DNA of 64,000 bases, taken from Acinetobacter sp. C26M. Its GTDB lineage: Bacteria; Pseudomonadota; Gammaproteobacteria; Pseudomonadales; Moraxellaceae. Made by a program: the position numbers and the translations under genes. The stretch covers positions 2,356,001 to 2,420,000 of the forward strand of contig NZ_CP098478.1 in NCBI RefSeq assembly GCF_023702675.1. The letters run 5' to 3'. Positions 1-64,000 of the stretch are shown here, piece after piece (within the stretch, counting starts at the first letter, position 1; every line of letters starts with the position of its first letter). Below the pieces are notes generated by a model. The model was not told the origin of the DNA. It saw only the letters and a program-made list of their open reading frames with translations, and did not search any database.

Positions 1-314
1 ATACCAATGCTCGCACCTAGCCAACTCCACATTGCTAAAGCCGCAATTTTCACAGCCAATGGATAAGCCAAGACAAATAAAATCAGCATCAAAATACCAA
101 ATAACTTATCCAATGAAATATAATAAATCGTACTTAGGACAATAAGCAGCATGGCTAAAGTAATTGAAAAGCCAGAAATTTCTATACCAGCACGCGCTGT
201 TAAGCACAGAATAGAAAATACAATTAAAGGAATACCCACAAAATGGGTCACAACATTATTTCGATCTAAGTGATAAGCCGCATATTGACTAAGTAGACGT
301 TCCAAATTTGTCAT
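1..314 (-). CDS. Mpo1/DUF962 (YGL010W-like) membrane protein, 3' end outside window
   Basis: This is the N-terminal 104 codons of a gene that runs off the left edge. The protein begins MTNLERLLSQYAAYHLDRNN and continues with the THFVGIPLIVFSI pattern typical of the DUF962/Mpo1-like family, small integral membrane proteins related to yeast Mpo1, a 2-hydroxy fatty acid dioxygenase. Three hydrophobic segments are visible at about residues 24-40, 47-66 and 70-92. The His-rich region (HLDRNN..TH) would hold the conserved metal-binding residues. It is divergent from the Crp-like regulator that starts 77 bases away, so the two may share a control region. Family assignment is good; the bacterial substrate is unknown. 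Confidence 0.75.
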   Translation of the reverse strand, partial: MTNLERLLSQYAAYHLDRNNVVTHFVGIPLIVFSILCLTARAGIEISGFSITLAMLLIVLSTIYYISLDKLFGILMLILFVLAYPLAVKIAALAMWSWLGASIG

Positions 315-391
315 TTCTCATTCCTCATATAATTCGTTTATGCTGTTAATCTATAAGAAATATTGCAGCGAAGTTGTCATGTAGCTGACAA

Positions 392-1126
392 ATGGATTTA
401 TTTTTCACACAGGACCCCGCCGTGCTAGATTCGATTTACATCCAACATTTACAGCAAAACTCATGGTTTAGCCACTTAGCGGAGCCTTTTCAAAATTTTA
501 TTATTGAACATGGCAAGAAGCATATCATCGAGAAAAATGCAGCTGTTTTTAGTGCGCAAGATCAATTTGATGGGGTGTATGGCGTATTGGAAGGCTCAAT
601 TAGCTTGGGTTATATCGATGTCAATGGCAATGAAGCGATTGCTGCAATTGCGGAACCGATCATGTGGTTTGGCGAAATTTCCCTCATCGATCAGCAACCC
701 CGCTCGCATGATGCCATTGCATTGAAGAAAAGCGTGGTGCTGCAAATACCAGCACAACCACTCAATGATTTCTTGCTGCAAAATCCGTATTACTGGTACT
801 ACTTTGCCCTGCTGACCAGTCAAAAACTACGCTATGTATTTTTAGAGCAAATTGCGATTCAAACCCAAAGCATTACCCAGCGCCTGGCGCAACGCTTGCT
901 GTTCATTTTAGAGGGTTATGGCAATCGTTCGTTTATTCAGGATTTTAGTATTCAAATTTCACAAGACCAGTTAGCCAATATGTTGACGGTATCTCGGCAG
1001 ACTGTAAATCAAGAGCTGAACCTGTTCGAAAAGCAAAGCGTCATTCAACTTGGTTTTAAGAAAATCGAAGTCATTGATTTAGATCGGCTTAGAAAATTGG
1101 CAACAGTCGGTCACCTAAAAACGTAA
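392..1126 (+). CDS. Crp/Fnr family transcriptional regulator
   Basis: A 244-residue protein with a cyclic-nucleotide-binding beta-barrel at about residues 25-140 and a C-terminal winged helix of the Crp type at about 165-235, whose recognition region reads DQLANMLTVSRQTVNQEL near residues 191-208. It lacks the N-terminal cysteine cluster of FNR, so oxygen sensing by an iron-sulfur cluster is unlikely, and the barrel does not show the canonical RxS cAMP contact clearly; the effector is not known. A GTG at 422 is an alternative start ten codons in. It is divergent from the Mpo1-like gene, which is a candidate target. Confidence 0.85.
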   Translation: MDLFFTQDPAVLDSIYIQHLQQNSWFSHLAEPFQNFIIEHGKKHIIEKNAAVFSAQDQFDGVYGVLEGSISLGYIDVNGNEAIAAIAEPIMWFGEISLIDQQPRSHDAIALKKSVVLQIPAQPLNDFLLQNPYYWYYFALLTSQKLRYVFLEQIAIQTQSITQRLAQRLLFILEGYGNRSFIQDFSIQISQDQLANMLTVSRQTVNQELNLFEKQSVIQLGFKKIEVIDLDRLRKLATVGHLKT

Positions 1127-1329
1127 GTATACTATCTTGTATTTTAAATGGATAAGCACAGCATTTTTTGCAATATGCTTTGAAGCTTAAACATAAATTA
1201 AAAGATAAACTCTCACTATAAAATACTACTGATGCCCTAAAATATTTCACAAAATCAGTCTGCTTTCTTGTCTTCAACACGCATACATTAAAGCTAAGCA
1301 CTATCGCTTACCCGATGCAGATGACAATC

Positions 1330-1647
1330 ATGAGAAAAATTGCAACGATTTTAACAGCAGGCCTATTTACAGTACTCAGCGCTAGCGCATTTGCCTGCCC
1401 GAAAGGAACTCAAATCCAAGGTGGTACAGGACCAAATCACAAAGGTGGCAAATGTGTTGCAACAAGTGTGGTAAAAACCAAGAAAGAAGCAACCAAAACA
1501 ACAGATACTGCAAAGCATGACATGACGAAAATGAAAGATACTGCCAAACACGATGCAATGAAAGCAACAACAGATACGAAAAAAGCGGCTAATACCACAG
1601 CAACCAAAGCTAAACAGGAAGCAGCAAAAACGGTCAAAACCTCATAA
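1330..1647 (+). CDS. Small secreted Lys/Thr/Ala-rich repeat protein
   Basis: I do not recognise this protein. It has a signal peptide (MRKIATILTAGLFTVLSASA, cleavage expected after ASAFA), then a short cysteine-containing segment with two Cys about 20 residues apart, followed by about 60 residues of degenerate repeat built on DTAKHDMTKMK / DTAKHDAMKAT. The tail is basic, lacks aromatic residues and looks like a LEA or histone-H1-type disordered region. ATGs at 1315 and 1321 are in frame upstream, but the start at 1330 gives the cleanest signal peptide; none has a clear Shine-Dalgarno sequence. It ends just before a bidirectional terminator shared with the convergent lipoprotein gene. Confidence 0.65.
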   Translation: MRKIATILTAGLFTVLSASAFACPKGTQIQGGTGPNHKGGKCVATSVVKTKKEATKTTDTAKHDMTKMKDTAKHDAMKATTDTKKAANTTATKAKQEAAKTVKTS

Positions 1648-1669
1648 GCGTTTGATGACTTTAACCATA

Positions 1670-1698
1670 AAAAAGCGAGATAAAACATCTCGCTTTTT
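1670..1698. terminator. Bidirectional rho-independent terminator
   Basis: A 12-base stem (arm AAAAAGCGAGAT) around a five-base loop, flanked by A and T runs on both sides, between two convergent genes. Confidence 0.85.
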
Positions 1699-1711
1699 TA
1701 TTTGTATTTGC

Positions 1712-2176
1712 TTACTTAGGTGAAGTATTACCTAGCGCAGGATTATCAATTGCATCCTTACATTGTGCTTTATCACGCTCATAATCAGCCTGCTTTTGAG
1801 TCGATGCACTGGCATTATCTTTTACATCGCGTGCCCACGTATCCAAACTGGTCAATGCCTTGCGACACAATGCATATTTACCTTCAGTCACGGAATCGGT
1901 CATTTTGACATTGATACGCCAATCTGTACTGAGCTGACGCAATGGTTTTCTGACTTTTTCTTCAATCTCACCAACTTGTTTATTATAAACAATCGGATCG
2001 ATGTCATTAATCAACTTCCATGCTGTATTGGCATAGGTGGTGGCATCGTTGTTAAGTTTCGGCGCAGGTTTGATTTCTACCTTTTCTTTTGGCTCATTAT
2101 TTGAGTTTCCGCAAGCAGCCAATAAAAATGCACTACACAACAGGATTGCGGTTACACGAGAGTTTGGATTAGACAT
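1712..2176 (-). CDS. Small lipoprotein of unknown function
   Basis: A 154-residue protein starting MSNPNSRVTAILLCSAFLLA with a lipobox LAAC at the end of a hydrophobic signal, so it is expected to be lipid-anchored. The mature part is hydrophilic and helical, with two cysteines (KYALCRKAL and DKAQCKDAI) that could pair. A longer reading frame begins seven codons upstream (2197), but the internal Met gives a better lipoprotein signal. No family is recognised. It is convergent with the secreted Lys-rich protein and divergent from the tautomerase-like gene. Confidence 0.7.
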   Translation of the reverse strand: MSNPNSRVTAILLCSAFLLAACGNSNNEPKEKVEIKPAPKLNNDATTYANTAWKLINDIDPIVYNKQVGEIEEKVRKPLRQLSTDWRINVKMTDSVTEGKYALCRKALTSLDTWARDVKDNASASTQKQADYERDKAQCKDAIDNPALGNTSPK

Positions 2177-2363
2177 AGCAAATCGCCGATGAAACATTTG
2201 GACATTATGCTAGTCAATTTGGGAATAATTCTCAATGCTTGTTACTTATTTACCCAGCAGAATGCTTTTTATTCTAAGCAATTGATTTTATGCTTTTGTT
2301 CAGCATACTGTCAGACTTGTCCATCTATAAAAAATTAAAACGTCAACAAGGAAGAAATCAACA

Positions 2364-2753
2364 ATGTCACAAATCAAGATTTATGCCCTACAAACCACCA
2401 TCGAGCAATTTAGGAGTCAACTTTCTGATGCCGTACATCAAGCGCTAATTGAAAGTTTAAACTATCCTATCGAAAAGAAATTTCAGCGTTTTATTGCGCT
2501 AACGGAAGAAGACTTTATCTATCCCAATGATCGTAGCCAGCATTATCTAATTATAGAAATTTCGATGTTTGAAGGCAGAAGCACTGAAGCAAAAAAACGT
2601 TTGATTCAAAGTATTTTCACTTATATTCAGCAACAATGTGGGATTTCAACACAAGATATTGAAATTACAATTTTTGAAACACCAAAATGCAATTGGGGAA
2701 TCCGTGGTCAACATGCAGATGAATTACAACTGAATTATCAGGTGGATGTTTAA
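2364..2753 (+). CDS. Tautomerase-family (Tautomerase_2-like) protein
   Basis: A 129-residue protein with the pattern of the Pfam tautomerase_2 group (cis-CaaD/MSAD-like): a beta strand, a helix, the loop with EEDFIYPNDRS, the strand YLIIEISMFEGRS, a second helix and the C-terminal EITIFETPKCNWGIRG. In classical members the catalytic base is Pro directly after the initiator Met; here the sequence is MSQIKIYALQ, with Ser at that position and no Pro nearby, so the usual mechanism is questionable. The substrate is unknown. It stands alone, with a ribosome binding site (AAGGAAG) about ten bases before the ATG. Confidence 0.7.
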   Translation: MSQIKIYALQTTIEQFRSQLSDAVHQALIESLNYPIEKKFQRFIALTEEDFIYPNDRSQHYLIIEISMFEGRSTEAKKRLIQSIFTYIQQQCGISTQDIEITIFETPKCNWGIRGQHADELQLNYQVDV

Positions 2754-2882
2754 GCAGCCAAATCGCAGATGAAGTGCAATTTTCTGTCTAACAAAAAGCA
2801 GGTTTTTTGTGTCAGATTAGCTTAATTCCGTAAAAAGTTCTGCTATGCTTAAACGCAAATTACTCAGGATAGGATTATTCGC

Positions 2883-4091
2883 ATGAGCGTCACTCTTGGA
2901 ACTCCACTTCAATCTTCTGCATTTAAGGTTTTACTGTTAGGTTCTGGAGAGCTAGGTAAAGAAGTTGTGATTTCTTTACAACGCTTAGGTGTCGAAGTTC
3001 ATGCTGCAGATCGTTATGATCACGCGCCAGCCATGCAAGTCGCACATTATGCTTATACCCTGAATATGGCTGATCCAGCCGAATTAAAACAACTGATTGA
3101 AAAGATCAAACCCAATTTAATTGTTCCTGAAATTGAAGCCATTGCCACAGAAGTTTTGGTTGAAATTGAACAAAGCCAAACTGCAACCGTGATTCCATCT
3201 GCAAAAGCAGTTAACCTCACCATGAATCGTGAAGGAATTCGTCGTCTAGCTGCTGAAGAACTCGGTCTGCCAACTTCTGCTTATCGCTTTGCCAATACCT
3301 TAGAAAGCTTCCGTGCTGCATGTGATGACATTGGTTATCCAAACTTTGTAAAACCTGTCATGTCTTCTTCAGGTAAAGGTCAGTCTCGTGTGAAGAGTTT
3401 TGATGAAGTGGATGCCGCTTGGGATTATGCAATGCAAGGCGGCCGCGTCAATCAAGGCACCGTGATTATTGAATCGCAAATCGACTTTGATTTTGAAATC
3501 ACCCTGCTTACTGTTCGTGCTAAAAATCCAGAAACAGGCGAAATCGAAACACATTTCTGTGATCCAATCGGACACCGTCAAGATGCTGGTGACTATGTTG
3601 AAAGCTGGCAGCCTCAAGCCATGACACCTGCTGCGCTGGAAGAAGCAAAACGCATTGCCAATAAAGTCATTGTTGCTTTAGGCGGTTGTGGTATCTTCGG
3701 TGTAGAGCTGTTTATTAAAGGCGATAAAGTTTGGTTTAGTGAAGTTTCACCCCGCCCACATGATACAGGTCTGGTTACGTTAGCTTCACAATTCCAGAGT
3801 GAATTTGAATTACATGCCCGTGCCATTCTCGGTCTACCTGTCAATACAGCACGCCATAGTGTGGCTGCAAGTGCAGTGATTTATGCAGGTGTTGATGCTA
3901 AAAACTTGAGTTTCACTGGCTTGAATCTTGCTTTAGCAAATCCAAACACCGACTTACGTCTATTTGGCAAACCTGAGGGCTTTAAACGTCGCCGTATGGG
4001 CGTTGCAACTGCCCGTGCTGAAACAACGGATCTTGCACGTGAATTGGCACAGCACGCCGCAGACCAAGTGAGTGTACAAACCAACGCTTAA
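2883..4091 (+). CDS. purT: Formate-dependent phosphoribosylglycinamide formyltransferase (GAR transformylase 2)
   Basis: 402 residues, close to the usual PurT length. It is an ATP-grasp enzyme that makes formyl-GAR from GAR, formate and ATP in the third step of purine synthesis. The N-terminal pre-ATP-grasp fold carries [12 protein letters not shown], followed by the PEIEAIATE motif, the ATP-grasp core with SSSGKGQS, and a metal-binding segment ([15 protein letters not shown]) matching the family signature. The downstream gene glnD lies 70 bases away with a hairpin between. The purF gene lies further on in this window but is not linked in an operon. Confidence 0.97.
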
Positions 4092-4121
4092 GATGATCTT
4101 AGGTGATTATCATCACAACTT

Positions 4122-4139
4122 CCCCTCTTTTTAGAGGGG
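4122..4139 (+). terminator. Hairpin after purT, weak terminator or repeat element
   Basis: A seven-base perfect stem (CCCCTCT with AGAGGGG) closing a TTTT loop between purT and glnD. The following T run is short and interrupted. Its core is almost identical to a repeat element near 57516, so it may be a dispersed repeat rather than a strong terminator. Confidence 0.45.
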
Positions 4140-4161
4140 CTTTGATAGAAGACCCAGCTTT

Positions 4162-6825
4162 ATGATCAAGACCTCTCCTTTGTTGAACTACGTCACCAGT
4201 ATTCATGATATTCAAGCCATTAACCAATGGCGTACGGATGTAGAAAAGCAATTACAGGAGAGCTATGAAAATGGTCAACCCATTCGTGAAGTGATTGGAG
4301 CGCGCTCAGACTCTATTGATGAAGCCCTGATCTTTCTTTGGAATCATGCAGGCTTAGATCAAACAGAATTGGGCTTATTTGCAGTAGGTGGTTATGGTCG
4401 CCATGAAATGCTGCCCTATTCAGATACTGATATCATGATTTTGTCTGAGGATGAAATTAGTGAAGAACAAGAAAAACTAATCTCGACCTTTATTTCATCT
4501 TTATGGGATGTCGGTAATTTCAAACCGGGTATCAGCGTTCGCACCATTCAAAACTGTGTTGAACAAGCCATTAATGATTTAACTGTTGCGACCACGTTGA
4601 TTGAAGCTCGCCTCATTACAGGCAATCAGCAACTGGCAAAATGGCCACGCCGTATCGTTGCGCAAACATGGACAGATCAAACCTTCTATGATGCCAAAAT
4701 GGCTGAACAAGCTAAACGCTATGCACAACACAACAATACCGAGAGTAATTTAGAACCTGATATTAAAAATGCCCCAGGTGGTATTCGCGATATCAACCAG
4801 ATTGGCTGGATTGCCAAACGTCACTTCCGTGTCAATCGTATTTATGATTTGGTGCATTTGGGTTTTATCACTGAATTTGAACTGGGTGTACTCGAAGAGG
4901 CTGAAAGCTTTTTATGGGAAATCCGAACCCATTTACACCGTTTAGCCAAACGTGATGAAAACCGCTTATTGTTTGAATATCAACGTGATATCGCAGCAAA
5001 ATTTGGCTATGTGCGTGAAGAAGGTCAGCCTGTTAATTTTGCTGTTGAACAGTTTATGAAGCGCTACTATCGTACCGCACAGCAAGTTTCAACCCTGAAT
5101 GAAATGCTACTCGCCTATTTCAATGAATCGGTGATTACCCCACGTCTACCTGATTACGAACGCCACATTATTGATATTAATGAACGTTTTAAAATTGTCG
5201 ATGGGAAATTGGCTGTTCAACATCACAAAGTATTTTCAGAAGAACCGATTGCCATCTTAGAATTGTTCTATCTATTGGCAAATCGCCCTGAAATTACCGG
5301 TATTCGTGCCCGTACCTTACGCCTACTGGTGCTTGCTGCAAAACGGATTGATCAGCGTTTCCGTGATAATCCAGAACATCAAGCCTTGTTTATGTCGATC
5401 ATTCGCTCACCGCATTTATATGACACCATGGTGGCGATGAAGCGTTACGGTGTATTGGGCAATTACATTCCCGCTTTTGGACAGATTACAGGCTTGATGC
5501 AGTACGATCTGTTCCATATTTATACGGTCGATGCACATACCCTGTTATTACTTCGCAATTTAAGTCGCTTTAAAGAACCTGAATTTGCCAAAGAATTCCC
5601 TGTGGTCAGCTCTGTGTTCCAGCGTATTGCCCGCCATGACATCGTGTATATGGCTGCAATTTTCCATGATATTGCCAAAGGTCGTGGCGGTGATCATAGT
5701 GAGCTTGGGGCACTGGATGCGATTGAATTTTGCCGCACCCATGGCTTTACCGAGCGTGAGTGCAAACTGGTTGCGTGGCTGATTAACAATCACCTATTAA
5801 TGTCCCTCACTGCACAGAAAAAAGATATTTCTGACCCCGATGAAGTCAAAGACTTTGCTGAAAAAGTCGGTGATATGGAGCATCTCGATTATCTCTACAC
5901 CCTGACGGTTGCTGATATTAACGCAACCAATCCGAAGCTGTGGAATACTTGGCGTGCATCTTTGATGCGTCAGCTCTACACCTATGCACGTGATGTAATA
6001 CGCTCTGGCTTAGGTCGTCCAGTTGACTATCAAATGCTGATTGAGGACACCAAGTTTGCTGCCAGTGAACTCTTGGTTAATGACTTCTCTTTGGCTGAAG
6101 TTGAGAAAGTCTGGCAAGAGTTGGGTGATGAATACTTTGTGAAAGAGTCAGCCAATGAAATTGCTTGGCATACCCAAGCAATTTTACAACACGGCGATAA
6201 TCCAGAACCATTGGTTTTATTACGGGCACATCGTAATGCTGCTGATGATGCAGTTCAGATCTTTATCTATACGCGTGATCAACCGAACCTATTTGCAACA
6301 ACGGTTGCCGTATTAGATCGTATGAATCTTGATGTTCAAGATGCACGAATTATTACAGCATCAACCTCGTTCAGTTTGGATACCTACTTGGTACTGGATC
6401 GCTTCGGTACATTACTAACCGATCCAGACCGCGAGCGTAAAGTGAAAGCTGCTTTAGTTGATGCATTGAGCCATTCGGATCAATATCCGGGGATCATGCA
6501 ACGCCGTATTCCACGTCATTTACGTCATTTTGATGTGCAAAATACTGTCGATATTGTCTTAAACCCTACACTGCAGCAGCACATGGTTGAAATCTCAACC
6601 CTCGACCATCCAGGCCTGTTGGCGCGTATTGGTGGTTTGTTCATGTTGCAAGGTTTGGATATCCATTCTGCAAGAATTGCCACACTGGGCGAACGTGCGG
6701 AAGATATTTTCTTTGTCACTAAGAAAAATGGTGTCTTGCTCACCGATGAAGAAGTGAAAACTTTTGCGGAAAGCTTAAAAGCCGCATTAGATGAAGCATC
6801 GAATCAAATTTGTAATCCATCTTAA
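4162..6825 (+). CDS. glnD: Bifunctional PII uridylyltransferase / uridylyl-removing enzyme
   Basis: 887 residues, the normal GlnD length. It adds or removes UMP on the PII proteins in response to glutamine and so sets nitrogen status. The nucleotidyltransferase motif [15 protein letters not shown] spans residues 76-90 with D88 and D90 as metal ligands. The HD hydrolase domain has [13 protein letters not shown] with H502-D503. Two C-terminal ACT domains start near residues 695 and 807 (the second with [15 protein letters not shown]). It is followed 25 bases later by dapC in the same direction, so the two may be cotranscribed. Confidence 0.97.
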
Positions 6826-6850
6826 ATTTATTGTTTGGTAACTGTTTAAA

Positions 6851-8020
6851 ATGAACTCTAGCTTGTCGTTATTGCATCCCTATCCTTTTGAAAAGTTAAA
6901 TCAACTTTTTAAAGATGTGCAACCTGCCAATTTACCGTTGATTCCTTTATCAATTGGTGAGCCTAAACATCCTGCACCAGAGTTCGTTAAACAAGCGATT
7001 ATTGATAATTTTGCCCATCTATCGACCTACCCGAACAGTAAAGGTCTGCCTGAGTTGCGCCAAAGTATTGCACAATGGCTGACCAATCGCTTCAAGTTGA
7101 ATCATATTAGTGCAGAAGATCATATCCTGCCTGTTTCTGGTACACGTGAGGGTATTTTCTCTTTTGTACAAGCTTTGATTAAGCGTGAAGATGCACCGTA
7201 TGTGGTGATGCCAAATCCGTTTTATCAGATTTATGAAGGTGCAGCCCTACTTGCAGGTGCAAAACCTTATTTTATTAACTGTACTGAAGAAAATGGCTAC
7301 TTAGGTGACTTCGATGCCGTCCCTGCGGAAGTATGGGAAAAAACCGCCTTACTGTTTGTGTGCACACCAGGTAATCCAACAGGAACGGTTCTATCAAAAG
7401 AACAGTTTAAAAAGTTAATTGCCCTGTCTGATCAATATGGTTTCGTGATTGCATCGGATGAATGTTATTCAGAACTTTGGTTTGATCAAGCGCCAATCGG
7501 TCTGTTAGAAGTTTGTGCCGAAATGGGTCGTGATGATTATAAAAATTGCATCGTGTTCCATTCACTTTCTAAACGTTCAAACTTACCGGGTATGCGTTCT
7601 GGTTTTGTTGCAGGTGATGCGGCTTTATTGAAACCTTATTTGCAATACCGTACTTATCACGGCGCTGCAATGCCTGTACAAAATCAATTGGCATCTATTG
7701 CCGCGTGGAATGATGAAGCACATGTTGAAGAAAACCGTCAGCAGTATCGTGCTAAGTTTGATTTATTCCAGTCTGAACTCGGTCATTTATTGCCTTTACA
7801 AAAACCAGATGCGGGCTTTTATTACTGGTTAAAAGTGGATAATGATGAAACTTTTGCCAAGATGTTAATGGAAAAAGCGCATATCAAGGTTTTACCTGGC
7901 CGTTATCTGTCTCGTGACACAGAACAAGGCAATCCTGGTGAAGGTCATGTCAGAATGGCACTGGTTGCAGATTTAGCGCAGTGTGAAGAAGTGGTCAAAC
8001 GACTGAAAGCTGTTTTATAA
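6851..8020 (+). CDS. dapC: Succinyldiaminopimelate transaminase
   Basis: A 389-residue class I/II PLP-dependent aminotransferase. The PLP lysine lies in SLSKRSN at K241; other family marks are TPGNPTGT, SDECYSELW and the C-terminal GxGHVRMALV segment. The N-terminal LIPLSIGEPKHP and overall pattern match DapC, which makes N-succinyl-LL-2,6-diaminoheptanedioate for lysine and peptidoglycan. The short gap from glnD suggests readthrough, and a strong hairpin follows immediately. A different aminotransferase specificity cannot be excluded from sequence alone. Confidence 0.9.
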   Translation: MNSSLSLLHPYPFEKLNQLFKDVQPANLPLIPLSIGEPKHPAPEFVKQAIIDNFAHLSTYPNSKGLPELRQSIAQWLTNRFKLNHISAEDHILPVSGTREGIFSFVQALIKREDAPYVVMPNPFYQIYEGAALLAGAKPYFINCTEENGYLGDFDAVPAEVWEKTALLFVCTPGNPTGTVLSKEQFKKLIALSDQYGFVIASDECYSELWFDQAPIGLLEVCAEMGRDDYKNCIVFHSLSKRSNLPGMRSGFVAGDAALLKPYLQYRTYHGAAMPVQNQLASIAAWNDEAHVEENRQQYRAKFDLFQSELGHLLPLQKPDAGFYYWLKVDNDETFAKMLMEKAHIKVLPGRYLSRDTEQGNPGEGHVRMALVADLAQCEEVVKRLKAVL

Positions 8021-8022
8021 AT

Positions 8023-8054
8023 AAAAAAATCCCCGAATATTCGGGGATTTTTTT
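8023..8054. terminator. Bidirectional rho-independent terminator
   Basis: A perfect 32-base palindrome (core ATCCCCGAATATTCGGGGAT) flanked by seven A and seven T, between dapC and the convergent TonB-dependent receptor gene. Confidence 0.95.
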
Positions 8055-8065
8055 AAACCAATATA

Positions 8066-10285
8066 TTAGAAATCAAAGCTTGCACTCATCATAAAGGTAC
8101 GTGGCTGACCAGCATTTAAATAACCTGCATCATCATAGCCACCAACTGACCCCCAATAATTTTTATCAAATACATTATTGATTGTTAGGTTGAATACCGT
8201 TGGAACTTGATTAAGTTGAGTTTTATAACTCGCACCCAGATCAAAGCGAGTCCAATCATTTACTTTTAACGTATTTGCATTATTGGCATAGCTAGAACCT
8301 GTGTAAATTACGCGACCATTTACAGAAATATCTTGCTCGATCGGTAACTGCCAGTCTGCGCCAAGATTGGCTTGGAATTGAGGAACTCCAATCACGTCAT
8401 TATTGTTATATAACCCATTTTCTGTATCTTTCTGTTTTGCATCTAACCATGTCACACCTCCCAATACTTTAAATGTATCAGTCAACTGGCCATAGGTTTG
8501 CAGTTCAACACCTTGATGTCGATTTTCACCTTGATTAGTAAAGGTATAGGTTTCATCAGCATTTTTAACAAGCATACCTCGTTGGCGGTTGGTATTGAAA
8601 TAACTTAATGCCGCCCCTAGCTTTTCACCTTCATACTTTAATCCAACTTCTTTTTGCTTAGAGATATAAGGTGACAAAGCTTCACCAGTGTTCGTAATGA
8701 TCGTTCCAGAACTAGACGTTGCTGATGAACCCTGTGAAAGCGCTTCAACATAATTAGCATATACAGCTAATTCAGGCATCAGCTTATAACTTAAACCTAA
8801 CGCTGGTGTAACCTTATGATCATCATAAGCAGATTTAATGGCTTGAGTATCATAATTGTAATTTTCTTGTTTTAGCTGTTGATAACGCAATCCGAGCATA
8901 ACTGATAAGCGCTCATCAAATGCTTTTAAATTATCACCAACAGCAATACTTCTTAAACGAGTACGTGCCGTTAGAGTAGGTTGATCTAACTGACCACCAG
9001 TTAGTGCTGAAGAAGAAATGGTAGGTTTATCATACTGCGTTGGTCTATAGATATTTCCAGCAAATGTATTTGAATAATCCATAACATAGGCATTTCGGCT
9101 ATTCAGTTGGAAAGCTGAACCTGATAGTACAAGATTATGTTCAATCGCACCTGTATTCAACTTCGCACGTACACCGATTTCTCCAGTGTTGACCATATCT
9201 ACACGTGCATTATCAAAACGATAGGAAGTGCCATCACCTGCTGCTGCATTGGTCAGTGTGAAATTAGCTAAACTATTATTTTCTTCACCATGACGAAAAC
9301 CATAGGCTGCATAAGCCGTCACAGCATCACTTAAATCATATTCTGCACGGTAACTACCAAACACATCTTCTTCGTTGGAATAGGTCCACTTTTGCGCGTA
9401 ATTACTTGAAGAGTCGATTGGCTTAGGTACATGACTTACACCACTTAAAGTAATATTTGGTCGTGTTGCATTTAAACGGTTATTGCTATATCCCATATCA
9501 CCAGACAACCGTAAACGATCACCGCGATAATCCAATCCGATCGAGGCTAATCCTAACGATGCTTTTTCATCATCTATACTGGTATTACCACCACGATAAG
9601 CCGTATTTACACGTACCCCGAACTCTTGGTTTTCACCAAAACGACGAGAGATATCATTTGCAATCTGTCCCCCATTAAAATCTGTTCCCACAGTGACTCT
9701 GTTTAATGGTTCATTACCAGCACGCTTTGGTAATAGATTAATTGCACCACCAATACCACCACTACTTGGTGTTGCACCATTTAAAAATGCAGATGCCCCT
9801 TTAAGCAACTCAACACGTTCAAATAATTCTGTAGGGATATATTGACGAGGCAGAATCGAGTACAAACCATTATAGGCTGTATCATCCGAACCTAAAATAA
9901 AACCACGAATATAGTAAGATTCTTGGAAATTACCAAACCCTCTCGCGACTCTCACACTTGGGTCAGCTTGTAGAACATCCCCTACACTTTTAGCTTGTTT
10001 AGATTGTATATAGTCATTGGTATAGCTGGTCAGATTAAAAGGTGTATCCAGATTTTTTTGATTACCAAAAATCCCAACTCGACCACCGCTGGCAACTTGT
10101 CCACCAGCAAAAGCTTCCATTAGACCATCAGCCGAAGCATCCGCACTTGCAGTAATACGAATGGTATTTAATGTCACGGTTGCATCCGCTGTTTGCCCCT
10201 GTTGCACTTCATCAGCAAAAACAGCTGTTGTTCCCATTGAAGCACATGCCATCATCAGCACTAATGGTTTAAGTTGTCTACCCAT
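8066..10285 (-). CDS. TonB-dependent siderophore receptor
   Basis: 739 residues. A signal peptide ends near VFADE; the N-terminal plug follows, with a TonB-box-like stretch (TLNTIRITA) and the plug signature PFNLTSYTNDYIQ and SYYIRGFI. The long beta-barrel ends in the aromatic SFDF, as expected for outer membrane insertion. It resembles hydroxamate receptors of the FhuE/FcuA type, but the ligand cannot be fixed from sequence. No siderophore synthesis or reduction gene is adjacent. A possible Fur site lies in the promoter region, so iron repression is likely. Confidence 0.93.
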   Translation of the reverse strand: MGRQLKPLVLMMACASMGTTAVFADEVQQGQTADATVTLNTIRITASADASADGLMEAFAGGQVASGGRVGIFGNQKNLDTPFNLTSYTNDYIQSKQAKSVGDVLQADPSVRVARGFGNFQESYYIRGFILGSDDTAYNGLYSILPRQYIPTELFERVELLKGASAFLNGATPSSGGIGGAINLLPKRAGNEPLNRVTVGTDFNGGQIANDISRRFGENQEFGVRVNTAYRGGNTSIDDEKASLGLASIGLDYRGDRLRLSGDMGYSNNRLNATRPNITLSGVSHVPKPIDSSSNYAQKWTYSNEEDVFGSYRAEYDLSDAVTAYAAYGFRHGEENNSLANFTLTNAAAGDGTSYRFDNARVDMVNTGEIGVRAKLNTGAIEHNLVLSGSAFQLNSRNAYVMDYSNTFAGNIYRPTQYDKPTISSSALTGGQLDQPTLTARTRLRSIAVGDNLKAFDERLSVMLGLRYQQLKQENYNYDTQAIKSAYDDHKVTPALGLSYKLMPELAVYANYVEALSQGSSATSSSGTIITNTGEALSPYISKQKEVGLKYEGEKLGAALSYFNTNRQRGMLVKNADETYTFTNQGENRHQGVELQTYGQLTDTFKVLGGVTWLDAKQKDTENGLYNNNDVIGVPQFQANLGADWQLPIEQDISVNGRVIYTGSSYANNANTLKVNDWTRFDLGASYKTQLNQVPTVFNLTINNVFDKNYWGSVGGYDDAGYLNAGQPRTFMMSASFDF

Positions 10286-10320
10286 GATCTTTATCAGCCG
10301 ACTTAAAAAACCGCATAATA

Positions 10321-10340
10321 AATGAGAATTGATACGTTTT
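10321..10340 (-). promoter_or_regulatory. Candidate Fur box upstream of the TonB-dependent receptor
   Basis: The segment AATGAGAATTGATA, about 40 bases upstream of the receptor ATG, resembles the left half and centre of a Fur box (GATAATGATAATCATTATC); the right half is poor. On the minus strand it lies next to a TATTAT -10-like hexamer. Matched by eye only. Confidence 0.35.
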
Positions 10341-10474
10341 ACACTATTTTTTACCTATATGTGCCACTGTACAATTTTATGATTTCTCAAACTCAAACCG
10401 TATTAAAATTAAGATCCTGAATTCAATAATGATAAATTTAAAGCTATATAAATAGGCAGAATGGAACATTTATT

Positions 10475-11092
10475 TTAAATTTGCCCAATAAATAGGATTG
10501 CTGCAATGAGCATCATCAGTCCGCCCGAAATACGGCTGACTGCTTTTACTGCACGCGGTCTGCTTCTAAGCAATTTCTTGGCTGCGATCCCCACAAGCAT
10601 ATACACCACAGCACAACTGATTAAGTGAATGAGCCCCAGCAAAATAATTTGTGCGGTTGGCGAAAATGCCATTTGCGGATGAATAAACGGTGGTAACAAG
10701 GCAAAAAATAACAGCAAAACTTTCGGGTTTAAGCCACTAATCCCCACGCCTTTAATCAACCATGAACCTGCTGAATCAAGTGATTGCGTTGTATCAGTCT
10801 CAGTTGAAATGCTCGCTGGATGTATAAATAGATTGATACCCATCCATAACAAATAACAAGCACCCATGATCGTCATCGCAGTGAGTAAAATCGGATAGTG
10901 TTGCACCAAAGCCCCCACACCTGCTGCAACACAGAGGATCGCCATGAAATGCCCAAGCACCAAGCCTGTGACTGCATTCAGGATAAATTTACCTTTGACT
11001 CCTGCAAGAATGGCATAAGCCCAATCTGCACCAGGCGTTAATACGAACAAGATCGAAACGCACCAAAAAGCAAAAATGACACTGAGTTCCAT
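10475..11092 (-). CDS. LysE/RhtB family amino acid exporter
   Basis: 205 residues from the chosen start (MELSVIFAFWCVSILFVLTP). It is a six-helix LysE-superfamily permease with the hallmark TPGADWAYAI near the N-terminus and GLNPKVLLLFFALLPPFI in the middle. The open frame extends 19 codons upstream to 11149, but that part is charged and unlike the family, while a GGAAGGG ribosome binding site precedes 11092. It is divergent from an Lrp/AsnC regulator, the classical arrangement for amino acid exporters. The substrate is not predictable. Confidence 0.88.
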   Translation of the reverse strand: MELSVIFAFWCVSILFVLTPGADWAYAILAGVKGKFILNAVTGLVLGHFMAILCVAAGVGALVQHYPILLTAMTIMGACYLLWMGINLFIHPASISTETDTTQSLDSAGSWLIKGVGISGLNPKVLLLFFALLPPFIHPQMAFSPTAQIILLGLIHLISCAVVYMLVGIAAKKLLRSRPRAVKAVSRISGGLMMLIAAILFIGQI

Positions 11093-11244
11093 AAGCAAAG
11101 CCCTTCCCACATCGACAATACGATCTTTAATCGTTTTCTTTTTCACCATTTGGTGAAGATTGTTGAGAAAGGATATGCTTTAATGGTGAAAATGTTATTC
11201 CAAATACTTCTATATCTTCAAAGCCTGAAGGGAGATTCTTCTAA

Positions 11245-11697
11245 ATGGATCGCATTGATAAGAAAATTATTGCTGAACTACAAGCAAATGGGCGATTATC
11301 TATCACAGAACTGGCAGAAAGAATCGGTTTAAGTCTGTCGCCTTGCCATCGTCGTGTTAAAGCATTGGAAGAAAGTGGTGTGATCAAAGGTTATCACGCT
11401 GATCTAGAAGCCTCAAAAATCGGCCTGAATTTCTCAGCGATTATCTTTGTCACTTTAAAAGATGGAGATAAAAAAGCACTTTCTAGCTTTGAAGAAAAAG
11501 TCATTGAAATTGGCAATGTGATTCAGGCACAACGTTTATTTGGAAATCCAGATTATTTACTGCATGTCGTTGCTAAAGACTTGGCCAGCTTCCAGAAACT
11601 CTATGACGACAGCTTGTCGGCCTTGCCCAATGTACAGCGTTTGACCTCAACCATTGTCATGAAAAATGTGGTCTCCAATCGCTTACTGCCACTCTAA
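11245..11697 (+). CDS. Lrp/AsnC family transcriptional regulator
   Basis: 150 residues, typical length. The N-terminal helix-turn-helix begins at MDRIDKKIIAELQANGRLSI and includes LAERIGLSLSPCHRRVKAL; the C-terminal half is the RAM ligand-binding domain with a NVIQAQRLFGNPDYLLHV segment. A ribosome binding site (GGGAGA) precedes the ATG. It very likely senses an amino acid and controls the divergent LysE exporter through the 152-base region between the two genes. Confidence 0.93.
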   Translation: MDRIDKKIIAELQANGRLSITELAERIGLSLSPCHRRVKALEESGVIKGYHADLEASKIGLNFSAIIFVTLKDGDKKALSSFEEKVIEIGNVIQAQRLFGNPDYLLHVVAKDLASFQKLYDDSLSALPNVQRLTSTIVMKNVVSNRLLPL

Positions 11698-11724
11698 AAC
11701 AGTAATTCACCTTTTAGGCAGGAT

Positions 11725-11757
11725 AAAAAGTGCGGAATTGATGCAATTCACACTTTT
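11725..11757 (+). terminator. Possible terminator after the Lrp-type regulator
   Basis: An imperfect hairpin: AAAAAGTG and GGAATT pair with AATTC and CACTTTT, with one bulge. A short T run is included in the 3' arm. Confidence 0.4.
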
Positions 11758-11880
11758 CCTCAGCTGAAAAGTCATAAACATAAGCGACTTTATTAATTTT
11801 TTTATCTGTCTATGGGCTATTGACCAACTGTTGAAATCTTCGTCTATACTTAGCCATCAAAACTTGATGACTATGGAAAG

Positions 11881-13071
11881 ATGACTTCTCAAACTCCCAA
11901 TAAAATAAAGAAAAAGGGTTGGCTCATTTTAGCAATTGCGATTGTACTTTTAATCATTGCAGTTGTGGTTTGGCAGAGTGGAACTGCTAAGAAATCAGTG
12001 AATCCTGAAAAAGCGAAAAATACGAATACTACCGAACAAAAAGCTGCACTGACCGTTACTGTTGTCTCTCCACAACAACAAAACTGGAAGCAGACTTTCA
12101 CCGCAAATGGCAATATTGCTGCATGGCAAGAAGTGGTCATTGGTAGTGAGCTTTCAGGACAACGTCTCACCCGAGTGAATGTCAATGTCGGTGATGAAGT
12201 GCGTCGTGGTCAGGTCTTAGCTGAGATTAATAGCGAAACCATCCGTGCCGATTTGGCAGCAGCCAAAGCCAGTTATGCCGAAGCACAAGCAGTACTGGCA
12301 GATGCGATTACCAACAATAAACGTATCCAGCAACTAAAAAATACAGGTGCAATTTCAGCGCAAGAGTCTACTCAGTATCAAACCTCTCAAGCGACCGCTC
12401 AAGCGCGTCTAGACGCTGCCAAGGCACAAATTGAAAGTAACCAATTACGCTTAGCGCAGACTCAAGTGGTTTCACCTGACAATGGTGTGATTTCAGCCCG
12501 TACAGCAACAGTCGGATCTCTTGCACAAACAGGTCAAGAGCTGTTCCGCTTGATTCGAGACCATCGTTTAGAATGGCGCGCTGAAGTGACCACATCGGAT
12601 CTATACAAGCTCAAACAAGGCATGACCGCACATATTGTTTCACCTGACCCTGCGCAACCTGCAGTAACTGGTAAAGTTAGAATGATTGCACCTGTGATTG
12701 ATCCACAAACCCGCTATGGCTTGGTTTATGTGGATATTCCGACAACTCAGGCTGTGCGTATGGGCATGTTTGTAAAAGGTGAATTTGATTTAGGTCAGAA
12801 ACTCGCATTGACGGTTCCTCAAACTGCCCTGCTATTACGTGATGGTTTTTCCTATGTCTTTATTGTCAATGACAAGAATCGTGTCACCCAACAGAAAGTA
12901 AATATTGGTCGTCGTTTGGGAGATCGTGTCGAGCTGTTAGATTTACCTGCAAACGTTAAAGTGGTTTCTTCGGGTACAGGTTTCTTGACTGATGGCGATC
13001 TGGTCAGTATCGCCAAAGATATTCCAGAGACACCACTTAGCAAACAACTTGTGACCACACAGGAGAAATGA
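11881..13071 (+). CDS. RND efflux periplasmic adaptor subunit (membrane fusion protein)
   Basis: 396 residues. It has an N-terminal membrane anchor (about residues 12-30), then the barrel-sandwich lipoyl half with VIGSELSGQRLTRVNVNVGD, an alpha-helical hairpin rich in Ala/Gln (about 120-190), the second lipoyl half, and a beta-barrel domain. It belongs to the HlyD/AcrA-type adaptors and would link the following RND pump to an outer membrane channel. Its stop is one base from the permease ATG, so the two are translated from one message. No outer membrane factor or regulator gene is adjacent. Confidence 0.93.
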   Translation: MTSQTPNKIKKKGWLILAIAIVLLIIAVVVWQSGTAKKSVNPEKAKNTNTTEQKAALTVTVVSPQQQNWKQTFTANGNIAAWQEVVIGSELSGQRLTRVNVNVGDEVRRGQVLAEINSETIRADLAAAKASYAEAQAVLADAITNNKRIQQLKNTGAISAQESTQYQTSQATAQARLDAAKAQIESNQLRLAQTQVVSPDNGVISARTATVGSLAQTGQELFRLIRDHRLEWRAEVTTSDLYKLKQGMTAHIVSPDPAQPAVTGKVRMIAPVIDPQTRYGLVYVDIPTTQAVRMGMFVKGEFDLGQKLALTVPQTALLLRDGFSYVFIVNDKNRVTQQKVNIGRRLGDRVELLDLPANVKVVSSGTGFLTDGDLVSIAKDIPETPLSKQLVTTQEK

Positions 13072-13072
13072 T

Positions 13073-16000
13073 ATGAATTTCTCCGCTTGGTCAATCCGAA
13101 ACCCAATTCCTGGCATTCTGTTATTTATTATGCTGGGTTTGGCAGGATTGCTCTGTTTTAAATGGATGAAGATCCAGCAGTTCCCAGACATTGAACTACC
13201 AATGGTCACTGTCACAGCAGCATTACCCGGGGCTGCGCCACCTCAGCTTGAAACCGAAGTCGCACGTAAAATTGAAAACTCGATTGCAACTCTGCAAGGT
13301 TTGAGAAATCAATACACCAACATTCAAGATGGTGTTGTCACTGTCACAGCGGAGTTTCAACTAGAAAAACCACTACAAGAAGCTGTGGATGATGTGCGCA
13401 ATGCCGTATCACAAGTTCGTTCTGATCTACCAGCTGATCTACGAGATCCAATTGTCAGTAAGATCAATCTTTCAGGTTCACCAATCCTGACTTATACCAT
13501 CCAATCTCCAAAAATGGATGAAGAAGCGCTGTCATGGTTCGTAGATTATGATATCGCCCGCGCGATGTTACAGGTTAAAGGCGTTGGTGCTGTCGCTCGT
13601 GTTGGTGGTGTCACACGTCAGGTTGAAGTCGAACTTGATCCTGAAAAACTGTTGGCGCTGAATGCAACTGCAACCGATATTACCCGTCAACTACGTTTGA
13701 TTCAGCAAGATGCTTCTGGCGGTCAAACCAAAATCGGTGGCAGTGAACAATCCATCCGTACCATTGCGACAGTAAAAACAGCTGATGAAATTGGCGCAAT
13801 GGATATTGCGCTCAGTGATGGTCGACATATTCGTTTGGATCAGGTTGCAACTGTTCGTGATGGTATGGCTGAACGGCGTTCCGCGGCACTATTGAATGGT
13901 CAGCCTGTGATTGGCTTCGAAATCACACGAAGTAAAGGGGCCAGTGAAGTCGATGTGGAAAAAGGTGTCGTCGTCGCATTAGATAAACTCAAAGCGGCAC
14001 ATCCCGATATTAAAATCAACGAAGCCTTTAACTTTGTAAAGCCTGTTGAGGATAACTATAAAGGCTCAATGTCGCTTCTATATGAAGGTGCGATCTTAGC
14101 GATCTTGGTGGTGTGGCTATTCTTACGTGACTGGCGTGCCACCATCATTGCTGCAACGGCCCTACCATTATCAATTTTACCTGCCTTAATTGGTATGTAT
14201 TTCTTTGGTTTTACCCTCAATACCGTTACGCTTTTAGCCATGTCATTGGTGGTGGGTATTCTGGTCGATGATGCCATTGTTGAGATTGAAAATATCATCC
14301 GGCATTTACGCATGGGAAAAACGCCCTATGAGGCAGCTATGGAAGCAGCCGATGAAATTGGTCTGGCAGTGATTGCCACTACTTTCACATTGATTGCCGT
14401 ATTCCTACCTACTGCTTTTATGAGTGGTATCGCAGGTAAATTTTTCGTTCAGTTTGGTTGGACGGCTGCTCTTGCGATCTTTGCCTCACTGCTTGTTGCA
14501 CGGTTACTCACCCCAATGATGTCCGCCTATATTCTGAAACCATGGGTTGGTAAAGTTGAACAACAAGATGAATCAACAACAGCACACACTATCACCGATC
14601 AAGGTACAAGTAGTCTAGCCAAAGACCGTGCTAAAGATGGCAAAGTCATGCGTGGCTATATGCGTTTGGTGACATGGTGTCTCAATCATCGCTGGCTCAC
14701 TCTCAGCGGTGCAATTGCCTTTTTTGTCGGTTCAGTCTTACTGATTCCGTTACTACCTACAGGTTTTGTCCCACCACCTGATACAGGACAAACGCAAGTT
14801 CGTTTGGAGCTTACCCCAGGCTCACAGTTTGGTGATACGCTTAAGACTGCCGAATATGCACGTACGCTGATTAAAGACCATCCTGAGATTAAAAGCATCT
14901 ATACCACCATTGGAGGCGGTGCTGCGGGAACAGATCCTTTTGCTGGTGGCGCATCAAGTGAACCACGCAAAGCGACGCTCACGATTCAAACCACTGAACG
15001 TTCTGATCGTAGCGCCAGTCTACAAGATATTGAAGATCAACTGCGCCAACGCCTTGCCCCACTTCCGGGTGCACGTATTCAAGTTGGATTGGCAGGTAAC
15101 AACAGTCAATACCAACTGGCTTTATCAGGTGATGATCCAGAGGCCTTAATGGCAACGGCACGTAGCCTTGAGCGTGAATTACGTACCATTCCAAATGTAG
15201 GCAGTATCACCTCGAGTGCAGCCTTGATCCGTCCTGAGTTAGTGATTCGCCCTGATTTTGCCAAAGCAGCTGATTTAGGTGTGACCACTTACGATATTGC
15301 TGAGACTTTACGAATCGCGACTGCTGGTGACTTTGATCAAAACCTGGCAAAACTCAATCTGTCTCAACGGCAAGTGCCTGTAGTGATTAAATTGCCACTG
15401 GCTGCCCGTCAAGATCAAGAGCTCATGAAACGCTTGATGGTCAAAGGCAGTCGAGGTCCTGTGATGCTCGGTACCATTGCCGATGTTAATATCGAAAGTG
15501 GACCATCACAAATTGACCGTTTCAACCGTTTACGTAACATTAACTTCAATATTGAATTGAATAATCAACCCTTGGGAGATATTGCTGCCAAAGTTGATCA
15601 ACTACCGACGATGAAGAATTTACCACCTACGGTGAAGCGTACCAATATTGGTGATGCTGAAGTGATGCAGGAACTGTTCTCTAGCTTCGGTCTAGCAATG
15701 CTCACAGGGGTACTGTGTATCTATGTAGTTCTGGTATTGTTATTTAAAGACTTTTTACAGCCAATTACCATTCTGGTGGCCTTACCTTTATCTCTCGGTG
15801 GTGCATTCGTGATGCTGCTTTTAGCCAAAAGCAGTTTCTCAATGCCGAGCTTAATCGGTCTGATTATGTTGATGGGGATTGCCAGTAAGAACTCGATTCT
15901 ACTGGTCGATTACGCGATTATCGCAAGGAATGAAAAGCATTATTCTCGCTTCAATGCCCTACTCGATGCCTGCCATAAACGGGCACGTCCGATCATCATG

Positions 16001-16225
16001 ACCACACTGGCCATGGGTGCAGGGATGTTGCCAATTGCGCTCGGGATTGGTACCGACCCAAGCTTCCGTGCACCAATGGCAATCTCGGTCATTGGTGGTT
16101 TGATTACCAGTACCTTCTTATCGTTATTGGTGATCCCTGTGGTATACACCTTTATCGATGATATTAATCGCAAGATCCATAGCTTTAGGAAGACACCACA
16201 TCAACCTGTTGAACCCACTCAATAA
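13073..16225 (+). CDS. RND family efflux permease (AcrB-like)
   Basis: 1050 residues, the normal size of a hydrophobe/amphiphile RND pump. The N-terminal helix (IPGILLFIMLGLAGLLCF) is followed by the porter segment starting FPDIELPMVTV, two large periplasmic loops, and transmembrane bundles with the proton-relay segment LAMSLVVGILVDDAIVEIEN, which carries the paired Asp residues of the family, and MGIASKNSILLVDYA in the second half. It forms an operon with the adaptor. The split N-terminal pattern (WSIRNPIPG) fits the MexF/AcrB-related multidrug branch rather than the metal exporters. The substrate is unknown. Confidence 0.94.
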   Translation: MNFSAWSIRNPIPGILLFIMLGLAGLLCFKWMKIQQFPDIELPMVTVTAALPGAAPPQLETEVARKIENSIATLQGLRNQYTNIQDGVVTVTAEFQLEKPLQEAVDDVRNAVSQVRSDLPADLRDPIVSKINLSGSPILTYTIQSPKMDEEALSWFVDYDIARAMLQVKGVGAVARVGGVTRQVEVELDPEKLLALNATATDITRQLRLIQQDASGGQTKIGGSEQSIRTIATVKTADEIGAMDIALSDGRHIRLDQVATVRDGMAERRSAALLNGQPVIGFEITRSKGASEVDVEKGVVVALDKLKAAHPDIKINEAFNFVKPVEDNYKGSMSLLYEGAILAILVVWLFLRDWRATIIAATALPLSILPALIGMYFFGFTLNTVTLLAMSLVVGILVDDAIVEIENIIRHLRMGKTPYEAAMEAADEIGLAVIATTFTLIAVFLPTAFMSGIAGKFFVQFGWTAALAIFASLLVARLLTPMMSAYILKPWVGKVEQQDESTTAHTITDQGTSSLAKDRAKDGKVMRGYMRLVTWCLNHRWLTLSGAIAFFVGSVLLIPLLPTGFVPPPDTGQTQVRLELTPGSQFGDTLKTAEYARTLIKDHPEIKSIYTTIGGGAAGTDPFAGGASSEPRKATLTIQTTERSDRSASLQDIEDQLRQRLAPLPGARIQVGLAGNNSQYQLALSGDDPEALMATARSLERELRTIPNVGSITSSAALIRPELVIRPDFAKAADLGVTTYDIAETLRIATAGDFDQNLAKLNLSQRQVPVVIKLPLAARQDQELMKRLMVKGSRGPVMLGTIADVNIESGPSQIDRFNRLRNINFNIELNNQPLGDIAAKVDQLPTMKNLPPTVKRTNIGDAEVMQELFSSFGLAMLTGVLCIYVVLVLLFKDFLQPITILVALPLSLGGAFVMLLLAKSSFSMPSLIGLIMLMGIASKNSILLVDYAIIARNEKHYSRFNALLDACHKRARPIIMTTLAMGAGMLPIALGIGTDPSFRAPMAISVIGGLITSTFLSLLVIPVVYTFIDDINRKIHSFRKTPHQPVEPTQ

Positions 16226-16233
16226 GCTTGAAT

Positions 16234-16261
16234 AAAAAGACGGTCAAATGACCGTCTTTTT
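16234..16261. terminator. Bidirectional rho-independent terminator
   Basis: A 13-base stem (AAAAAGACGGTCA) with a two-base loop and T run, between the RND permease and the convergent LysE-type exporter. Confidence 0.92.
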
Positions 16262-16263
16262 AT

Positions 16264-16887
16264 TTAATACATAATCAGGATCAGCATAAACAACAAAAAA
16301 CTGAATCCTGCCAAATAATATAAATGCTGTAGATGTCGATTTAACCAAGACAGATAAATGCTCGAACCGATCAATTGAACAATAGTGAGATTCCAGATCA
16401 ACACTAACCCAACCATCCAAAGACACAGCAAAGTATTTTGAACAAAATTATATTGCGGATAAATCAAAATCACCAAGACGCTATAGAACATCAAATTTTT
16501 CGGGTTCAACACACTGGAAAGCAATCCCGACAAAAATGCCTTGAGGTAAGCATTCTTGTGCGGTAGATGAACGCATTGCTCAGCAAGTCCATTGACCCTC
16601 TGTGCTGATTGAGCCAAACGAAAGCATTGAAAAGCCAGATATGCAAAATAAATAATACCCAACCACTTCATGAGGATGAATAATTCGGTATTCACTTGAC
16701 CAATAATAAATAGACTCAAATAGATGCTGATCAGTATGAGGGCATTCCCAAGTGCAACGCCTGCACAGGTGAATCGCGCAGCCTTTTTCTGGCTCTCTAA
16801 CAAAGTTTTTAAAATTAAAAAGAAATCTGCGCCTGGGGTCAGTAATGCAATAAAATGTGTAATCGCAATGGTCAGAAAAAGCTCCAT
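16264..16887 (-). CDS. LysE/RhtB family translocator
   Basis: 207 residues with six hydrophobic segments, the family signature LLTPGADFFLILK at the N-terminus and VLNPKNLMFYSVLV in the fourth helix. This is a second, clearly different LysE-type exporter within six kilobases. The AraC-type regulator gene lies 73 bases upstream in the same direction and probably controls it; AraC/LysE pairs are common in Acinetobacter and Pseudomonas. The ribosome binding site is GGAGAG, seven bases before ATG. Confidence 0.88.
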   Translation of the reverse strand: MELFLTIAITHFIALLTPGADFFLILKTLLESQKKAARFTCAGVALGNALILISIYLSLFIIGQVNTELFILMKWLGIIYFAYLAFQCFRLAQSAQRVNGLAEQCVHLPHKNAYLKAFLSGLLSSVLNPKNLMFYSVLVILIYPQYNFVQNTLLCLWMVGLVLIWNLTIVQLIGSSIYLSWLNRHLQHLYYLAGFSFLLFMLILIMY

Positions 16888-16959
16888 AGATGCTCTCCAA
16901 ATAAATCGGAGTCATCTTAAAAAGCTATAGGGCTCAATTCTTGTATAAAATTGCGTGGG

Positions 16960-17799
16960 CTAAGATTTTTTATAATATTGCTTGGGCGTTATGCCTGTAT
17001 GTTGCTTAAAAACGCGATGGAAATGGCTCTGATCGGTAAAATCGAGTTCGTATGCCAATTGAGCTAAATCACATTTTTCTCTCAGGCGTTGTCGAGCTTG
17101 GTTTACCTTATAATTCAACTGGTAAGCGTGTGGTGTTAAGCCAAAGTAATGTTTAAATAATCGTATCAATGCATAACGGCTCATGTTCATCTTTTCAGAA
17201 ATGACTTGCAGAGACAGATTCTCAATATTGTCTTCAAGGCATTCCAACAAGTCGGGAAGATGCTTCTGAAAATAGTGAGAAGAATGTATCTTTTCCCAAT
17301 GAAAATTTGGTATCAACATCTCAGCTAAAATCTTAACTAAATATTGTTCTTTTTCGAGTACCGAAATCTGTTCGCTAAATAAAAGCCGATTTAATGCTGT
17401 AAATGTGTCATAAACTTTTACGTCATGGACAATAGTTGGTTTTAACTGAGGGAAATGTATTGCTTGTCGGCCAGTCTCTAAAGCAATATCTTGGTGCAGT
17501 TCTTCAATCAGGGTCGCTAACCAAGCAGCATCTAAATGCATCATCTGGTAGCTCCATGCCTGATCAGGTAAAGGATTACAGGAATGTTGTACGTGAGCAG
17601 GAATAACAACAACACTACCCGATTGAATTAGCTGGTCTTGTGCAAAACTACTGGAAAAATGACTCTGTCCCGCATCAATCGCACCAATTGAAAAAGTAGG
17701 ATGACTGTGAGATTTATAACAAATTCGACTTTGACATGCCTTACGCGTTTCAACATAAGGCATATCTGGATGACTCCAAAAATCAACTGTTGAGTCCAA
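16960..17799 (-). CDS. AraC family transcriptional regulator
   Basis: 279 residues. An N-terminal cupin-like sensor domain contains KSHSHPTFSIGAIDAG and VVVIPAHVQHSCNP; the C-terminal double helix-turn-helix spans about residues 180-277 and contains VISEKMNMSRYALIRLFKHY and ends FHRVFKQHTGITPKQYY, matching the AraC signature. The likely start is TTG at 17799 (MDSTVDF), with GAGG about eleven bases upstream; the next ATG (MPYVE) would remove twelve residues. It is placed directly upstream of the LysE exporter it probably regulates. Confidence 0.9.
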   Translation of the reverse strand: MDSTVDFWSHPDMPYVETRKACQSRICYKSHSHPTFSIGAIDAGQSHFSSSFAQDQLIQSGSVVVIPAHVQHSCNPLPDQAWSYQMMHLDAAWLATLIEELHQDIALETGRQAIHFPQLKPTIVHDVKVYDTFTALNRLLFSEQISVLEKEQYLVKILAEMLIPNFHWEKIHSSHYFQKHLPDLLECLEDNIENLSLQVISEKMNMSRYALIRLFKHYFGLTPHAYQLNYKVNQARQRLREKCDLAQLAYELDFTDQSHFHRVFKQHTGITPKQYYKKS

Positions 17800-17835
17800 A
17801 ATAATTTAAACCTCAACCTCTAGTCTTATCATTCC

Positions 17836-18321
17836 TTATTTGGCCAAAGCTTTTTCAATATCAGCTTCTAAAGCCTCTGGCTTGGTCGTTGGTGCATAAC
17901 GCTCCAAAACTTCTCCATTACGACCCACTAAGAACTTAGTAAAGTTCCATTTGATATTTCTGCTACCTAAAAGGCCTTTTGCTTCACGGGTCAAATAGCG
18001 GAAAATTACATGTGCTTCAGGCCCTTTCACATCTACCTTGGCAAACATGGGAAAAGTCACCCCATAATTACGTTGGCAATATGCCCCAATTTCCTTATTT
18101 GTCCCCGGATCTTGTCCTCCAAACTGATTACATGGAAAACCTAAAACTTCTAATCCTTGAGCATTATATTTTTCATAAAGTTTCTCAAGTCCTGCAAATT
18201 GTGGAGTAAAGCCACACTTACTTGCAGTATTTACAATCAGCATGACCTTGCCTTTATAATCAGCGAGCGCTTTTGTTTCTCCCTCTAACAATTCAGCTTC
18301 AAACTGATAAATGTTACTCAT
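17836..18321 (-). CDS. Glutathione peroxidase (BtuE/GPX family)
   Basis: 161 residues. The peroxidatic cysteine is C36 in [12 protein letters not shown]; the second signature [13 protein letters not shown] holds C64, and the WNF catalytic triad segment ([10 protein letters not shown]) is present. The residue at position 36 is Cys, not selenocysteine. Bacterial members of this family often use thioredoxin rather than glutathione. The start overlaps the msrB stop by four bases, so the two form an operon for repair of peroxide damage. Confidence 0.93.
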
Positions 18322-18737
18322 GGATAAGTTTCCTCGTCATTCTTTTCTTCTGTTTTAAGTTGTAATGATGCCGAATTCACGCAGTAACGCAGTCCTGTCG
18401 GCTGTGGGCCATCCTCAAACACATGGCCCAAATGTGCATCGCAATCATGGCAGACAATTTCCGTTCTGACCATACCATGCGACAAATCTTCATGTTCTTC
18501 TACAGCAACACTGTCGACGGGTCTAAAAAAGCTTGGCCAGCCACAGCCACTATCATATTTAGTTTCAGAAGAAAATAATTCCGCACCGCAACAACGACAA
18601 ACATAAGTGCCGTGCTGTTTATTGTTCCAATATTGTCCTGTAAATGCGGGTTCTGTGCCCTTTTGACGAGTTATGCGGTATTCTTCAGGTGATAATTCTC
18701 TTTGCCATTCCCGGTCTGTTTTATTCACTTTTCCCAT
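18318..18737 (-). CDS. msrB: Peptide-methionine (R)-S-oxide reductase
   Basis: 139 residues from [12 protein letters not shown]; an in-frame ATG three codons upstream is possible. Zinc ligands lie in CRCC and CHDC, substrate-binding CGWPSF follows the first, and the catalytic Cys is in [10 protein letters not shown] near the C-terminus. It reduces the R form of methionine sulfoxide in proteins. The translational overlap with the glutathione peroxidase gene suggests joint expression under oxidative stress. Confidence 0.95.
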
Positions 18738-18875
18738 AACCTGCACCTTTTATTCTGATGTTAGAACTATCTTAATGATCAGGTTTTATATTTACGCCAT
18801 TCGAAAAAAAAACTCTAGTCTCAGATCGTACAATTTAGTGAAATTTAAGCACTTAAATCAAAAATAGCAAAAAGA

Positions 18876-18936
18876 AAGCAAATAAAATTGATGTGGTAAG
18901 CAAATTTTAACAATATTGCCTTTTGCGTAAGCAAAT
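18876..18936 (+). repeat. Three direct repeats of AAGCAAAT upstream of alaA-like gene
   Basis: AAGCAAAT occurs at 18876-18883, 18898-18905 and 18929-18936, all in the same orientation, with start-to-start steps of 22 and 31 bases, close to two and three helical turns. The last copy is part of the palindromic TTGCGTAAGCAA. The array sits just upstream of a TATTCT -10-like sequence at 18944. It could be a regulator-binding array; this is inference from spacing. Confidence 0.5.
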
Positions 18937-18977
18937 AAGGTGTTATTCTAATTTCGCACGGTTGTATAGGACAAAAA

Positions 18978-20408
18978 ATGTCTCAGAAAAAAAGTGTGGT
19001 TTTCCAAAATTTATTACCAACTATCAGACAATATCAACAATCAGGCTTTACGCATGAAAAAATTGTTGAATTACTGAGAGATCAACACGATCTAAATTTG
19101 GTAAGCGTTGAAACCTTTAAAAGTTATTTATACCGATATGCAAAAGTGAATCCAGCTATGTCAAAAAATACTGTTGTTCCCCAGTCTACTCATTCAAGCA
19201 GAGAAATTAAAAAATCATCTAAGCTTGAGCATGTTTGTTACGACATTCGTGGACCAGTATTACGCGCCGCCAATGAAATGGAAGAGCAAGGACATAAGAT
19301 CATCAAGCTCAATATCGGCAACCCTGCACCATTTGGTTTTGAAGCTCCACAAGAAATTATCAACGACGTTGCTTTAAACCTTCCCAATGCAATTGGCTAT
19401 ACCGACTCAAAAGGGATTTTCCCTGCTCGTAAAGCCATTTGTCAGTATTACCAACAAAAAGGCATCTTTGATATGCACGTCAATGATGTGTATGTCGGCA
19501 ATGGTGTTTCAGAGCTCATTGTGATGGCCATGCAAGGTCTACTCGATGATGGCGACGAAATGCTAGTACCTATGCCTGACTATCCGTTATGGACTGCTGC
19601 CGTAAACCTTTCAGGCGGTACTGCGATTCACTATAAATGTGATTCTGAAAACTACTGGTATCCAGATATTGCAGACATGGAAAGTAAAATCACAGCAAAT
19701 ACTCGCGGTATTGTGATTATTAATCCAAATAACCCAACAGGTTCTGTATATCCTCGTCATGTGCTAGAGCAAATTGTTGCCCTAGCGAAGAAACATGACT
19801 TAATTTTATTTGCTGATGAAATCTATGACAAAATCGTCTATGACGGCATTGAGCATGTGGCCGTTGCAGCATTGGCTGGCGATCAACTGTGTATTTCATT
19901 TAATGGCTTATCAAAAGCTTATCGTATTGCTGGTTATCGCGCTGGATGGATGGCGATCACGGGTAATAAAGCGCGTGCCGCAGACTATATTGAAGGCTTA
20001 GATATGCTGGCTTCAATGCGTTTGTGTGCTAATCATCAAGCGCAATATGCAATTCAAACCGCTTTAGGTGGCTATCAGTCAATTAACGACCTAATTCGCC
20101 CAGGTGGTCGTTTATACGAACAGCGTAATATTGCGTGGGAAATGTTGAATGAAATTCCTGGTGTAAGTTGTGTTAAGCCAGATGGCGCAATGTATTGCTT
20201 CCCGAAACTCGATCCAACAGTTTATCCAATTGAAGATGATGAAAAACTGATGTTGGATTTATTAAGAGCTGAAAAAGTTCTCTTGGTTCAAGGCACAGGT
20301 TTTAACTGGCCAACACCAGATCATTTCCGTGTGGTGTTCTTACCAGCTGAAAATGAACTACGTGAAGCAATCAATCGCTTAAGTCGGTTCTTAGCCAAAA
20401 TGCGTTAA
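18978..20408 (+). CDS. alaA: AlaA-like alanine/glutamate-pyruvate aminotransferase with N-terminal helical domain
   Basis: 476 residues. From about residue 79 (KKSSKLEHVCYDIRGPVL) it matches the E. coli AlaA start and continues with KLNIGNPAPFGF, NPNNPTGS, DEIYDKIVYD and the PLP lysine K313 in GLSKAYRIAGYRAGW. The role is glutamate-pyruvate transamination to make alanine. The first 75 residues are extra: a compact helical region with FTHEKIVELLRDQHDLNLVS and ETFKSYLYRY that looks like the small helix-turn-helix domains of plasmid TraK/mobilisation regulators, then a polar linker. Whether it binds DNA is unknown. A strong hairpin follows the stop. Confidence 0.88.
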   Translation: MSQKKSVVFQNLLPTIRQYQQSGFTHEKIVELLRDQHDLNLVSVETFKSYLYRYAKVNPAMSKNTVVPQSTHSSREIKKSSKLEHVCYDIRGPVLRAANEMEEQGHKIIKLNIGNPAPFGFEAPQEIINDVALNLPNAIGYTDSKGIFPARKAICQYYQQKGIFDMHVNDVYVGNGVSELIVMAMQGLLDDGDEMLVPMPDYPLWTAAVNLSGGTAIHYKCDSENYWYPDIADMESKITANTRGIVIINPNNPTGSVYPRHVLEQIVALAKKHDLILFADEIYDKIVYDGIEHVAVAALAGDQLCISFNGLSKAYRIAGYRAGWMAITGNKARAADYIEGLDMLASMRLCANHQAQYAIQTALGGYQSINDLIRPGGRLYEQRNIAWEMLNEIPGVSCVKPDGAMYCFPKLDPTVYPIEDDEKLMLDLLRAEKVLLVQGTGFNWPTPDHFRVVFLPAENELREAINRLSRFLAKMR

Positions 20409-20409
20409 T

Positions 20410-20443
20410 AAAAAAGCCCCCATTAATTCATGGGGGCTTTTTT
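20410..20443. terminator. Bidirectional rho-independent terminator
   Basis: Stem AAAAAAGCCCCCA with TGGGGGCTTTTTT around a short AT loop, between the convergent aminotransferase and Sel1-repeat genes. Confidence 0.93.
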
Positions 20444-20445
20444 AT

Positions 20446-21342
20446 TTAAGAATCAGAATCCTGTAACTCATCCCACTGCGCTTCATATTCTTTCGATTTT
20501 TTTAGGTTTTTAGTCAAACCATAGCCACCTTTTTCATATAAACGAGCTAAATCCAGCAAGGCTTCGTCTTCACCCTGTGCCACTGCGAGTTCATAAAACT
20601 CTGCTGCTTTTTTATAATTCTTTGCAACACCTTTGGCCTCTTCATGGATATAAGCAATATTAGAAGAACCCAAACCATTTCCTGCACCAGAAGCCAAACT
20701 AAATAAACGCAAAGCCTCTTTATAATCTTGCTTCAACCCAGCCTTACCCTCTAAGTAGAAAATACCCAAGTTATTAATTGCAGAAGGCTCCTCTTGTTTC
20801 GCAGCCAACTGATAATAATGCAGTGCTTTTTTGAGATCTTGTGCTACACCTTCCTCACCATCATTATATAAATGGCCGAGTTCTGCTTGCGCCATATCCA
20901 AACCAGCATCAGCCGACTTGGTCATCCACTCCACTCCTTTTTTGGTATTTACCCCTACACCTTCGTCACCATAAAGATATAAATAACCTAAATAGTATTG
21001 TGCATAGAGCTGACCCTTTTGCGCCGCTTGGGTGTACCATTTCAAAGCAGTTAGGTTATCTTCTTCTACACCTTCGCCATAATCATACATATAACCGACT
21101 GAAAAAATCGCATCTGCATTACCCTTTGCTGCCGCTTTTTTAAACCACTCCAATGCTTTACCAAAATCTTGATCAACCTCATTTCCATAATAATAAGCAT
21201 CACCCAAATTGTTCTGTGCAGTGGCATCCCCCGCTTTCGCTTGTTGTACAAGTTCTTGACTAAAAGACACATCATCTGCATGACTTAAGGTAAATAGGCT
21301 ACTGGTCAATAATATTGAAAACACGATATTTTTTAATTTCAT
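20446..21342 (-). CDS. Secreted Sel1-repeat protein
   Basis: 298 residues from MKLKNIVFSILLTSS, which is a signal peptide ending at SHADD; the frame continues four codons upstream but that start spoils the signal. The rest is seven Sel1-like tandem helical repeats of about 36 residues, each with the LG.xY..G pattern and an AxxWfxxAA motif (for example FGKALEWFKKAAAKG). Sel1 proteins act as periplasmic scaffolds in envelope or stress pathways; no partner is adjacent. The last repeat is degenerate and the C-terminus acidic. Confidence 0.85.
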   Translation of the reverse strand: MKLKNIVFSILLTSSLFTLSHADDVSFSQELVQQAKAGDATAQNNLGDAYYYGNEVDQDFGKALEWFKKAAAKGNADAIFSVGYMYDYGEGVEEDNLTALKWYTQAAQKGQLYAQYYLGYLYLYGDEGVGVNTKKGVEWMTKSADAGLDMAQAELGHLYNDGEEGVAQDLKKALHYYQLAAKQEEPSAINNLGIFYLEGKAGLKQDYKEALRLFSLASGAGNGLGSSNIAYIHEEAKGVAKNYKKAAEFYELAVAQGEDEALLDLARLYEKGGYGLTKNLKKSKEYEAQWDELQDSDS

Positions 21343-21557
21343 TATTTCGCTCACATTGCTACATTTTTATTCGATTACATTCTATCGGTAAAACACTTTG
21401 TGTAAACAGATATTTATATCTAGTGAAAAATCAAAAACTAATTTTTAACATTTTATAAAAATAACAAAGCAAACACACGGTTTGCCAAAATATTAAGCAT
21501 GTCATTTTCGGTTTGCATGCTAAACTATGCGTTGCTTTAAAAAAGGATAGTCCTTCT

Positions 21558-24500
21558 ATGCGGTTTGTTCATCTCGGTATCCACACAGAATTTTCGATCA
21601 CGGAATCGATTGTTCGCATACCTGATTTGGTCAAGGCTGCCGTAACAGATGAAATGCCCGCACTGGCATTGACTGACTTATCCAACCTTCATGCTGCAGT
21701 CAAATTTTATGAATCATGCTTAAAAAAAGGCATTAAGCCTATTTTAGGTAGTGTCATTCGCTTGAATGATGCTGAACACCGTGCAACTTTATTGGCCATG
21801 AGCAGTACAGGTTGGCGTAATCTGACTGAAATTGTTTCACGCGGCTTTATTGAGGGACAGCAACTCAGTCTCCCATGCGTTCATAAAGAATGGATACTTG
21901 AGCAATCCGAAGACCTGATTGTCCTGCTTGGGCAACATAGTGATGTCGGCAAAATGTTGAGCTCTTCCAATCCACAAAAAGCTGAACCTTTATTAGAAGC
22001 ATGGATTGAAAAATTTGGTAATCGCGTATATCTGGCTTTAACACGTACTGAACGCGTTGGAGAAGAAGATTTTATTCAGCAAGCGGTAAAACTTGCTGCA
22101 AAATATCAAATTGGTGTGGTTGCGCATAACGATGTGCACTTTGTTAAGCAAGATGATTTTGAAGCACACGAGGCTCGTGTTTGTATTGCCGATGGCTATG
22201 TTTTAGGTGATGACAAGCGTCCTAAAAACTATAGTACAGAACAGTATTTCAAAACTGGTGAGCAAATGTCTGAGCTATTCTCAGATATTCCAAGTGCCAT
22301 TGAAAACACCTACCATATTGCAAGACGTTGTAATGTCGCATTGCAACTCGGTACATATTTCCTACCAGATTTCCCGATTCCAGATGGCTATACCATCGAC
22401 ACCTATTTCGAGCATTTATCTCGTACAGGCTTGGAAGAACGTTTAAACCATCTTTATCCAATTGAAGAACGTGATGACGATTGGGCTGAAATTCGTAAAC
22501 CGTATGATGAACGAATCAAATACGAAGTTGATATTATTCTAAAAATGGGGTTCCCAGGCTACTTTCTGATCGTTATGGACTTCATCCAATGGGCAAAAAA
22601 TAATGGTGTGCCTGTTGGTCCAGGACGTGGTTCAGGTGCAGGGTCACTGGTTGCCTATAGTTTAAAAATTACCGATCTTGACCCATTACGTTACGACTTA
22701 CTCTTCGAACGTTTCTTGAACCCAGAACGTGTCTCGATGCCCGACTTTGACGTCGATTTCTGTATCGCAGGTCGTGACCGTGTCATTGAATATGTTGCAC
22801 AAAACTATGGTCGCCAAGCAGTATCACAGATCGCTACCTTCGGTACCATGGCCGCGAAAGGTGCCATCCGAGATGTAGCGCGTGTCTTAGGTAAGTCTTA
22901 TGGTCTTGCTGACCGTATTTCAAAAATGATTCCAACCAAACCGCTGGGTGTCGATTTGGCCACAGCGATTGACATGGAGCCACAGCTCAAAGATATCGTT
23001 ACCAACCCATCGAATCCTGACAATGATGATGCGGCTGAAATCTGGGAAATGGCGCTCAAACTTGAAGGAATTACCCGTAATACGGGTAAACATGCCGGTG
23101 GTGTGGTTATTGCGCCTGGTAAAATTACCGATTATTCAGCGGTACTTTGTGATGCTGATGGTACTAACCGTGTTGCACAATACGATAAAGATGATGTTGA
23201 AGCGGCAGGTCTGGTTAAATTTGACTTCTTGGGCCTACGTAACTTAACCGTCATTGAAGATGCAATTCAAAATATTAATAAACGCATCAAATCTGAAACT
23301 CCACTGAATATTTCCAACGTCCCACTCGACGATAAAGATGCCTATTTGGTCTTCGCCGAAGCAAATACCACAGCGGTATTCCAGTTTGAATCCGTCGGTA
23401 TGAAGAAGATGCTTAAGGAAGCACGACCGAGTAAGTTTGAAGAAATTATTGCCTTCGTTTCCTTGTATCGTCCGGGTCCAATGGACCTGATTCCTGACTT
23501 TATCCATCGTATGCATGGAGGTGAGTTTGAATATCTGCATCCATTGCTTGAAGGTGTACTGGAACCAACCTACGGGATCATGGTTTACCAAGAACAGGTA
23601 ATGCAAGCCGCACAATTCTGTGCTGGCTATACCCTCGGTGGTGCGGACTTACTGCGTCGTGCCATGGGTAAAAAGAAACCTGAAGAAATGGTCAAGCAAC
23701 GCCAGATCTTTACTGAAGGTGCCGCGAAAAAAGATATTGATGAAGCCACAGCCAACCATATCTTCGACTATATGGAAAAATTCGCAGGCTATGGCTTTAA
23801 CAAATCCCATGCCGCGGCCTATGCCTTAGTTGCCTATCATACGGCTTGGTTAAAAGCCCATTACCCTGCTGAATTTATGGCGGCCGTTTTATCATCGGAA
23901 ATGCAAAATACTGACAGCATTGTATTCTTGATTGATGATTGTCGGAATAACAAACTCGAAGTACTACCACCTTCAGTGAATATGTCTTTGTATCATTTCC
24001 ATGCCAGCGATGAACAAACCATTGTATATGGTCTAGGCGCGATCAAAGGTGTTGGTGAACAAGCGATGCAATCGGTGATTGATTCACGTATAAATGAAGG
24101 CCCATATAAAGATTTATTCGACTTCTGCCATCGTATTGATTTGAAAAAAATCAATAAACGAACCTTAGAAGCCTTGATTCGTGCGGGTGCCCTTGACTGC
24201 TTAGGTATTGAACGTTCAAGCTTAATGGCACAATTGCCTGAAGCAGTACAAGCGGCTGATCAAGCGCGTAGCAACCGTGAAACTGGCATCATGGACTTAT
24301 TCGGTGAAGTCGAAGAAGTCCAACGTAAGCCAGCTAAACCGGTAAAACCATGGTCAGATGAAGTTCGCTTAAAAGGTGAAAAAGATACACTTGGCTTGTA
24401 CCTCACAGGTCACCCGATTGATGTGTATCGTCCAGAATTAAAGTCTTTTGTTCCAGCCAAACTAAATGAACTTACTCCGACACGCCGTGGTGTCACCACT

Positions 24501-25121
24501 GTTTTTGCGGGTTTAGTGGTTGATATTGCCAACTTCCCGAACCGTATTATGATCACCTTAGATGATGGTACCGCTCGTGTAGAAATCAGCTGTAACCATG
24601 AACGCTTCCAACGCTATAAAGACATTGTTCGCCCTGAACAAGTTGTGGTGATTGAAGGTGAAATCTATGAGCGCGAAGGCTTTGATCGCCCAATGGCGCG
24701 CTTGAGCAAAGCATTTAGCTTAAATGAAATTCGTCAAAAACGTGCGCAAAGCATTCAAATTCGCCTACCGCAAGACTTAATGACAAAATCTTTGGCCAAA
24801 GATTTACAAGCAATACTTTTACCTTATTGTAATGTCGATATGTGCCAACATATTGGTTTACACATCCAGCTTGATCAAAGTTTTGCCACAGCAGAGCTAC
24901 ATCTTGGTGCACAATGGAAAGTTGCACCGCTGGATGAATTGCTTGGAAAGTTACGTGATTACTTTGGTAAAGAAGCCATCTTCATTGAATACCAAGTGAA
25001 GTCTAAAGCGGCAAAAGTTGCCGAAGCACCTAAAGTCAGTGTGGTTGCTCCGCCACCTGAAAATATGTCAATGGATGAAGCGCTTGATCTCTATCAGGCT
25101 GAAGCCTCTCAATATTCTTAA
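21558..25121 (+). CDS. dnaE: DNA polymerase III subunit alpha
   Basis: 1187 residues from MRFVHLGIHTEFS; an upstream in-frame start at 21513 adds residues unlike the family, and AAGGAT lies before 21558. Regions in order: PHP domain, palm with MPDFDVDFC (catalytic pair D398 and D400), thumb and fingers (GRGSGAGSLVAYSLKITDLDP is the PolIIIAc GPGRGSGAGS motif), the helix-hairpin-helix, a clamp-binding segment like GIMDLFGE, and the OB-fold (VTTVFAGLVVDI). It is the replicative polymerase core and is followed closely by trmJ. Confidence 0.98.
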   Translation: MRFVHLGIHTEFSITESIVRIPDLVKAAVTDEMPALALTDLSNLHAAVKFYESCLKKGIKPILGSVIRLNDAEHRATLLAMSSTGWRNLTEIVSRGFIEGQQLSLPCVHKEWILEQSEDLIVLLGQHSDVGKMLSSSNPQKAEPLLEAWIEKFGNRVYLALTRTERVGEEDFIQQAVKLAAKYQIGVVAHNDVHFVKQDDFEAHEARVCIADGYVLGDDKRPKNYSTEQYFKTGEQMSELFSDIPSAIENTYHIARRCNVALQLGTYFLPDFPIPDGYTIDTYFEHLSRTGLEERLNHLYPIEERDDDWAEIRKPYDERIKYEVDIILKMGFPGYFLIVMDFIQWAKNNGVPVGPGRGSGAGSLVAYSLKITDLDPLRYDLLFERFLNPERVSMPDFDVDFCIAGRDRVIEYVAQNYGRQAVSQIATFGTMAAKGAIRDVARVLGKSYGLADRISKMIPTKPLGVDLATAIDMEPQLKDIVTNPSNPDNDDAAEIWEMALKLEGITRNTGKHAGGVVIAPGKITDYSAVLCDADGTNRVAQYDKDDVEAAGLVKFDFLGLRNLTVIEDAIQNINKRIKSETPLNISNVPLDDKDAYLVFAEANTTAVFQFESVGMKKMLKEARPSKFEEIIAFVSLYRPGPMDLIPDFIHRMHGGEFEYLHPLLEGVLEPTYGIMVYQEQVMQAAQFCAGYTLGGADLLRRAMGKKKPEEMVKQRQIFTEGAAKKDIDEATANHIFDYMEKFAGYGFNKSHAAAYALVAYHTAWLKAHYPAEFMAAVLSSEMQNTDSIVFLIDDCRNNKLEVLPPSVNMSLYHFHASDEQTIVYGLGAIKGVGEQAMQSVIDSRINEGPYKDLFDFCHRIDLKKINKRTLEALIRAGALDCLGIERSSLMAQLPEAVQAADQARSNRETGIMDLFGEVEEVQRKPAKPVKPWSDEVRLKGEKDTLGLYLTGHPIDVYRPELKSFVPAKLNELTPTRRGVTTVFAGLVVDIANFPNRIMITLDDGTARVEISCNHERFQRYKDIVRPEQVVVIEGEIYEREGFDRPMARLSKAFSLNEIRQKRAQSIQIRLPQDLMTKSLAKDLQAILLPYCNVDMCQHIGLHIQLDQSFATAELHLGAQWKVAPLDELLGKLRDYFGKEAIFIEYQVKSKAAKVAEAPKVSVVAPPPENMSMDEALDLYQAEASQYS

Positions 25122-25134
25122 TTTTGGATAATAT

Positions 25135-25974
25135 ATGAACCTGTTTGACTCAAATAACGTGTCCAAACATTTGGATCATGTGCGTATTGTTATGGTCAAT
25201 ACCACCCTGCCAGCCAACATCGGTAGTGCTTTACGTGCAATGAAAACGATGGGTTTATCAAAACTTGTATTGGTCGCGCCTAAGACCTATCCGCATCCAG
25301 ATATTGATGCTTTGGCAGCAGGTGCACAAGATTTAATTGAACAAATTGAAATTGTTGAAACTTTGCAACAAGCGATTCAAGATTGCCATATGGTGTTTGG
25401 AACCAGCGCACGAAGTCGCACCATTCCTTGGCCATTACTTGATGTTCGTCCTGCTGCCAAAGAAGCATTACATGCAGCGACCAAACAACAAAATATTGCG
25501 ATCGTGTTTGGCCGTGAAGATCGCGGTCTCACCAATGAAGAACTCGCTTTGGCCAATTACCATTTAACCATCCCAGTGAATCCAGAATATGGTGTTCTCA
25601 ATGTTGCACAGGCCATTCAGGTGGTCTGTTATGAGTTGAGAATGGCTGCGCTTGAGCAAAATAGTCAAGCACAAGAAACGCCAGCCGATCATATGCAACT
25701 TAAACAACAGCAAAGTATGGAATGGGATGAGCCTCTGGTTACGCAACAGCAGATGGAAGAATTTTATCCTCATCTTGAAAAAATGCTAGCTGAAATTGAG
25801 TTTCTTGACCCGAATAACCCCCGTTTACTCCCATTACGCTTGCGTCGTCTGTTTGGAAGGATACAATTAGATCGTATGGAGTATCATTTATTACGTGGGA
25901 TTTTCAGTCGCGTACAAGCTCTAGCCAATGGTTCATGGAAAAAAACGAATACGGAGGATCATAATCATGATTAA
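25135..25974 (+). CDS. trmJ: tRNA (cytidine/uridine-2'-O-) methyltransferase TrmJ
   Basis: 279 residues. This is a SpoU/SPOUT methyltransferase that makes 2'-O-methyl at position 32 of tRNAs. Visible motifs are [19 protein letters not shown] (motif 1), [13 protein letters not shown] (motif 2) and [17 protein letters not shown] (motif 3, the knotted SAM site). A C-terminal helical extension fits TrmJ rather than TrmL. The stop overlaps the cysE start by eight bases, and dnaE ends 14 bases upstream, so the three may be transcribed together. Confidence 0.93.
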
Positions 25975-26779
25975 ACAGCTGAAAGAAGATATCGAAGCTG
26001 TATTTGCGCGTGATCCTGCAGCCCGCAATACTTTAGAAGTCCTGACCACTTACCCTGGTATCCACGCCTTAATCATGCACCGTATGGCTCATGAGTTGTG
26101 GAAAAAAGAATATAAAGGCACTGCTCGCCTACTTTCTTCTTTTAGCCGCTTTGCAACTGGCATTGAGATTCATCCAGGTGCAAAAATCGGCAAACGTTTT
26201 TTTATCGATCACGGCATGGGTGTGGTGATTGGTGAAACAGCTGAGATCGGAGATGATGTCACGCTTTATCATAGCGTTACTTTAGGTGGCACCACATGGA
26301 ATAAAGGCAAACGACATCCAACTCTTGAAGATGGGGTTGTGGTCGGTGCTGGGGCAAAAATATTGGGACCATTTACAGTACACAAAGGCGCTAAAGTCGG
26401 TTCAAATGCGGTTGTGACGAAAGAAGTTCCTGAAGGTGTCACTGCCGTTGGTAACCCTGCCCGCTATATTTTTAAAGATAAAACGCAAATAGAATCAGAT
26501 GAAGCAAGCCGTCGTGACTATGCCGAAAGCATCGGTTTCCAACCGTATGCCACCACGCAGGATCAATCTGATCCAATCTTGGAAGGTATTCGTGTTTTAT
26601 TAGATCGTATGCAAAAAAATGAAAAACAGATGAATGTACTCTGCAAGCGATTGTCTGAACTTGACCCAAGTTTCAAACCACAGAACTCAAAATCTCAACC
26701 GTTGAGTAAAGAAGAACTTAAAATCATTGAAGAAGTTAGACGTGAGTGCGAAGCGCAGAACAAAACTTCGGCAACCTAA
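25967..26779 (+). CDS. cysE: Serine O-acetyltransferase
   Basis: 270 residues from [17 protein letters not shown], preceded by a strong GGAGGA ribosome binding site. The left-handed parallel beta-helix hexapeptides include [18 protein letters not shown] (catalytic H82) and [14 protein letters not shown]. It makes O-acetylserine, the acceptor for sulfide in cysteine synthesis. The N-terminal helical part is short, as in Bacillus-type CysE, but about 80 extra C-terminal residues replace it; their role is unknown. The coupling to trmJ resembles the trmJ-cysE-iscR order of other gammaproteobacteria, but no iscR follows here. Confidence 0.95.
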
Positions 26780-26892
26780 TCAAATATATAAAAAATGTAA
26801 CACGCTTCTCATTGCAAGTTGGTTTTGCTTTTCCTAGACTGGTGAAACCAACAATCTACTTCTCATTTAACTAAAATTAATGGATGTAAAGC

Positions 26893-27792
26893 ATGAATTT
26901 TAAGCCTTTGGCATTACTTGTACTTTCAACTTCTTTTTTGACGGCCTGTGGTATTGCCCCAGTTAAAAAAGACAAGGCTTCTGAACCCTTTGTGTTCAAG
27001 GAACCAGATCCAACTCCTGCATTTTATGCTTTAAATCCAATTAAATATGATGCTCCGCCTAGCTTTGAAGTTGCAATCAAAGATGCGGCTGCTCAGCCTG
27101 TCACAAAAATGGTTGTGTCATTACAGAGTGATCCTTCAAAATCGACAACATTGGATATCAATAAACTGATTATTCCAACAATCGACAGCAAACAACGCAG
27201 CATGAAATATGCAGTTCTCGCTGGCGACAATGAAGTTGATGTGACTGAAATCGATGATTTCTTACAACTAGTTGAAGGTAAAGCACGTCACTACCCACCT
27301 CGTTTCTCTGAACGTCAAGAACGTAAAGGTTATGAAGTGAAGCTGAAAGAAACCACTCAAAAATTAGATGCTTTAGCTGAAAAGCCAAATGCTTCTTTAG
27401 ATATCTTGACTCGTGCTTTTAAAGCAAGCGTAATGGCACGTAATTTAGACTTGGGTACCTCATATACTTCAAAATCTTTGACTTATGCCCAACGTATTCT
27501 TGCTATCAACCCAAGCGATGCAGAAACCAATTTCTGGTTTGGTTTTGGCCTGTCTGAAGGTGGCGGTCAGCGTGAAGCGATTCCATATTTAGATAAAGCC
27601 ATGAAAGGTGGTGTACAAGAAGCTTATCTTTCTGCTGCAAATAACTATCTTTGGTTAGAGCAAAAGAAAAATGCGATTCAAACCTTAAAGAACTATAAAG
27701 TGAGCTATCCAGATGAAGCGGAAGTAACCGATCGCTTAATCAAAGAAGTTGAAACTGGAAAACGCTGGAATATGTGGCAAGTTTTAAACTAA
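26893..27792 (+). CDS. Lipoprotein with TPR-like helices
   Basis: 299 residues with a lipobox LTAC at the end of MNFKPLALLVLSTSFLTAC. The first half is a Pro/Asp-rich region with a beta-type stretch (KYAVLAGDNEVDVTEIDDF); the second half has helical hairpins resembling tetratricopeptide repeats (AQRILAINPSDAETNFWFGF and AIPYLDKAMKGGVQEAYLSA). It stands alone with a good hairpin terminator. No family or partner is recognised. Confidence 0.75.
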   Translation: MNFKPLALLVLSTSFLTACGIAPVKKDKASEPFVFKEPDPTPAFYALNPIKYDAPPSFEVAIKDAAAQPVTKMVVSLQSDPSKSTTLDINKLIIPTIDSKQRSMKYAVLAGDNEVDVTEIDDFLQLVEGKARHYPPRFSERQERKGYEVKLKETTQKLDALAEKPNASLDILTRAFKASVMARNLDLGTSYTSKSLTYAQRILAINPSDAETNFWFGFGLSEGGGQREAIPYLDKAMKGGVQEAYLSAANNYLWLEQKKNAIQTLKNYKVSYPDEAEVTDRLIKEVETGKRWNMWQVLN

Positions 27793-27814
27793 TTGTTTGC
27801 AAATTTTGCTCTAG

Positions 27815-27846
27815 AAAATAGACTGTCGTGTACAGTCTATTTTTTT
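27815..27846 (+). terminator. Rho-independent terminator
   Basis: Stem AAAATAGACTGT with ACAGTCTATTTT around a five-base CGTGT loop, continuing into a T run, 22 bases after the TPR lipoprotein. Confidence 0.9.
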
Positions 27847-27916
27847 ATCAGTCATTGAAAAAACATTCTATTTTCGTATTATAGCTACAATCTTCCAGCG
27901 AACTTGCTGACATATC

Positions 27917-29935
27917 ATGCTAGCATTTACACCGAATAAGCGTTTATTTCTTATCTCTCTCCTTAGCACCCTAGTGATGAGTGGCTGCCAAGTTGTCAGT
28001 ATCAAACAACAAGCTCTCAATGTGACGATTGCTAACGAACGTAATAGTATTCTCACGCAAAAGAAGCTCAGCGAAGCGAGCCTGAATGTATTATCTATGT
28101 CAGGCAAAGAAGCCAAAATATGTATGCAGACACCAAATGAGTGTATTGCTGACTTACATAAAATCCCACAGATACAAGATGAACAATTGCTATCAACAGC
28201 TAGTGAATTATATCTATCTAAAGCACTTGCTATTTCAGATACTTCTGAATGTAAGGTCAGTAAACTGACGAAACATAAGCCAGAGCAAGAACAACAAGCG
28301 ATCCAGAAAACTTATGAGCAATGTTTAGACCAAGAACTTGAAGCTTTGGATAAAAGTATCCGCTATAGCTATGCTTATTTATTTAAGACGGCTCGACAGC
28401 CGCAAGAACGGATTTTTGATAATAGACAAGTTCAGATTCGAGACTTCTACAATCAAGCCTTAACCAAACTGGTAAATGTACATAGTCTTAGAAATCCATC
28501 CAAGACCATAACCCCAACCATTCAGATTGGTAAAAGCACGTATACAATTGATATTCAATCCTATCAACGACTTCAAAATATGAAACTGGAAAAATTTATT
28601 TCTAGTTATAACATGAACTTTTCAGGCTTAAGAGCAATCAACCGTCGTGATGGTTTCGGCTCAGATTTCGTTGCTGTCTTCCCCTCAACAGATGCCACCC
28701 ATGGTGAAAATAAATATATTCTTGATCCATTAAGTTATAGCTACCCAAATGGACTTAACCCCAATATTCATAAAGCACGTTATTTAGCTGCAACCATTAT
28801 TGCACAACCTAAGAATGCAGCAGCAACAGTCAATGATGTTTTAAATAACCCAAACTTTGAAGTAAAGGTTTATGACCCATATAGCGTAGAGAAAGTTAGT
28901 ATTGCAGGTAAAGAATATTCGCTTGCAGCCAATTTCTCTGCACCTTATGGGCTCTGGCTAGCTGAAAACAATCTAGGTGCAGCAGCCTATTTAACTTTAA
29001 TTGATCGTGATCAGCATCTCACCATGCCACATTTATACATGCTCGAACCGTATAATCCAAACAAGAAAGTGATTGTATTGGTACATGGTCTTGCCAGCAG
29101 CCCTGAGGCATGGATTGCAGTGACCAATGATATTATGGGTGATGCGGTACTGCGTGAACACTATCAAGTTTGGCAAGTGTTTTATTCAACCAATATGCCA
29201 ATTCTAGAAAGCCGTTTCCAGATCTACGCACTCTTAAAACAAGCCTTTGGTTCACTCAATAATAAAGACGCTGCAGCACAAGATGCAGTTTTAATTGGTC
29301 ATAGTATGGGTGGAATTATTAGCCGACTTTTAGTCAGTAATGCTGATATTTCTAAACAAGCCCTGACCATGATGAATAGTCGTCAGCAAACTCGTTTACG
29401 TAAACACCCAGTGATTGGTGAACGACTTAAAATGCAACCGATAACCAATTTTGATCGGGCTATTTTCTTGGCAGCGCCACATCGTGGGACAGATTTTGCG
29501 GATCGTTGGTTTACACTGGCGGCACGTAAAATCATCAAATTGCCTGCAACCTTCTTGACCACTTTGGCGGACACACTCACCAGTGATGACATGGATCTAA
29601 AAGATTTTGTCAAAACCTTGACCAATGATGTGATTCAAAATGGTCCAAGTGATTTGAGTAAAAAGTCAAAGTTCATGGAATTAACTGCCTCTATTCCGCC
29701 AGAAAAAGGACTGGTTTTTCACTCCATTATGGGGAATATCACCAAAAGCGACGATCCAAATGTCATTACAGACGGTATCGTTCCTTATAAAAGCGCACAT
29801 CTAGATGGCGCTGTTTCTGAGAAGATTTTTACTGGTGGTCACTCGATCCAAGAGACCCCTGAAGCAGTTTTGGAATTGCGTCGGATTTTGCGTGAACACC
29901 TTGTCGATCATGGTTTATATAAACCAAAGAACTAA
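27917..29935 (+). CDS. Lipoprotein with C-terminal alpha/beta hydrolase (esterase/lipase) domain
   Basis: 672 residues. The lipobox is VMSGC at about residues 20-24. The N-terminal ~370 residues are helical and unrecognised, with several Cys; the C-terminal part is an alpha/beta hydrolase with oxyanion-hole segment VIVLVHGLASSPEAW, nucleophile elbow GHSMGG and a downstream HRGTDFAD. It is likely anchored in the outer membrane or periplasmic leaflet. An esterase or phospholipase-like role is inferred from the fold; the substrate is unknown. It ends before a strong bidirectional terminator. Confidence 0.85.
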   Translation: MLAFTPNKRLFLISLLSTLVMSGCQVVSIKQQALNVTIANERNSILTQKKLSEASLNVLSMSGKEAKICMQTPNECIADLHKIPQIQDEQLLSTASELYLSKALAISDTSECKVSKLTKHKPEQEQQAIQKTYEQCLDQELEALDKSIRYSYAYLFKTARQPQERIFDNRQVQIRDFYNQALTKLVNVHSLRNPSKTITPTIQIGKSTYTIDIQSYQRLQNMKLEKFISSYNMNFSGLRAINRRDGFGSDFVAVFPSTDATHGENKYILDPLSYSYPNGLNPNIHKARYLAATIIAQPKNAAATVNDVLNNPNFEVKVYDPYSVEKVSIAGKEYSLAANFSAPYGLWLAENNLGAAAYLTLIDRDQHLTMPHLYMLEPYNPNKKVIVLVHGLASSPEAWIAVTNDIMGDAVLREHYQVWQVFYSTNMPILESRFQIYALLKQAFGSLNNKDAAAQDAVLIGHSMGGIISRLLVSNADISKQALTMMNSRQQTRLRKHPVIGERLKMQPITNFDRAIFLAAPHRGTDFADRWFTLAARKIIKLPATFLTTLADTLTSDDMDLKDFVKTLTNDVIQNGPSDLSKKSKFMELTASIPPEKGLVFHSIMGNITKSDDPNVITDGIVPYKSAHLDGAVSEKIFTGGHSIQETPEAVLELRRILREHLVDHGLYKPKN

Positions 29936-29942
29936 ACACAAT

Positions 29943-29972
29943 AAAAAAGCCCCAATAATTTGGGGCTTTTTT
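29943..29972. terminator. Bidirectional rho-independent terminator
   Basis: Stem AAAAAAGCCCCA with TGGGGCTTTTTT, between the hydrolase gene and the convergent ahpF. Confidence 0.93.
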
Positions 29973-29984
29973 AGATCAATTCAT

Positions 29985-31550
29985 TTATACACCAGAACGG
30001 ATCATATAATCAAAAGCAGACAGTGATGCTTTCGCGCCTTCACCTGTGGCAATAATGATCTGCTTGTATGGCACAGTCGTACAGTCACCCGCAGCAAAGA
30101 CACCTTTAACATTGGTTTCATTGCGATCATTAATCACGATCTCACCACGATTGCTGAGTTCAACCGCACTGTTCTTTAAGAAATCAGTGTTTGGTAATAA
30201 ACCAATTTGCACAAAGATCCCTGCAAGTTCAACGCTATGCTCTACATCAGTGGCACGATCTTTGTATTTCAATGCCGTTACTTGCGCACCATCACCGACC
30301 ACTTCTGTACTGAGTGCATTCAAGATCACTGTCGTGTTCGGCAAGCTATTTAATTTGTCTTGCAATACTTGGTCTGCACGAAGTTTGGTATCAAACTCAA
30401 CCAGAGTCACATGCTCTACAATCCCTGCAAGGTCAATTGCAGCTTCGACACCCGAGTTACCACCACCAATCACAGCAACGCGTTTGCCTTTGAATAATGG
30501 GCCATCACAGTGTGGACAGTACGCTACACCACGGGTACGGTATTCCGCTTCACCTGGTACATTCATTTCTCTCCAACGTGCACCTGTAGACAGGATGATG
30601 GTTTTCGATTCAAGTTTGGCACCATTCTCTAGTTCCACTTCAACCAAACCATTGGCCGTTTGATCTGCACCTGTGATCTTGCTGACACGTTGTAAGTTCA
30701 TGATGTCGACACCGTATTCACGAACATGTGCTTCCATGTCTTGAGCAAATTGAGGACCCACGGTTTTTTGAACTGTGGTGAAGTTCTCAATGTCCATGGT
30801 ATCCATTACCTGACCACCAAAGCGTTCAGCCACGATACCGGTTTTAATACCTTTACGTGCTGCATAAATTGCCGCTGTACCACCCGCAGGACCACCACCA
30901 ATCACCAATACATCAAATGCATCTTTGGCATTGATTGCTGCTGCATCTTTCTCAGCTGAATTGCTATCCAACTTGGCAACGATTTCTTCCAAAGTCATAC
31001 GACCTTGACCAATATGCTGGTTGTCTTGGAACACCATTGGCACAGCCAAGATTTTGCGCTCTTCAACTTCATCTTGGAAGAAAGCACCATCAATCATAGT
31101 TGCTGTGGTATTTGGGTTGTTGATCGCAATCAAGTTCAAAGCTTGAACCACATCTGGACAGTTATGGCAGCTCAACGATACAAACACATCAAAGTTCGCG
31201 CTTAAGTTTAAGCCTTTGATCTGAGTGAGTACTTCATCAGATACTTTAGGTGCATAGCCAGACACTTGTAATAATGCCAAGATCAAAGAAGTAAACTCAT
31301 GTCCCATCGGTAAGCCAGCAAAGAACACACGTGGTTGTTCACCTGTTTTAGCCACACCGAAACTAGGACGGCGAGCGTTTGAACCGTCAAAACGCGCCGT
31401 AACTTGGTCAGAAAGTTCAGCAATTTCAGTCACGAGTTCTTTGATTTTTGCAGCTTTGTCCGAGTCATCTAAAGCAGCAACCAACTCGATTGGACTTTCT
31501 AAACGTTCTAAGTAAGCTTTTAATTGAGTTTTAATATTTTGATCTAACAT
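29985..31550 (-). CDS. ahpF: Alkyl hydroperoxide reductase subunit F
   Basis: 521 residues from [20 protein letters not shown], preceded by GGAGA. The N-terminal tandem thioredoxin-like domain carries [11 protein letters not shown] with Cys 128 and 131; the C-terminal thioredoxin reductase part has FAD site [12 protein letters not shown], redox pair in CPHCDG, and NADPH site [12 protein letters not shown]. It passes electrons from NADH to AhpC. No ahpC gene is adjacent on either side; the reductase subunit stands alone, as in several Acinetobacter genomes. Confidence 0.96.
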
Positions 31551-31677
31551 GTATTTCTCCAAACGCTAAGACTTTTAAATCAGCTAAATTCATTCAATGA
31601 AGCTATAGTACGCAAAAGTACTGAATAGGTAAAACAGTATGTTTTTATAGATTTGATCGGATAAACCGAATAAAGAT

Positions 31678-32595
31678 TTACAAGACATCAAGCTTTTGGG
31701 TAATTCGAACACGACGATTTTTCAGATGTTTGGCGAGTACATATAAAATTGTGCTTAATGTAACCGCCAATACGATCAAACCCCATAAAATCACATTCAC
31801 AATCTGAGAAATACGTTCTGCCTGCTGCGCACGTACATCTAAAGGCTGCGTGATTGAGGTGATACTTTTACCGTACAGTTGCTGCTGCATCACCCATAAT
31901 TGCTCTGGCTTAAAATCGTAGCTTTTAAATTGGGCTGGATTCATTTTTTCTGCACTGATCAATTGATTCACGTAAGCATTAGCGGTCTTGCGGTCAATCG
32001 GTTGATGCAATAAAGCGACTTGTGCTAATACGTAAGCCTTTTCAGTCGAAGAAATATTGGCCTGCTGTAAATCTTGTGCAATCTGGCTTTCACTGATATT
32101 GCTTTGATAGCTCATCCACTGCTGATAAGCCTGCTTGGTTTCATCTTTCCAATCATATTGGATATAACTTAAGCCTGACCAAAGCAACATAAATGCAATC
32201 ACCCAAGCCAAGATACGTTGCGACCATGCCTGAAAACGTTGTTGAAAAAACTTAAACTTTTTCACCCAACTGAGCAACAAGAAAGCCCCGAAAAATGAAA
32301 CAAAGACTTTTAGGAACAACCAGCCAAACCATGACAGTAAATTAAAGAAATAATCGGTAGGTTGTTTAAATGGAATAAGATCTTGAACATGATAAGGCAG
32401 ATCTAAAGTCTGAAGATGTATGGAAAGATCAAAGAAACGATAGATAAATTCTTTTTGCAAAACCAGAGATGCAATTGCGACAACGACCAAAGTGCTGGTC
32501 AAAACAAACCAAATCATCAGATGTCGCTGACGCTTTTTTAAAACATCTAAACGTTGGTCAATGGGTTGTACACTAAAATCGTCTATGGGTGACAA
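31678..32595 (-). CDS. Membrane protein in TelA cluster, unknown function
   Basis: 305 residues. Four hydrophobic segments are visible: two in the N-terminal third (MIWFVLTSTLVVVAIASLVL and WFGWLFLKVFVSFFGAFLLL), one near ILAWVIAFMLLWSGLSYI, and one near the C-terminus (ILWGLIVLAVTLSTILYVLA), with a helical soluble region between. I do not recognise a family. The gene starts 28 bases after the telA stop and reads in the same direction, so it is the third gene of that operon and probably its membrane component. Confidence 0.7.
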   Translation of the reverse strand: MSPIDDFSVQPIDQRLDVLKKRQRHLMIWFVLTSTLVVVAIASLVLQKEFIYRFFDLSIHLQTLDLPYHVQDLIPFKQPTDYFFNLLSWFGWLFLKVFVSFFGAFLLLSWVKKFKFFQQRFQAWSQRILAWVIAFMLLWSGLSYIQYDWKDETKQAYQQWMSYQSNISESQIAQDLQQANISSTEKAYVLAQVALLHQPIDRKTANAYVNQLISAEKMNPAQFKSYDFKPEQLWVMQQQLYGKSITSITQPLDVRAQQAERISQIVNVILWGLIVLAVTLSTILYVLAKHLKNRRVRITQKLDVL

Positions 32596-32623
32596 TGATC
32601 TTTCCTTTATCGACTAAAAAATA

Positions 32624-33754
32624 TCAAGATTTAGGTGGATTCTGCCCACTGTTCTCTAACACTAAATGATTCAAATTCTCTTGCAAAGCACGTAACCGCG
32701 TTGTTGCTTCGGCACGCTTTTGCATCCCTTCTTTCTGAATCTGAATCACATCATTTACTGTTTTAATGAGGGTGTTTTGTACATGTTCAAGGGTCTCAAC
32801 ATCAATCACAGAACGCTGATTGGCTTTTGCAGTATCAACAGAGTTTTGATGCAATAACTCAGCATTACGACGTAATAATTCATTGGTGGTGTCATCAATG
32901 GCTTTGGCTAGCTGCACACTGTTTTTTTGCTCTTGCAACGAAATTGCCAAACTAATTTGATTTTTCCAAGCTGGTAATGTGATGTTTTTAATCGCGTAAA
33001 ACTTATCTACCAACATTAAATTATTCGACTGGATAATCCGAATCATCGGCAGTGTTTGCATTGCAGACTGTTGTAAAACATGAAGATCACTAACTCTTTT
33101 TTCAAGATTATTTGCAACATGATTGAGATCATAAATCTGCTGTGTGGTTTGTTGATCTTGTTCCTGACTTGTCAGAGTCGTGATTTGCTGTTGAATATCC
33201 TGCTGCTTTAACTGGCCCGCTGCAATATAAACCCCCAGTTGTTTATATTCATCCTGCACCGCATCAAACATTTTATCCAATGTCCCAACACGTGCTTTCA
33301 AGCCTGATTGTGAGCTTTCAATTTCTTTAACTAGAACATCAATCTGCTCTTTGGTGGTATTAAAGTGCTGATCGAAATTTTGTTTAGCGTTCTTAAACTT
33401 ACTCAACAAGCCACCCAAAAAACCTGAGCTTTTTGATTTATTCAAAATACTGGAAGTATTTAACTGTTGCGCGACTTGCACCACTTCATTGAGTTTTTGC
33501 CCTGTAGCATCCAAGTCCTTATTCTGTACCAAACTCAATAATTCATCCGTATAGGTTGAAGTCTTATTGGCAATATTTTTACCGTATTCAGCGACAGCTG
33601 TGGTACTGATTTCAGCCAGTTCTTTATGCGCGTCCATCACTTCAGCATAGTCATGCGGTTGCAAACCGAGCTCTTTTAAATTTAATTGTTCAAAGCGCTG
33701 TTCTGGCTTCAACTCAGTTTCGTGTGATGATTTGATCAATTCTGAATCGGACAT
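32624..33754 (-). CDS. telA: TelA family toxic anion resistance protein
   Basis: 376 residues of almost entirely helical, coiled-coil-rich sequence. The segment SSGFLGGLLSKFKNAKQNFDQHFNT and the later LPMIRIIQSNNLMLVDKFY / LPAWKNQISLAISLQEQKNS match the TelA/KlaA (YceH) family first named for tellurite resistance on plasmid RK2. The actual biochemical role of the family is unclear. It is the middle gene of a three-gene operon between a TelA-like paralogue and a membrane protein. Confidence 0.88.
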   Translation of the reverse strand: MSDSELIKSSHETELKPEQRFEQLNLKELGLQPHDYAEVMDAHKELAEISTTAVAEYGKNIANKTSTYTDELLSLVQNKDLDATGQKLNEVVQVAQQLNTSSILNKSKSSGFLGGLLSKFKNAKQNFDQHFNTTKEQIDVLVKEIESSQSGLKARVGTLDKMFDAVQDEYKQLGVYIAAGQLKQQDIQQQITTLTSQEQDQQTTQQIYDLNHVANNLEKRVSDLHVLQQSAMQTLPMIRIIQSNNLMLVDKFYAIKNITLPAWKNQISLAISLQEQKNSVQLAKAIDDTTNELLRRNAELLHQNSVDTAKANQRSVIDVETLEHVQNTLIKTVNDVIQIQKEGMQKRAEATTRLRALQENLNHLVLENSGQNPPKS

Positions 33755-33766
33755 AATATTCCCCTC

Positions 33767-34543
33767 TTATTTCTGTAATGATTTTTTCAAGTTTTGGATT
33801 AAATCTTCGCGGCTCTTGTCTAGCTGCTCAATCGTCGCACTAGACTTTGATTCACGGCTTTGTTTTAAATGATATTGCCAAGCTGGAATCAATACCTGTT
33901 GAGCCTCTTTGAAACGATCTAAAAGACTAAAAGATAAATGCTGTGACAGTTGCATCTGTTTGATTGCAATATCATTACTGCTCTGTAAAGTCTGTAAAGT
34001 ATTGATTTTTTTTGATAGTCGCTCAACAAAATGATCCAGCACTTGCTGCTTACTAAACTGAGGGTATTCCATCAAGAATTGATCAGCTGCCTGAATATAC
34101 GCAGCCATCTGCTCTCTTAAACCCAATGCCTGTTGTAAACGTGATTGTGATTTTTGGATCTCAATCTGTAAGCGTTGACTCAAATGATTCGCTTCATTGA
34201 TCAAATGATCTAAATCTTTCAGATATTTGACTTGCCCTGCATCATATTCAATATCAATGCCCAGCCACTTTTGCAATGCATTAAAACGACGTGTGCCTAA
34301 AAACTTTTTGGATAAAGACAATTGCTGAATAATCTGGGTGATCACTTCACTGAGTTGCTGATTCAACTTAGGATCAACACCATTCAGTAAAACACCTTGT
34401 GCCTGAACCAAATGGTCTGCGTAATGACTTAAACGATGCGGATCGTTCAACAAAGGTAATAAATCATTACGCTTGATCGCTAAAATATGTTCTTGATTTG
34501 ACTCAATTTGCGATAAGGGTGTTAAGTCGAGCGGTAGCGTCAT
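33767..34543 (-). CDS. Diverged TelA-like helical protein
   Basis: 258 residues from MTLPLDLTPLSQIE; a TTG at 34567 would add eight residues. It is highly helical and Gln-rich. The C-terminal segment MQLSQHLSFSLLDRFKEAQQ and VLIPAWQYHLKQS aligns in order and spacing with MIRIIQSNNLMLVDKFYAIK and ITLPAWKNQISLA of the adjacent TelA, so it looks like a shortened and diverged copy. It ends 12 bases before the telA start and is the first gene of the operon. Function is unknown. Confidence 0.65.
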   Translation of the reverse strand: MTLPLDLTPLSQIESNQEHILAIKRNDLLPLLNDPHRLSHYADHLVQAQGVLLNGVDPKLNQQLSEVITQIIQQLSLSKKFLGTRRFNALQKWLGIDIEYDAGQVKYLKDLDHLINEANHLSQRLQIEIQKSQSRLQQALGLREQMAAYIQAADQFLMEYPQFSKQQVLDHFVERLSKKINTLQTLQSSNDIAIKQMQLSQHLSFSLLDRFKEAQQVLIPAWQYHLKQSRESKSSATIEQLDKSREDLIQNLKKSLQK

Positions 34544-34664
34544 ATCTGTAGAAAATCGTGAGCACAAATAAATTTGAACTGCTTAGTTGTAGCATGTTCT
34601 TTGACTTTGTCATATCTAAATGTTGTTATGTTTTTTAAAATAAATTGTCACTTTAGCAACTAAA

Positions 34665-34696
34665 AACCCTCTAAATTACAATCAATAAAGAGGGTT
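34665..34696 (-). terminator. Terminator after the solute-binding protein gene
   Basis: An eight-base stem (AACCCTCT with AGAGGGTT) with a 16-base loop; reading on the minus strand it ends in TTTTT. Confidence 0.65.
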
Positions 34697-34714
34697 CATA
34701 AGTTAAATCAAACT

Positions 34715-35707
34715 TTACTCATCATTGAGAGCACACTCAAAGTTATTCGGATTTTGTTTACAACGAACTTTTTTCAAGAAATTCATCATTTTGGGATCGT
34801 AGATTCCCGCTTTAGTCAGTGAAATACGTGCTTCACGCATCATTTTCATATAATTAACCTGTTCTTCAGACGGGATAATCATCCAGTATTTGGCCGGAAT
34901 TTCTTTTTCGTATTTTGAAATAATATTAAAGGTCCGACCGAGTTGTCCTGCAACCCATTCACGAGATTTCTGACCAAACCCTTCAGGAAACTTATCTTTT
35001 CGAATAATAAAGTTTGCTGAAATCTGGGTCAGGGGAAATTTAACAATACCACCTTTATCACCAAGCCCCTTGTAAAGTTCAAAAGGCTTATAGGCAACAA
35101 TGGGGGCAGGTACGATATCAATTTGATGGTTGTTAAATTTCGCGCCTGCATTGGTCACATCAACCGAAACGGCTTGTGCGCCTATTTGCGCAACTAGTCT
35201 TGGTTGAGCTTCATCATAAGCAAATACACCCACTTTCTTACCTGCTGCTTTCGCCAAAGTATTAATACTGCGATCAGTAACAAATAGATAAGCTGGACCA
35301 ATGGTTCCAAGACCCGCAATTTCATAAGGGCCATTGATCATACTTTTTGCAGCTTGAGGCTTAGAGAGCAATTGATAAGCGAGAATTGCCGTTTTCAAAT
35401 CAGTTAAAGCGCCAACAGCATCAAGTGAACCGACATATTTATTGAATTGTCGACCACGCAATCCACTGATAATCGCACCATCACACTGTCCAACTTTTAA
35501 ATCTTCTGCTGCAACACGCTCATCGACATAAGCACGTAGGTCTATATCTGCGCCCCACTTCTTGGCTTCAAGTGCATAATCCCTTGCCAATGCAAAAGCA
35601 TCACCTGATTTACCTACAGGATCAAATACACAGACCGTTTGCTTCGCCTGTGTTGTTACAGCGAATCCAAATAATGCTAAAGCAATAAAACCATTTTTAA
35701 TTATCAT
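34715..35707 (-). CDS. Putative periplasmic solute-binding protein (DUF6091-like)
   Basis: 330 residues with a signal peptide ending at TTQAKQ. The mature protein starts TVCVFDPVGKSGDAF and has an alternating alpha/beta pattern with CDGAIISGLRGRQFNKYVGS, resembling TRAP-type or DUF6091 solute-binding proteins found in Acinetobacter. A Cys pair (KKVRCKQNPNNFECALNDE) lies at the C-terminus. No transporter membrane gene is adjacent, so its partner is unknown. Confidence 0.7.
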   Translation of the reverse strand: MIIKNGFIALALFGFAVTTQAKQTVCVFDPVGKSGDAFALARDYALEAKKWGADIDLRAYVDERVAAEDLKVGQCDGAIISGLRGRQFNKYVGSLDAVGALTDLKTAILAYQLLSKPQAAKSMINGPYEIAGLGTIGPAYLFVTDRSINTLAKAAGKKVGVFAYDEAQPRLVAQIGAQAVSVDVTNAGAKFNNHQIDIVPAPIVAYKPFELYKGLGDKGGIVKFPLTQISANFIIRKDKFPEGFGQKSREWVAGQLGRTFNIISKYEKEIPAKYWMIIPSEEQVNYMKMMREARISLTKAGIYDPKMMNFLKKVRCKQNPNNFECALNDE

Positions 35708-35865
35708 CTCGTTCTTCCCAGATAAGATTTATTATGTATTTATCTCACCTGATTTAGCCACATGATCCTATGACGTGATTTATTTTTTTAATGGATTTGT
35801 AGTCAACCTTCCTGACTAAAATAAGCATTTTCAAAATAGTTTTATCGAAAATTTTAAGCATTGTA

Positions 35866-36297
35866 TCAATCTAATTTTGCAGAAGAACTGGGTGGAAGTG
35901 CATAGGTCCCAATTACATGCGCAACAGGCTCTTCATCATCAAGCGAATATAGCCATACCTCGCCCGTAACTAATGTTTTACCGACTTTAATCAGCTTACA
36001 CACAGCCCGAATATCACGATTGCCATTTGGTTTACGGAAAAAATTAATCGTCATATTGGTTGTTACAGCCATCACAACTAACCCCAAATGTCCCATAATA
36101 GCAATGTATAGCACATAATCAGCAATCAGCATTAAAGTTGGGCCAGAAACTGTTTGACCTGGTCTGAGATCCCCTGCATCCACTTGATATAGCAGTTGTG
36201 CTCCTCTGGGAGTAATGTCTTCAATCACACTCTTCTTGAGTGCCTGTGGAAACTCTTGCGCCAGAAATCCCATGATTTCTTCTTTGGTTGCAGCCAT
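35866..36297 (-). CDS. PaaI-type hotdog thioesterase
   Basis: 143 residues with the single hotdog fold: a central helix near GPTLMLIADYVLYIAIMGHL and a strand with AVTTNMTINFFRKP. It belongs to the PaaI/YdiI acyl-CoA thioesterase group; the exact substrate is unknown. It is 47 bases downstream of the desaturase gene in the same direction, so a lipid-related role is plausible. Confidence 0.82.
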   Translation of the reverse strand: MAATKEEIMGFLAQEFPQALKKSVIEDITPRGAQLLYQVDAGDLRPGQTVSGPTLMLIADYVLYIAIMGHLGLVVMAVTTNMTINFFRKPNGNRDIRAVCKLIKVGKTLVTGEVWLYSLDDEEPVAHVIGTYALPPSSSAKLD

Positions 36298-36360
36298 GCT
36301 CTCTCCAATTATAGATGTTGTAATGGCTCTAATTCAAAACAGAAAGCCAAAATCTATTGC

Positions 36361-37344
36361 TTAATCTGCTTTGTCCGACAGCTCATTCAACACTTGCCAA
36401 TACGTCGGTGGTTCAGCAACATGTCCACGTTCACGTAGCATCTGATGCATTCTTGGTAATTTAAAATAAGGTACAGCAGCCATCAAATGATGCTCTTTAT
36501 GATAGTTAACATTGATCGGTGCAACCAAAGCTCGCGCAAGGTAGCCTGCTTTGGTCGTACGCGTATTGGTTAAGGCACTATGGCTGGTCTCCATTCCTGC
36601 ATGTTCTGCCATTGAACGAACTCTGAGGAATAAAGGAAATGGCGTTAAATATGCCACGACCCACAATGCATAAAGTTTAGGATGCCCCGCTGCCCACAAT
36701 GCTGAAAATAAGGCCGCATTGGTTGCAATCGCACCGCCACTATTTTTTAGGAATGCTTTAGGATAATCGCTCCAGTGTTTGCCTTCCTGAGAAATCCAGC
36801 GACGATCATTTGATACCGTCCACTCCATTTTTCCAATATCCATCAACACTCGACCGACTGCAAACTTGAATCCAGTTACACCCGAAAGATCACGTACAAA
36901 CTTACGCAGCAATGATTTTTTAGTGGTTGGAAAGCCTGTTACAAGTGATAAGTCTGGATCAGCTGGCATTGAAGTTTTACTGTGGTGGCGCATATGATGG
37001 GCACGATATTTATGTAGATCATTCCAAATCGGGCGCGCGCATAACCAGTCTGTCAACGTATCATTCAACCATTTGGTTTTAAATAAACTTTGATGGGAGG
37101 CATCATGCATGATAATCGCAAGTGCTAATTGTCGGCCTGCCAAGATCACCAATGCCGCAATACACATAAGTAATTTCCCCCAGCTAGGCAAATATTCCCA
37201 TGTACTGGCAACTGCAGCAAATGTTCCACCAATCACAGCCCAGGTCGAAAGCACAGCCCAACTGCCATGCAAGTCTGATTTTTCAGTAAGTTCAGTAATT
37301 TCTTCTCGCGTGAATAGCTCACTAATTGCAACACGTGTATTCAT
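36361..37344 (-). CDS. Membrane fatty acid desaturase
   Basis: 327 residues from MNTRVAISELFTREEITEL; the frame is open upstream to 37386 but the internal ATG has AGGGA in front. The three His boxes of the membrane desaturase family are present: HDASH (residues 80-84), HKYRAHHMRHH (111-121) and HKEHH near the C-terminus, which bind the di-iron centre. Hydrophobic segments surround them. It would introduce a double bond into membrane fatty acids. The upstream PaaX-like regulator and downstream thioesterase form a co-directional group. Confidence 0.9.
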   Translation of the reverse strand: MNTRVAISELFTREEITELTEKSDLHGSWAVLSTWAVIGGTFAAVASTWEYLPSWGKLLMCIAALVILAGRQLALAIIMHDASHQSLFKTKWLNDTLTDWLCARPIWNDLHKYRAHHMRHHSKTSMPADPDLSLVTGFPTTKKSLLRKFVRDLSGVTGFKFAVGRVLMDIGKMEWTVSNDRRWISQEGKHWSDYPKAFLKNSGGAIATNAALFSALWAAGHPKLYALWVVAYLTPFPLFLRVRSMAEHAGMETSHSALTNTRTTKAGYLARALVAPINVNYHKEHHLMAAVPYFKLPRMHQMLRERGHVAEPPTYWQVLNELSDKAD

Positions 37345-37466
37345 ATCCCTATCCTGTATGTGCTCTATTCTTATAAAACTACACAATCTATATTTTTATT
37401 TTAAATTAAGTAATATTTCTGTCAATCTATTAAAATTAAATTTAATGTAATATTTGTAATTATTTT

Positions 37467-38264
37467 TTAGTCGATTTGCCCTTCATAGAATTTACGCCAA
37501 GACTCTAAGCCCGTCTGATCTAATTGCTGCACACTCTCAGCAAACTGCTCGCGCAGTTGCACATCTACAAAACTCTCAGGCAATAATGGGTCATTCATCA
37601 ATAAGGAAATTGTTTGACGACCTAATAGTAGCGACTCACGAGCAGCATCCTCTAAACTTAATTGAGCTGCGGTGGATAGCCATTGTTGAATCATTTGGCT
37701 ATATTTTTGGTAATTCTGATTAAGTGTTTGTGTAGACCAAAGCTCGGCAATCGTAGTCAAAGTTTTGGCATCAAAATGGCTAATTTGGCAGATTTTTGCA
37801 TTATTTTCTAAACCCGAAGCTTTTAATTCCGTAATCAATTGATCAAAACCTATCACTAAATTATCTGGGCGAATATAGATCCCCTGTTCTAATTCTTTAA
37901 AGCCAAAATGTTTCAAGGCTCTTTCACGACGATTCAAAGCAGTACGATCAACTCGCCCAAGTTCACCAGTAAAAACTGCCAGATATTGCTGATTCCATAC
38001 TTTGGTTTGTTTAATGCCATGCTTACGATTCAGCATGACATTTGCCCATTCGTGCGATTGGACACTAAATTGGTACACGCCACGCTCAATCGCTTCGATC
38101 ACGCCATCACTGGATAAACGCGTCACAGCAACACGAATGCTATTTTCACTAATATCAAAAAGTCGAGCTGCAATAATGATTTGTTTAATTGAAATCGCTC
38201 GACCTTGAAGTCCTAATAGCAAATCAATAATTAAGTCTCGAGCATTCATTTTCGCTATTGTCAT
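37467..38264 (-). CDS. PaaX-like transcriptional regulator
   Basis: 265 residues. The N-terminal winged helix has DLIIDLLLGLQGRAISIKQI and NSIRVAVTRLSSDGVIEAIE, followed by a Gly/Tyr-rich wing; this and the middle domain match the PaaX family, best known as the phenylacetyl-CoA-responsive repressor. No phenylacetate genes are present here; the desaturase 122 bases downstream in the same direction is the likely target, so the ligand may be an acyl-CoA. That is inference. Confidence 0.82.
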   Translation of the reverse strand: MTIAKMNARDLIIDLLLGLQGRAISIKQIIIAARLFDISENSIRVAVTRLSSDGVIEAIERGVYQFSVQSHEWANVMLNRKHGIKQTKVWNQQYLAVFTGELGRVDRTALNRRERALKHFGFKELEQGIYIRPDNLVIGFDQLITELKASGLENNAKICQISHFDAKTLTTIAELWSTQTLNQNYQKYSQMIQQWLSTAAQLSLEDAARESLLLGRQTISLLMNDPLLPESFVDVQLREQFAESVQQLDQTGLESWRKFYEGQID

Positions 38265-38322
38265 TGTGCTATTAAACCAGATCTGAAGGATTTAAATTAA
38301 AGAAGAGGAATTTTAACTGAGA

Positions 38323-38354
38323 ATCTCCCTTTTCGCAGTTGCCAAAAGGGAGAT
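38323..38354 (+). terminator. Hairpin between uppP and PaaX-like gene, T run on + strand
   Basis: An 11-base perfect stem (ATCTCCCTTTT with AAAAGGGAGAT) with a ten-base loop, followed on the plus strand by a T-rich run. Both flanking genes are on the minus strand, so it does not terminate either of them in the usual way. Confidence 0.45.
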
Positions 38355-38366
38355 GTTTTTTATTTT

Positions 38367-39167
38367 TTATAGGAAGACAAATAATAGAATAATACCTAGC
38401 ACAATACGGTACCAAGCAAATACGCGTAAGGTATGACGTTCCACAAACTTAACCAATGCACTCACAACCAATAAAGCAGAAATAAAAGCGGCTACAAAGC
38501 CAACAGCAATATTCAGCATATTATCTTGCGTTAACACATCTGCATTACGTGCTAAATCAAATACAGCTGCTCCTAACATGGTTGGCATTGCCAAGAAGAA
38601 AGAAAATTCTGTAGCAGCCTTACGAGACAAACCTGCAAACATCCCGCCTACAATCGTCGCACCTGAACGTGATGTCCCAGGAATCATGGCGACACACTGC
38701 GCGCAACCCACCAAGAATGCTTGTTTATAGGTAATCTTGGTCGCATCTGTCGTTTTATGATCAAAGTTCTTTGACTCAACCCAGAAGATAATCAGACCAC
38801 CAACAATTAAAGCAACCGCAACCACTAGCGGGCTAAACAAGACGCTCTTAATGAAATCAACCGCGAAAATACCAATAACCACTGCTGGGATAAAAGCGAG
38901 TAAGACACTAAAAGCAAAGTGCCGTGCTTCCGCATCACCACTAAAGAAACCTTTGACCAAGTCAAAAATCTTTTGACGATATAACCAACACACAGCCAAA
39001 ATCGCACCGAGCTGAATCACAACTTCAAAAACACGACCATCATCAGAGTGAAAGTCGATCATATGACCAAATAAAATCAAATGACCTGTACTTGAAATGG
39101 GTAGGAATTCGGTAAGACCCTCAATAAAGCCTAAAAATAAGGCTTTTAAAATTTCAATATGTTCCAT
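38367..39167 (-). CDS. uppP: Undecaprenyl-diphosphatase
   Basis: 266 residues with about seven to eight hydrophobic segments. The two active-site motifs are present: [17 protein letters not shown] near the N-terminus (BacA E-x4 and PxxSxxH) and [11 protein letters not shown] in the middle. It dephosphorylates undecaprenyl pyrophosphate to recycle the peptidoglycan lipid carrier, and overexpression gives bacitracin resistance in E. coli. It stands alone; the start is clear ([20 protein letters not shown]). Confidence 0.96.
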
Positions 39168-39296
39168 AACTTACTCAAAAGCACGTAATACAAGAATAAA
39201 AATAAATGGCAAGCTTACCCTGAAATGTAAGCACTTTATGTGATTGTCACGTAACGGTTTAGCAAAAAAGATTCGGACAAAATTCCTGAATTTGTA

Positions 39297-41177
39297 TTAA
39301 ATAATCATCAGACTATTTTTCTTTTGCATCTGTTCAATTACTTCATGTGTATCAAAGCCCAAACGCCAGTATAAAAGCCCAAGAACATCTAATTCATCTT
39401 GGGTAATGATACGATCATTCCACAAACATCTTTCTGCAATCGACAAAATATTAAGGCGATCACGTAGCAACAAACCTGAGACATCATTTAAGATTTCCGC
39501 TAAATCCAGTGGCTCATCTGAAATATCGGCATAAATTTGCATTTCATCTTCAGTCAACAACATTTGTAAAATGCGCTCACGTACTTCAAGCTGATTTGGG
39601 CTATTGATCTGCTGTACATGTAGCAAGGCATCAATCAAATGTACAATCTGTGATTTCACATCTTCAAAAGCCGTAGGCAAATGTGCAGGCATTAAATTGA
39701 GCTCATGTTTCACACGCTCCAATAGCAATGCATCAAGCAAACCGACTTCACCGTCTTCTTGAATAATACATGCCAGCTTGGTTAAAAATTGACGTGCAAT
39801 ACTTGTTGGCATATGCCCAATATTTTTACAGGCATCATGGAAAATCTGCACATGAATACGTCCATCCAAATTCAATAAAGCATCGACAATCGCATGGCTC
39901 ACTGGCGCTTCTTGTGGGATAAATTCACGGTACTGACGAATCATCAAAATCGCGACCATCACCTCACGTGAACCAGTCGCAGTTTGCATTGCCCGTTGAA
40001 TTAATTCTGGACGTTTCTTATTCTTACGCACTTCTGGATTAAGTGGTTTGATTGCATCATTCAGTGCAAAACTAATTGGTGATAAACGCAATAAAGGCAA
40101 TGGCTGTGGAGAACTCCACGGCATGGTTAGCTCTGCACTTTCTTCTTCTAAAGAACGGAACAAGCTGAACAAGGGACGATTACGCAGCTTTCTTAAATTT
40201 TCTAATTGTAGATCTTGCAACAAAGTTGGATTTAATTCATAAATTCGTTCTTTAATGCTTGGATGGATATTCATCCAACTCTGAGGGCTCAGCGAGTTAG
40301 CAAAACACATATGCGAAATCGACTCAGAATAGGCACTATGGATCTGCGAACCAGAGTGATGCACGTAAATCCGCAACAAGGTCTGAATATTGGCATTATT
40401 GTTCATCAAGCGCATGGTCTTGAGATCATTACGGAAAGTACGACCACTCAATGTCAAATATTTAATACAACGGGTAATTAGGATACCGAGGCTACCGATG
40501 AGCCAAATGACCCCACCAATCGCAACGAAAATAGTTTCAAACTTATTTCGATAAGTCGTTGCATAAGGGTTATAACCCGCCTGAGCTAGCTTACTCCCCC
40601 ACTGGCTAAAAGTAGTTAAACCGCTATACAGAATTTTTAGCTTGGTATTTTCAACTGCTTCGCCAGATAAAATCTGATTAAATTCGTAACTGAGTAAACC
40701 ATAAAGTTCAAGTTCATCCAGATTTTGTAATGCACCCCAAGTCAAAATGATCACGATATCCTGTGATCTAAACCCTGCGGTTAAAGCATTCACCCCAACT
40801 TCATCGGGGAGCACATAAACGGCTGGCGTATCGATATCAAAACTTTTTGCGACCTGCTCAACGACCTTTAATGCCGTACTTTCTTCTGGCGTACTTTCAT
40901 CAAAAACCAAACGACGCGCTTTTAGCTGTTTTGCTAGCGAGTGACCACCTTCGCGCAGCACATAAAGTTCAGCACCTACCGACCAAAACAAGACTAAAAT
41001 AAGTAAGCAGATAAAGTATGGGCTAAGAACATGCCACCAAATCGGCTGGGTATAATCAAAGAAATGAACGACCAAACCCAAAATTAAATTGAGAATAAAG
41101 ACCGTCAGTAACATTGCAAGAAGACAGAAACTGACTGACCATGCAATATTCTTATTTTCAATTAAATAATGGCTCAT
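39297..41177 (-). CDS. Predicted M48-like pseudopeptidase with C-terminal TerB-like region
   Basis: 626 residues from MSHYLIENKN. Two N-terminal transmembrane helices (about 10-38 and 52-70), then a region resembling M48 (HtpX/Ste24) peptidases: NALTAGFRSQDIVIILTWGA followed by LDELELYGLLSYEFNQILSG, in the position where active members have HExxH. Here the motif reads YEFNQ (residues 164-168), so both zinc His are lost, and the expected downstream Glu ligand is also not evident. A transmembrane pair follows, then a long helical part whose end (ERCLWNDRIITQDELDVLGL) looks TerB-like. A regulatory or scaffold role is inferred. Confidence 0.72.
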   Translation of the reverse strand: MSHYLIENKNIAWSVSFCLLAMLLTVFILNLILGLVVHFFDYTQPIWWHVLSPYFICLLILVLFWSVGAELYVLREGGHSLAKQLKARRLVFDESTPEESTALKVVEQVAKSFDIDTPAVYVLPDEVGVNALTAGFRSQDIVIILTWGALQNLDELELYGLLSYEFNQILSGEAVENTKLKILYSGLTTFSQWGSKLAQAGYNPYATTYRNKFETIFVAIGGVIWLIGSLGILITRCIKYLTLSGRTFRNDLKTMRLMNNNANIQTLLRIYVHHSGSQIHSAYSESISHMCFANSLSPQSWMNIHPSIKERIYELNPTLLQDLQLENLRKLRNRPLFSLFRSLEEESAELTMPWSSPQPLPLLRLSPISFALNDAIKPLNPEVRKNKKRPELIQRAMQTATGSREVMVAILMIRQYREFIPQEAPVSHAIVDALLNLDGRIHVQIFHDACKNIGHMPTSIARQFLTKLACIIQEDGEVGLLDALLLERVKHELNLMPAHLPTAFEDVKSQIVHLIDALLHVQQINSPNQLEVRERILQMLLTEDEMQIYADISDEPLDLAEILNDVSGLLLRDRLNILSIAERCLWNDRIITQDELDVLGLLYWRLGFDTHEVIEQMQKKNSLMII

Positions 41178-41247
41178 TTCTTTCAATGTAAGTTTTCCTG
41201 ATTACATTGTTTCAGTTAGGGTTTCCGTACCCACTATCATAAAATAA

Positions 41248-41270
41248 AAAAGCGGGAAATTCCCGCTTTT
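41248..41270 (-). terminator. Terminator after purF
   Basis: An 11-base stem (AAAAGCGGGAA, one-base loop, TTCCCGCTTTT) followed on the minus strand by a long T run; it lies directly downstream of purF. Confidence 0.92.
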
Positions 41271-41288
41271 CTATAGATTAAGATGAGA

Positions 41289-42827
41289 TTACTCTTCTTT
41301 AATCCCAGTTAAATCAACTGATGCTGCATCAATATTTACATCGATATAGCCATCTGATTTACTTTTTGCAGCGTCACTACGTTTTTGCTCAAGTGCATCA
41401 AGATATGCCTTATCAATACCACCAGCGACATAAACGCCATCAAACACAGAACAATCAAACTCAGTTAAATCTGGAACTTTGCTGGTACGCACTGCATTTT
41501 TCAAATCTTCCAAATCTTGAAAAATTAAACGGTCTGCACCAATATTTTCACGGATTTCTTCGACTGTACGACCTGATGCAATCAACTCTGCCTTGGCTGG
41601 CATATCAATACCATACACATTTGGATACTTCACCATTGGTGCAGCAGAAGCGAAGAATACTTTTTTCGCGCCTGAATCACGTGCCATCTGAATGATTTCA
41701 TTACAGGTAGTACCGCGAACAATTGAGTCATCTACTAACAGAACGTTCTTATCTTTGAACTCAAGTTCAACAGGGTTTAACTTTTGACGTACTGATTTTT
41801 TACGTTGCTGCTGACCTGGCATAATAAAGGTACGTCCGATATAACGGTTTTTCATAAAACCTTCACGGAATTTCACACCTAAAATATTTGCCAGTTCTAA
41901 TGCAGAAGTACGACTGGTATCTGGAATTGGGATCACCACATCAATATCGTGCTGCTCACCCCATTCTTTCAAAATCTTATAAGCCAGCTTCTCACCCATT
42001 TTTAAACGAGCTTTGTACACTGAAATCCCATCGATTGTTGCATCTGGACGCGCAAAGTAAACATATTCGAAAATACATGGACGATATTCAGGATTGGCCG
42101 CGCATTGCTTCGTAAACAATTGACCATTAGCATCAATAAAAATTGCTTCACCTGGTGCAATATCACGTTCAACTTTAAAACCAAGTGCCGTAATCGCCAC
42201 GGATTCAGAAGCAATGATATATTCAACACCCTGTTCTGTTTCGCGAGAACCATAAACCAAAGGACGAATACCATTTGGATCACGGAAACCAACCAAACCA
42301 TGGCCTGTGATCATTGCCACAACGCCATAAGCACCTTTGCAACGCTCATGTACACGAGATACGGTGTGGAAAATATCATCTGCGGTTGGATTTAAAGTAC
42401 CGATCTTTTGTAACTCATGCGCAAATACGTTGAGCAAAACTTCAGAATCAGAATCAGTATTCATGTGACGTAAATCTGTCTTGAACAGGTCATCATGAAT
42501 TTCAGCAGCGTTGGTCAAGTTACCATTGTGAGCAAGGGTAATACCATACGGTGAGTTCACATAAAACGGTTGCGCTTCAGCACTGCTTGATGAACCTGCA
42601 GTTGGGTAGCGAACATGTCCAATCCCGTAGTTCCCAAGCAATGCACGCATGTGACGCGTATGGAATACATCGCGTACCATACCGTTATCTTTGCGGAGGA
42701 ATAAACGCCCTTGATGGCAGGTTACGATTCCTGCAGCATCTTGTCCTCGATGTTGCAGCATCGTTAAGGCATCAAATAACATTTGGTTCACTGGTGATTT
42801 ACCGGCTATCCCAACAACTCCACACAT
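41289..42827 (-). CDS. purF: Amidophosphoribosyltransferase
   Basis: 512 residues starting [15 protein letters not shown]; the Cys at position 2 is the N-terminal nucleophile of the glutaminase domain, without a propeptide. The phosphoribosyltransferase domain has the PRPP loop [14 protein letters not shown]. It catalyses the first step of purine synthesis. The gene follows cvpA by 24 bases and ends before a strong terminator. Confidence 0.98.
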
Positions 42828-42851
42828 AGCAACCTCGCGACAAGCTAGCGA

Positions 42852-43445
42852 TTAATAAAAAGGATTTTTCGTCGAATGATCAGAACGCTCATTCACTGAA
42901 GCACGTTCTGATTCGTCCATTTCTGATGAAGGGCGATGTAATAACGCACCTTCAGATGTCATTTGATGTAAAGCTTGATTTGCCGCATCCTTGGATAATT
43001 CAGTAGCCAAAGGTGCGTAAGGTAATAAAATTTGTACGAATTTCGACTGTTTCCAGTGCGGTGAACTCTCAACCCAAGGTCCTAAACCTTGCATAGCAAT
43101 CAGTACAATTAAGAGTCCTTTCAAAGAACCAAATGCACCACCCGCTAAACGATTTAATGGGCCCAATTTTAAACTTTTCAAGAGCCCATTCAGTAATGCA
43201 GACACTATCCACGTACACACCACTATGATCAATACGATAAAAGCAAAAGCTGCAATTTTTTGCACGACAGGATCTTGGCTTAGACTACTCATCGCAGGTG
43301 CCAAGATTACCGCATATTTTGCCCCAACGATCAATGCGAATATCCATCCGATCAAGTTCGCAAAGGCTTTGATAAATCCTTGTCGCAAACCGTTCAGCCC
43401 TCCAATGAGCAAAATGACCAGAATGATGATATCAAGTGTGTTCAT
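42852..43445 (-). CDS. cvpA: CvpA family membrane protein
   Basis: 197 residues with four hydrophobic segments (MNTLDIIILVILLIGGLNGL onward), the CvpA pattern GxxrGFIKAFANLIGWIFALI and a polar C-terminus rich in Ser/Glu. CvpA is required for colicin V production in E. coli and linked to envelope stress tolerance; the biochemical role is unclear. cvpA upstream of purF is conserved across gammaproteobacteria, and its start is one base from the pyrD stop. Confidence 0.93.
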   Translation of the reverse strand: MNTLDIIILVILLIGGLNGLRQGFIKAFANLIGWIFALIVGAKYAVILAPAMSSLSQDPVVQKIAAFAFIVLIIVVCTWIVSALLNGLLKSLKLGPLNRLAGGAFGSLKGLLIVLIAMQGLGPWVESSPHWKQSKFVQILLPYAPLATELSKDAANQALHQMTSEGALLHRPSSEMDESERASVNERSDHSTKNPFY

Positions 43446-43446
43446 T

Positions 43447-44454
43447 TCACACAGTCATCGCATTAACACAATCTTTCACAAGTGTTGGACCGGTATAAAT
43501 AAGCCCACTATAAACTTGTACCAAGCTCGCTCCAGCTTGCTGTTTGGCAACTGCTTGTTCGCCAGACAAAATACCGCCCACACCAATCAGTGGAATTTGA
43601 CCCGCCAACACTTTGGCAAATTGGCGTAGACATTCGGTACTCTTTTCAAATACGGGCGCACCTGACAAACCACCTGCCTCATTTCCATTTGGCAAGTTTT
43701 CAACACCTTCACGCCCAAGCGTGGTATTGGTCACGATCAAACCATCAATTTTGAATTGTAATAATTGTGCAGCAATAAATTGAATATCTTCTGGAGTTAA
43801 ATCTGGTGCAACTTTAAGAACCAGAGGAACATAATGATTATATTGATCTGCCAGTTCAAGTTGACGATCTTTTAAGGTTTGCAATAATTCGGTAAGCGCA
43901 TCACCACTTTGTAAACTACGTAAATTTTTGGTATTTGGCGATGAAATATTAACAGTAATATAAGAAGCGTAATTATAAACTTTTTCTAGGCAAATCAGAT
44001 AATCAGATACTGCATCTTCAACAGGCGTATCTGCATTTTTGCCGATATTGATTCCCAAAACACCCTTAAACTTTGCAGCTTTTACATTTTCAATCAGTTT
44101 ATCCACGCCATCATTATTAAACCCCATGCGGTTAATAATCGCTTTTGCCTGAGGAATACGGAATAAACGTGGTAGAGGATTACCAGCTTGTGGTCGTGGT
44201 GTAATGGTTCCAATTTCGATAAACCCGAAGCCCAGTGCAGCTAAAGCATCAATATGCGCACCATTTTTATCTAAACCAGCGGCAAGACCCACGGGATTTG
44301 GAAATTCAATTCCCATACATGTCACAGGTTTTGCTGCAACTTTCTGATGCATAAAGCCAATTTTGTGGGCTTTATCTAGCATAGAGAGCGTAAGTTCATG
44401 TGCACGCTCTGGCGCTAAAGTAAACAACAAAGGGCGAGCCAATGAATATAACAT
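43447..44454 (-). CDS. pyrD: Dihydroorotate dehydrogenase (quinone)
   Basis: 335 residues from [20 protein letters not shown]; a GTG three codons upstream (44463) is possible. It is class 2: an N-terminal helical membrane-associated extension precedes the TIM barrel. FMN/orotate segments include [31 protein letters not shown], and LIVTNTT. The conserved catalytic Ser of class 2 enzymes lies in that NISSPN segment. It links pyrimidine synthesis to the respiratory chain and is operonic with cvpA-purF. Confidence 0.96.
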
Positions 44455-44544
44455 ACCAATCACAGTCTACTGATTTTCAAGTAGCCGTATTATAGGCATA
44501 GGCTTAACAAAACACCATGCCTGACATAGGGTTATTTTTAGCGC

Positions 44545-45024
44545 TTATTGTACTGTTGCGGTTAATTTAATCTGATTATTATTTGAAACCATATCCATTT
44601 TTTGGATGCTGAGACCCATTTGAGACAACTGCATCAAAAAGTTAGCCAGTACAGCATAATTCTGATGTTCGGCCACCAGCTGAATCTGTTCTCCATTTTG
44701 CTGTGAAGAAACTGCCAAGCCTTGTTGCTGAGCTGTACGTTGGATTTTATCTGCAGCAGTTAAGCCAGGATCATTAGCGGGCTTCATCGTTGCAGCATTG
44801 CTCTGCATCCATACCGTGAGATCTTTCAAATCATTTAAACGCTTTTGTTGCTGCTCTGCCAAGGCGTGCATTTTCCACAAAGAAAATCCAATGACAGTCA
44901 CTATCACAAAGATGGTCGTAAAAATCACCATTACACGTTCACGCACAGACAAACTTTGTAGATATTCATTAAGTGCTTCAATTTTTTGATCAAAGCTGTT
45001 TTGTAATTGAGTTAATGCTTTCAT
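44545..45024 (-). CDS. gspM: Type II secretion system protein GspM
   Basis: 159 residues. A short cytoplasmic helix (SLSVRERVMVIFTTIF) leads into one transmembrane segment (about 30-48), then a periplasmic ferredoxin-like domain with coiled coil (HALAEQQQKRLNDLKDL). The sequence SVRERVMV is typical of GspM. It pairs with GspL in the inner membrane platform. Start and gspL stop overlap by one base (TAATG), so translation is coupled. The remaining gsp genes are not in this window. Confidence 0.88.
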   Translation of the reverse strand: MKALTQLQNSFDQKIEALNEYLQSLSVRERVMVIFTTIFVIVTVIGFSLWKMHALAEQQQKRLNDLKDLTVWMQSNAATMKPANDPGLTAADKIQRTAQQQGLAVSSQQNGEQIQLVAEHQNYAVLANFLMQLSQMGLSIQKMDMVSNNNQIKLTATVQ

Positions 45025-46163
45025 TATTTTATTTTCACCACCCCAATTGCTCCAACACTATCGGCTTGCACATTGCCTAACTCTGCTTGAAAACCTTGTT
45101 GATTTAATTGTTGTGCTAAGCCTTGTAAATCATCGGCAGATTTTGCTTTGAGAGACATTGCCAAAGTAGAGGCATCATAACTCACTTGTTGGGCAACAAT
45201 TTGTTTTTGCATCAAAATTGGTCCAACGCGACTTAATAATGAAAGTGCTTGTGTATCGCCAAGTTGACTCATACGCAATTGACCTTCAAATGAGCTTTTA
45301 AGATTTTGCTCAGTCACTCGCCCACCTTCACCAAACCAAGATTTATACTGATCAATCGCTTGACTCGCAGTTTGATCAGCAACTTTTTTCAGCTTTGCCC
45401 AGCGCAAAGCATCATAACCAAGTTGCACGATAATTACTGCCAATAATACTGCTGCTGCCGCTTTCCAATAACCAGACCACTGTACTTCTGCATTTTTTGA
45501 TTTTGGCAAAACATTAAATGGATGTTGTTTGGGTCTTAATAATTGTTCAAATTGATAACCAAATTCAGTCCGCTGATCTTTACTTGATGCAGTCGCGAGG
45601 CTATCCAATTGGTCGGCATTCAGATTGGCAAATTTATACTGTGTTTCTGCCGTCTGAAACTCCAAAAACAGTCCCAAATCATCAACAGAGTTACCTGTCC
45701 ATGCATTTTCTCTCACCAATAAATGATCATACAGGTTGAGCAACACCACTTGATTCGGTTCTGGTTCAGGTAAAATCAAAAAGTCTGGTAAAAATGCTGC
45801 TATCTGGATCGGTAAAAGACTCAGCGCATGTTGCCATGTTTCAATTGAATATTGCGCGACACCTAAGATATTGAGCTGATCGTTGTGAAAGTGATGAACC
45901 ACTTTCATTTGATCAATAGGTAAGGTCACAAACTCTTCCAAGAGGTATTTAACACCCTCTTGCCCCAATTGTTTGTAATGTGCTTTGGTCATTGGCTGTT
46001 GTAATAATTGCGCATTTCGACTTGGAAAATAAACCACAGCCTCTTTTCCATGATGCTCTTGCAAGTCCTGAATCAACTGTTCAAGACTCTGTGCCTGCAA
46101 CCAATTTTCCCCTGCCGACCAATACCATGTTCCATTGGTTTCGGGCATCCATATATACAGCAT
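45024..46163 (-). CDS. gspL: Type II secretion system protein GspL
   Basis: 379 residues. The N-terminal 230 residues form an actin-like cytoplasmic domain (NGTWYWSAGENWLQAQSLEQ onward), followed by a transmembrane segment (WKAAAAVLLAVIIVQLGYDA) and a periplasmic ferredoxin-like domain. GspL connects the ATPase GspE to the inner membrane platform. It forms a translationally coupled pair with gspM. Dispersed gsp loci are known in Acinetobacter. Confidence 0.9.
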   Translation of the reverse strand: MLYIWMPETNGTWYWSAGENWLQAQSLEQLIQDLQEHHGKEAVVYFPSRNAQLLQQPMTKAHYKQLGQEGVKYLLEEFVTLPIDQMKVVHHFHNDQLNILGVAQYSIETWQHALSLLPIQIAAFLPDFLILPEPEPNQVVLLNLYDHLLVRENAWTGNSVDDLGLFLEFQTAETQYKFANLNADQLDSLATASSKDQRTEFGYQFEQLLRPKQHPFNVLPKSKNAEVQWSGYWKAAAAVLLAVIIVQLGYDALRWAKLKKVADQTASQAIDQYKSWFGEGGRVTEQNLKSSFEGQLRMSQLGDTQALSLLSRVGPILMQKQIVAQQVSYDASTLAMSLKAKSADDLQGLAQQLNQQGFQAELGNVQADSVGAIGVVKIK

Positions 46164-46203
46164 CGGTGTTCAGTACCCTTATCCTATTGCGGATATATAA
46201 AAA

Positions 46204-46659
46204 TTATAATGTTGGTGTAAAACGATTCTTTTGTGTCGACAAACCATTCGCGATCACAGCTTGATCATAAATACGTGCTTCTGCCAATGCAAATGGATTA
46301 AAGCCTTCATGTGTCAATTGTTCTTCAATATGTGCCACCACATTCATATGACACACCACTGCTATCGACTCATAAGGTAATTTGGATAACCACTCAATCG
46401 CATCCTTGGCATCATCATCTGGTTTAATCTTATCGCAAATTAACACAGGAATGCCGTGAAAATGCGCCTTGATATGGGCTAAAGTTTCTTGAGCACGTAA
46501 TAAAGGACTCACCACAAAAATTTCAGGCTGAATCACATCTTTTAAGAAATGTCCTGTTTGTTCAGCTTGTTGATGCCCACGTGTTGTGAGTGGGCGTTGA
46601 ATATCATTTCCATTGATGGCTGGAGATGCTTCACCGTGACGAACTAAAGTTAACTGCAT
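46204..46659 (-). CDS. sixA: SixA-like phosphohistidine phosphatase
   Basis: 151 residues of the histidine phosphatase (phosphoglycerate mutase-like) fold. The catalytic RHG is at MQLTLVRHGEA, and the second catalytic His follows in AVVCHMN. Small size and lack of a cap fit SixA, which removes phosphate from His residues of phosphorelay proteins such as ArcB or NPr. The true target in this organism is unknown. Confidence 0.88.
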   Translation of the reverse strand: MQLTLVRHGEASPAINGNDIQRPLTTRGHQQAEQTGHFLKDVIQPEIFVVSPLLRAQETLAHIKAHFHGIPVLICDKIKPDDDAKDAIEWLSKLPYESIAVVCHMNVVAHIEEQLTHEGFNPFALAEARIYDQAVIANGLSTQKNRFTPTL

Positions 46660-46716
46660 AAAACGACCTTATTTTTTATAGCTGCATCATAACGCGAATA
46701 GATGACAGTTTTTTGA

Positions 46717-47790
46717 TTAGACTTCATGATGAGGTAAAACAAATTCCACATCACTACGATGACCATTCTTCATTAAAGACAACGCAATGGTCATTGGTGG
46801 TGCACCTTCAAAAATCACTTCATATAGTGCGTTAGTAATTGGCATATATACATCCAACTCTTCTGCTTTGGTTCGCACCTGAACAATGGTATTAATCCCC
46901 TCCGCAGTCTGCCCCAGTTCCTTAGTCGCTTGATCTAATGTTTTCCCAGAACCTAATGCGAAACCAATTTGATAGTTACGACTTAATGGACTGTTACAAG
47001 TGGCGAATAAATCCCCGACACCAGACAATCCCAAAAAGGTTAATGGATTTGCACCCTGTTTCACTGCAAAACGGCTCATCTCTGCCAACGCACGCGTTAG
47101 AATCATACTTTTGGTATTTTCACCAATTTTATAAGCCCCACCCATACCCATCGCAACTGCATAAATATTTTTTAACGCACCACCCAATTCAACACCATGC
47201 ACATCGTCGCTACCAAACACGCGGAATAAAGCACTATGTAAAGCGTGTTGCACCGCATAACGAACCAACTCTGACTCACTGGCAATTACAGTCCCAGATG
47301 GCATACCCGCCATGATTTCTTTGGCAAGATTTGGGCCAGATAGAACACCATACGGTACTTCTGGCAATTCTGTGCGAATAATATCGCTCATAAAACTAAA
47401 GGTTTTTGCTTCAATGCCTTTGGTCAATGAAACCACAGCCTGAGAAGTAATAAACGGCGCAATCTGTTTGAGTACGTCACGGAATGAATGACTTGGAATA
47501 GCCACCAAAATAATGTCACGATCCCGTACAGCAAGCTCTAGATCAGCCACTGCACGCAAAGCAGGTTCCAATGGATAATCAGGTAAATAGCGTTTATTGA
47601 TATGCGTTTGATTAATTTCTTCAGCAACAGCAGCATCACGAATCCAAATCATGGTATCGCAACCATTTCTAGTGGCTAAATTTGCCATCGCTGTGCCAAA
47701 ACTACCACCGCCCAATACCGTAATTCTTAATGCCGTTTTCTGATCTACGGCAACTGGCTCAACTAAATCACTAAAATTTAACTCTGTCAT
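46717..47790 (-). CDS. gpsA: Glycerol-3-phosphate dehydrogenase [NAD(P)+]
   Basis: 357 residues. The Rossmann start is ITVLGGGSFGTAMANLA; GpsA marks include LSGPNLAKEIMAGMPSGTVI, LKNIYAVAMGMGGAY and the SRNYQIGFALG segment with the conserved Lys/Arg phosphate contacts. It reduces dihydroxyacetone phosphate to glycerol-3-phosphate for phospholipids. It lies upstream of sixA in the same direction with a 57-base gap. Confidence 0.97.
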   Translation of the reverse strand: MTELNFSDLVEPVAVDQKTALRITVLGGGSFGTAMANLATRNGCDTMIWIRDAAVAEEINQTHINKRYLPDYPLEPALRAVADLELAVRDRDIILVAIPSHSFRDVLKQIAPFITSQAVVSLTKGIEAKTFSFMSDIIRTELPEVPYGVLSGPNLAKEIMAGMPSGTVIASESELVRYAVQHALHSALFRVFGSDDVHGVELGGALKNIYAVAMGMGGAYKIGENTKSMILTRALAEMSRFAVKQGANPLTFLGLSGVGDLFATCNSPLSRNYQIGFALGSGKTLDQATKELGQTAEGINTIVQVRTKAEELDVYMPITNALYEVIFEGAPPMTIALSLMKNGHRSDVEFVLPHHEV

Positions 47791-47837
47791 TTTTTATCCT
47801 GAAACGAATTTCTTTCTTTAATCATGCAAAACAAAGC

Positions 47838-48416
47838 TTAGGTTACTTGCCATACTTTTACAAAATCTTGACTGTCTATTTCTGCTCTTGGCGCAATCGC
47901 TTTCGCTGCTGTTCCGATATAAATAATTCCAGAAATGAGATCTTGTTGTTTTAATCCTAATTGCTGTTTCAACCAATTCGACTCAACCACTGCCCCAGAA
48001 CGCCACATGGTTGCAAAGCCTTGCGCTTGTAATGACAACAAGAAGTTTTGAATCGCAGCACCTGTACTTAAAATCTGTTCAAAGTGCGGAACTTTAGGAT
48101 GATCTTGAATCGTGGTTAAGGCTAAAACCAACAAAGGCGCACGAAACGGATGCTGTTTCACTCGATCAAGTTGTGCAGAATCAGTTTCACCTAAATCGGC
48201 TAAAGCTTTAGCTAAATTCTCACCGAATGCCGCACGTAGTTCAGGAGTCACAATCACAAAACGAGTTGGTTTTAAACGATGGTGATCAGGTGCAGTAAGT
48301 GCTGCTTGCACTGCTTTTTCGAGTTGTTCTGTATTTGGTGCAGGCTCAATCAGTTGCCCAATAGATTGACGTTGATGAATATTTTGATGAATTGTCTCTA
48401 TATTTGAGTCCGTCAT
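47838..48416 (-). CDS. Nitroreductase family protein (YdjA-like)
   Basis: 192 residues from MTDSNIETIHQNIHQRQSIG; a GTG at 48437 would add seven residues. It is a short FMN-dependent nitroreductase fold with RQSIGQLIEPAPN, KPTRFVIVT and LQAQGFATMWRSGAVV, close to YdjA-type enzymes. The physiological substrate is unknown. It starts 47 bases upstream of gpsA and is read the same way. Confidence 0.85.
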   Translation of the reverse strand: MTDSNIETIHQNIHQRQSIGQLIEPAPNTEQLEKAVQAALTAPDHHRLKPTRFVIVTPELRAAFGENLAKALADLGETDSAQLDRVKQHPFRAPLLVLALTTIQDHPKVPHFEQILSTGAAIQNFLLSLQAQGFATMWRSGAVVESNWLKQQLGLKQQDLISGIIYIGTAAKAIAPRAEIDSQDFVKVWQVT

Positions 48417-48670
48417 TGAAATGAATCTAACTAACACAAGGATGGCGCTAGATTAGCATAATCTGCATGATTTCCACTATGCTTAATTCATGCTTGTCAC
48501 ATACATCCACATTGAATTTCGTGAGTAAATAACCAATATCATCATCGCTAAACTCATCATTCATTTGAGAAAATTAACAGAGTCCCTGCATAAACTGTAC
48601 AGAACCTGCAAAAGCAATCAGAAATTCTATGTTCAAATAATACAATTAAGCCGTAACTTGAGAACAAGCA

Positions 48671-49054
48671 ATGAAAAAAACGTTAATCATGAGTTTAGTT
48701 GGTGGTTTAGCACTCGGTCTAACTGCATGTGCATCGACACCAACCAATACTTTGGCAATTCAAAAAGAAAATAATCAATACGAAGTAACAGGCATTGGTA
48801 AAACTAACCTGATTGCAAAAAACAATGCTGTAACTGCCGCTCAAAAAACTTGTACTCGTAATACAGCCCCAGTTGTTGTTGACGAAAAAACCGCATACCA
48901 AGGTGTACTAAAAGGTGTTGTCGATGAACAAACAGGCAAAATGGTCGAAGCTGCCGCTGGTGTAATCGGAACAATTACAGGTAAAAATGCTTCTCTTGCA
49001 CGTGATGACGATTATCAGACCACGCTTACCTTCTACTGCAAAGCTAATTCATAA
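48671..49054 (+). CDS. Small lipoprotein of unknown function
   Basis: 127 residues. A lipobox LTAC ends the signal MKKTLIMSLVGGLALGLTAC; the mature part has alternating beta-type sequence (YEVTGIGKTNLIAKNNAVTA), two Cys and a short hydrophobic stretch around AAAGVIGTITG. I do not recognise a family. It has its own bidirectional terminator, shared with the next lipoprotein gene. Confidence 0.7.
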   Translation: MKKTLIMSLVGGLALGLTACASTPTNTLAIQKENNQYEVTGIGKTNLIAKNNAVTAAQKTCTRNTAPVVVDEKTAYQGVLKGVVDEQTGKMVEAAAGVIGTITGKNASLARDDDYQTTLTFYCKANS

Positions 49055-49060
49055 ATACAA

Positions 49061-49088
49061 AAAAGCCGATGTTAAAACATCGGCTTTT
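49061..49088. terminator. Bidirectional rho-independent terminator
   Basis: Stem AAAAGCCGATGTT with AACATCGGCTTTT, two-base loop, between two convergent lipoprotein genes. Confidence 0.92.
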
Positions 49089-49102
49089 ATTTTCTAAATC
49101 AC

Positions 49103-49348
49103 TTAGTGCGCTTCGCTCGCAGCAACCTCTGAAGCAGCAGCATGTTCTGCAACATCAGTATTATTTTCATCTAAATTTGGCTTATCAATCGCATCAATTG
49201 CGGCTTGTTGCTCTGGGGTTGTCTGTGTTGATACAGCAGAAGCTGCTTGATCTTGCTGTTCAGCATTTTTCGCTTCATCTTTCTTTGCACATGCAGTCAG
49301 CATGATTGGAGCAATAATTAGAGCGGCAAGGGTTAATTTAAATTTCAT
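49103..49348 (-). CDS. Small Ala/Glu-rich lipoprotein
   Basis: 81 residues from MKFKLTLAALIIAPIMLTAC, where LTAC is the lipobox. The mature part is Ala/Gln/Glu/Asp-rich, acidic and probably unstructured (KKDEAKNAEQQDQAAS). It has no enzyme motif. It sits between pgk and the other lipoprotein but is not operonic with pgk, which has its own terminator. Confidence 0.65.
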   Translation of the reverse strand: MKFKLTLAALIIAPIMLTACAKKDEAKNAEQQDQAASAVSTQTTPEQQAAIDAIDKPNLDENNTDVAEHAAASEVAASEAH

Positions 49349-49435
49349 CACGGCTTTCCACAGTTACTTGGTTAAGTTGTGACAAGGATATTTCAGATAT
49401 GTGACATTTTGATGACGACAACGTTGTGCAAAAGT

Positions 49436-49467
49436 AAAAAAGAGCCGATTTAAATCGACTCTTTTTT
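49436..49467 (-). terminator. Terminator after pgk
   Basis: A long hairpin with core GAGCCGATTTAAATCGACTC (one mismatch) flanked by A and T runs on both sides, between pgk and the lipoprotein gene. Confidence 0.9.
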
Positions 49468-49503
49468 ACTAATCTTCTTATAAATTAAAAGAATAAATTC
49501 AAC

Positions 49504-50691
49504 TTAAGCGCGCTCAAGCAATACCGCAACCGCTGGTAAAGTTTTGCCTTCTACGAACTCTAAGAATGCACCGCCACCTGTTGAGATATAGCCAATTTGA
49601 TCAGCAACTTGATATTTATCAATCGCAGCCAATGTGTCACCACCACCCGCAATCGAGAAACCAGCAGATTCAGCAATCGCCAATGAAAGTGTTTTGGTTC
49701 CTTCACCAAATTGATCTACTTCAAACACACCCACTGGGCCATTCCAAAGAATTGTTTTTGAAGATTTTAAGATGTCCGCAAATGCTTTAGCAGTTTCAGG
49801 ACCAACATCCAAAATCATATCATTATCAGTTACATCAGCAACGTTCTTCACAACGGCTTGTGCACTTGCCAATGAACCAAGGAAATCTTCAAAGTTGATT
49901 TGGCTTGCATCTGCAACCACAACATCTGTAGGTAATGGAACACTGACTTTTGCAGCAATTTGTTTTGCAGTTTCAACTAAATCTGCTTCGTAAAGTGATT
50001 TACCCACATTAAAACCAGCTGCAGCCAAGAATGTATTGGCAATACCACCACCCACGATCAATTGATCACAGATTGTAGACAATGAAGTCAACACATCAAG
50101 TTTAGTTGATACTTTAGAGCCTGCAACAATTGCAACCATTGGTTTTTCTGGGGTTTGCATTGCACGGCCAAGTGCATCTAACTCTGCTGCCAATAAAGGA
50201 CCCGCAGCTGCGATTGGTGCAAAACGTGCTGCACCTTCAGTTGATGCTTCTGCGCGGTGCGCTGTACCGAATGCATCCATAACAAATACATCGCATAATG
50301 CAGCGTATTTCTTCGCAAGTTCTTGGTTATTTTTCTTTTCGCCGTGGTTGAAACGAACGTTTTCAAGTAACACAACTTGACCCGCAGCCACTTCAACGCC
50401 ATCTAAATAATCTGTGAATAATTTAACATCTTGACCCAAAGCTTTACTTAAATAAGCAGCAACCGGTGCAAGCGATTGTTCTGGTTTTGGCTCACCCTCT
50501 ACAGGACGACCAAGATGAGAAAACACCATCACTGCTGCGCCTTTTTCTAAAGCAGCTTTAATTGTTGGCAATGCAGCACGTAAACGTGCATCACTGGTAA
50601 TTTCCCCATTTTTTACAGGAACGTTTAAGTCTTCACGAATAAGGACACGTTTACCTGTTAAATCAAGATCAGTCATGCGCTGAAAATTCAT
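49504..50691 (-). CDS. pgk: Phosphoglycerate kinase
   Basis: 395 residues from [20 protein letters not shown]; the frame opens 11 codons upstream, but GAGAG lies before this ATG. Family marks are [33 protein letters not shown], and the C-terminal nucleotide site [11 protein letters not shown]. It makes ATP from 1,3-bisphosphoglycerate in glycolysis. The gene stands alone here rather than with gap or fba. Confidence 0.97.
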
Positions 50692-50830
50692 GGATGGCTC
50701 TCTAGTTGATTTTAAAAACGGCATAATTTTAAATGATTCTCTGAAATAAAGGTGAGTTTTTTTGCAGAAAAGCTGCCGAAAGCTTCAGTTTTGATTATGA
50801 TAATCACCGTCACTAAATCTTTCTATTATT

Positions 50831-51214
50831 ATGTCAATTCATCCAGATCCAAAAATTAATCGTTTAAACGTGCTTGGCGAACCTTTAGCCAGTTGTTGTT
50901 ATGACCCAATCACTGGGTATTTTCGTAATGGCTTTTGCCACACAGCGGTCACCGATTTAGGTCAGCATACGATGTGTGCACAAATGACTTCTGAGTTTCT
51001 AAATTTCTCACAAAAAGTCGGCAATGACCTCATTACACCATTGCCTGAAGTGGGCTTCCCAGGTCTTAAACCAGGTGACTTCTGGTGTATCTGTGTGACA
51101 CGTTGGGTTGAAGCTTATCAAGCAGGACAAGCACCACCGATTAAGTTGAATGCTTGCCACAATGCCGTTCTGCATTATGTTCCCTTGAATATCCTTGTGG
51201 AATACGCGGTGTAA
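50831..51214 (+). CDS. DUF2237 family protein
   Basis: 127 residues. The sequence NVLGEPLASCCYDPITGYFRNGFCHT and the later GDFWCICVTRWVEAYQAG match the DUF2237 family, whose members are small Cys-containing proteins of unknown function in many proteobacteria. Conserved Cys occur in ASCC, GFCHT and WCICVTRW. Stop and start codons overlap in TAATG with the Maf-type gene downstream, implying translational coupling. Confidence 0.85.
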   Translation: MSIHPDPKINRLNVLGEPLASCCYDPITGYFRNGFCHTAVTDLGQHTMCAQMTSEFLNFSQKVGNDLITPLPEVGFPGLKPGDFWCICVTRWVEAYQAGQAPPIKLNACHNAVLHYVPLNILVEYAV

Positions 51215-51807
51215 TGAACCAACATGAATTGATTTTGGCATCCAGCAGTCAAACCCGTAAAGATCTGATGGATCGTTTAAGCTTGGATTATCGCTGTATC
51301 TCCCCTGATATTGATGAATCCGCATCAGGTGAACTACATGCCGATGATCTGGCTAAACGACTGGCGTATGAAAAAGCCCGTGTCATTGCGGAACAACATC
51401 CAGATGCGATTGTGATTGGTTCCGATCAAGTGGCTTGGCGTGAACATGCTCCGTATGACTTTATTGGTAAACCATTGAGCACTGAAAATGCCATTCAACA
51501 ATTGCAGGCAAACTCAGGTCAGACTGTCTTTTTCAGTACCGCGCTCAGTGTTCAACATTTGCAATCTGGCTTTGAAACGACACTGGTTGAACATTACCAA
51601 GTTAAATTTCGCCAGCTGACATTGGCAGAAATTGAGCGTTATATTGCAATTGACCAACCCTTACATTGTGCGGGTAGTTTTAAATGTGAAAGCTTGGGGA
51701 TTAGCTTATTTGAAAAAATGGTGGGTGATGATCAAACCACATTGATGGGTTTACCCATGATTCAACTGTGTAAGATCTTACGTCAGTTTGGAATAAGTGT
51801 GCCTTGA
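51214..51807 (+). CDS. Maf-like nucleoside triphosphate pyrophosphatase (YceF type)
   Basis: 197 residues from MNQHELILASSSQTRKDLMD. The Maf fold is indicated by LILASSSQTRKDLMDRL, DADD-like turn and the catalytic Asp region VIGSDQVAW, plus GKPLSTENAIQQLQ. The SDQVAW (rather than ADTVV) and SFKCESLG segments fit the YceF/m7GTP-pyrophosphatase subgroup. It would remove modified or non-canonical nucleotides. It is coupled to the DUF2237 gene. Confidence 0.88.
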   Translation: MNQHELILASSSQTRKDLMDRLSLDYRCISPDIDESASGELHADDLAKRLAYEKARVIAEQHPDAIVIGSDQVAWREHAPYDFIGKPLSTENAIQQLQANSGQTVFFSTALSVQHLQSGFETTLVEHYQVKFRQLTLAEIERYIAIDQPLHCAGSFKCESLGISLFEKMVGDDQTTLMGLPMIQLCKILRQFGISVP

Positions 51808-51904
51808 TTATTTCATCAAAGATACTTATCTGATCCAAATTTTGCTTATGAAAGTTAACTTTTTGTAGTCTTTGAGAAATGATTAAGCATTAATATTACA
51901 AAGC

Positions 51905-52375
51905 TCAACCTTTGATTAACTCCCCCTTAAATAAGGGATTAACAAATGCCACCCCCTGACAAAGTATTGTATTGGTCTCAACAACAAGACTAGAAAATGT
52001 TTGCAATATATACTTTTTAGAGCTGATATCTTCTTCTAAAAACATATACCCCATAAACTCTACTGGTAAAACCTTTAAAAGTAAGTCAGCCAAGAACTTA
52101 GGGGCTTTAATTAATATCTCCTGTAAATTTAAATATCCTGTTTGTTGTAAAATTAAAGGCCATCCTTTTAAATCCTCAACAAATCCTTCATCTTGAGATT
52201 CATTATCAATAAACTCTTGATAAAATTTACTAAAGTTAATAATCACATCACTAAAGCTAAACTTTACTTCATATGCTATTGCATGCGATTCATTTACCAC
52301 CCGACCAAATGAATGAGTATCAACACCTATCATTGAACAATCAATAATACTATTATTAATTTTACAGATTCTCAT
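51905..52375 (-). CDS. AT-rich orphan protein, function unknown
   Basis: 156 residues starting MRICKINNSIIDCSMIGVDT. I recognise no family. The sequence is compact and globular in appearance, with an aromatic and Ile/Leu-rich body (VKFSFSDVIINFSKFYQEFI, GWPLILQQTGYLNLQEIL). Codon use is clearly more AT-rich than its neighbours, suggesting later acquisition. It lies between the Maf gene and an MFS exporter without an obvious operon partner. The size and style would fit an immunity-like protein, but no toxin is nearby. Confidence 0.55.
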   Translation of the reverse strand: MRICKINNSIIDCSMIGVDTHSFGRVVNESHAIAYEVKFSFSDVIINFSKFYQEFIDNESQDEGFVEDLKGWPLILQQTGYLNLQEILIKAPKFLADLLLKVLPVEFMGYMFLEEDISSKKYILQTFSSLVVETNTILCQGVAFVNPLFKGELIKG

Positions 52376-52460
52376 TTATTACTTATTCCAATATTTTTTT
52401 ACTACTAGAATATACACTTAATCATGCAAAAAATTATAACAATTCAAGCGGAGTCTACCT

Positions 52461-52492
52461 AAAAAAACTCATCCAAACTCAGTTTGGATGAG
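52461..52492 (-). terminator. Terminator after the MFS exporter
   Basis: A 12-base stem (CTCATCCAAACT with AGTTTGGATGAG, one-base loop) followed on the minus strand by a run of seven T. Confidence 0.92.
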
Positions 52493-52501
52493 GATAAAGC
52501 A

Positions 52502-53992
52502 TTACTCCTCAACCACTGTGACTCGCTTTGGTAAAGCAAACCAAATAAAAATCGACAAGATCAAGAATAAGAGCGCTGCCACATTCAGCACTGAACGATG
52601 CGATTGGCTAAAGGCCTGTTTCGCAGCTGTGATGATATGTTCAGCAATTGCAGGTTGTAATTGCTTGGCAGCTTGAACCGCCTCTCCAATTGAACTGCTC
52701 ACCTGTTCAATGATGTTAGACGGCACATCAGTTGGTATCACAATCGAGTTGGCATAGAACCATGACAACATCAGACCGAAAAAGGCAATGCCTAAACCAG
52801 CTCCCAACTCATACGCCATCCCCTCAATTGCCCCTGCTGCTGTCGCCTTACTTGGCGGTACTGAAGACATAATGGCAGAGGTTGAAGCCAATAAAGCAAT
52901 TTCCACACTTAGGCCTAAAACAACCATCCAGCTCCAGACCTGCATCTTCGACTGCATAAAGTCAGTATTTGCTAAGCCCCATAAACTTAAAGCACTCATC
53001 AACATACCAAGCGATGCAACTGAGCGTAGACCGAAACGGTTGACCAGCATACTGGCAATTGGGCCACCTAAACTGATCGCAATCATAAATGGTAAAATAA
53101 ATGCCCCAGCAGCCAATGGTGAAAGTTGGTAAACAAATTGCAACTCCTGAGAAATCAGTAACTCGAATCCGACCAAAGCCATCATTGATACAATTGCCAT
53201 CACCACACCTGTTGCAATGACAGGATGTTTAAACAACTGGATATCAATCATAGGTGAGTTTGAAGTTAACTGCTTACGAATAAAGCCAACCAATAAACTG
53301 AAACCAACTGCGAATATCAAAACTGACCAGATACTAAAACCGTGCATCACAGTCTTAACCGCATAGATCATGCTCAGGATGGCAACCACCAATACAATGG
53401 CCTGTAACAAGTTAAGATTCTGCTTAGGTTGCCCTGCCTGCTTTGGAATCACAAAGACAGTTAAAGCAAGTACAGCAATCATAATCGGAACATTGATCAG
53501 GAACACTGAGCCCCAATGAAAGTGCTCGAGTAAGAAACCACCAAGCAAAGGGCCAAATGCAGCACCACCACCACCGACAGTTGCCCAAACACCTAAAGCA
53601 AAGTTGCGCTGTTTTTCATCAAGAAAAGTATTACGAACCGCAGATAAAGTAGCAGGCAAAATCATGGCAGCACCAACGGCCAATAAAGCGCGAGAACCAA
53701 TTAATGCATATGCTGTAGAAGAAAAAGCAGCGGCCAATGATGCAAGGCCAAATAAGATACCACCGATGATCATGAGCTTTTTAAAGCCAATACGATCACC
53801 CAAGGCACCCATTGGCAAGATCAAACCTGCCATGACCAAGGAATAAATATCAATAATCCACAGCAACTCATTTGCAGATAATGAAAGTGACTCACTCAAC
53901 GTCGGTGTCGCCACATGTAAAACGGTTGCATCAATTGATACAGGAAGATAAATCAGTACAACGATTGCAAGAATTAACCACTTGCGTGACAT
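52502..53992 (-). CDS. MFS drug exporter of the DHA2 (14-TMS, SmvA-like) type
   Basis: 496 residues from MSRKWLILAIVVLIYLPVS with AGAGG before the ATG. About 14 hydrophobic segments are visible. Motif D1-like residues ATVLHVATPTLSESLSLSAN follow helix 1, GALGDRIGFKKLMIIG is motif A, and GSRALLAVGAAMILPATLSA matches motif B. The pattern fits SmvA/QacA-type exporters of cationic antiseptics and dyes. It is divergent from a TetR repressor, with two palindromic sites in between, so substrate-induced expression is likely. Confidence 0.92.
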   Translation of the reverse strand: MSRKWLILAIVVLIYLPVSIDATVLHVATPTLSESLSLSANELLWIIDIYSLVMAGLILPMGALGDRIGFKKLMIIGGILFGLASLAAAFSSTAYALIGSRALLAVGAAMILPATLSAVRNTFLDEKQRNFALGVWATVGGGGAAFGPLLGGFLLEHFHWGSVFLINVPIMIAVLALTVFVIPKQAGQPKQNLNLLQAIVLVVAILSMIYAVKTVMHGFSIWSVLIFAVGFSLLVGFIRKQLTSNSPMIDIQLFKHPVIATGVVMAIVSMMALVGFELLISQELQFVYQLSPLAAGAFILPFMIAISLGGPIASMLVNRFGLRSVASLGMLMSALSLWGLANTDFMQSKMQVWSWMVVLGLSVEIALLASTSAIMSSVPPSKATAAGAIEGMAYELGAGLGIAFFGLMLSWFYANSIVIPTDVPSNIIEQVSSSIGEAVQAAKQLQPAIAEHIITAAKQAFSQSHRSVLNVAALLFLILSIFIWFALPKRVTVVEE

Positions 53993-54005
53993 AAATGCCT
54001 CTAAA

Positions 54006-54059
54006 TTGGACAATTGTTCAAGTTGGCGTTATTATAACCAAAATTGAACACTTGTCCAA
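54006..54059 (-). promoter_or_regulatory. Two TetR-type operator palindromes overlapping the MFS promoter
   Basis: TTGGACAATTGTTCAA at 54006-54021 and TTGAACACTTGTCCAA at 54044-54059. Each is nearly palindromic, and the two are inverted copies of each other matching at 15 of 16 positions, with 38 bases between starts. On the minus strand the promoter of the MFS gene reads TTGGAC (-35 region, inside the second site), about 17 bases, then TATAAT at 54036-54031; the first site then covers the transcription start region. TetR binding here would block the exporter. Confidence 0.8.
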
Positions 54060-54118
54060 CTTTTAAAGTTGAGTTAATTTGTCTCTGATTTGTATGTACT
54101 CATAGGTGCTAAAAAAGA

Positions 54119-54709
54119 ATGGCTTATTTAAACCGCGAACAACGTCGTGAAATGATTTTACAAGCTGCGATGCAGGTCGCATTAAACGAAGGTTTTTCTG
54201 CAATGACAGTTCGTCGTATCGCCATTGAAGCCCAAACATCTACAGGACAAGTACACCACCACTTTGCTTCCAGCTCGCATTTAAAAGCAGAAGCCTTTAT
54301 CAAATTGATGCAACAACTAGACGAAATTGAAAATCAGGTCAGCACAGCCAACGCTTTGCAACGTCTTTCCCTGTTACTCGGTTGCGAAAATATTGAGCAA
54401 ATCCAGCCTTATTTAAGATTATGGAATGAGGCTGAAGTTTTAATTGATCAAGATGAAGAAATAAAACGAGCCTATAATATAGCCATGCAAGACTGGCATC
54501 GTTCAATTGTACGGATGATTGATGAAGGCCAAACATTAGGTGAATTTCATTTTGAGACCAATAGCGATGACATCGCATGGCGACTAATTGCATTTGTCTG
54601 TGGTCTAGAAGGGATTTACAAACTGGGGTTGATTGGCTTAAATGAAAACGATTTTAAACGCCACACCGAAGCCATTATTCAAGCAGAACTATTTAAAAAA
54701 TCAAAATGA
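54119..54709 (+). CDS. TetR/AcrR family transcriptional regulator
   Basis: 196 residues. The N-terminal helix-turn-helix spans about residues 10-55 with ILQAAMQVALNEGFSAMTVR and RIAIEAQTSTGQVHHHFAS. The C-terminal ligand domain is helical and contains QPYLRLWNEAEVL. It is divergent from the MFS exporter and is its likely repressor, acting on the operator pair at 54006-54059; such repressors are commonly released by the exporter's substrates. The next gene (GNAT) starts seven bases after its stop, so the two are cotranscribed. Confidence 0.93.
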   Translation: MAYLNREQRREMILQAAMQVALNEGFSAMTVRRIAIEAQTSTGQVHHHFASSSHLKAEAFIKLMQQLDEIENQVSTANALQRLSLLLGCENIEQIQPYLRLWNEAEVLIDQDEEIKRAYNIAMQDWHRSIVRMIDEGQTLGEFHFETNSDDIAWRLIAFVCGLEGIYKLGLIGLNENDFKRHTEAIIQAELFKKSK

Positions 54710-54716
54710 GTAAACA

Positions 54717-55235
54717 ATGAAACGAGCATTATTACAAACAGCAAGACTCGATTTATTTGTATTTCAAATGGATGATCTTGCTGATATCTATCCTTGTGTA
54801 ACAACAACATTAACCCGTTATATGGCTTGGGAACCTGCTCAAAGCTTCACTGAGCAAGAAAAAATTGGTCAACAATGGTTATTGGCAGAAGCAAAAAATA
54901 CCGACCGACATTTTGTGTTACGTCGTAAACAAGATCAGGCGTTTATTGGTCTTATCGGTGTGCATCGAATGCAGACCGCAACACCCGAACTAGGACTATG
55001 GATTCGGGAAGATTACCACAATCAAGGCTTTGCCAAAGAAGCGATTTTAGAAGTATTCCGTTGGGCTTCTACACATCTCTCTACCCAATATTTCTTATAC
55101 CCTGTTGCAGTGGATAATCAGCCAAGTCGTAAACTGGCTGAATTTCTAGGTGGGACAGTGGCTGCGTATAAAACTGAAAGGAAATACGAGGCGGTGATTT
55201 ACCACGTTCCACCCTATCAAACAAAGGCGAATTAA
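54717..55235 (+). CDS. GNAT family acetyltransferase (RimJ/RimL-like)
   Basis: 172 residues. The pattern is RimJ/RimL type: LLQTARLDLFVFQMDDLADI at the N-terminus, FIGLIGVHRM and LGLWIREDYHNQGFAKEAIL, where NQGFAKEA is the acetyl-CoA binding motif A (Q/RxxGxG/A). The substrate (N-terminal amine of a protein, or a small molecule) is unknown. It follows tetR closely and overlaps the serine hydrolase stop by four bases from the opposite strand. Confidence 0.88.
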   Translation: MKRALLQTARLDLFVFQMDDLADIYPCVTTTLTRYMAWEPAQSFTEQEKIGQQWLLAEAKNTDRHFVLRRKQDQAFIGLIGVHRMQTATPELGLWIREDYHNQGFAKEAILEVFRWASTHLSTQYFLYPVAVDNQPSRKLAEFLGGTVAAYKTERKYEAVIYHVPPYQTKAN

Positions 55236-56485
55236 AACCAGCCTTTTCGACCTGTTCGTATTTCATCTGCACAGCGTAGCGTTTCTTGGCTTAAACCCCA
55301 CAAACGATAATCCCCTGTTGCCGAAGTCACATTAAAATTATGGGTATAAGCAAAACTGAGTTCACGCTCAAAATCACACCATGCTCCTGAGCCATTAAAG
55401 CCGACATGTCCAAAACCATGCGGTGCACGTTTGCCCATAGTTAAAATACGGTGATAACCCAAACGCCAATGCATTGGAATCGGCATCACGCGATCACGTG
55501 CCTTGCTTTGTACCGTACTGAGTTGCTTAAACACTTCTGGACGAATCAATTGCTGACCCTGCCATTGGCCTTGATTGGCTAGCATTGCATAGACTTTGGC
55601 CAAACTATCGGCAGTAAATACCCCATTGGCTGCTGGAATTACCGCCTGTAATCCTTCATCACTATAGAAACTAAAATGACGCATGCCTTTTGGAATCATG
55701 GCATCTTGGAAATCTTGTGGATTTTGCCCAGAGAACTCCAATAAGCGTTCTGATAAGGATGCTTTACGTGGTTGACTGCTTTTCTTTTGCTGCGGTTTAG
55801 CTTGAGATGCCGTTTTCGGCTGTTCCAACAAACGCGCAACACGATTTAATTCCGATGTTGGTGTCCCAAAATACGCGCCATCCAATTCAAGCGGTTGTAC
55901 TAGGTAACGCTGCATAAGCCAACTTAACGGCTGTTTAGCTGCTTTCTCAAGCACACCACCCAAAATCCACCCATAGGTCAAAGGCTGATAGGCAAAACTT
56001 TGTCCAGCAGCAAAACGTGGTGTCGCTGCTGCCATCACATCCAGCATATGCGACCAATCCAGCATTTCAGTCGCTGTTTCAATGGTATTGCGAATATCAA
56101 ATAGACCACTTTGATGTGATAAAACATGACGTAACGTAATATTGGCTTTGCCATTCTGAGCAAATTCTGGCCAGTAATGTGCAATCGGTTGCTCGTAATC
56201 CAGCACCCCTTCACTCACCAAAATGTGCGCAAGTGTCGCGAGAATGCCTTTCCCTGTTGAATAGCACATGGCTAAAGTATTAGATTGCCAATCTTCTTCT
56301 TGAGATTTCTTCCCCGTATAAATATCAACAACTTTTTGACCTTGGAAATACACCACCAGTGCTGCACCGCCTTGCTGGCTACGTGCATCTTGTAGACGAC
56401 TAAATTGGCTCGCCAAGTCAATGAAACGTTCATCAACACTACCGTGATAATTATGCGTATCGGCAAATAGAATTTCTTTAAACAA
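55232..56485 (-). CDS. Serine hydrolase of the beta-lactamase / EstB family
   Basis: 417 residues. The catalytic SxxK motif is CYSTGKG with S76 and K79; the region FAYQPLTYGWILG would supply the Tyr of the second motif. A lysine/serine-rich linker (QQKKSSQPRKASLSERL) interrupts the domain. The family includes esterases and D-aminopeptidases as well as class C beta-lactamases; this one is more EstB-like, without a signal peptide. The start is TTG (MFKEILFADTH), preceded by AAGGA at good spacing. Confidence 0.85.
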   Translation of the reverse strand: MFKEILFADTHNYHGSVDERFIDLASQFSRLQDARSQQGGAALVVYFQGQKVVDIYTGKKSQEEDWQSNTLAMCYSTGKGILATLAHILVSEGVLDYEQPIAHYWPEFAQNGKANITLRHVLSHQSGLFDIRNTIETATEMLDWSHMLDVMAAATPRFAAGQSFAYQPLTYGWILGGVLEKAAKQPLSWLMQRYLVQPLELDGAYFGTPTSELNRVARLLEQPKTASQAKPQQKKSSQPRKASLSERLLEFSGQNPQDFQDAMIPKGMRHFSFYSDEGLQAVIPAANGVFTADSLAKVYAMLANQGQWQGQQLIRPEVFKQLSTVQSKARDRVMPIPMHWRLGYHRILTMGKRAPHGFGHVGFNGSGAWCDFERELSFAYTHNFNVTSATGDYRLWGLSQETLRCADEIRTGRKGWF

Positions 56486-56522
56486 AGCTCAATTCCTTAT
56501 GATATTTATGTTTCTTATAATA

Positions 56523-56544
56523 TCCCTGTTGCGAACAACAGGGA
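56523..56544 (-). terminator. Hairpin after the MaoC gene
   Basis: A nine-base stem (TCCCTGTTG with CAACAGGGA) and CGAA loop between the MaoC and serine hydrolase genes; no long T run, so a weak terminator or repeat. Confidence 0.4.
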
Positions 56545-56567
56545 GCATTTACACGACATGATCGTGA

Positions 56568-57422
56568 TTAGAGTGCTTTCACTGTACCTGCGACATGCGG
56601 CTTTTTAGATTTCACATTACGAATCAAGAAATCTGTTTGTTTTGGCTCGGCTGCAGTTAAAAACTCCACCGTAGATGGTAAGAACATCGGTAGTTTAAAC
56701 CAAACATCTGCCTCATAAGCCGCAGGTAATTCAATGCTAGCTAAGGCTTTTGCCTTGCTCCACATACCATGTGCAATCGCCTGTTTAAAGCCAAAAGCTT
56801 TTGCAGTTACAGCATGGATATGAATCAAGTTAAAATCACCCGAAATCACGGCATAACGACGACCTGTGTTTTCAGAAATATTCCATTCTGCTTTTGGCTG
56901 ATAAGCAGGTTCTTTCACTTCTTTTGCTTTTTCAGTCACTTTTTTCTCAGTTTTTTGGCGTGATAAATAAGTGGTTAAACTTTCCATCACCACTTCACCA
57001 CCGACTTTCGCAGTCGTGATGAAATCAAACTGTAAACCTTTGTCATGCGGTTTTAGCTCGCCAAACTTGCACGATAAAGTGATTTGCTCATTCACAGCAA
57101 TTTTGCGAGTTTGCTTGATTTGGTTACGAATATGCACCAAGCCTAAGATTGGGAATGGAAATGCTTCACTGGTCATCATGTGCATTTGCAAACTTTGCGA
57201 CAAAACTGCCAAATAGATTGCTGGCACGAAACCATCATTTTTAAAACCACAAATCTCGTTATAGCTTTCTAAATGTTTGCTATCAATCTTAAGTGTATCC
57301 ACCACATACTCAACTTGTGGCAGAACCTTCTCACCTTTTGGCTTTTTAAAAATCAGACCTTGAATGACTTTTGGATAAGCTAAATAAGGTTTTGGCAACT
57401 GACTAAAATGACGTGTATTCAT
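56568..57422 (-). CDS. MaoC-like enoyl-CoA hydratase/dehydratase (HtdX type)
   Basis: 284 residues, a double-hotdog arrangement. The active-site region is RRYAVISGDFNLIHIHAVTA and AIAHGM, matching the MaoC hydratase 2 motif (Y-A-x-x-S-G-D-x-N-P-I-H) with Leu in place of the usual Pro. It would hydrate a 2-enoyl thioester. The FabG4-like reductase lies upstream and the thiolase is divergent from it, the same three-gene set as the fadA2-fabG4-htdX cluster of mycobacteria. Confidence 0.87.
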   Translation of the reverse strand: MNTRHFSQLPKPYLAYPKVIQGLIFKKPKGEKVLPQVEYVVDTLKIDSKHLESYNEICGFKNDGFVPAIYLAVLSQSLQMHMMTSEAFPFPILGLVHIRNQIKQTRKIAVNEQITLSCKFGELKPHDKGLQFDFITTAKVGGEVVMESLTTYLSRQKTEKKVTEKAKEVKEPAYQPKAEWNISENTGRRYAVISGDFNLIHIHAVTAKAFGFKQAIAHGMWSKAKALASIELPAAYEADVWFKLPMFLPSTVEFLTAAEPKQTDFLIRNVKSKKPHVAGTVKAL

Positions 57423-57439
57423 AATAAACCTTTTATATT

Positions 57440-57570
57440 TTAGGAATCCTCCTCAACCCTCCTTTCATAAAGGAGGGAGCTTCCACAAATTATATAGGTT
57501 TTAATTTTTAGGAATTCCCCTCTTTTTAAAGAGGGTGAGGAGTATTCGCTCCGCAAGGGAGATTTTATAG
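57440..57570. repeat. Pair of short REP-like hairpin repeats
   Basis: Two related palindromic elements, each beginning TTAGGAAT (57440 and 57508). The first has stem CCCTCCTTT with AAAGGAGGG; the second has CCCTCTTT with AAAGAGGG. Flanking GTGAGGAG and CTCC elements make them look like inverted copies of one unit. Similar cores occur at 4122 and 38323. They resemble the short dispersed repeats of Acinetobacter intergenic regions. Confidence 0.6.
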
Positions 57571-57580
57571 CTTGAAGTTC

Positions 57581-58972
57581 TTAAGCACCTAACAAGCTTT
57601 GACCGCAGACGCGAACAACGTTACCTGTTACTCCTGTTGAACCAGTTGATGCATACCATGCAATTGCTTCAGCCACATCTACAGGTAAACCACCTTGGTT
57701 CATCGAGTTCATACGACGACCTGCTTCACGAATCGCAAATGGAATTGCAGCAGTCATTTGCGTTTCAATGAAACCTGGTGCAACCGCATTAATGGTAATA
57801 CCATTCTTTAATGTCGGTGCAGTAAATTTCACCAAACCAATCACACCTGCTTTTGACACAGCATAGTTGGTTTGACCGAGGTTACCCGCGATTCCACTGA
57901 TTGATGATACACAAACGATACGACCATTTGCATTTAAACCATCATGAGAAAGTAAGTAATCGTTAACACGCTCGATTGCTGACAAGTTGATGTTGATGAC
58001 TAGATCCCAAAGCTCTGGCTTCATGTTTGCCAAAGTTTTGTCACGGGTAATCCCTGCATTATGCACAATCACATCTAGACCACCTTGTTTTACAGCAGCC
58101 GTCTTGATTTTCTCGCCCGCATCAGCAGCAGTAATGTCGATTGCCAATACTGAACCACCGATTGAACCCGCAACACGCTCTAAATCAGCTTGTTGTTGTG
58201 GAACATCTAAGCAAATCACATGCGCACCATCACGCGCCAATACATGTGCAATCGCTTCACCAATACCACGACTCGCACCTGTGACCAACGCGGTTTTACC
58301 AGCAAGTGGTTTTGCCCAGTCCAAATCAACAACATCTGCTTTAGACACACGGATCACTTGACCAGATACATAAGCAGAACGTGGTGAAATCAAGAAACGT
58401 AAAGTTGATTCAAGGTTTGCTTCTGCGCCTTGGTCCACATAGACCACTTGTGCAGTAATACCCTTTTTGAATTCTTTACCAACAGACTTGATAAAACCTT
58501 CAAGTGCACGTTGTGCAATCGCTTGTTTTACTGTTTTCGCTGTTTCAGGTGTGGTACCAATCACGATCACACGTCCTGAACTTGAAATTTGACGCGCAAT
58601 TGGATTGAAGAAGTCGTATAACGCTTTTAATTGTTCTGAATCTTGAATACCAGACGCATCAAATACAACGGCTTTAAACTTAGATTCTTTGTCATCTGCA
58701 TTAAGAGGACGAAGGTTTAAACCTACTTTTGCAGCAGTTTGTTGTAATTCAACATTATTGCCCACATAGCTATCTGCATGAATATTGCTAAGAACTTGAG
58801 CAATCGCAGCAGAAATCGTGCTTGATGGTGCCGCGCCAAGCAATACTGCACCATTTACAACTGGTTGAGCACTTTCAAAACGATCTAGCGCAACTGGTGA
58901 TGGTAAACCTAGATTTTTTACGACAAACTTACCTAAAGGTGATTGTGTAAATGCTTGGTACTGATCAGTCAT
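57581..58972 (-). CDS. High-molecular-weight FabG-type 3-oxoacyl reductase (FabG4-like)
   Basis: 463 residues, about twice the usual FabG size. The C-terminal half is a complete short-chain dehydrogenase with TGASRGIGEAIAHVLARDG, NAGITRDKTL, catalytic Ser in VSSISG and YAVSKAG. The N-terminal 200 residues form a second Rossmann-like domain without the catalytic residues, as in mycobacterial FabG4. It reduces 3-oxoacyl thioesters. It is read with the MaoC gene and divergent from the thiolase. Confidence 0.92.
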   Translation of the reverse strand: MTDQYQAFTQSPLGKFVVKNLGLPSPVALDRFESAQPVVNGAVLLGAAPSSTISAAIAQVLSNIHADSYVGNNVELQQTAAKVGLNLRPLNADDKESKFKAVVFDASGIQDSEQLKALYDFFNPIARQISSSGRVIVIGTTPETAKTVKQAIAQRALEGFIKSVGKEFKKGITAQVVYVDQGAEANLESTLRFLISPRSAYVSGQVIRVSKADVVDLDWAKPLAGKTALVTGASRGIGEAIAHVLARDGAHVICLDVPQQQADLERVAGSIGGSVLAIDITAADAGEKIKTAAVKQGGLDVIVHNAGITRDKTLANMKPELWDLVININLSAIERVNDYLLSHDGLNANGRIVCVSSISGIAGNLGQTNYAVSKAGVIGLVKFTAPTLKNGITINAVAPGFIETQMTAAIPFAIREAGRRMNSMNQGGLPVDVAEAIAWYASTGSTGVTGNVVRVCGQSLLGA

Positions 58973-59195
58973 GGTTATTATCTCTCATACAAATGAATTT
59001 GTTACAAACACATGAATCATGTTGGGATATGGCATGAAATCAATGTCTGATTGACTCATAGCAAATCATACTTGAGTTCATGTCTGGATGTCTTGACCTG
59101 AATGTGGTCTCAAGCGTCATTCTAGTCAATACAGCAGTATTAGAAATATGGTATGTTTGTAGCAAGAATATCGCAATTATGCTTGGAAAAGCCTT

Positions 59196-60731
59196 ATGAG
59201 CAAAACAACTCAAGAAAATCCAGCAGTCGAGACTTCCGCTCAAGAGACTGTGTCAAATACATCAAAAGCAGCTTCAACTTCACGTAAAACTGCAAGCACA
59301 ACATCTAAAGCGGCAACGACGACACCAAAAACTACGCGTGCCCGCTCTACAACACGTAGTGCAAGTACGACAAAAAGCACTGCTGCGTCTACAGCGACGA
59401 AGGCAGCTGCAGCTAAAACGACCAAACCTTCTGTTCAACAGGATAAAACCATGAGCCAAAACACTGTGCGCCGTGTTGCCATTATCGGCGGTAACCGTAT
59501 TCCTTTCGCTCGCTCTAACGGCGCTTATTTCACAGCTTCCAACATCGACATGTTTACAGCTGCGTTAAACGGTTTGGTTGAGCGTTTCAACCTACAAGGT
59601 CAACGCCTAGGTGAAGTGGTTGCGGGTGCAGTATTAAAGCACAGCCGTGATTTCAACATGACTCGTGAGTGTGTTTTAAATACTCAACTTGCACCTGAAA
59701 CTCCTGCATATGACATTCAACAAGCATGTGGCACTGGTCTACAAGCAGCATTTTTAGTTGCAAACAAAATTGCTTTAGGTCAAATCGAAGTAGGTATCGC
59801 AGGTGGTGTTGATACCACTTCTGATGCACCAATCGCTTTCGGTGACGGCTTACGTAAAGCCCTGCTTGAGCTTAACATTGCTAAAACAGGTAAAGACCGT
59901 TTAAAAGCTTTAGCAAAAATTAATGTTAAAGATCTTATGGATGCACCTAAAAATGGTGAGCCACGTACTGGTTTATCTATGGGTGACCATCAAGCAATCA
60001 CTGCACTTGAGTGGGGTATTCCACGCGAAGAGCAAGATGCCTTAGCTGCTTCTTCTCACCAGAAAATGGCAAAAGCATACGAAGAAGGTTTCTTCGATGA
60101 TTTAATTACGCCATTCTTGGGTTTAAGTCGTGACAACAACTTACGCGCTGACTCAACTGCTGAGAAATTAGCAAAATTGAAACCAGTCTTTGGTAAAGGC
60201 GAAGCTGCAACCATGACAGCGGGTAACTCTACCCCGTTGACTGATGGTGCTTCATGTGTACTTTTAGCGTCTGAAGAATGGGCTAAAGCAAATGGTCACG
60301 AAGTACTTGCTTACCTAACTTTCTCTGAAACTGCTGCAGTTGATTTCGTTGGTAAGAAAGAAGGCTTATTGATGGCACCTGCTTATGCAGTTCCACGTAT
60401 GCTTGAGCGTGCTGGCCTTAAACTTCAAGATTTCGACTACTACGAAATCCATGAAGCATTTGCATCACAAGTTCTTTCTACTTTGAAAGCTTGGGAAGAT
60501 GAAAAATTCTGTAAAGAGCGTTTAGGTTTAGATGCACCTTTAGGTTCAATTGATCGTAGCAAGCTAAACATCAAGGGTTCTTCTTTAGCTGCGGGTCACC
60601 CATTCGCTGCAACAGGTGGTCGTATCATCGCGACTGCTGCGAAAATCTTAAATGAAAAAGGTTCAGGTCGTATCCTCGTTTCGATCTGTGCTGCTGGCGG
60701 TCAAGGTGTAACAGCGATTATTGAAAAATAA
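59196..60731 (+). CDS. Acetyl-CoA C-acyltransferase (thiolase) with N-terminal Lys/Ala/Thr-rich tail
   Basis: 511 residues. From about residue 86 (MSQNTVRRVAIIGGNRIPFA) it is a normal thiolase: nucleophile C178 in QQACGTGLQAAF, EIHEAFASQ, HPFAATGGR and the second Cys in ICAAGGQG. The preceding 85 residues are almost only Ser, Thr, Ala, Lys and Arg (for example TTSKAATTTPKTTRARSTT), like histone H1 or PhaF/AlgP tails. The ATG at 59451 has AGGA in front and would give the canonical enzyme. It is divergent from fabG4-like/maoC, as in mycobacterial fadA2. Confidence 0.9.
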   Translation: MSKTTQENPAVETSAQETVSNTSKAASTSRKTASTTSKAATTTPKTTRARSTTRSASTTKSTAASTATKAAAAKTTKPSVQQDKTMSQNTVRRVAIIGGNRIPFARSNGAYFTASNIDMFTAALNGLVERFNLQGQRLGEVVAGAVLKHSRDFNMTRECVLNTQLAPETPAYDIQQACGTGLQAAFLVANKIALGQIEVGIAGGVDTTSDAPIAFGDGLRKALLELNIAKTGKDRLKALAKINVKDLMDAPKNGEPRTGLSMGDHQAITALEWGIPREEQDALAASSHQKMAKAYEEGFFDDLITPFLGLSRDNNLRADSTAEKLAKLKPVFGKGEAATMTAGNSTPLTDGASCVLLASEEWAKANGHEVLAYLTFSETAAVDFVGKKEGLLMAPAYAVPRMLERAGLKLQDFDYYEIHEAFASQVLSTLKAWEDEKFCKERLGLDAPLGSIDRSKLNIKGSSLAAGHPFAATGGRIIATAAKILNEKGSGRILVSICAAGGQGVTAIIEK

Positions 60732-60750
60732 TAGTTCGTCTAAGCTACAG

Positions 60751-60782
60751 AAAAAGCTGAATCAAATGATTCAGCTTTTTTT
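60751..60782. terminator. Bidirectional terminator after the thiolase
   Basis: Stem AAAAAGCTGAATCA with TGATTCAGCTTTTT and two-base loop, followed by T-rich sequence. Confidence 0.93.
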
Positions 60783-60819
60783 ATTTTTAATGCTTCTTCT
60801 AGTTAAACAACAGACGCAT

Positions 60820-61173
60820 TTATCTCGCCCGTTTAAACTGCACATAATAGTCGTTTAACACTTTAATCGCTTGCTTCAATTCTTTTAGATTCTTTTCTGT
60901 ATTTCCTAATCGCTCAACAAAACGTTGTGAATACAATTCCAAGTCAATCTTTTCATTGATTTGTGGTGCAATCCGAAATAGCTTTTCTAAATCATCAAAT
61001 CGATCTAATTTTCGATTAGAAAAATATTCCAAACGAACGCTCAAGCCATTCAACACCACGCCATTTAGAATCGCACCGCGCTCTGCATCAAAGGCTAAAG
61101 CATGTTCTTTTAAAAATAACTGCTCAGGTGTCTCTTTAGAACTTTTGAATAGGTTGCTCAGCTGGCTTAACAT
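60820..61173 (-). CDS. Conserved-looking small protein, function unknown
   Basis: 117 residues starting MLSQLSNLFKSSKETPEQLF. No family is recognised. It is a soluble protein of mixed character: an N-terminal amphipathic stretch, a Gly/Val-rich turn (GAILNGVVLNGLSVRLEYFS) and a helical C-terminus. No signal peptide or membrane segment. It sits alone, convergent with the thiolase. Confidence 0.5.
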   Translation of the reverse strand: MLSQLSNLFKSSKETPEQLFLKEHALAFDAERGAILNGVVLNGLSVRLEYFSNRKLDRFDDLEKLFRIAPQINEKIDLELYSQRFVERLGNTEKNLKELKQAIKVLNDYYVQFKRAR

Positions 61174-61257
61174 CGATCAATCACATCACTCTACTTTTCA
61201 CTGGTATTAAACCGCTAAAACGACCAATCAAGCAACACTCACATCACAGCCACCTAT

Positions 61258-61285
61258 AAAAAAAGCATCTTCTGCAAGATGCTTT
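61258..61285 (-). terminator. Terminator after the GST-like gene
   Basis: A ten-base stem (AAAGCATCTT with AAGATGCTTT, CTGC loop); on the minus strand it ends in a long T run. Confidence 0.88.
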
Positions 61286-61293
61286 CTCAACAT

Positions 61294-62082
61294 TTATTTT
61301 CCGTACTGCGTTTTTAAATATTCCACAATCTTGGCAGATTCAAACATTTTTACGCCTGTGTTCGGATCAACCAAATACGGAACTTGAATATCTCTCCCCA
61401 TCACCTCTACAACCTTTTCACGTTTGCCATTAGGCAATGGAATATATTTTCCAGGTTTTAACCGTAAAGCTGCTGGCCCCATGTCCTGCCAACGTTCTTT
61501 TGAGACATTATGCAAAATATAAGGCAGTTCTAACTCAGTCAAAACCTCGCGTACCAAACGCGTATAAGGACTGGCCTCAAAGCTCCACAGCTCTAATAAT
61601 TGCACTGGCGCAGGACGATCAACAATCTGCTGGTTAATCCAGACACCACGCGCTGCATTAGCAACCGTTGCTAAAGTAGAGACATAAGGGAGTTTTGGGT
61701 AATGACTAAATTTCTTCGGTGTCTGCCCCGTTTTACCATAATGCTTAAATAGATGATGAATAATCTGCTGTGACTCATATAACTGGTCACCTGTATTTTC
61801 ATCAATCAAGAATGGAAATTGGCGTTTCCCACCCTTTGCTTTGACGATTTGGCGATACTTTTGACCGCCTTTAGGACATGGATAAATTTCTACGTCCAAA
61901 TTCAACAAGGTGATCACTTCGCGGACACGGCGACAAAATGGAGAACCTTCAAATTCATAGAGCTTGAGTGCTTTTGCAGGTTGATTTGGAAATGGTGTGC
62001 CAGAGACGCCTCGCCCACCCTCAATTACACTTGCAAGCACAGATTGTAAAACCTTGAATTGATGATTCACCATTTTCAACAT
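61294..62082 (-). CDS. Tandem glutathione S-transferase N-terminal (glutaredoxin-like) domain protein
   Basis: 262 residues. Two thioredoxin-like GST_N domains are visible: the first around KLYEFEGSPFCRRVREVITL with a redox Cys, the second around LELWSFEASPYTRLVREVLT, where the Cys position is Thr. Each is followed by a PFLID/PYLVD-type cis-Pro loop and ENTG/PNTG and ESQQI/ESAKI ends. There is no GST C-terminal helical domain. The start ATG has AAGGA in front. It is 12 bases downstream of rraA in the same direction. Confidence 0.82.
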   Translation of the reverse strand: MLKMVNHQFKVLQSVLASVIEGGRGVSGTPFPNQPAKALKLYEFEGSPFCRRVREVITLLNLDVEIYPCPKGGQKYRQIVKAKGGKRQFPFLIDENTGDQLYESQQIIHHLFKHYGKTGQTPKKFSHYPKLPYVSTLATVANAARGVWINQQIVDRPAPVQLLELWSFEASPYTRLVREVLTELELPYILHNVSKERWQDMGPAALRLKPGKYIPLPNGKREKVVEVMGRDIQVPYLVDPNTGVKMFESAKIVEYLKTQYGK

Positions 62083-62094
62083 AACGCTATCCTT

Positions 62095-62607
62095 TTAGCA
62101 GTCGGCTAATTTTTCTTTTGCAATCACAATACCGTTGTTATCTGCATAAAGATAATCACCAGAATTGATCGTCACACTGCCAAAATACAATGTGATATCA
62201 ACTTCACCTATGCCTTTACGATTACTTTTTTGCGGAATTGCAGCCAATGCATGTACGCCTAAATCCAATTCTGCAATCGCATCGACATCACGTACACAAC
62301 CATAGATCACCACACCATTCCAATGATGCTTTACTGCAGATTCAGCAATCAAATCTCCCATCAAAGCACAACGCATTGAAGCGCCACCATCAACAACTAA
62401 GACTTTGCCAGTGCCATCAGTTGCCAACAGCTCTTTCACACGAGAGTTATCTTCAAAACACTTTACAGTGACCACTTGCCCACCAAAGGTCTTCCGTGCA
62501 CCATAACTTTTAAAGAATTTACCATCGAGAGAAGGTATTACGACTTGTAGATCTTTTTCAGGATTATCATCTAACAAATCACAAGTTACGAAAGGGATCG
62601 TTGTCAC
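62095..62607 (-). CDS. rraA: Regulator of ribonuclease E activity A (RraA family)
   Basis: 170 residues. The RraA fold carries FGGQVVTVKCFEDN, VLVVDGGASMRCALMGDLIA and VIYGCVRDVDAIAELDLGVH, the usual family marks. In E. coli RraA binds RNase E and dampens RNA decay. Other members are 4-hydroxy-4-methyl-2-oxoglutarate aldolases, which share the same residues, so the assignment rests on size and context. It lies between the GST-like and NAD(P)-binding genes. Confidence 0.88.
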   Translation of the reverse strand: MTTIPFVTCDLLDDNPEKDLQVVIPSLDGKFFKSYGARKTFGGQVVTVKCFEDNSRVKELLATDGTGKVLVVDGGASMRCALMGDLIAESAVKHHWNGVVIYGCVRDVDAIAELDLGVHALAAIPQKSNRKGIGEVDITLYFGSVTINSGDYLYADNNGIVIAKEKLADC

Positions 62608-62619
62608 TGAAATTCTCCA

Positions 62620-63285
62620 TTATTTGCTTTGTTGTATGCTTAAATTGTCATAGAGTTTGAATGCAGCTGTCTGCGTTTGTGCTGCAAACAACATAGTATG
62701 CGCCAATTGCTCAGCCGTTACAGGTTTAAGTTTAAACGGTCTGGTCCATGCTTTTTCCACCAGCTTAAATGCCGTCTGTGCCAGATCTTCGAGCAAGCGC
62801 ACGTCACTTCGTTTACCAATTAATAATGACGGTTGGAAGATCGATAGCTTATAAATTGACAGACTTTTAAGATAATTTTCTAGCTCACCTTTTACTTTAT
62901 TATAGAAAACTGGTGAATTAGCATTCGCTCCCAACGCGCTCACGACTAATAAATGAATATTTTTGTCCTGAACTAAATCAGCAAAATGGGCATTAATTTC
63001 ATAATCAATCGCATAAAATGCTTCTTTCGATCCTGCCTGTTTTATGGTGCTTCCCAAGCAGCTGAAAGCATGTGTATAAGTACTGACATCCTCATCATTG
63101 AGTAATAAGAAATCCTCTAAAACAAGCTGATTAACTTTACTGTAAGTTTTTAATGTATCTGAATTTTTTCTGACAACGACGGTAATCGCATTGAAGTCAT
63201 CCGAATGTTGTAACTCATCAATGAGTGCTTGACCAACCAAACCCGTAGCACCGATGACGATTGCCTTTTTATCACCTATTTTCAT
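62620..63285 (-). CDS. NAD(P)-binding oxidoreductase-like protein
   Basis: 221 residues from MKIGDKKAIVIGATGLVGQ. The Rossmann motif is VIGATGLVGQALIDEL; later HAFSCLGSTIKQAGSKEAFY and LVVSALGANANSPVFYNKVK fit the HTATIP2/YwnB-like short oxidoreductase group. The upstream TTG gives five more residues but the ATG is more family-like. It reads toward rraA with a 12-base gap. The substrate is unknown. Confidence 0.82.
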   Translation of the reverse strand: MKIGDKKAIVIGATGLVGQALIDELQHSDDFNAITVVVRKNSDTLKTYSKVNQLVLEDFLLLNDEDVSTYTHAFSCLGSTIKQAGSKEAFYAIDYEINAHFADLVQDKNIHLLVVSALGANANSPVFYNKVKGELENYLKSLSIYKLSIFQPSLLIGKRSDVRLLEDLAQTAFKLVEKAWTRPFKLKPVTAEQLAHTMLFAAQTQTAAFKLYDNLSIQQSK

Positions 63286-63375
63286 TTTTATTTGTTCCAA
63301 TCAATGACTAAGGCTAATGTAACGTTTTCTTGCACAGTTTTCACCTGTTAAATGTACTTAAAACTATCACAAGAC

Positions 63376-63404
63376 TTGACTTCGCGGCTTAGTTTCCTCA
63401 AAAT
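63376..63404 (+). promoter_or_regulatory. Candidate sigma-70 promoter of rpsT
   Basis: TTGACT (-35) at 63376-63381, 17 bases, then CAAAAT (-10) at 63399-63404. It lies about 95 bases before the rpsT start. The -10 element is a four-of-six match; only inspected by eye. Confidence 0.4.
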
Positions 63405-63498
63405 ATGGCACTTGTTTACGGGCTGGTGAATGTTGCTAATGTTTTATTGGTTTTAACTTCAGCCCGCCCAGACCAACTTATTTTCAAGGAGTGCACGA

Positions 63499-63765
63499 GT
63501 GGCAAACTCTGCTCAAGCTAAAAAACGTGCTCGTCAAAACGTTAAAGCACGTAAACACAACGCAAGCTTACGTTCTATGGTTCGTACTTACATCAAACGT
63601 ACTGTAAATGCGATCGCTGCTGGTGATTATGCTGTTGCTACAGAAGCTTACAAAACAGCTGTACCTGTAATCGACCGTATGGCTGATAAAGGCATCATCC
63701 ACAAAAATAAAGCTGCTCGTCATAAGAGCCGCTTGAACGCTCAAGTTAAAGCATTAGCTAACTAA
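63499..63765 (+). CDS. rpsT: 30S ribosomal protein S20
   Basis: 88 residues, standard for S20. It begins with GTG ([20 protein letters not shown]) preceded by AAGGAG about six bases upstream. The highly basic three-helix protein binds 16S rRNA early in 30S assembly. As in many gammaproteobacteria, the start is a non-AUG codon linked to autoregulation of S20 in E. coli. A strong terminator follows. Confidence 0.98.
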
Positions 63766-63777
63766 TTTGATGCAAAT

Positions 63778-63806
63778 AAAAAAGCCCGAATTTTTCGGGC
63801 TTTTTT
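63778..63806. terminator. Bidirectional terminator after rpsT
   Basis: Stem AAAAAAGCCCGAA with TTCGGGCTTTTTT around a TTT loop. Confidence 0.95.
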
Positions 63807-63813
63807 ATTGCCT

Positions 63814-64000
63814 TTAATTTTTCACATAAGGCTGTAAGCCTGTTCCTGCCTCTATCACGATCTTGAGCAGCTTCTGACATAATGTATAACTCTCCTCCAA
63901 CAAGCCCAAATCGCTCGCTCGGGCATTGCTCTGCATCAACAAAGCCTTATGCTGTTGATAACGTTCTTGCAAATATAACTGATCTTGGCTTAATGCAATC
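63814..64000 (-). CDS. C-terminal end of an unrecognised protein, 5' end outside window
   Basis: The last 61 codons of a gene reading in from the right edge, ending TGLQPYVKN and a TAA at 63816-63814. The visible part is helical (SQDQLYLQERYQQHKALLMQ, EESYTLCQKLLKIVIEAG) and gives no family. It is convergent with rpsT across the terminator. Confidence 0.55.
   Translation of the reverse strand, partial: IALSQDQLYLQERYQQHKALLMQSNARASDLGLLEESYTLCQKLLKIVIEAGTGLQPYVKN

Follow-up and report, generated by a model that had tools for sequence, protein, structure and literature searches.

Loss of zinc ligands and absence of a neighbouring lemA gene in an M48–TerB-like protein of Acinetobacter, a probable membrane pseudopeptidase

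A 64,000-nucleotide stretch of the Acinetobacter sp. C26M chromosome (the window) encodes a 626-residue protein that combines an M48 peptidase-homology domain having a degenerate zinc site with a long, conserved helical tail. The protein is probably a membrane pseudopeptidase. It would descend from a lemA-linked, predicted zinc protease in which lemA was lost ancestrally and the zinc site dismantled afterwards, and it would now act by binding. Our confidence in this explanation is good, having been trimmed because a third membrane helix is doubtful and because the gene order rests on a single syntenic relative. The gene lies on the reverse strand, where positions 39297–41177 are read from an ATG through 626 codons without interruption:

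39297..41177, minus strand: gene of the M48–TerB-like, probable membrane pseudopeptidase, 626 aa, ATG start, stop included; orthologues are known
40188..40889, minus strand: M48 peptidase-homology domain, residues 97–330 (our boundaries), from Pfam and Ste24p/HtpX fold matches
39300..39992, minus strand: conserved helical C-terminal domain, residues 396–626 (our boundaries)
39336..39671, minus strand: TerB-like part of the tail, residues 503–614

Sequence comparison identifies the protein as a weak but clear M48 homologue. Pfam M48 (PF01435) matched residues 104–316 with 22.1 bits against a cut-off of 20.3, so that both the homologous fold and the curated score of that family are found. The NCBIfam HtpX models matched down to E 5e-13, every one under its cut-off, and the best score of 49.1 bits against 245 places the protein outside the HtpX equivalog. 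HtpX in the PDB (3cqb) was matched with E 0.003. The M48 homology proposed in the original prediction is thus real, and the structural search on which that prediction had staked itself returned the M48 fold, with matches to Ste24p and HtpX.

An AlphaFold2 model of the protein (pLDDT 86.4, pTM 0.82) contains long helices at residues 3–40, 52–76, 173–201 and 212–243. Hydropathy is given as the best 19-residue mean:

41058..41171, minus strand: predicted membrane helix 1, residues 3–40, AlphaFold2, hydropathy 2.84
40950..41024, minus strand: predicted membrane helix 2, residues 52–76, AlphaFold2, hydropathy 2.35
40575..40661, minus strand: long helix, residues 173–201, doubtful membrane helix 3, AlphaFold2, low hydropathy of 0.33
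40449..40544, minus strand: predicted membrane helix 4, residues 212–243, AlphaFold2, hydropathy 2.53

A value of 0.33 is not membrane-like, which makes the third membrane helix doubtful. The two pairs of transmembrane helices originally proposed therefore hold in that helices are placed there by AlphaFold2 and three are clearly hydrophobic, but helix 173–201 is only weakly so. HtpX resides in the inner membrane with its domains on the cytoplasmic side. By analogy, the window protein would have the same location and orientation. It shares with HtpX the M48 fold, the HPx4R plug, membrane helices that precede the active site and others that lie between HExxH and the third ligand. HtpX differs in having all of the ligands and in lacking the long tail.

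Intact relatives carry HExxH, mostly as HE[FY]SH, and a third-ligand motif that is mostly RE[FY]LAD. The corresponding features of the window protein are:

40674..40688, minus strand: degenerate active-site motif YEFNQ, residues 164–168, seen in the DNA and in alignments, where relatives have HExxH, mostly HE[FY]SH
40425..40442, minus strand: RTFRND, residues 246–251, in place of R-E-x-x-A-D, with Glu replaced by Thr247 and Asp251 kept
40245..40265, minus strand: HPSIKER, residues 305–311, the retained plug motif HPx4R as described in the available part of PMC7950410

The codons from 40688 to 40674 read tac gaa ttt aat cag, confirming the YEFNQ first noticed in the original prediction. The third zinc ligand is lost too, T247 standing where relatives have the Glu of REFLAD. 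Of the PF01435 signatures, neither HExxH nor the Glu of ExxAD is present, and the HPx4R active-site plug is. According to the available part of PMC7950410, this plug motif is conserved across the Pfam family and its His is the fourth ligand in BepA. Three of the four ligand positions are consequently lost in the window protein, and H305 is the sole one remaining in its clade. Given these losses, the protein is best classed as a non-peptidase homologue, and it would no longer cleave. The loss of the third ligand, the kept plug and the absent lemA partner had escaped the original prediction.

The state of the site was then read across the genus. Two overlapping collections gave 127 Acinetobacter loci, corresponding to 110 distinct frames. 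At the four ligand positions these frames read HQTH (36), YQTH (33), HKTH (27), intact HHEH (2) or another combination (12). YEFNQ is the form of one clade (25 of 110), and the commonest other motifs are HEFNQ (32) and HEFNK (27), nearly all with Thr247. Position 168 is Q in 72 frames, K in 29, H in 7 and R and S in one each, while E165 is kept in 93 and absent from 17. Among the sampled Acinetobacter, all ligands are kept only in A. puyangensis (L088, the same genome as L038) and A. populi (L089). The surroundings of the site are near-uniform, with D251 in all 110 frames, R311 in 109, H305 in 106 and T247 and N250 in 101 each, which is unlike a drifting site; the complete HPx4R motif is present in 103. 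The alignment of orthologues, the second test named in the original prediction, thus points to an old loss common to the genus and not to a recent mutation. Refuted by neither of its own tests, the pseudopeptidase interpretation is supported.

Two sequences deserve separate mention. A. towneri (L145, L152) has HEFNH together with Thr247, so that the second zinc histidine is present and the third ligand lost inside the ligand-loss clade. P0146, named Avibacterium paragallinarum in the database, carries the Acinetobacter-type HEFNK/SRTYRN; its assembly is probably contaminated or mislabelled.

A quick maximum-likelihood tree of 80 rows, calculated with the motif columns removed, grouped all 51 Acinetobacter rows with a support of 100. 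When regain is disallowed, a hand count on this tree gives five zinc-site losses within Acinetobacter: in the main clade, in L090, in A. qingfengensis (L091), in A. sedimenti and its kin (L092–L094) and in the L040/L066 pair. A. qingfengensis reads HQYQK and A. sedimenti and its kin read QQYVH, both with E247 kept, and the loss of different residues in different lineages supports separate events. Nevertheless, five is not a proven count, since a model that allows regain needs a minimum of two state changes across all 80 rows and parts of the tree are insecurely placed (support of 62 for the L091 fork, long branches for L040 and L066). The Acinetobacter copies L066 (G156) and L040 (G032) are full-length frames that share about 19% identity with the main clade in the M48 part and about 32% in the tail; their function is possibly relaxed or changed. 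Outside the genus, P0141, its neighbour in the tree, lacks the third ligand (Trp), and the homologue P0173 has the damaged site HAFSH.

Loss of the ligands coincides with the absence of a neighbouring gene. LemA is encoded immediately upstream, in the same orientation, at 33 loci outside Acinetobacter, and every one of these has HHEH at the ligand positions. A family threshold of E below 1e-90 yielded 62 genes from an even sample of 115 genomes in the order; LemA was found 4–109 bp upstream on the same strand of 61, the sole exception being the window's own gene. The 49 loci newly read from this sample all show the patterns of HExxH, the third Glu and HPx4R, and combined, 82 of 82 lemA-linked loci are intact. 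By comparison, no LemA frame was found beside the M48 gene in the window or in any of the 127 Acinetobacter loci. To our knowledge, LemA is widespread and has no agreed function.

The gene order in one relative indicates how the two arrangements may be connected. L061, from another genus of the family, reads pyrD-cvpA-purF-lemA-M48. In the window and in the early-branching Acinetobacter L088, L089, L091 and L092, the M48 gene directly follows pyrD, cvpA and purF without lemA. The two features between purF and the M48 gene in the window are:

41178..41288, no strand: purF–M48 intergenic stretch, the position of lemA in the syntenic relative L061; lemA is absent here
41244..41274, minus strand: terminator-like hairpin of 14 pairs after purF, from a pattern scan

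This comparison points to loss of lemA in place, and it rests on one syntenic relative, as purF adjoins lemA only in L061 among the non-Acinetobacter loci laid out (L057, L058, L061, L062 and L065). The link between lemA loss and zinc-site loss is a single correlation, lemA loss appearing as one event in the sample. Moreover, lemA loss alone would be insufficient, since A. puyangensis and A. populi have no adjacent lemA and yet keep all ligands. The hairpin is a pattern only, from a scan that found 4 sites against 2.1 expected in shuffles, and suggests that the M48–TerB-like gene may be its own transcription unit. Some LemA-linked loci vary in other ways. L068, L069, L070 and L071, from genera g30 and g32 of the same family, have intact sites and longer frames of 773–1055 aa, with a long insertion between the active-site helix and the third ligand in L068. 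MamQ is a magnetosome protein, and the LemA beside an intact M48 gene in L057 (6939–7535, minus strand) matched the NCBIfam MamQ model with E 3.1e-21 and 75.9 bits against a cut-off of 250.

The tail was inherited from relatives with intact zinc sites, and the TerB-like fusion is thus not specific to the inactive form. The Acinetobacter tail aligned with those of the intact relatives over nearly its whole length (hhalign E 5.5e-39). The intact relatives' tail profile in turn matched TerB with an hhalign E of 2.3e-7, and 8 of 25 of their proteins matched Pfam TerB at E ≤ 1, the best at 1.5e-6. The window protein itself gave no Pfam TerB (PF05099) row at E ≤ 10, and the match of the Acinetobacter tails to the TerB profile was not significant (hhalign E 0.062, probability 0.9%). 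The TerB-like end originally proposed is therefore probable by transitivity through the intact relatives, and not by direct match. The window protein also differs from TerB and TerB-like domains, among which we take PDB 2h5n to belong, in having about 100 further helical residues before the TerB-like part.

In Acinetobacter the protein has remained full-length and its coding sequences are under strong purifying selection. The dN/dS ratios (Nei-Gojobori) are rough, given the high mean dS of 0.35 to 1.13. In the YEFNQ clade the M48 part and the tail both give 0.020; the corresponding pairs are 0.019 and 0.018 for the calcoaceticus-baumannii group, 0.015 and 0.047 for intact Alkanindiges, and 0.009 to 0.092 and 0.017 to 0.104 for the other sets. 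For the M48 part, the lwoffii-type HEFNK set gave 0.047, the A. sedimenti set 0.092 and the intact A. puyangensis/A. populi pair 0.081. Relative conservation of the two halves is reversed in the genus. When intact homologues from outside Acinetobacter are compared with one another, identity is higher in the M48 half than in the tail in every ordered comparison (56/56, 56/56, 104/104 and 156/156, L061 being counted in two of the sets), and comparisons of the main Acinetobacter clade with other lineages put the M48 half ahead in 0/273, 0/78 and 2/312. The intact A. puyangensis and A. populi show the same reversal against Alkanindiges-like rows (0/16), so that the shift in constraint goes with the genus, and with lemA loss, and not with the zinc site alone. 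Inside the main clade, identity is 72% for the M48 part and 74% for the tail, and M48 leads in 522 of 1482 ordered comparisons; these near-equal halves show that the M48 half is not simply relaxed there.

The closest known systems are the LemA-linked M48 proteases of the order, most of which have the TerB-like tail. The window protein is homologous to them over its whole length, with 40–42% identity to Alkanindiges-type copies; the alignment with Alkanindiges reveals the same full-length architecture, without lemA upstream or an intact zinc site. The LemA-linked proteins have an adjacent lemA, an intact HExxH and the Glu, whereas the Acinetobacter form has no lemA and an intact site only in the two exceptions. 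Their annotation goes no further than 'M48 family metallopeptidase' or 'Zn-dependent protease with chaperone function'. Pseudoenzymes are a familiar class of proteins, and among them iRhoms are membrane pseudoproteases that keep the protease fold without catalysis and act by binding clients. The window protein may resemble them in being a membrane protease fold without catalysis, but iRhoms have a rhomboid serine-protease fold, are eukaryotic and share no homology with it. A further comparison is with the periplasmic BepA. Like the window protein, it combines an M48 core and HPx4R plug with a helical C-terminal partner domain, but it is active (available part of PMC7950410) and its tail is of the TPR and not the TerB-like type.

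The ancestor would have been a membrane-embedded, predicted active zinc protease partnered with LemA, encoded directly after lemA and built of an M48 (HtpX-like) domain and a TerB-like tail that recruited or sensed something. Once the Acinetobacter ancestor had dropped lemA from the locus, cleavage would have become superfluous, while the job of the tail and a shaped cleft were still needed. The zinc site would then have been dismantled, probably on several occasions and by changes at different residues, leaving the M48 half as the shell of a peptide cleft in which a nearly fixed polar pocket (Q/K168, T247, N250, D251, H305, R311) takes the place of the zinc site. The present protein may act by binding: the tail would recruit or sense a partner that the membrane domain anchors and presents. 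Strict conservation in spite of lost ligands and lost lemA suggests such a non-cutting binding protein, and the 'regulatory or adaptor protein' of the original prediction would fit this role. A bolder version, which we offer tentatively, is that LemA is a dedicated protease partner whose loss freed the protease from catalysis, and that the cleft was rebuilt as the putative Q/K168-T247-N250-D251-H305-R311 pocket of a genus-specific membrane receptor or adaptor completed by the tail.

The same data bear on three other explanations. Slow decay, with the M48 half a relic membrane anchor for the conserved tail and the cleft without a role, would explain why the tail is the better conserved half in nearly all comparisons of the main clade with other lineages, why the two most diverged species retain so much less of M48 (about 19%) than of the tail (about 32%), and why dN/dS of the M48 part exceeds that of the tail in the A. 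sedimenti and HEFNK sets. We consider it unlikely in view of a ratio of about 0.02 for the M48 part in the window's clade, of halves conserved alike within the main clade, and of T247, N250, D251 and R311, which are nearly fixed and unlike drifting residues. A pseudoenzyme could also regulate an active M48 relative by pairing with HtpX in the same cell. The genome has three further M48 genes above the Pfam cut-off, its 313-aa HtpX-like frame carries HEIGH, and pseudoenzymes regulate active cousins in metallopeptidase families generally (PMC11266112, the part available). However, no htpX lies beside the gene in the window and the other M48 genes are elsewhere on the chromosome, making this reading quite improbable. 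It is very unlikely that the protein is still a metalloenzyme, a protease of changed chemistry with its site re-wired to other ligands such as H164, H305, Q168 or nearby residues. The prevalence of E165 and H305 would suit it, and the A. towneri form could offer three histidines; against this, the window's clade retains H305 alone, E165 is missing from 17 of 110 frames and position 168 varies between Q, K, H, R and S.

Searches of an open-access library turned up no paper on the lemA–M48 gene pair or on an M48 pseudopeptidase, and M48, HtpX and Ste24 never occur in the text of a review of inactive metallopeptidases. The one-to-one pairing with lemA in every linked locus read, together with zinc-site loss in the sole genus seen here to lack that lemA, suggests that LemA acts with the protease, and the pairing pattern makes this cooperation testable. 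For nearly every Acinetobacter copy examined, 'M48 family metalloprotease' is a misleading annotation. Throughout a genus, a membrane metalloprotease would have become a pseudoenzyme, for which the two species with intact sites serve as internal controls. If LemA is indeed a dedicated partner, Acinetobacter would be a natural experiment on what LemA is for.
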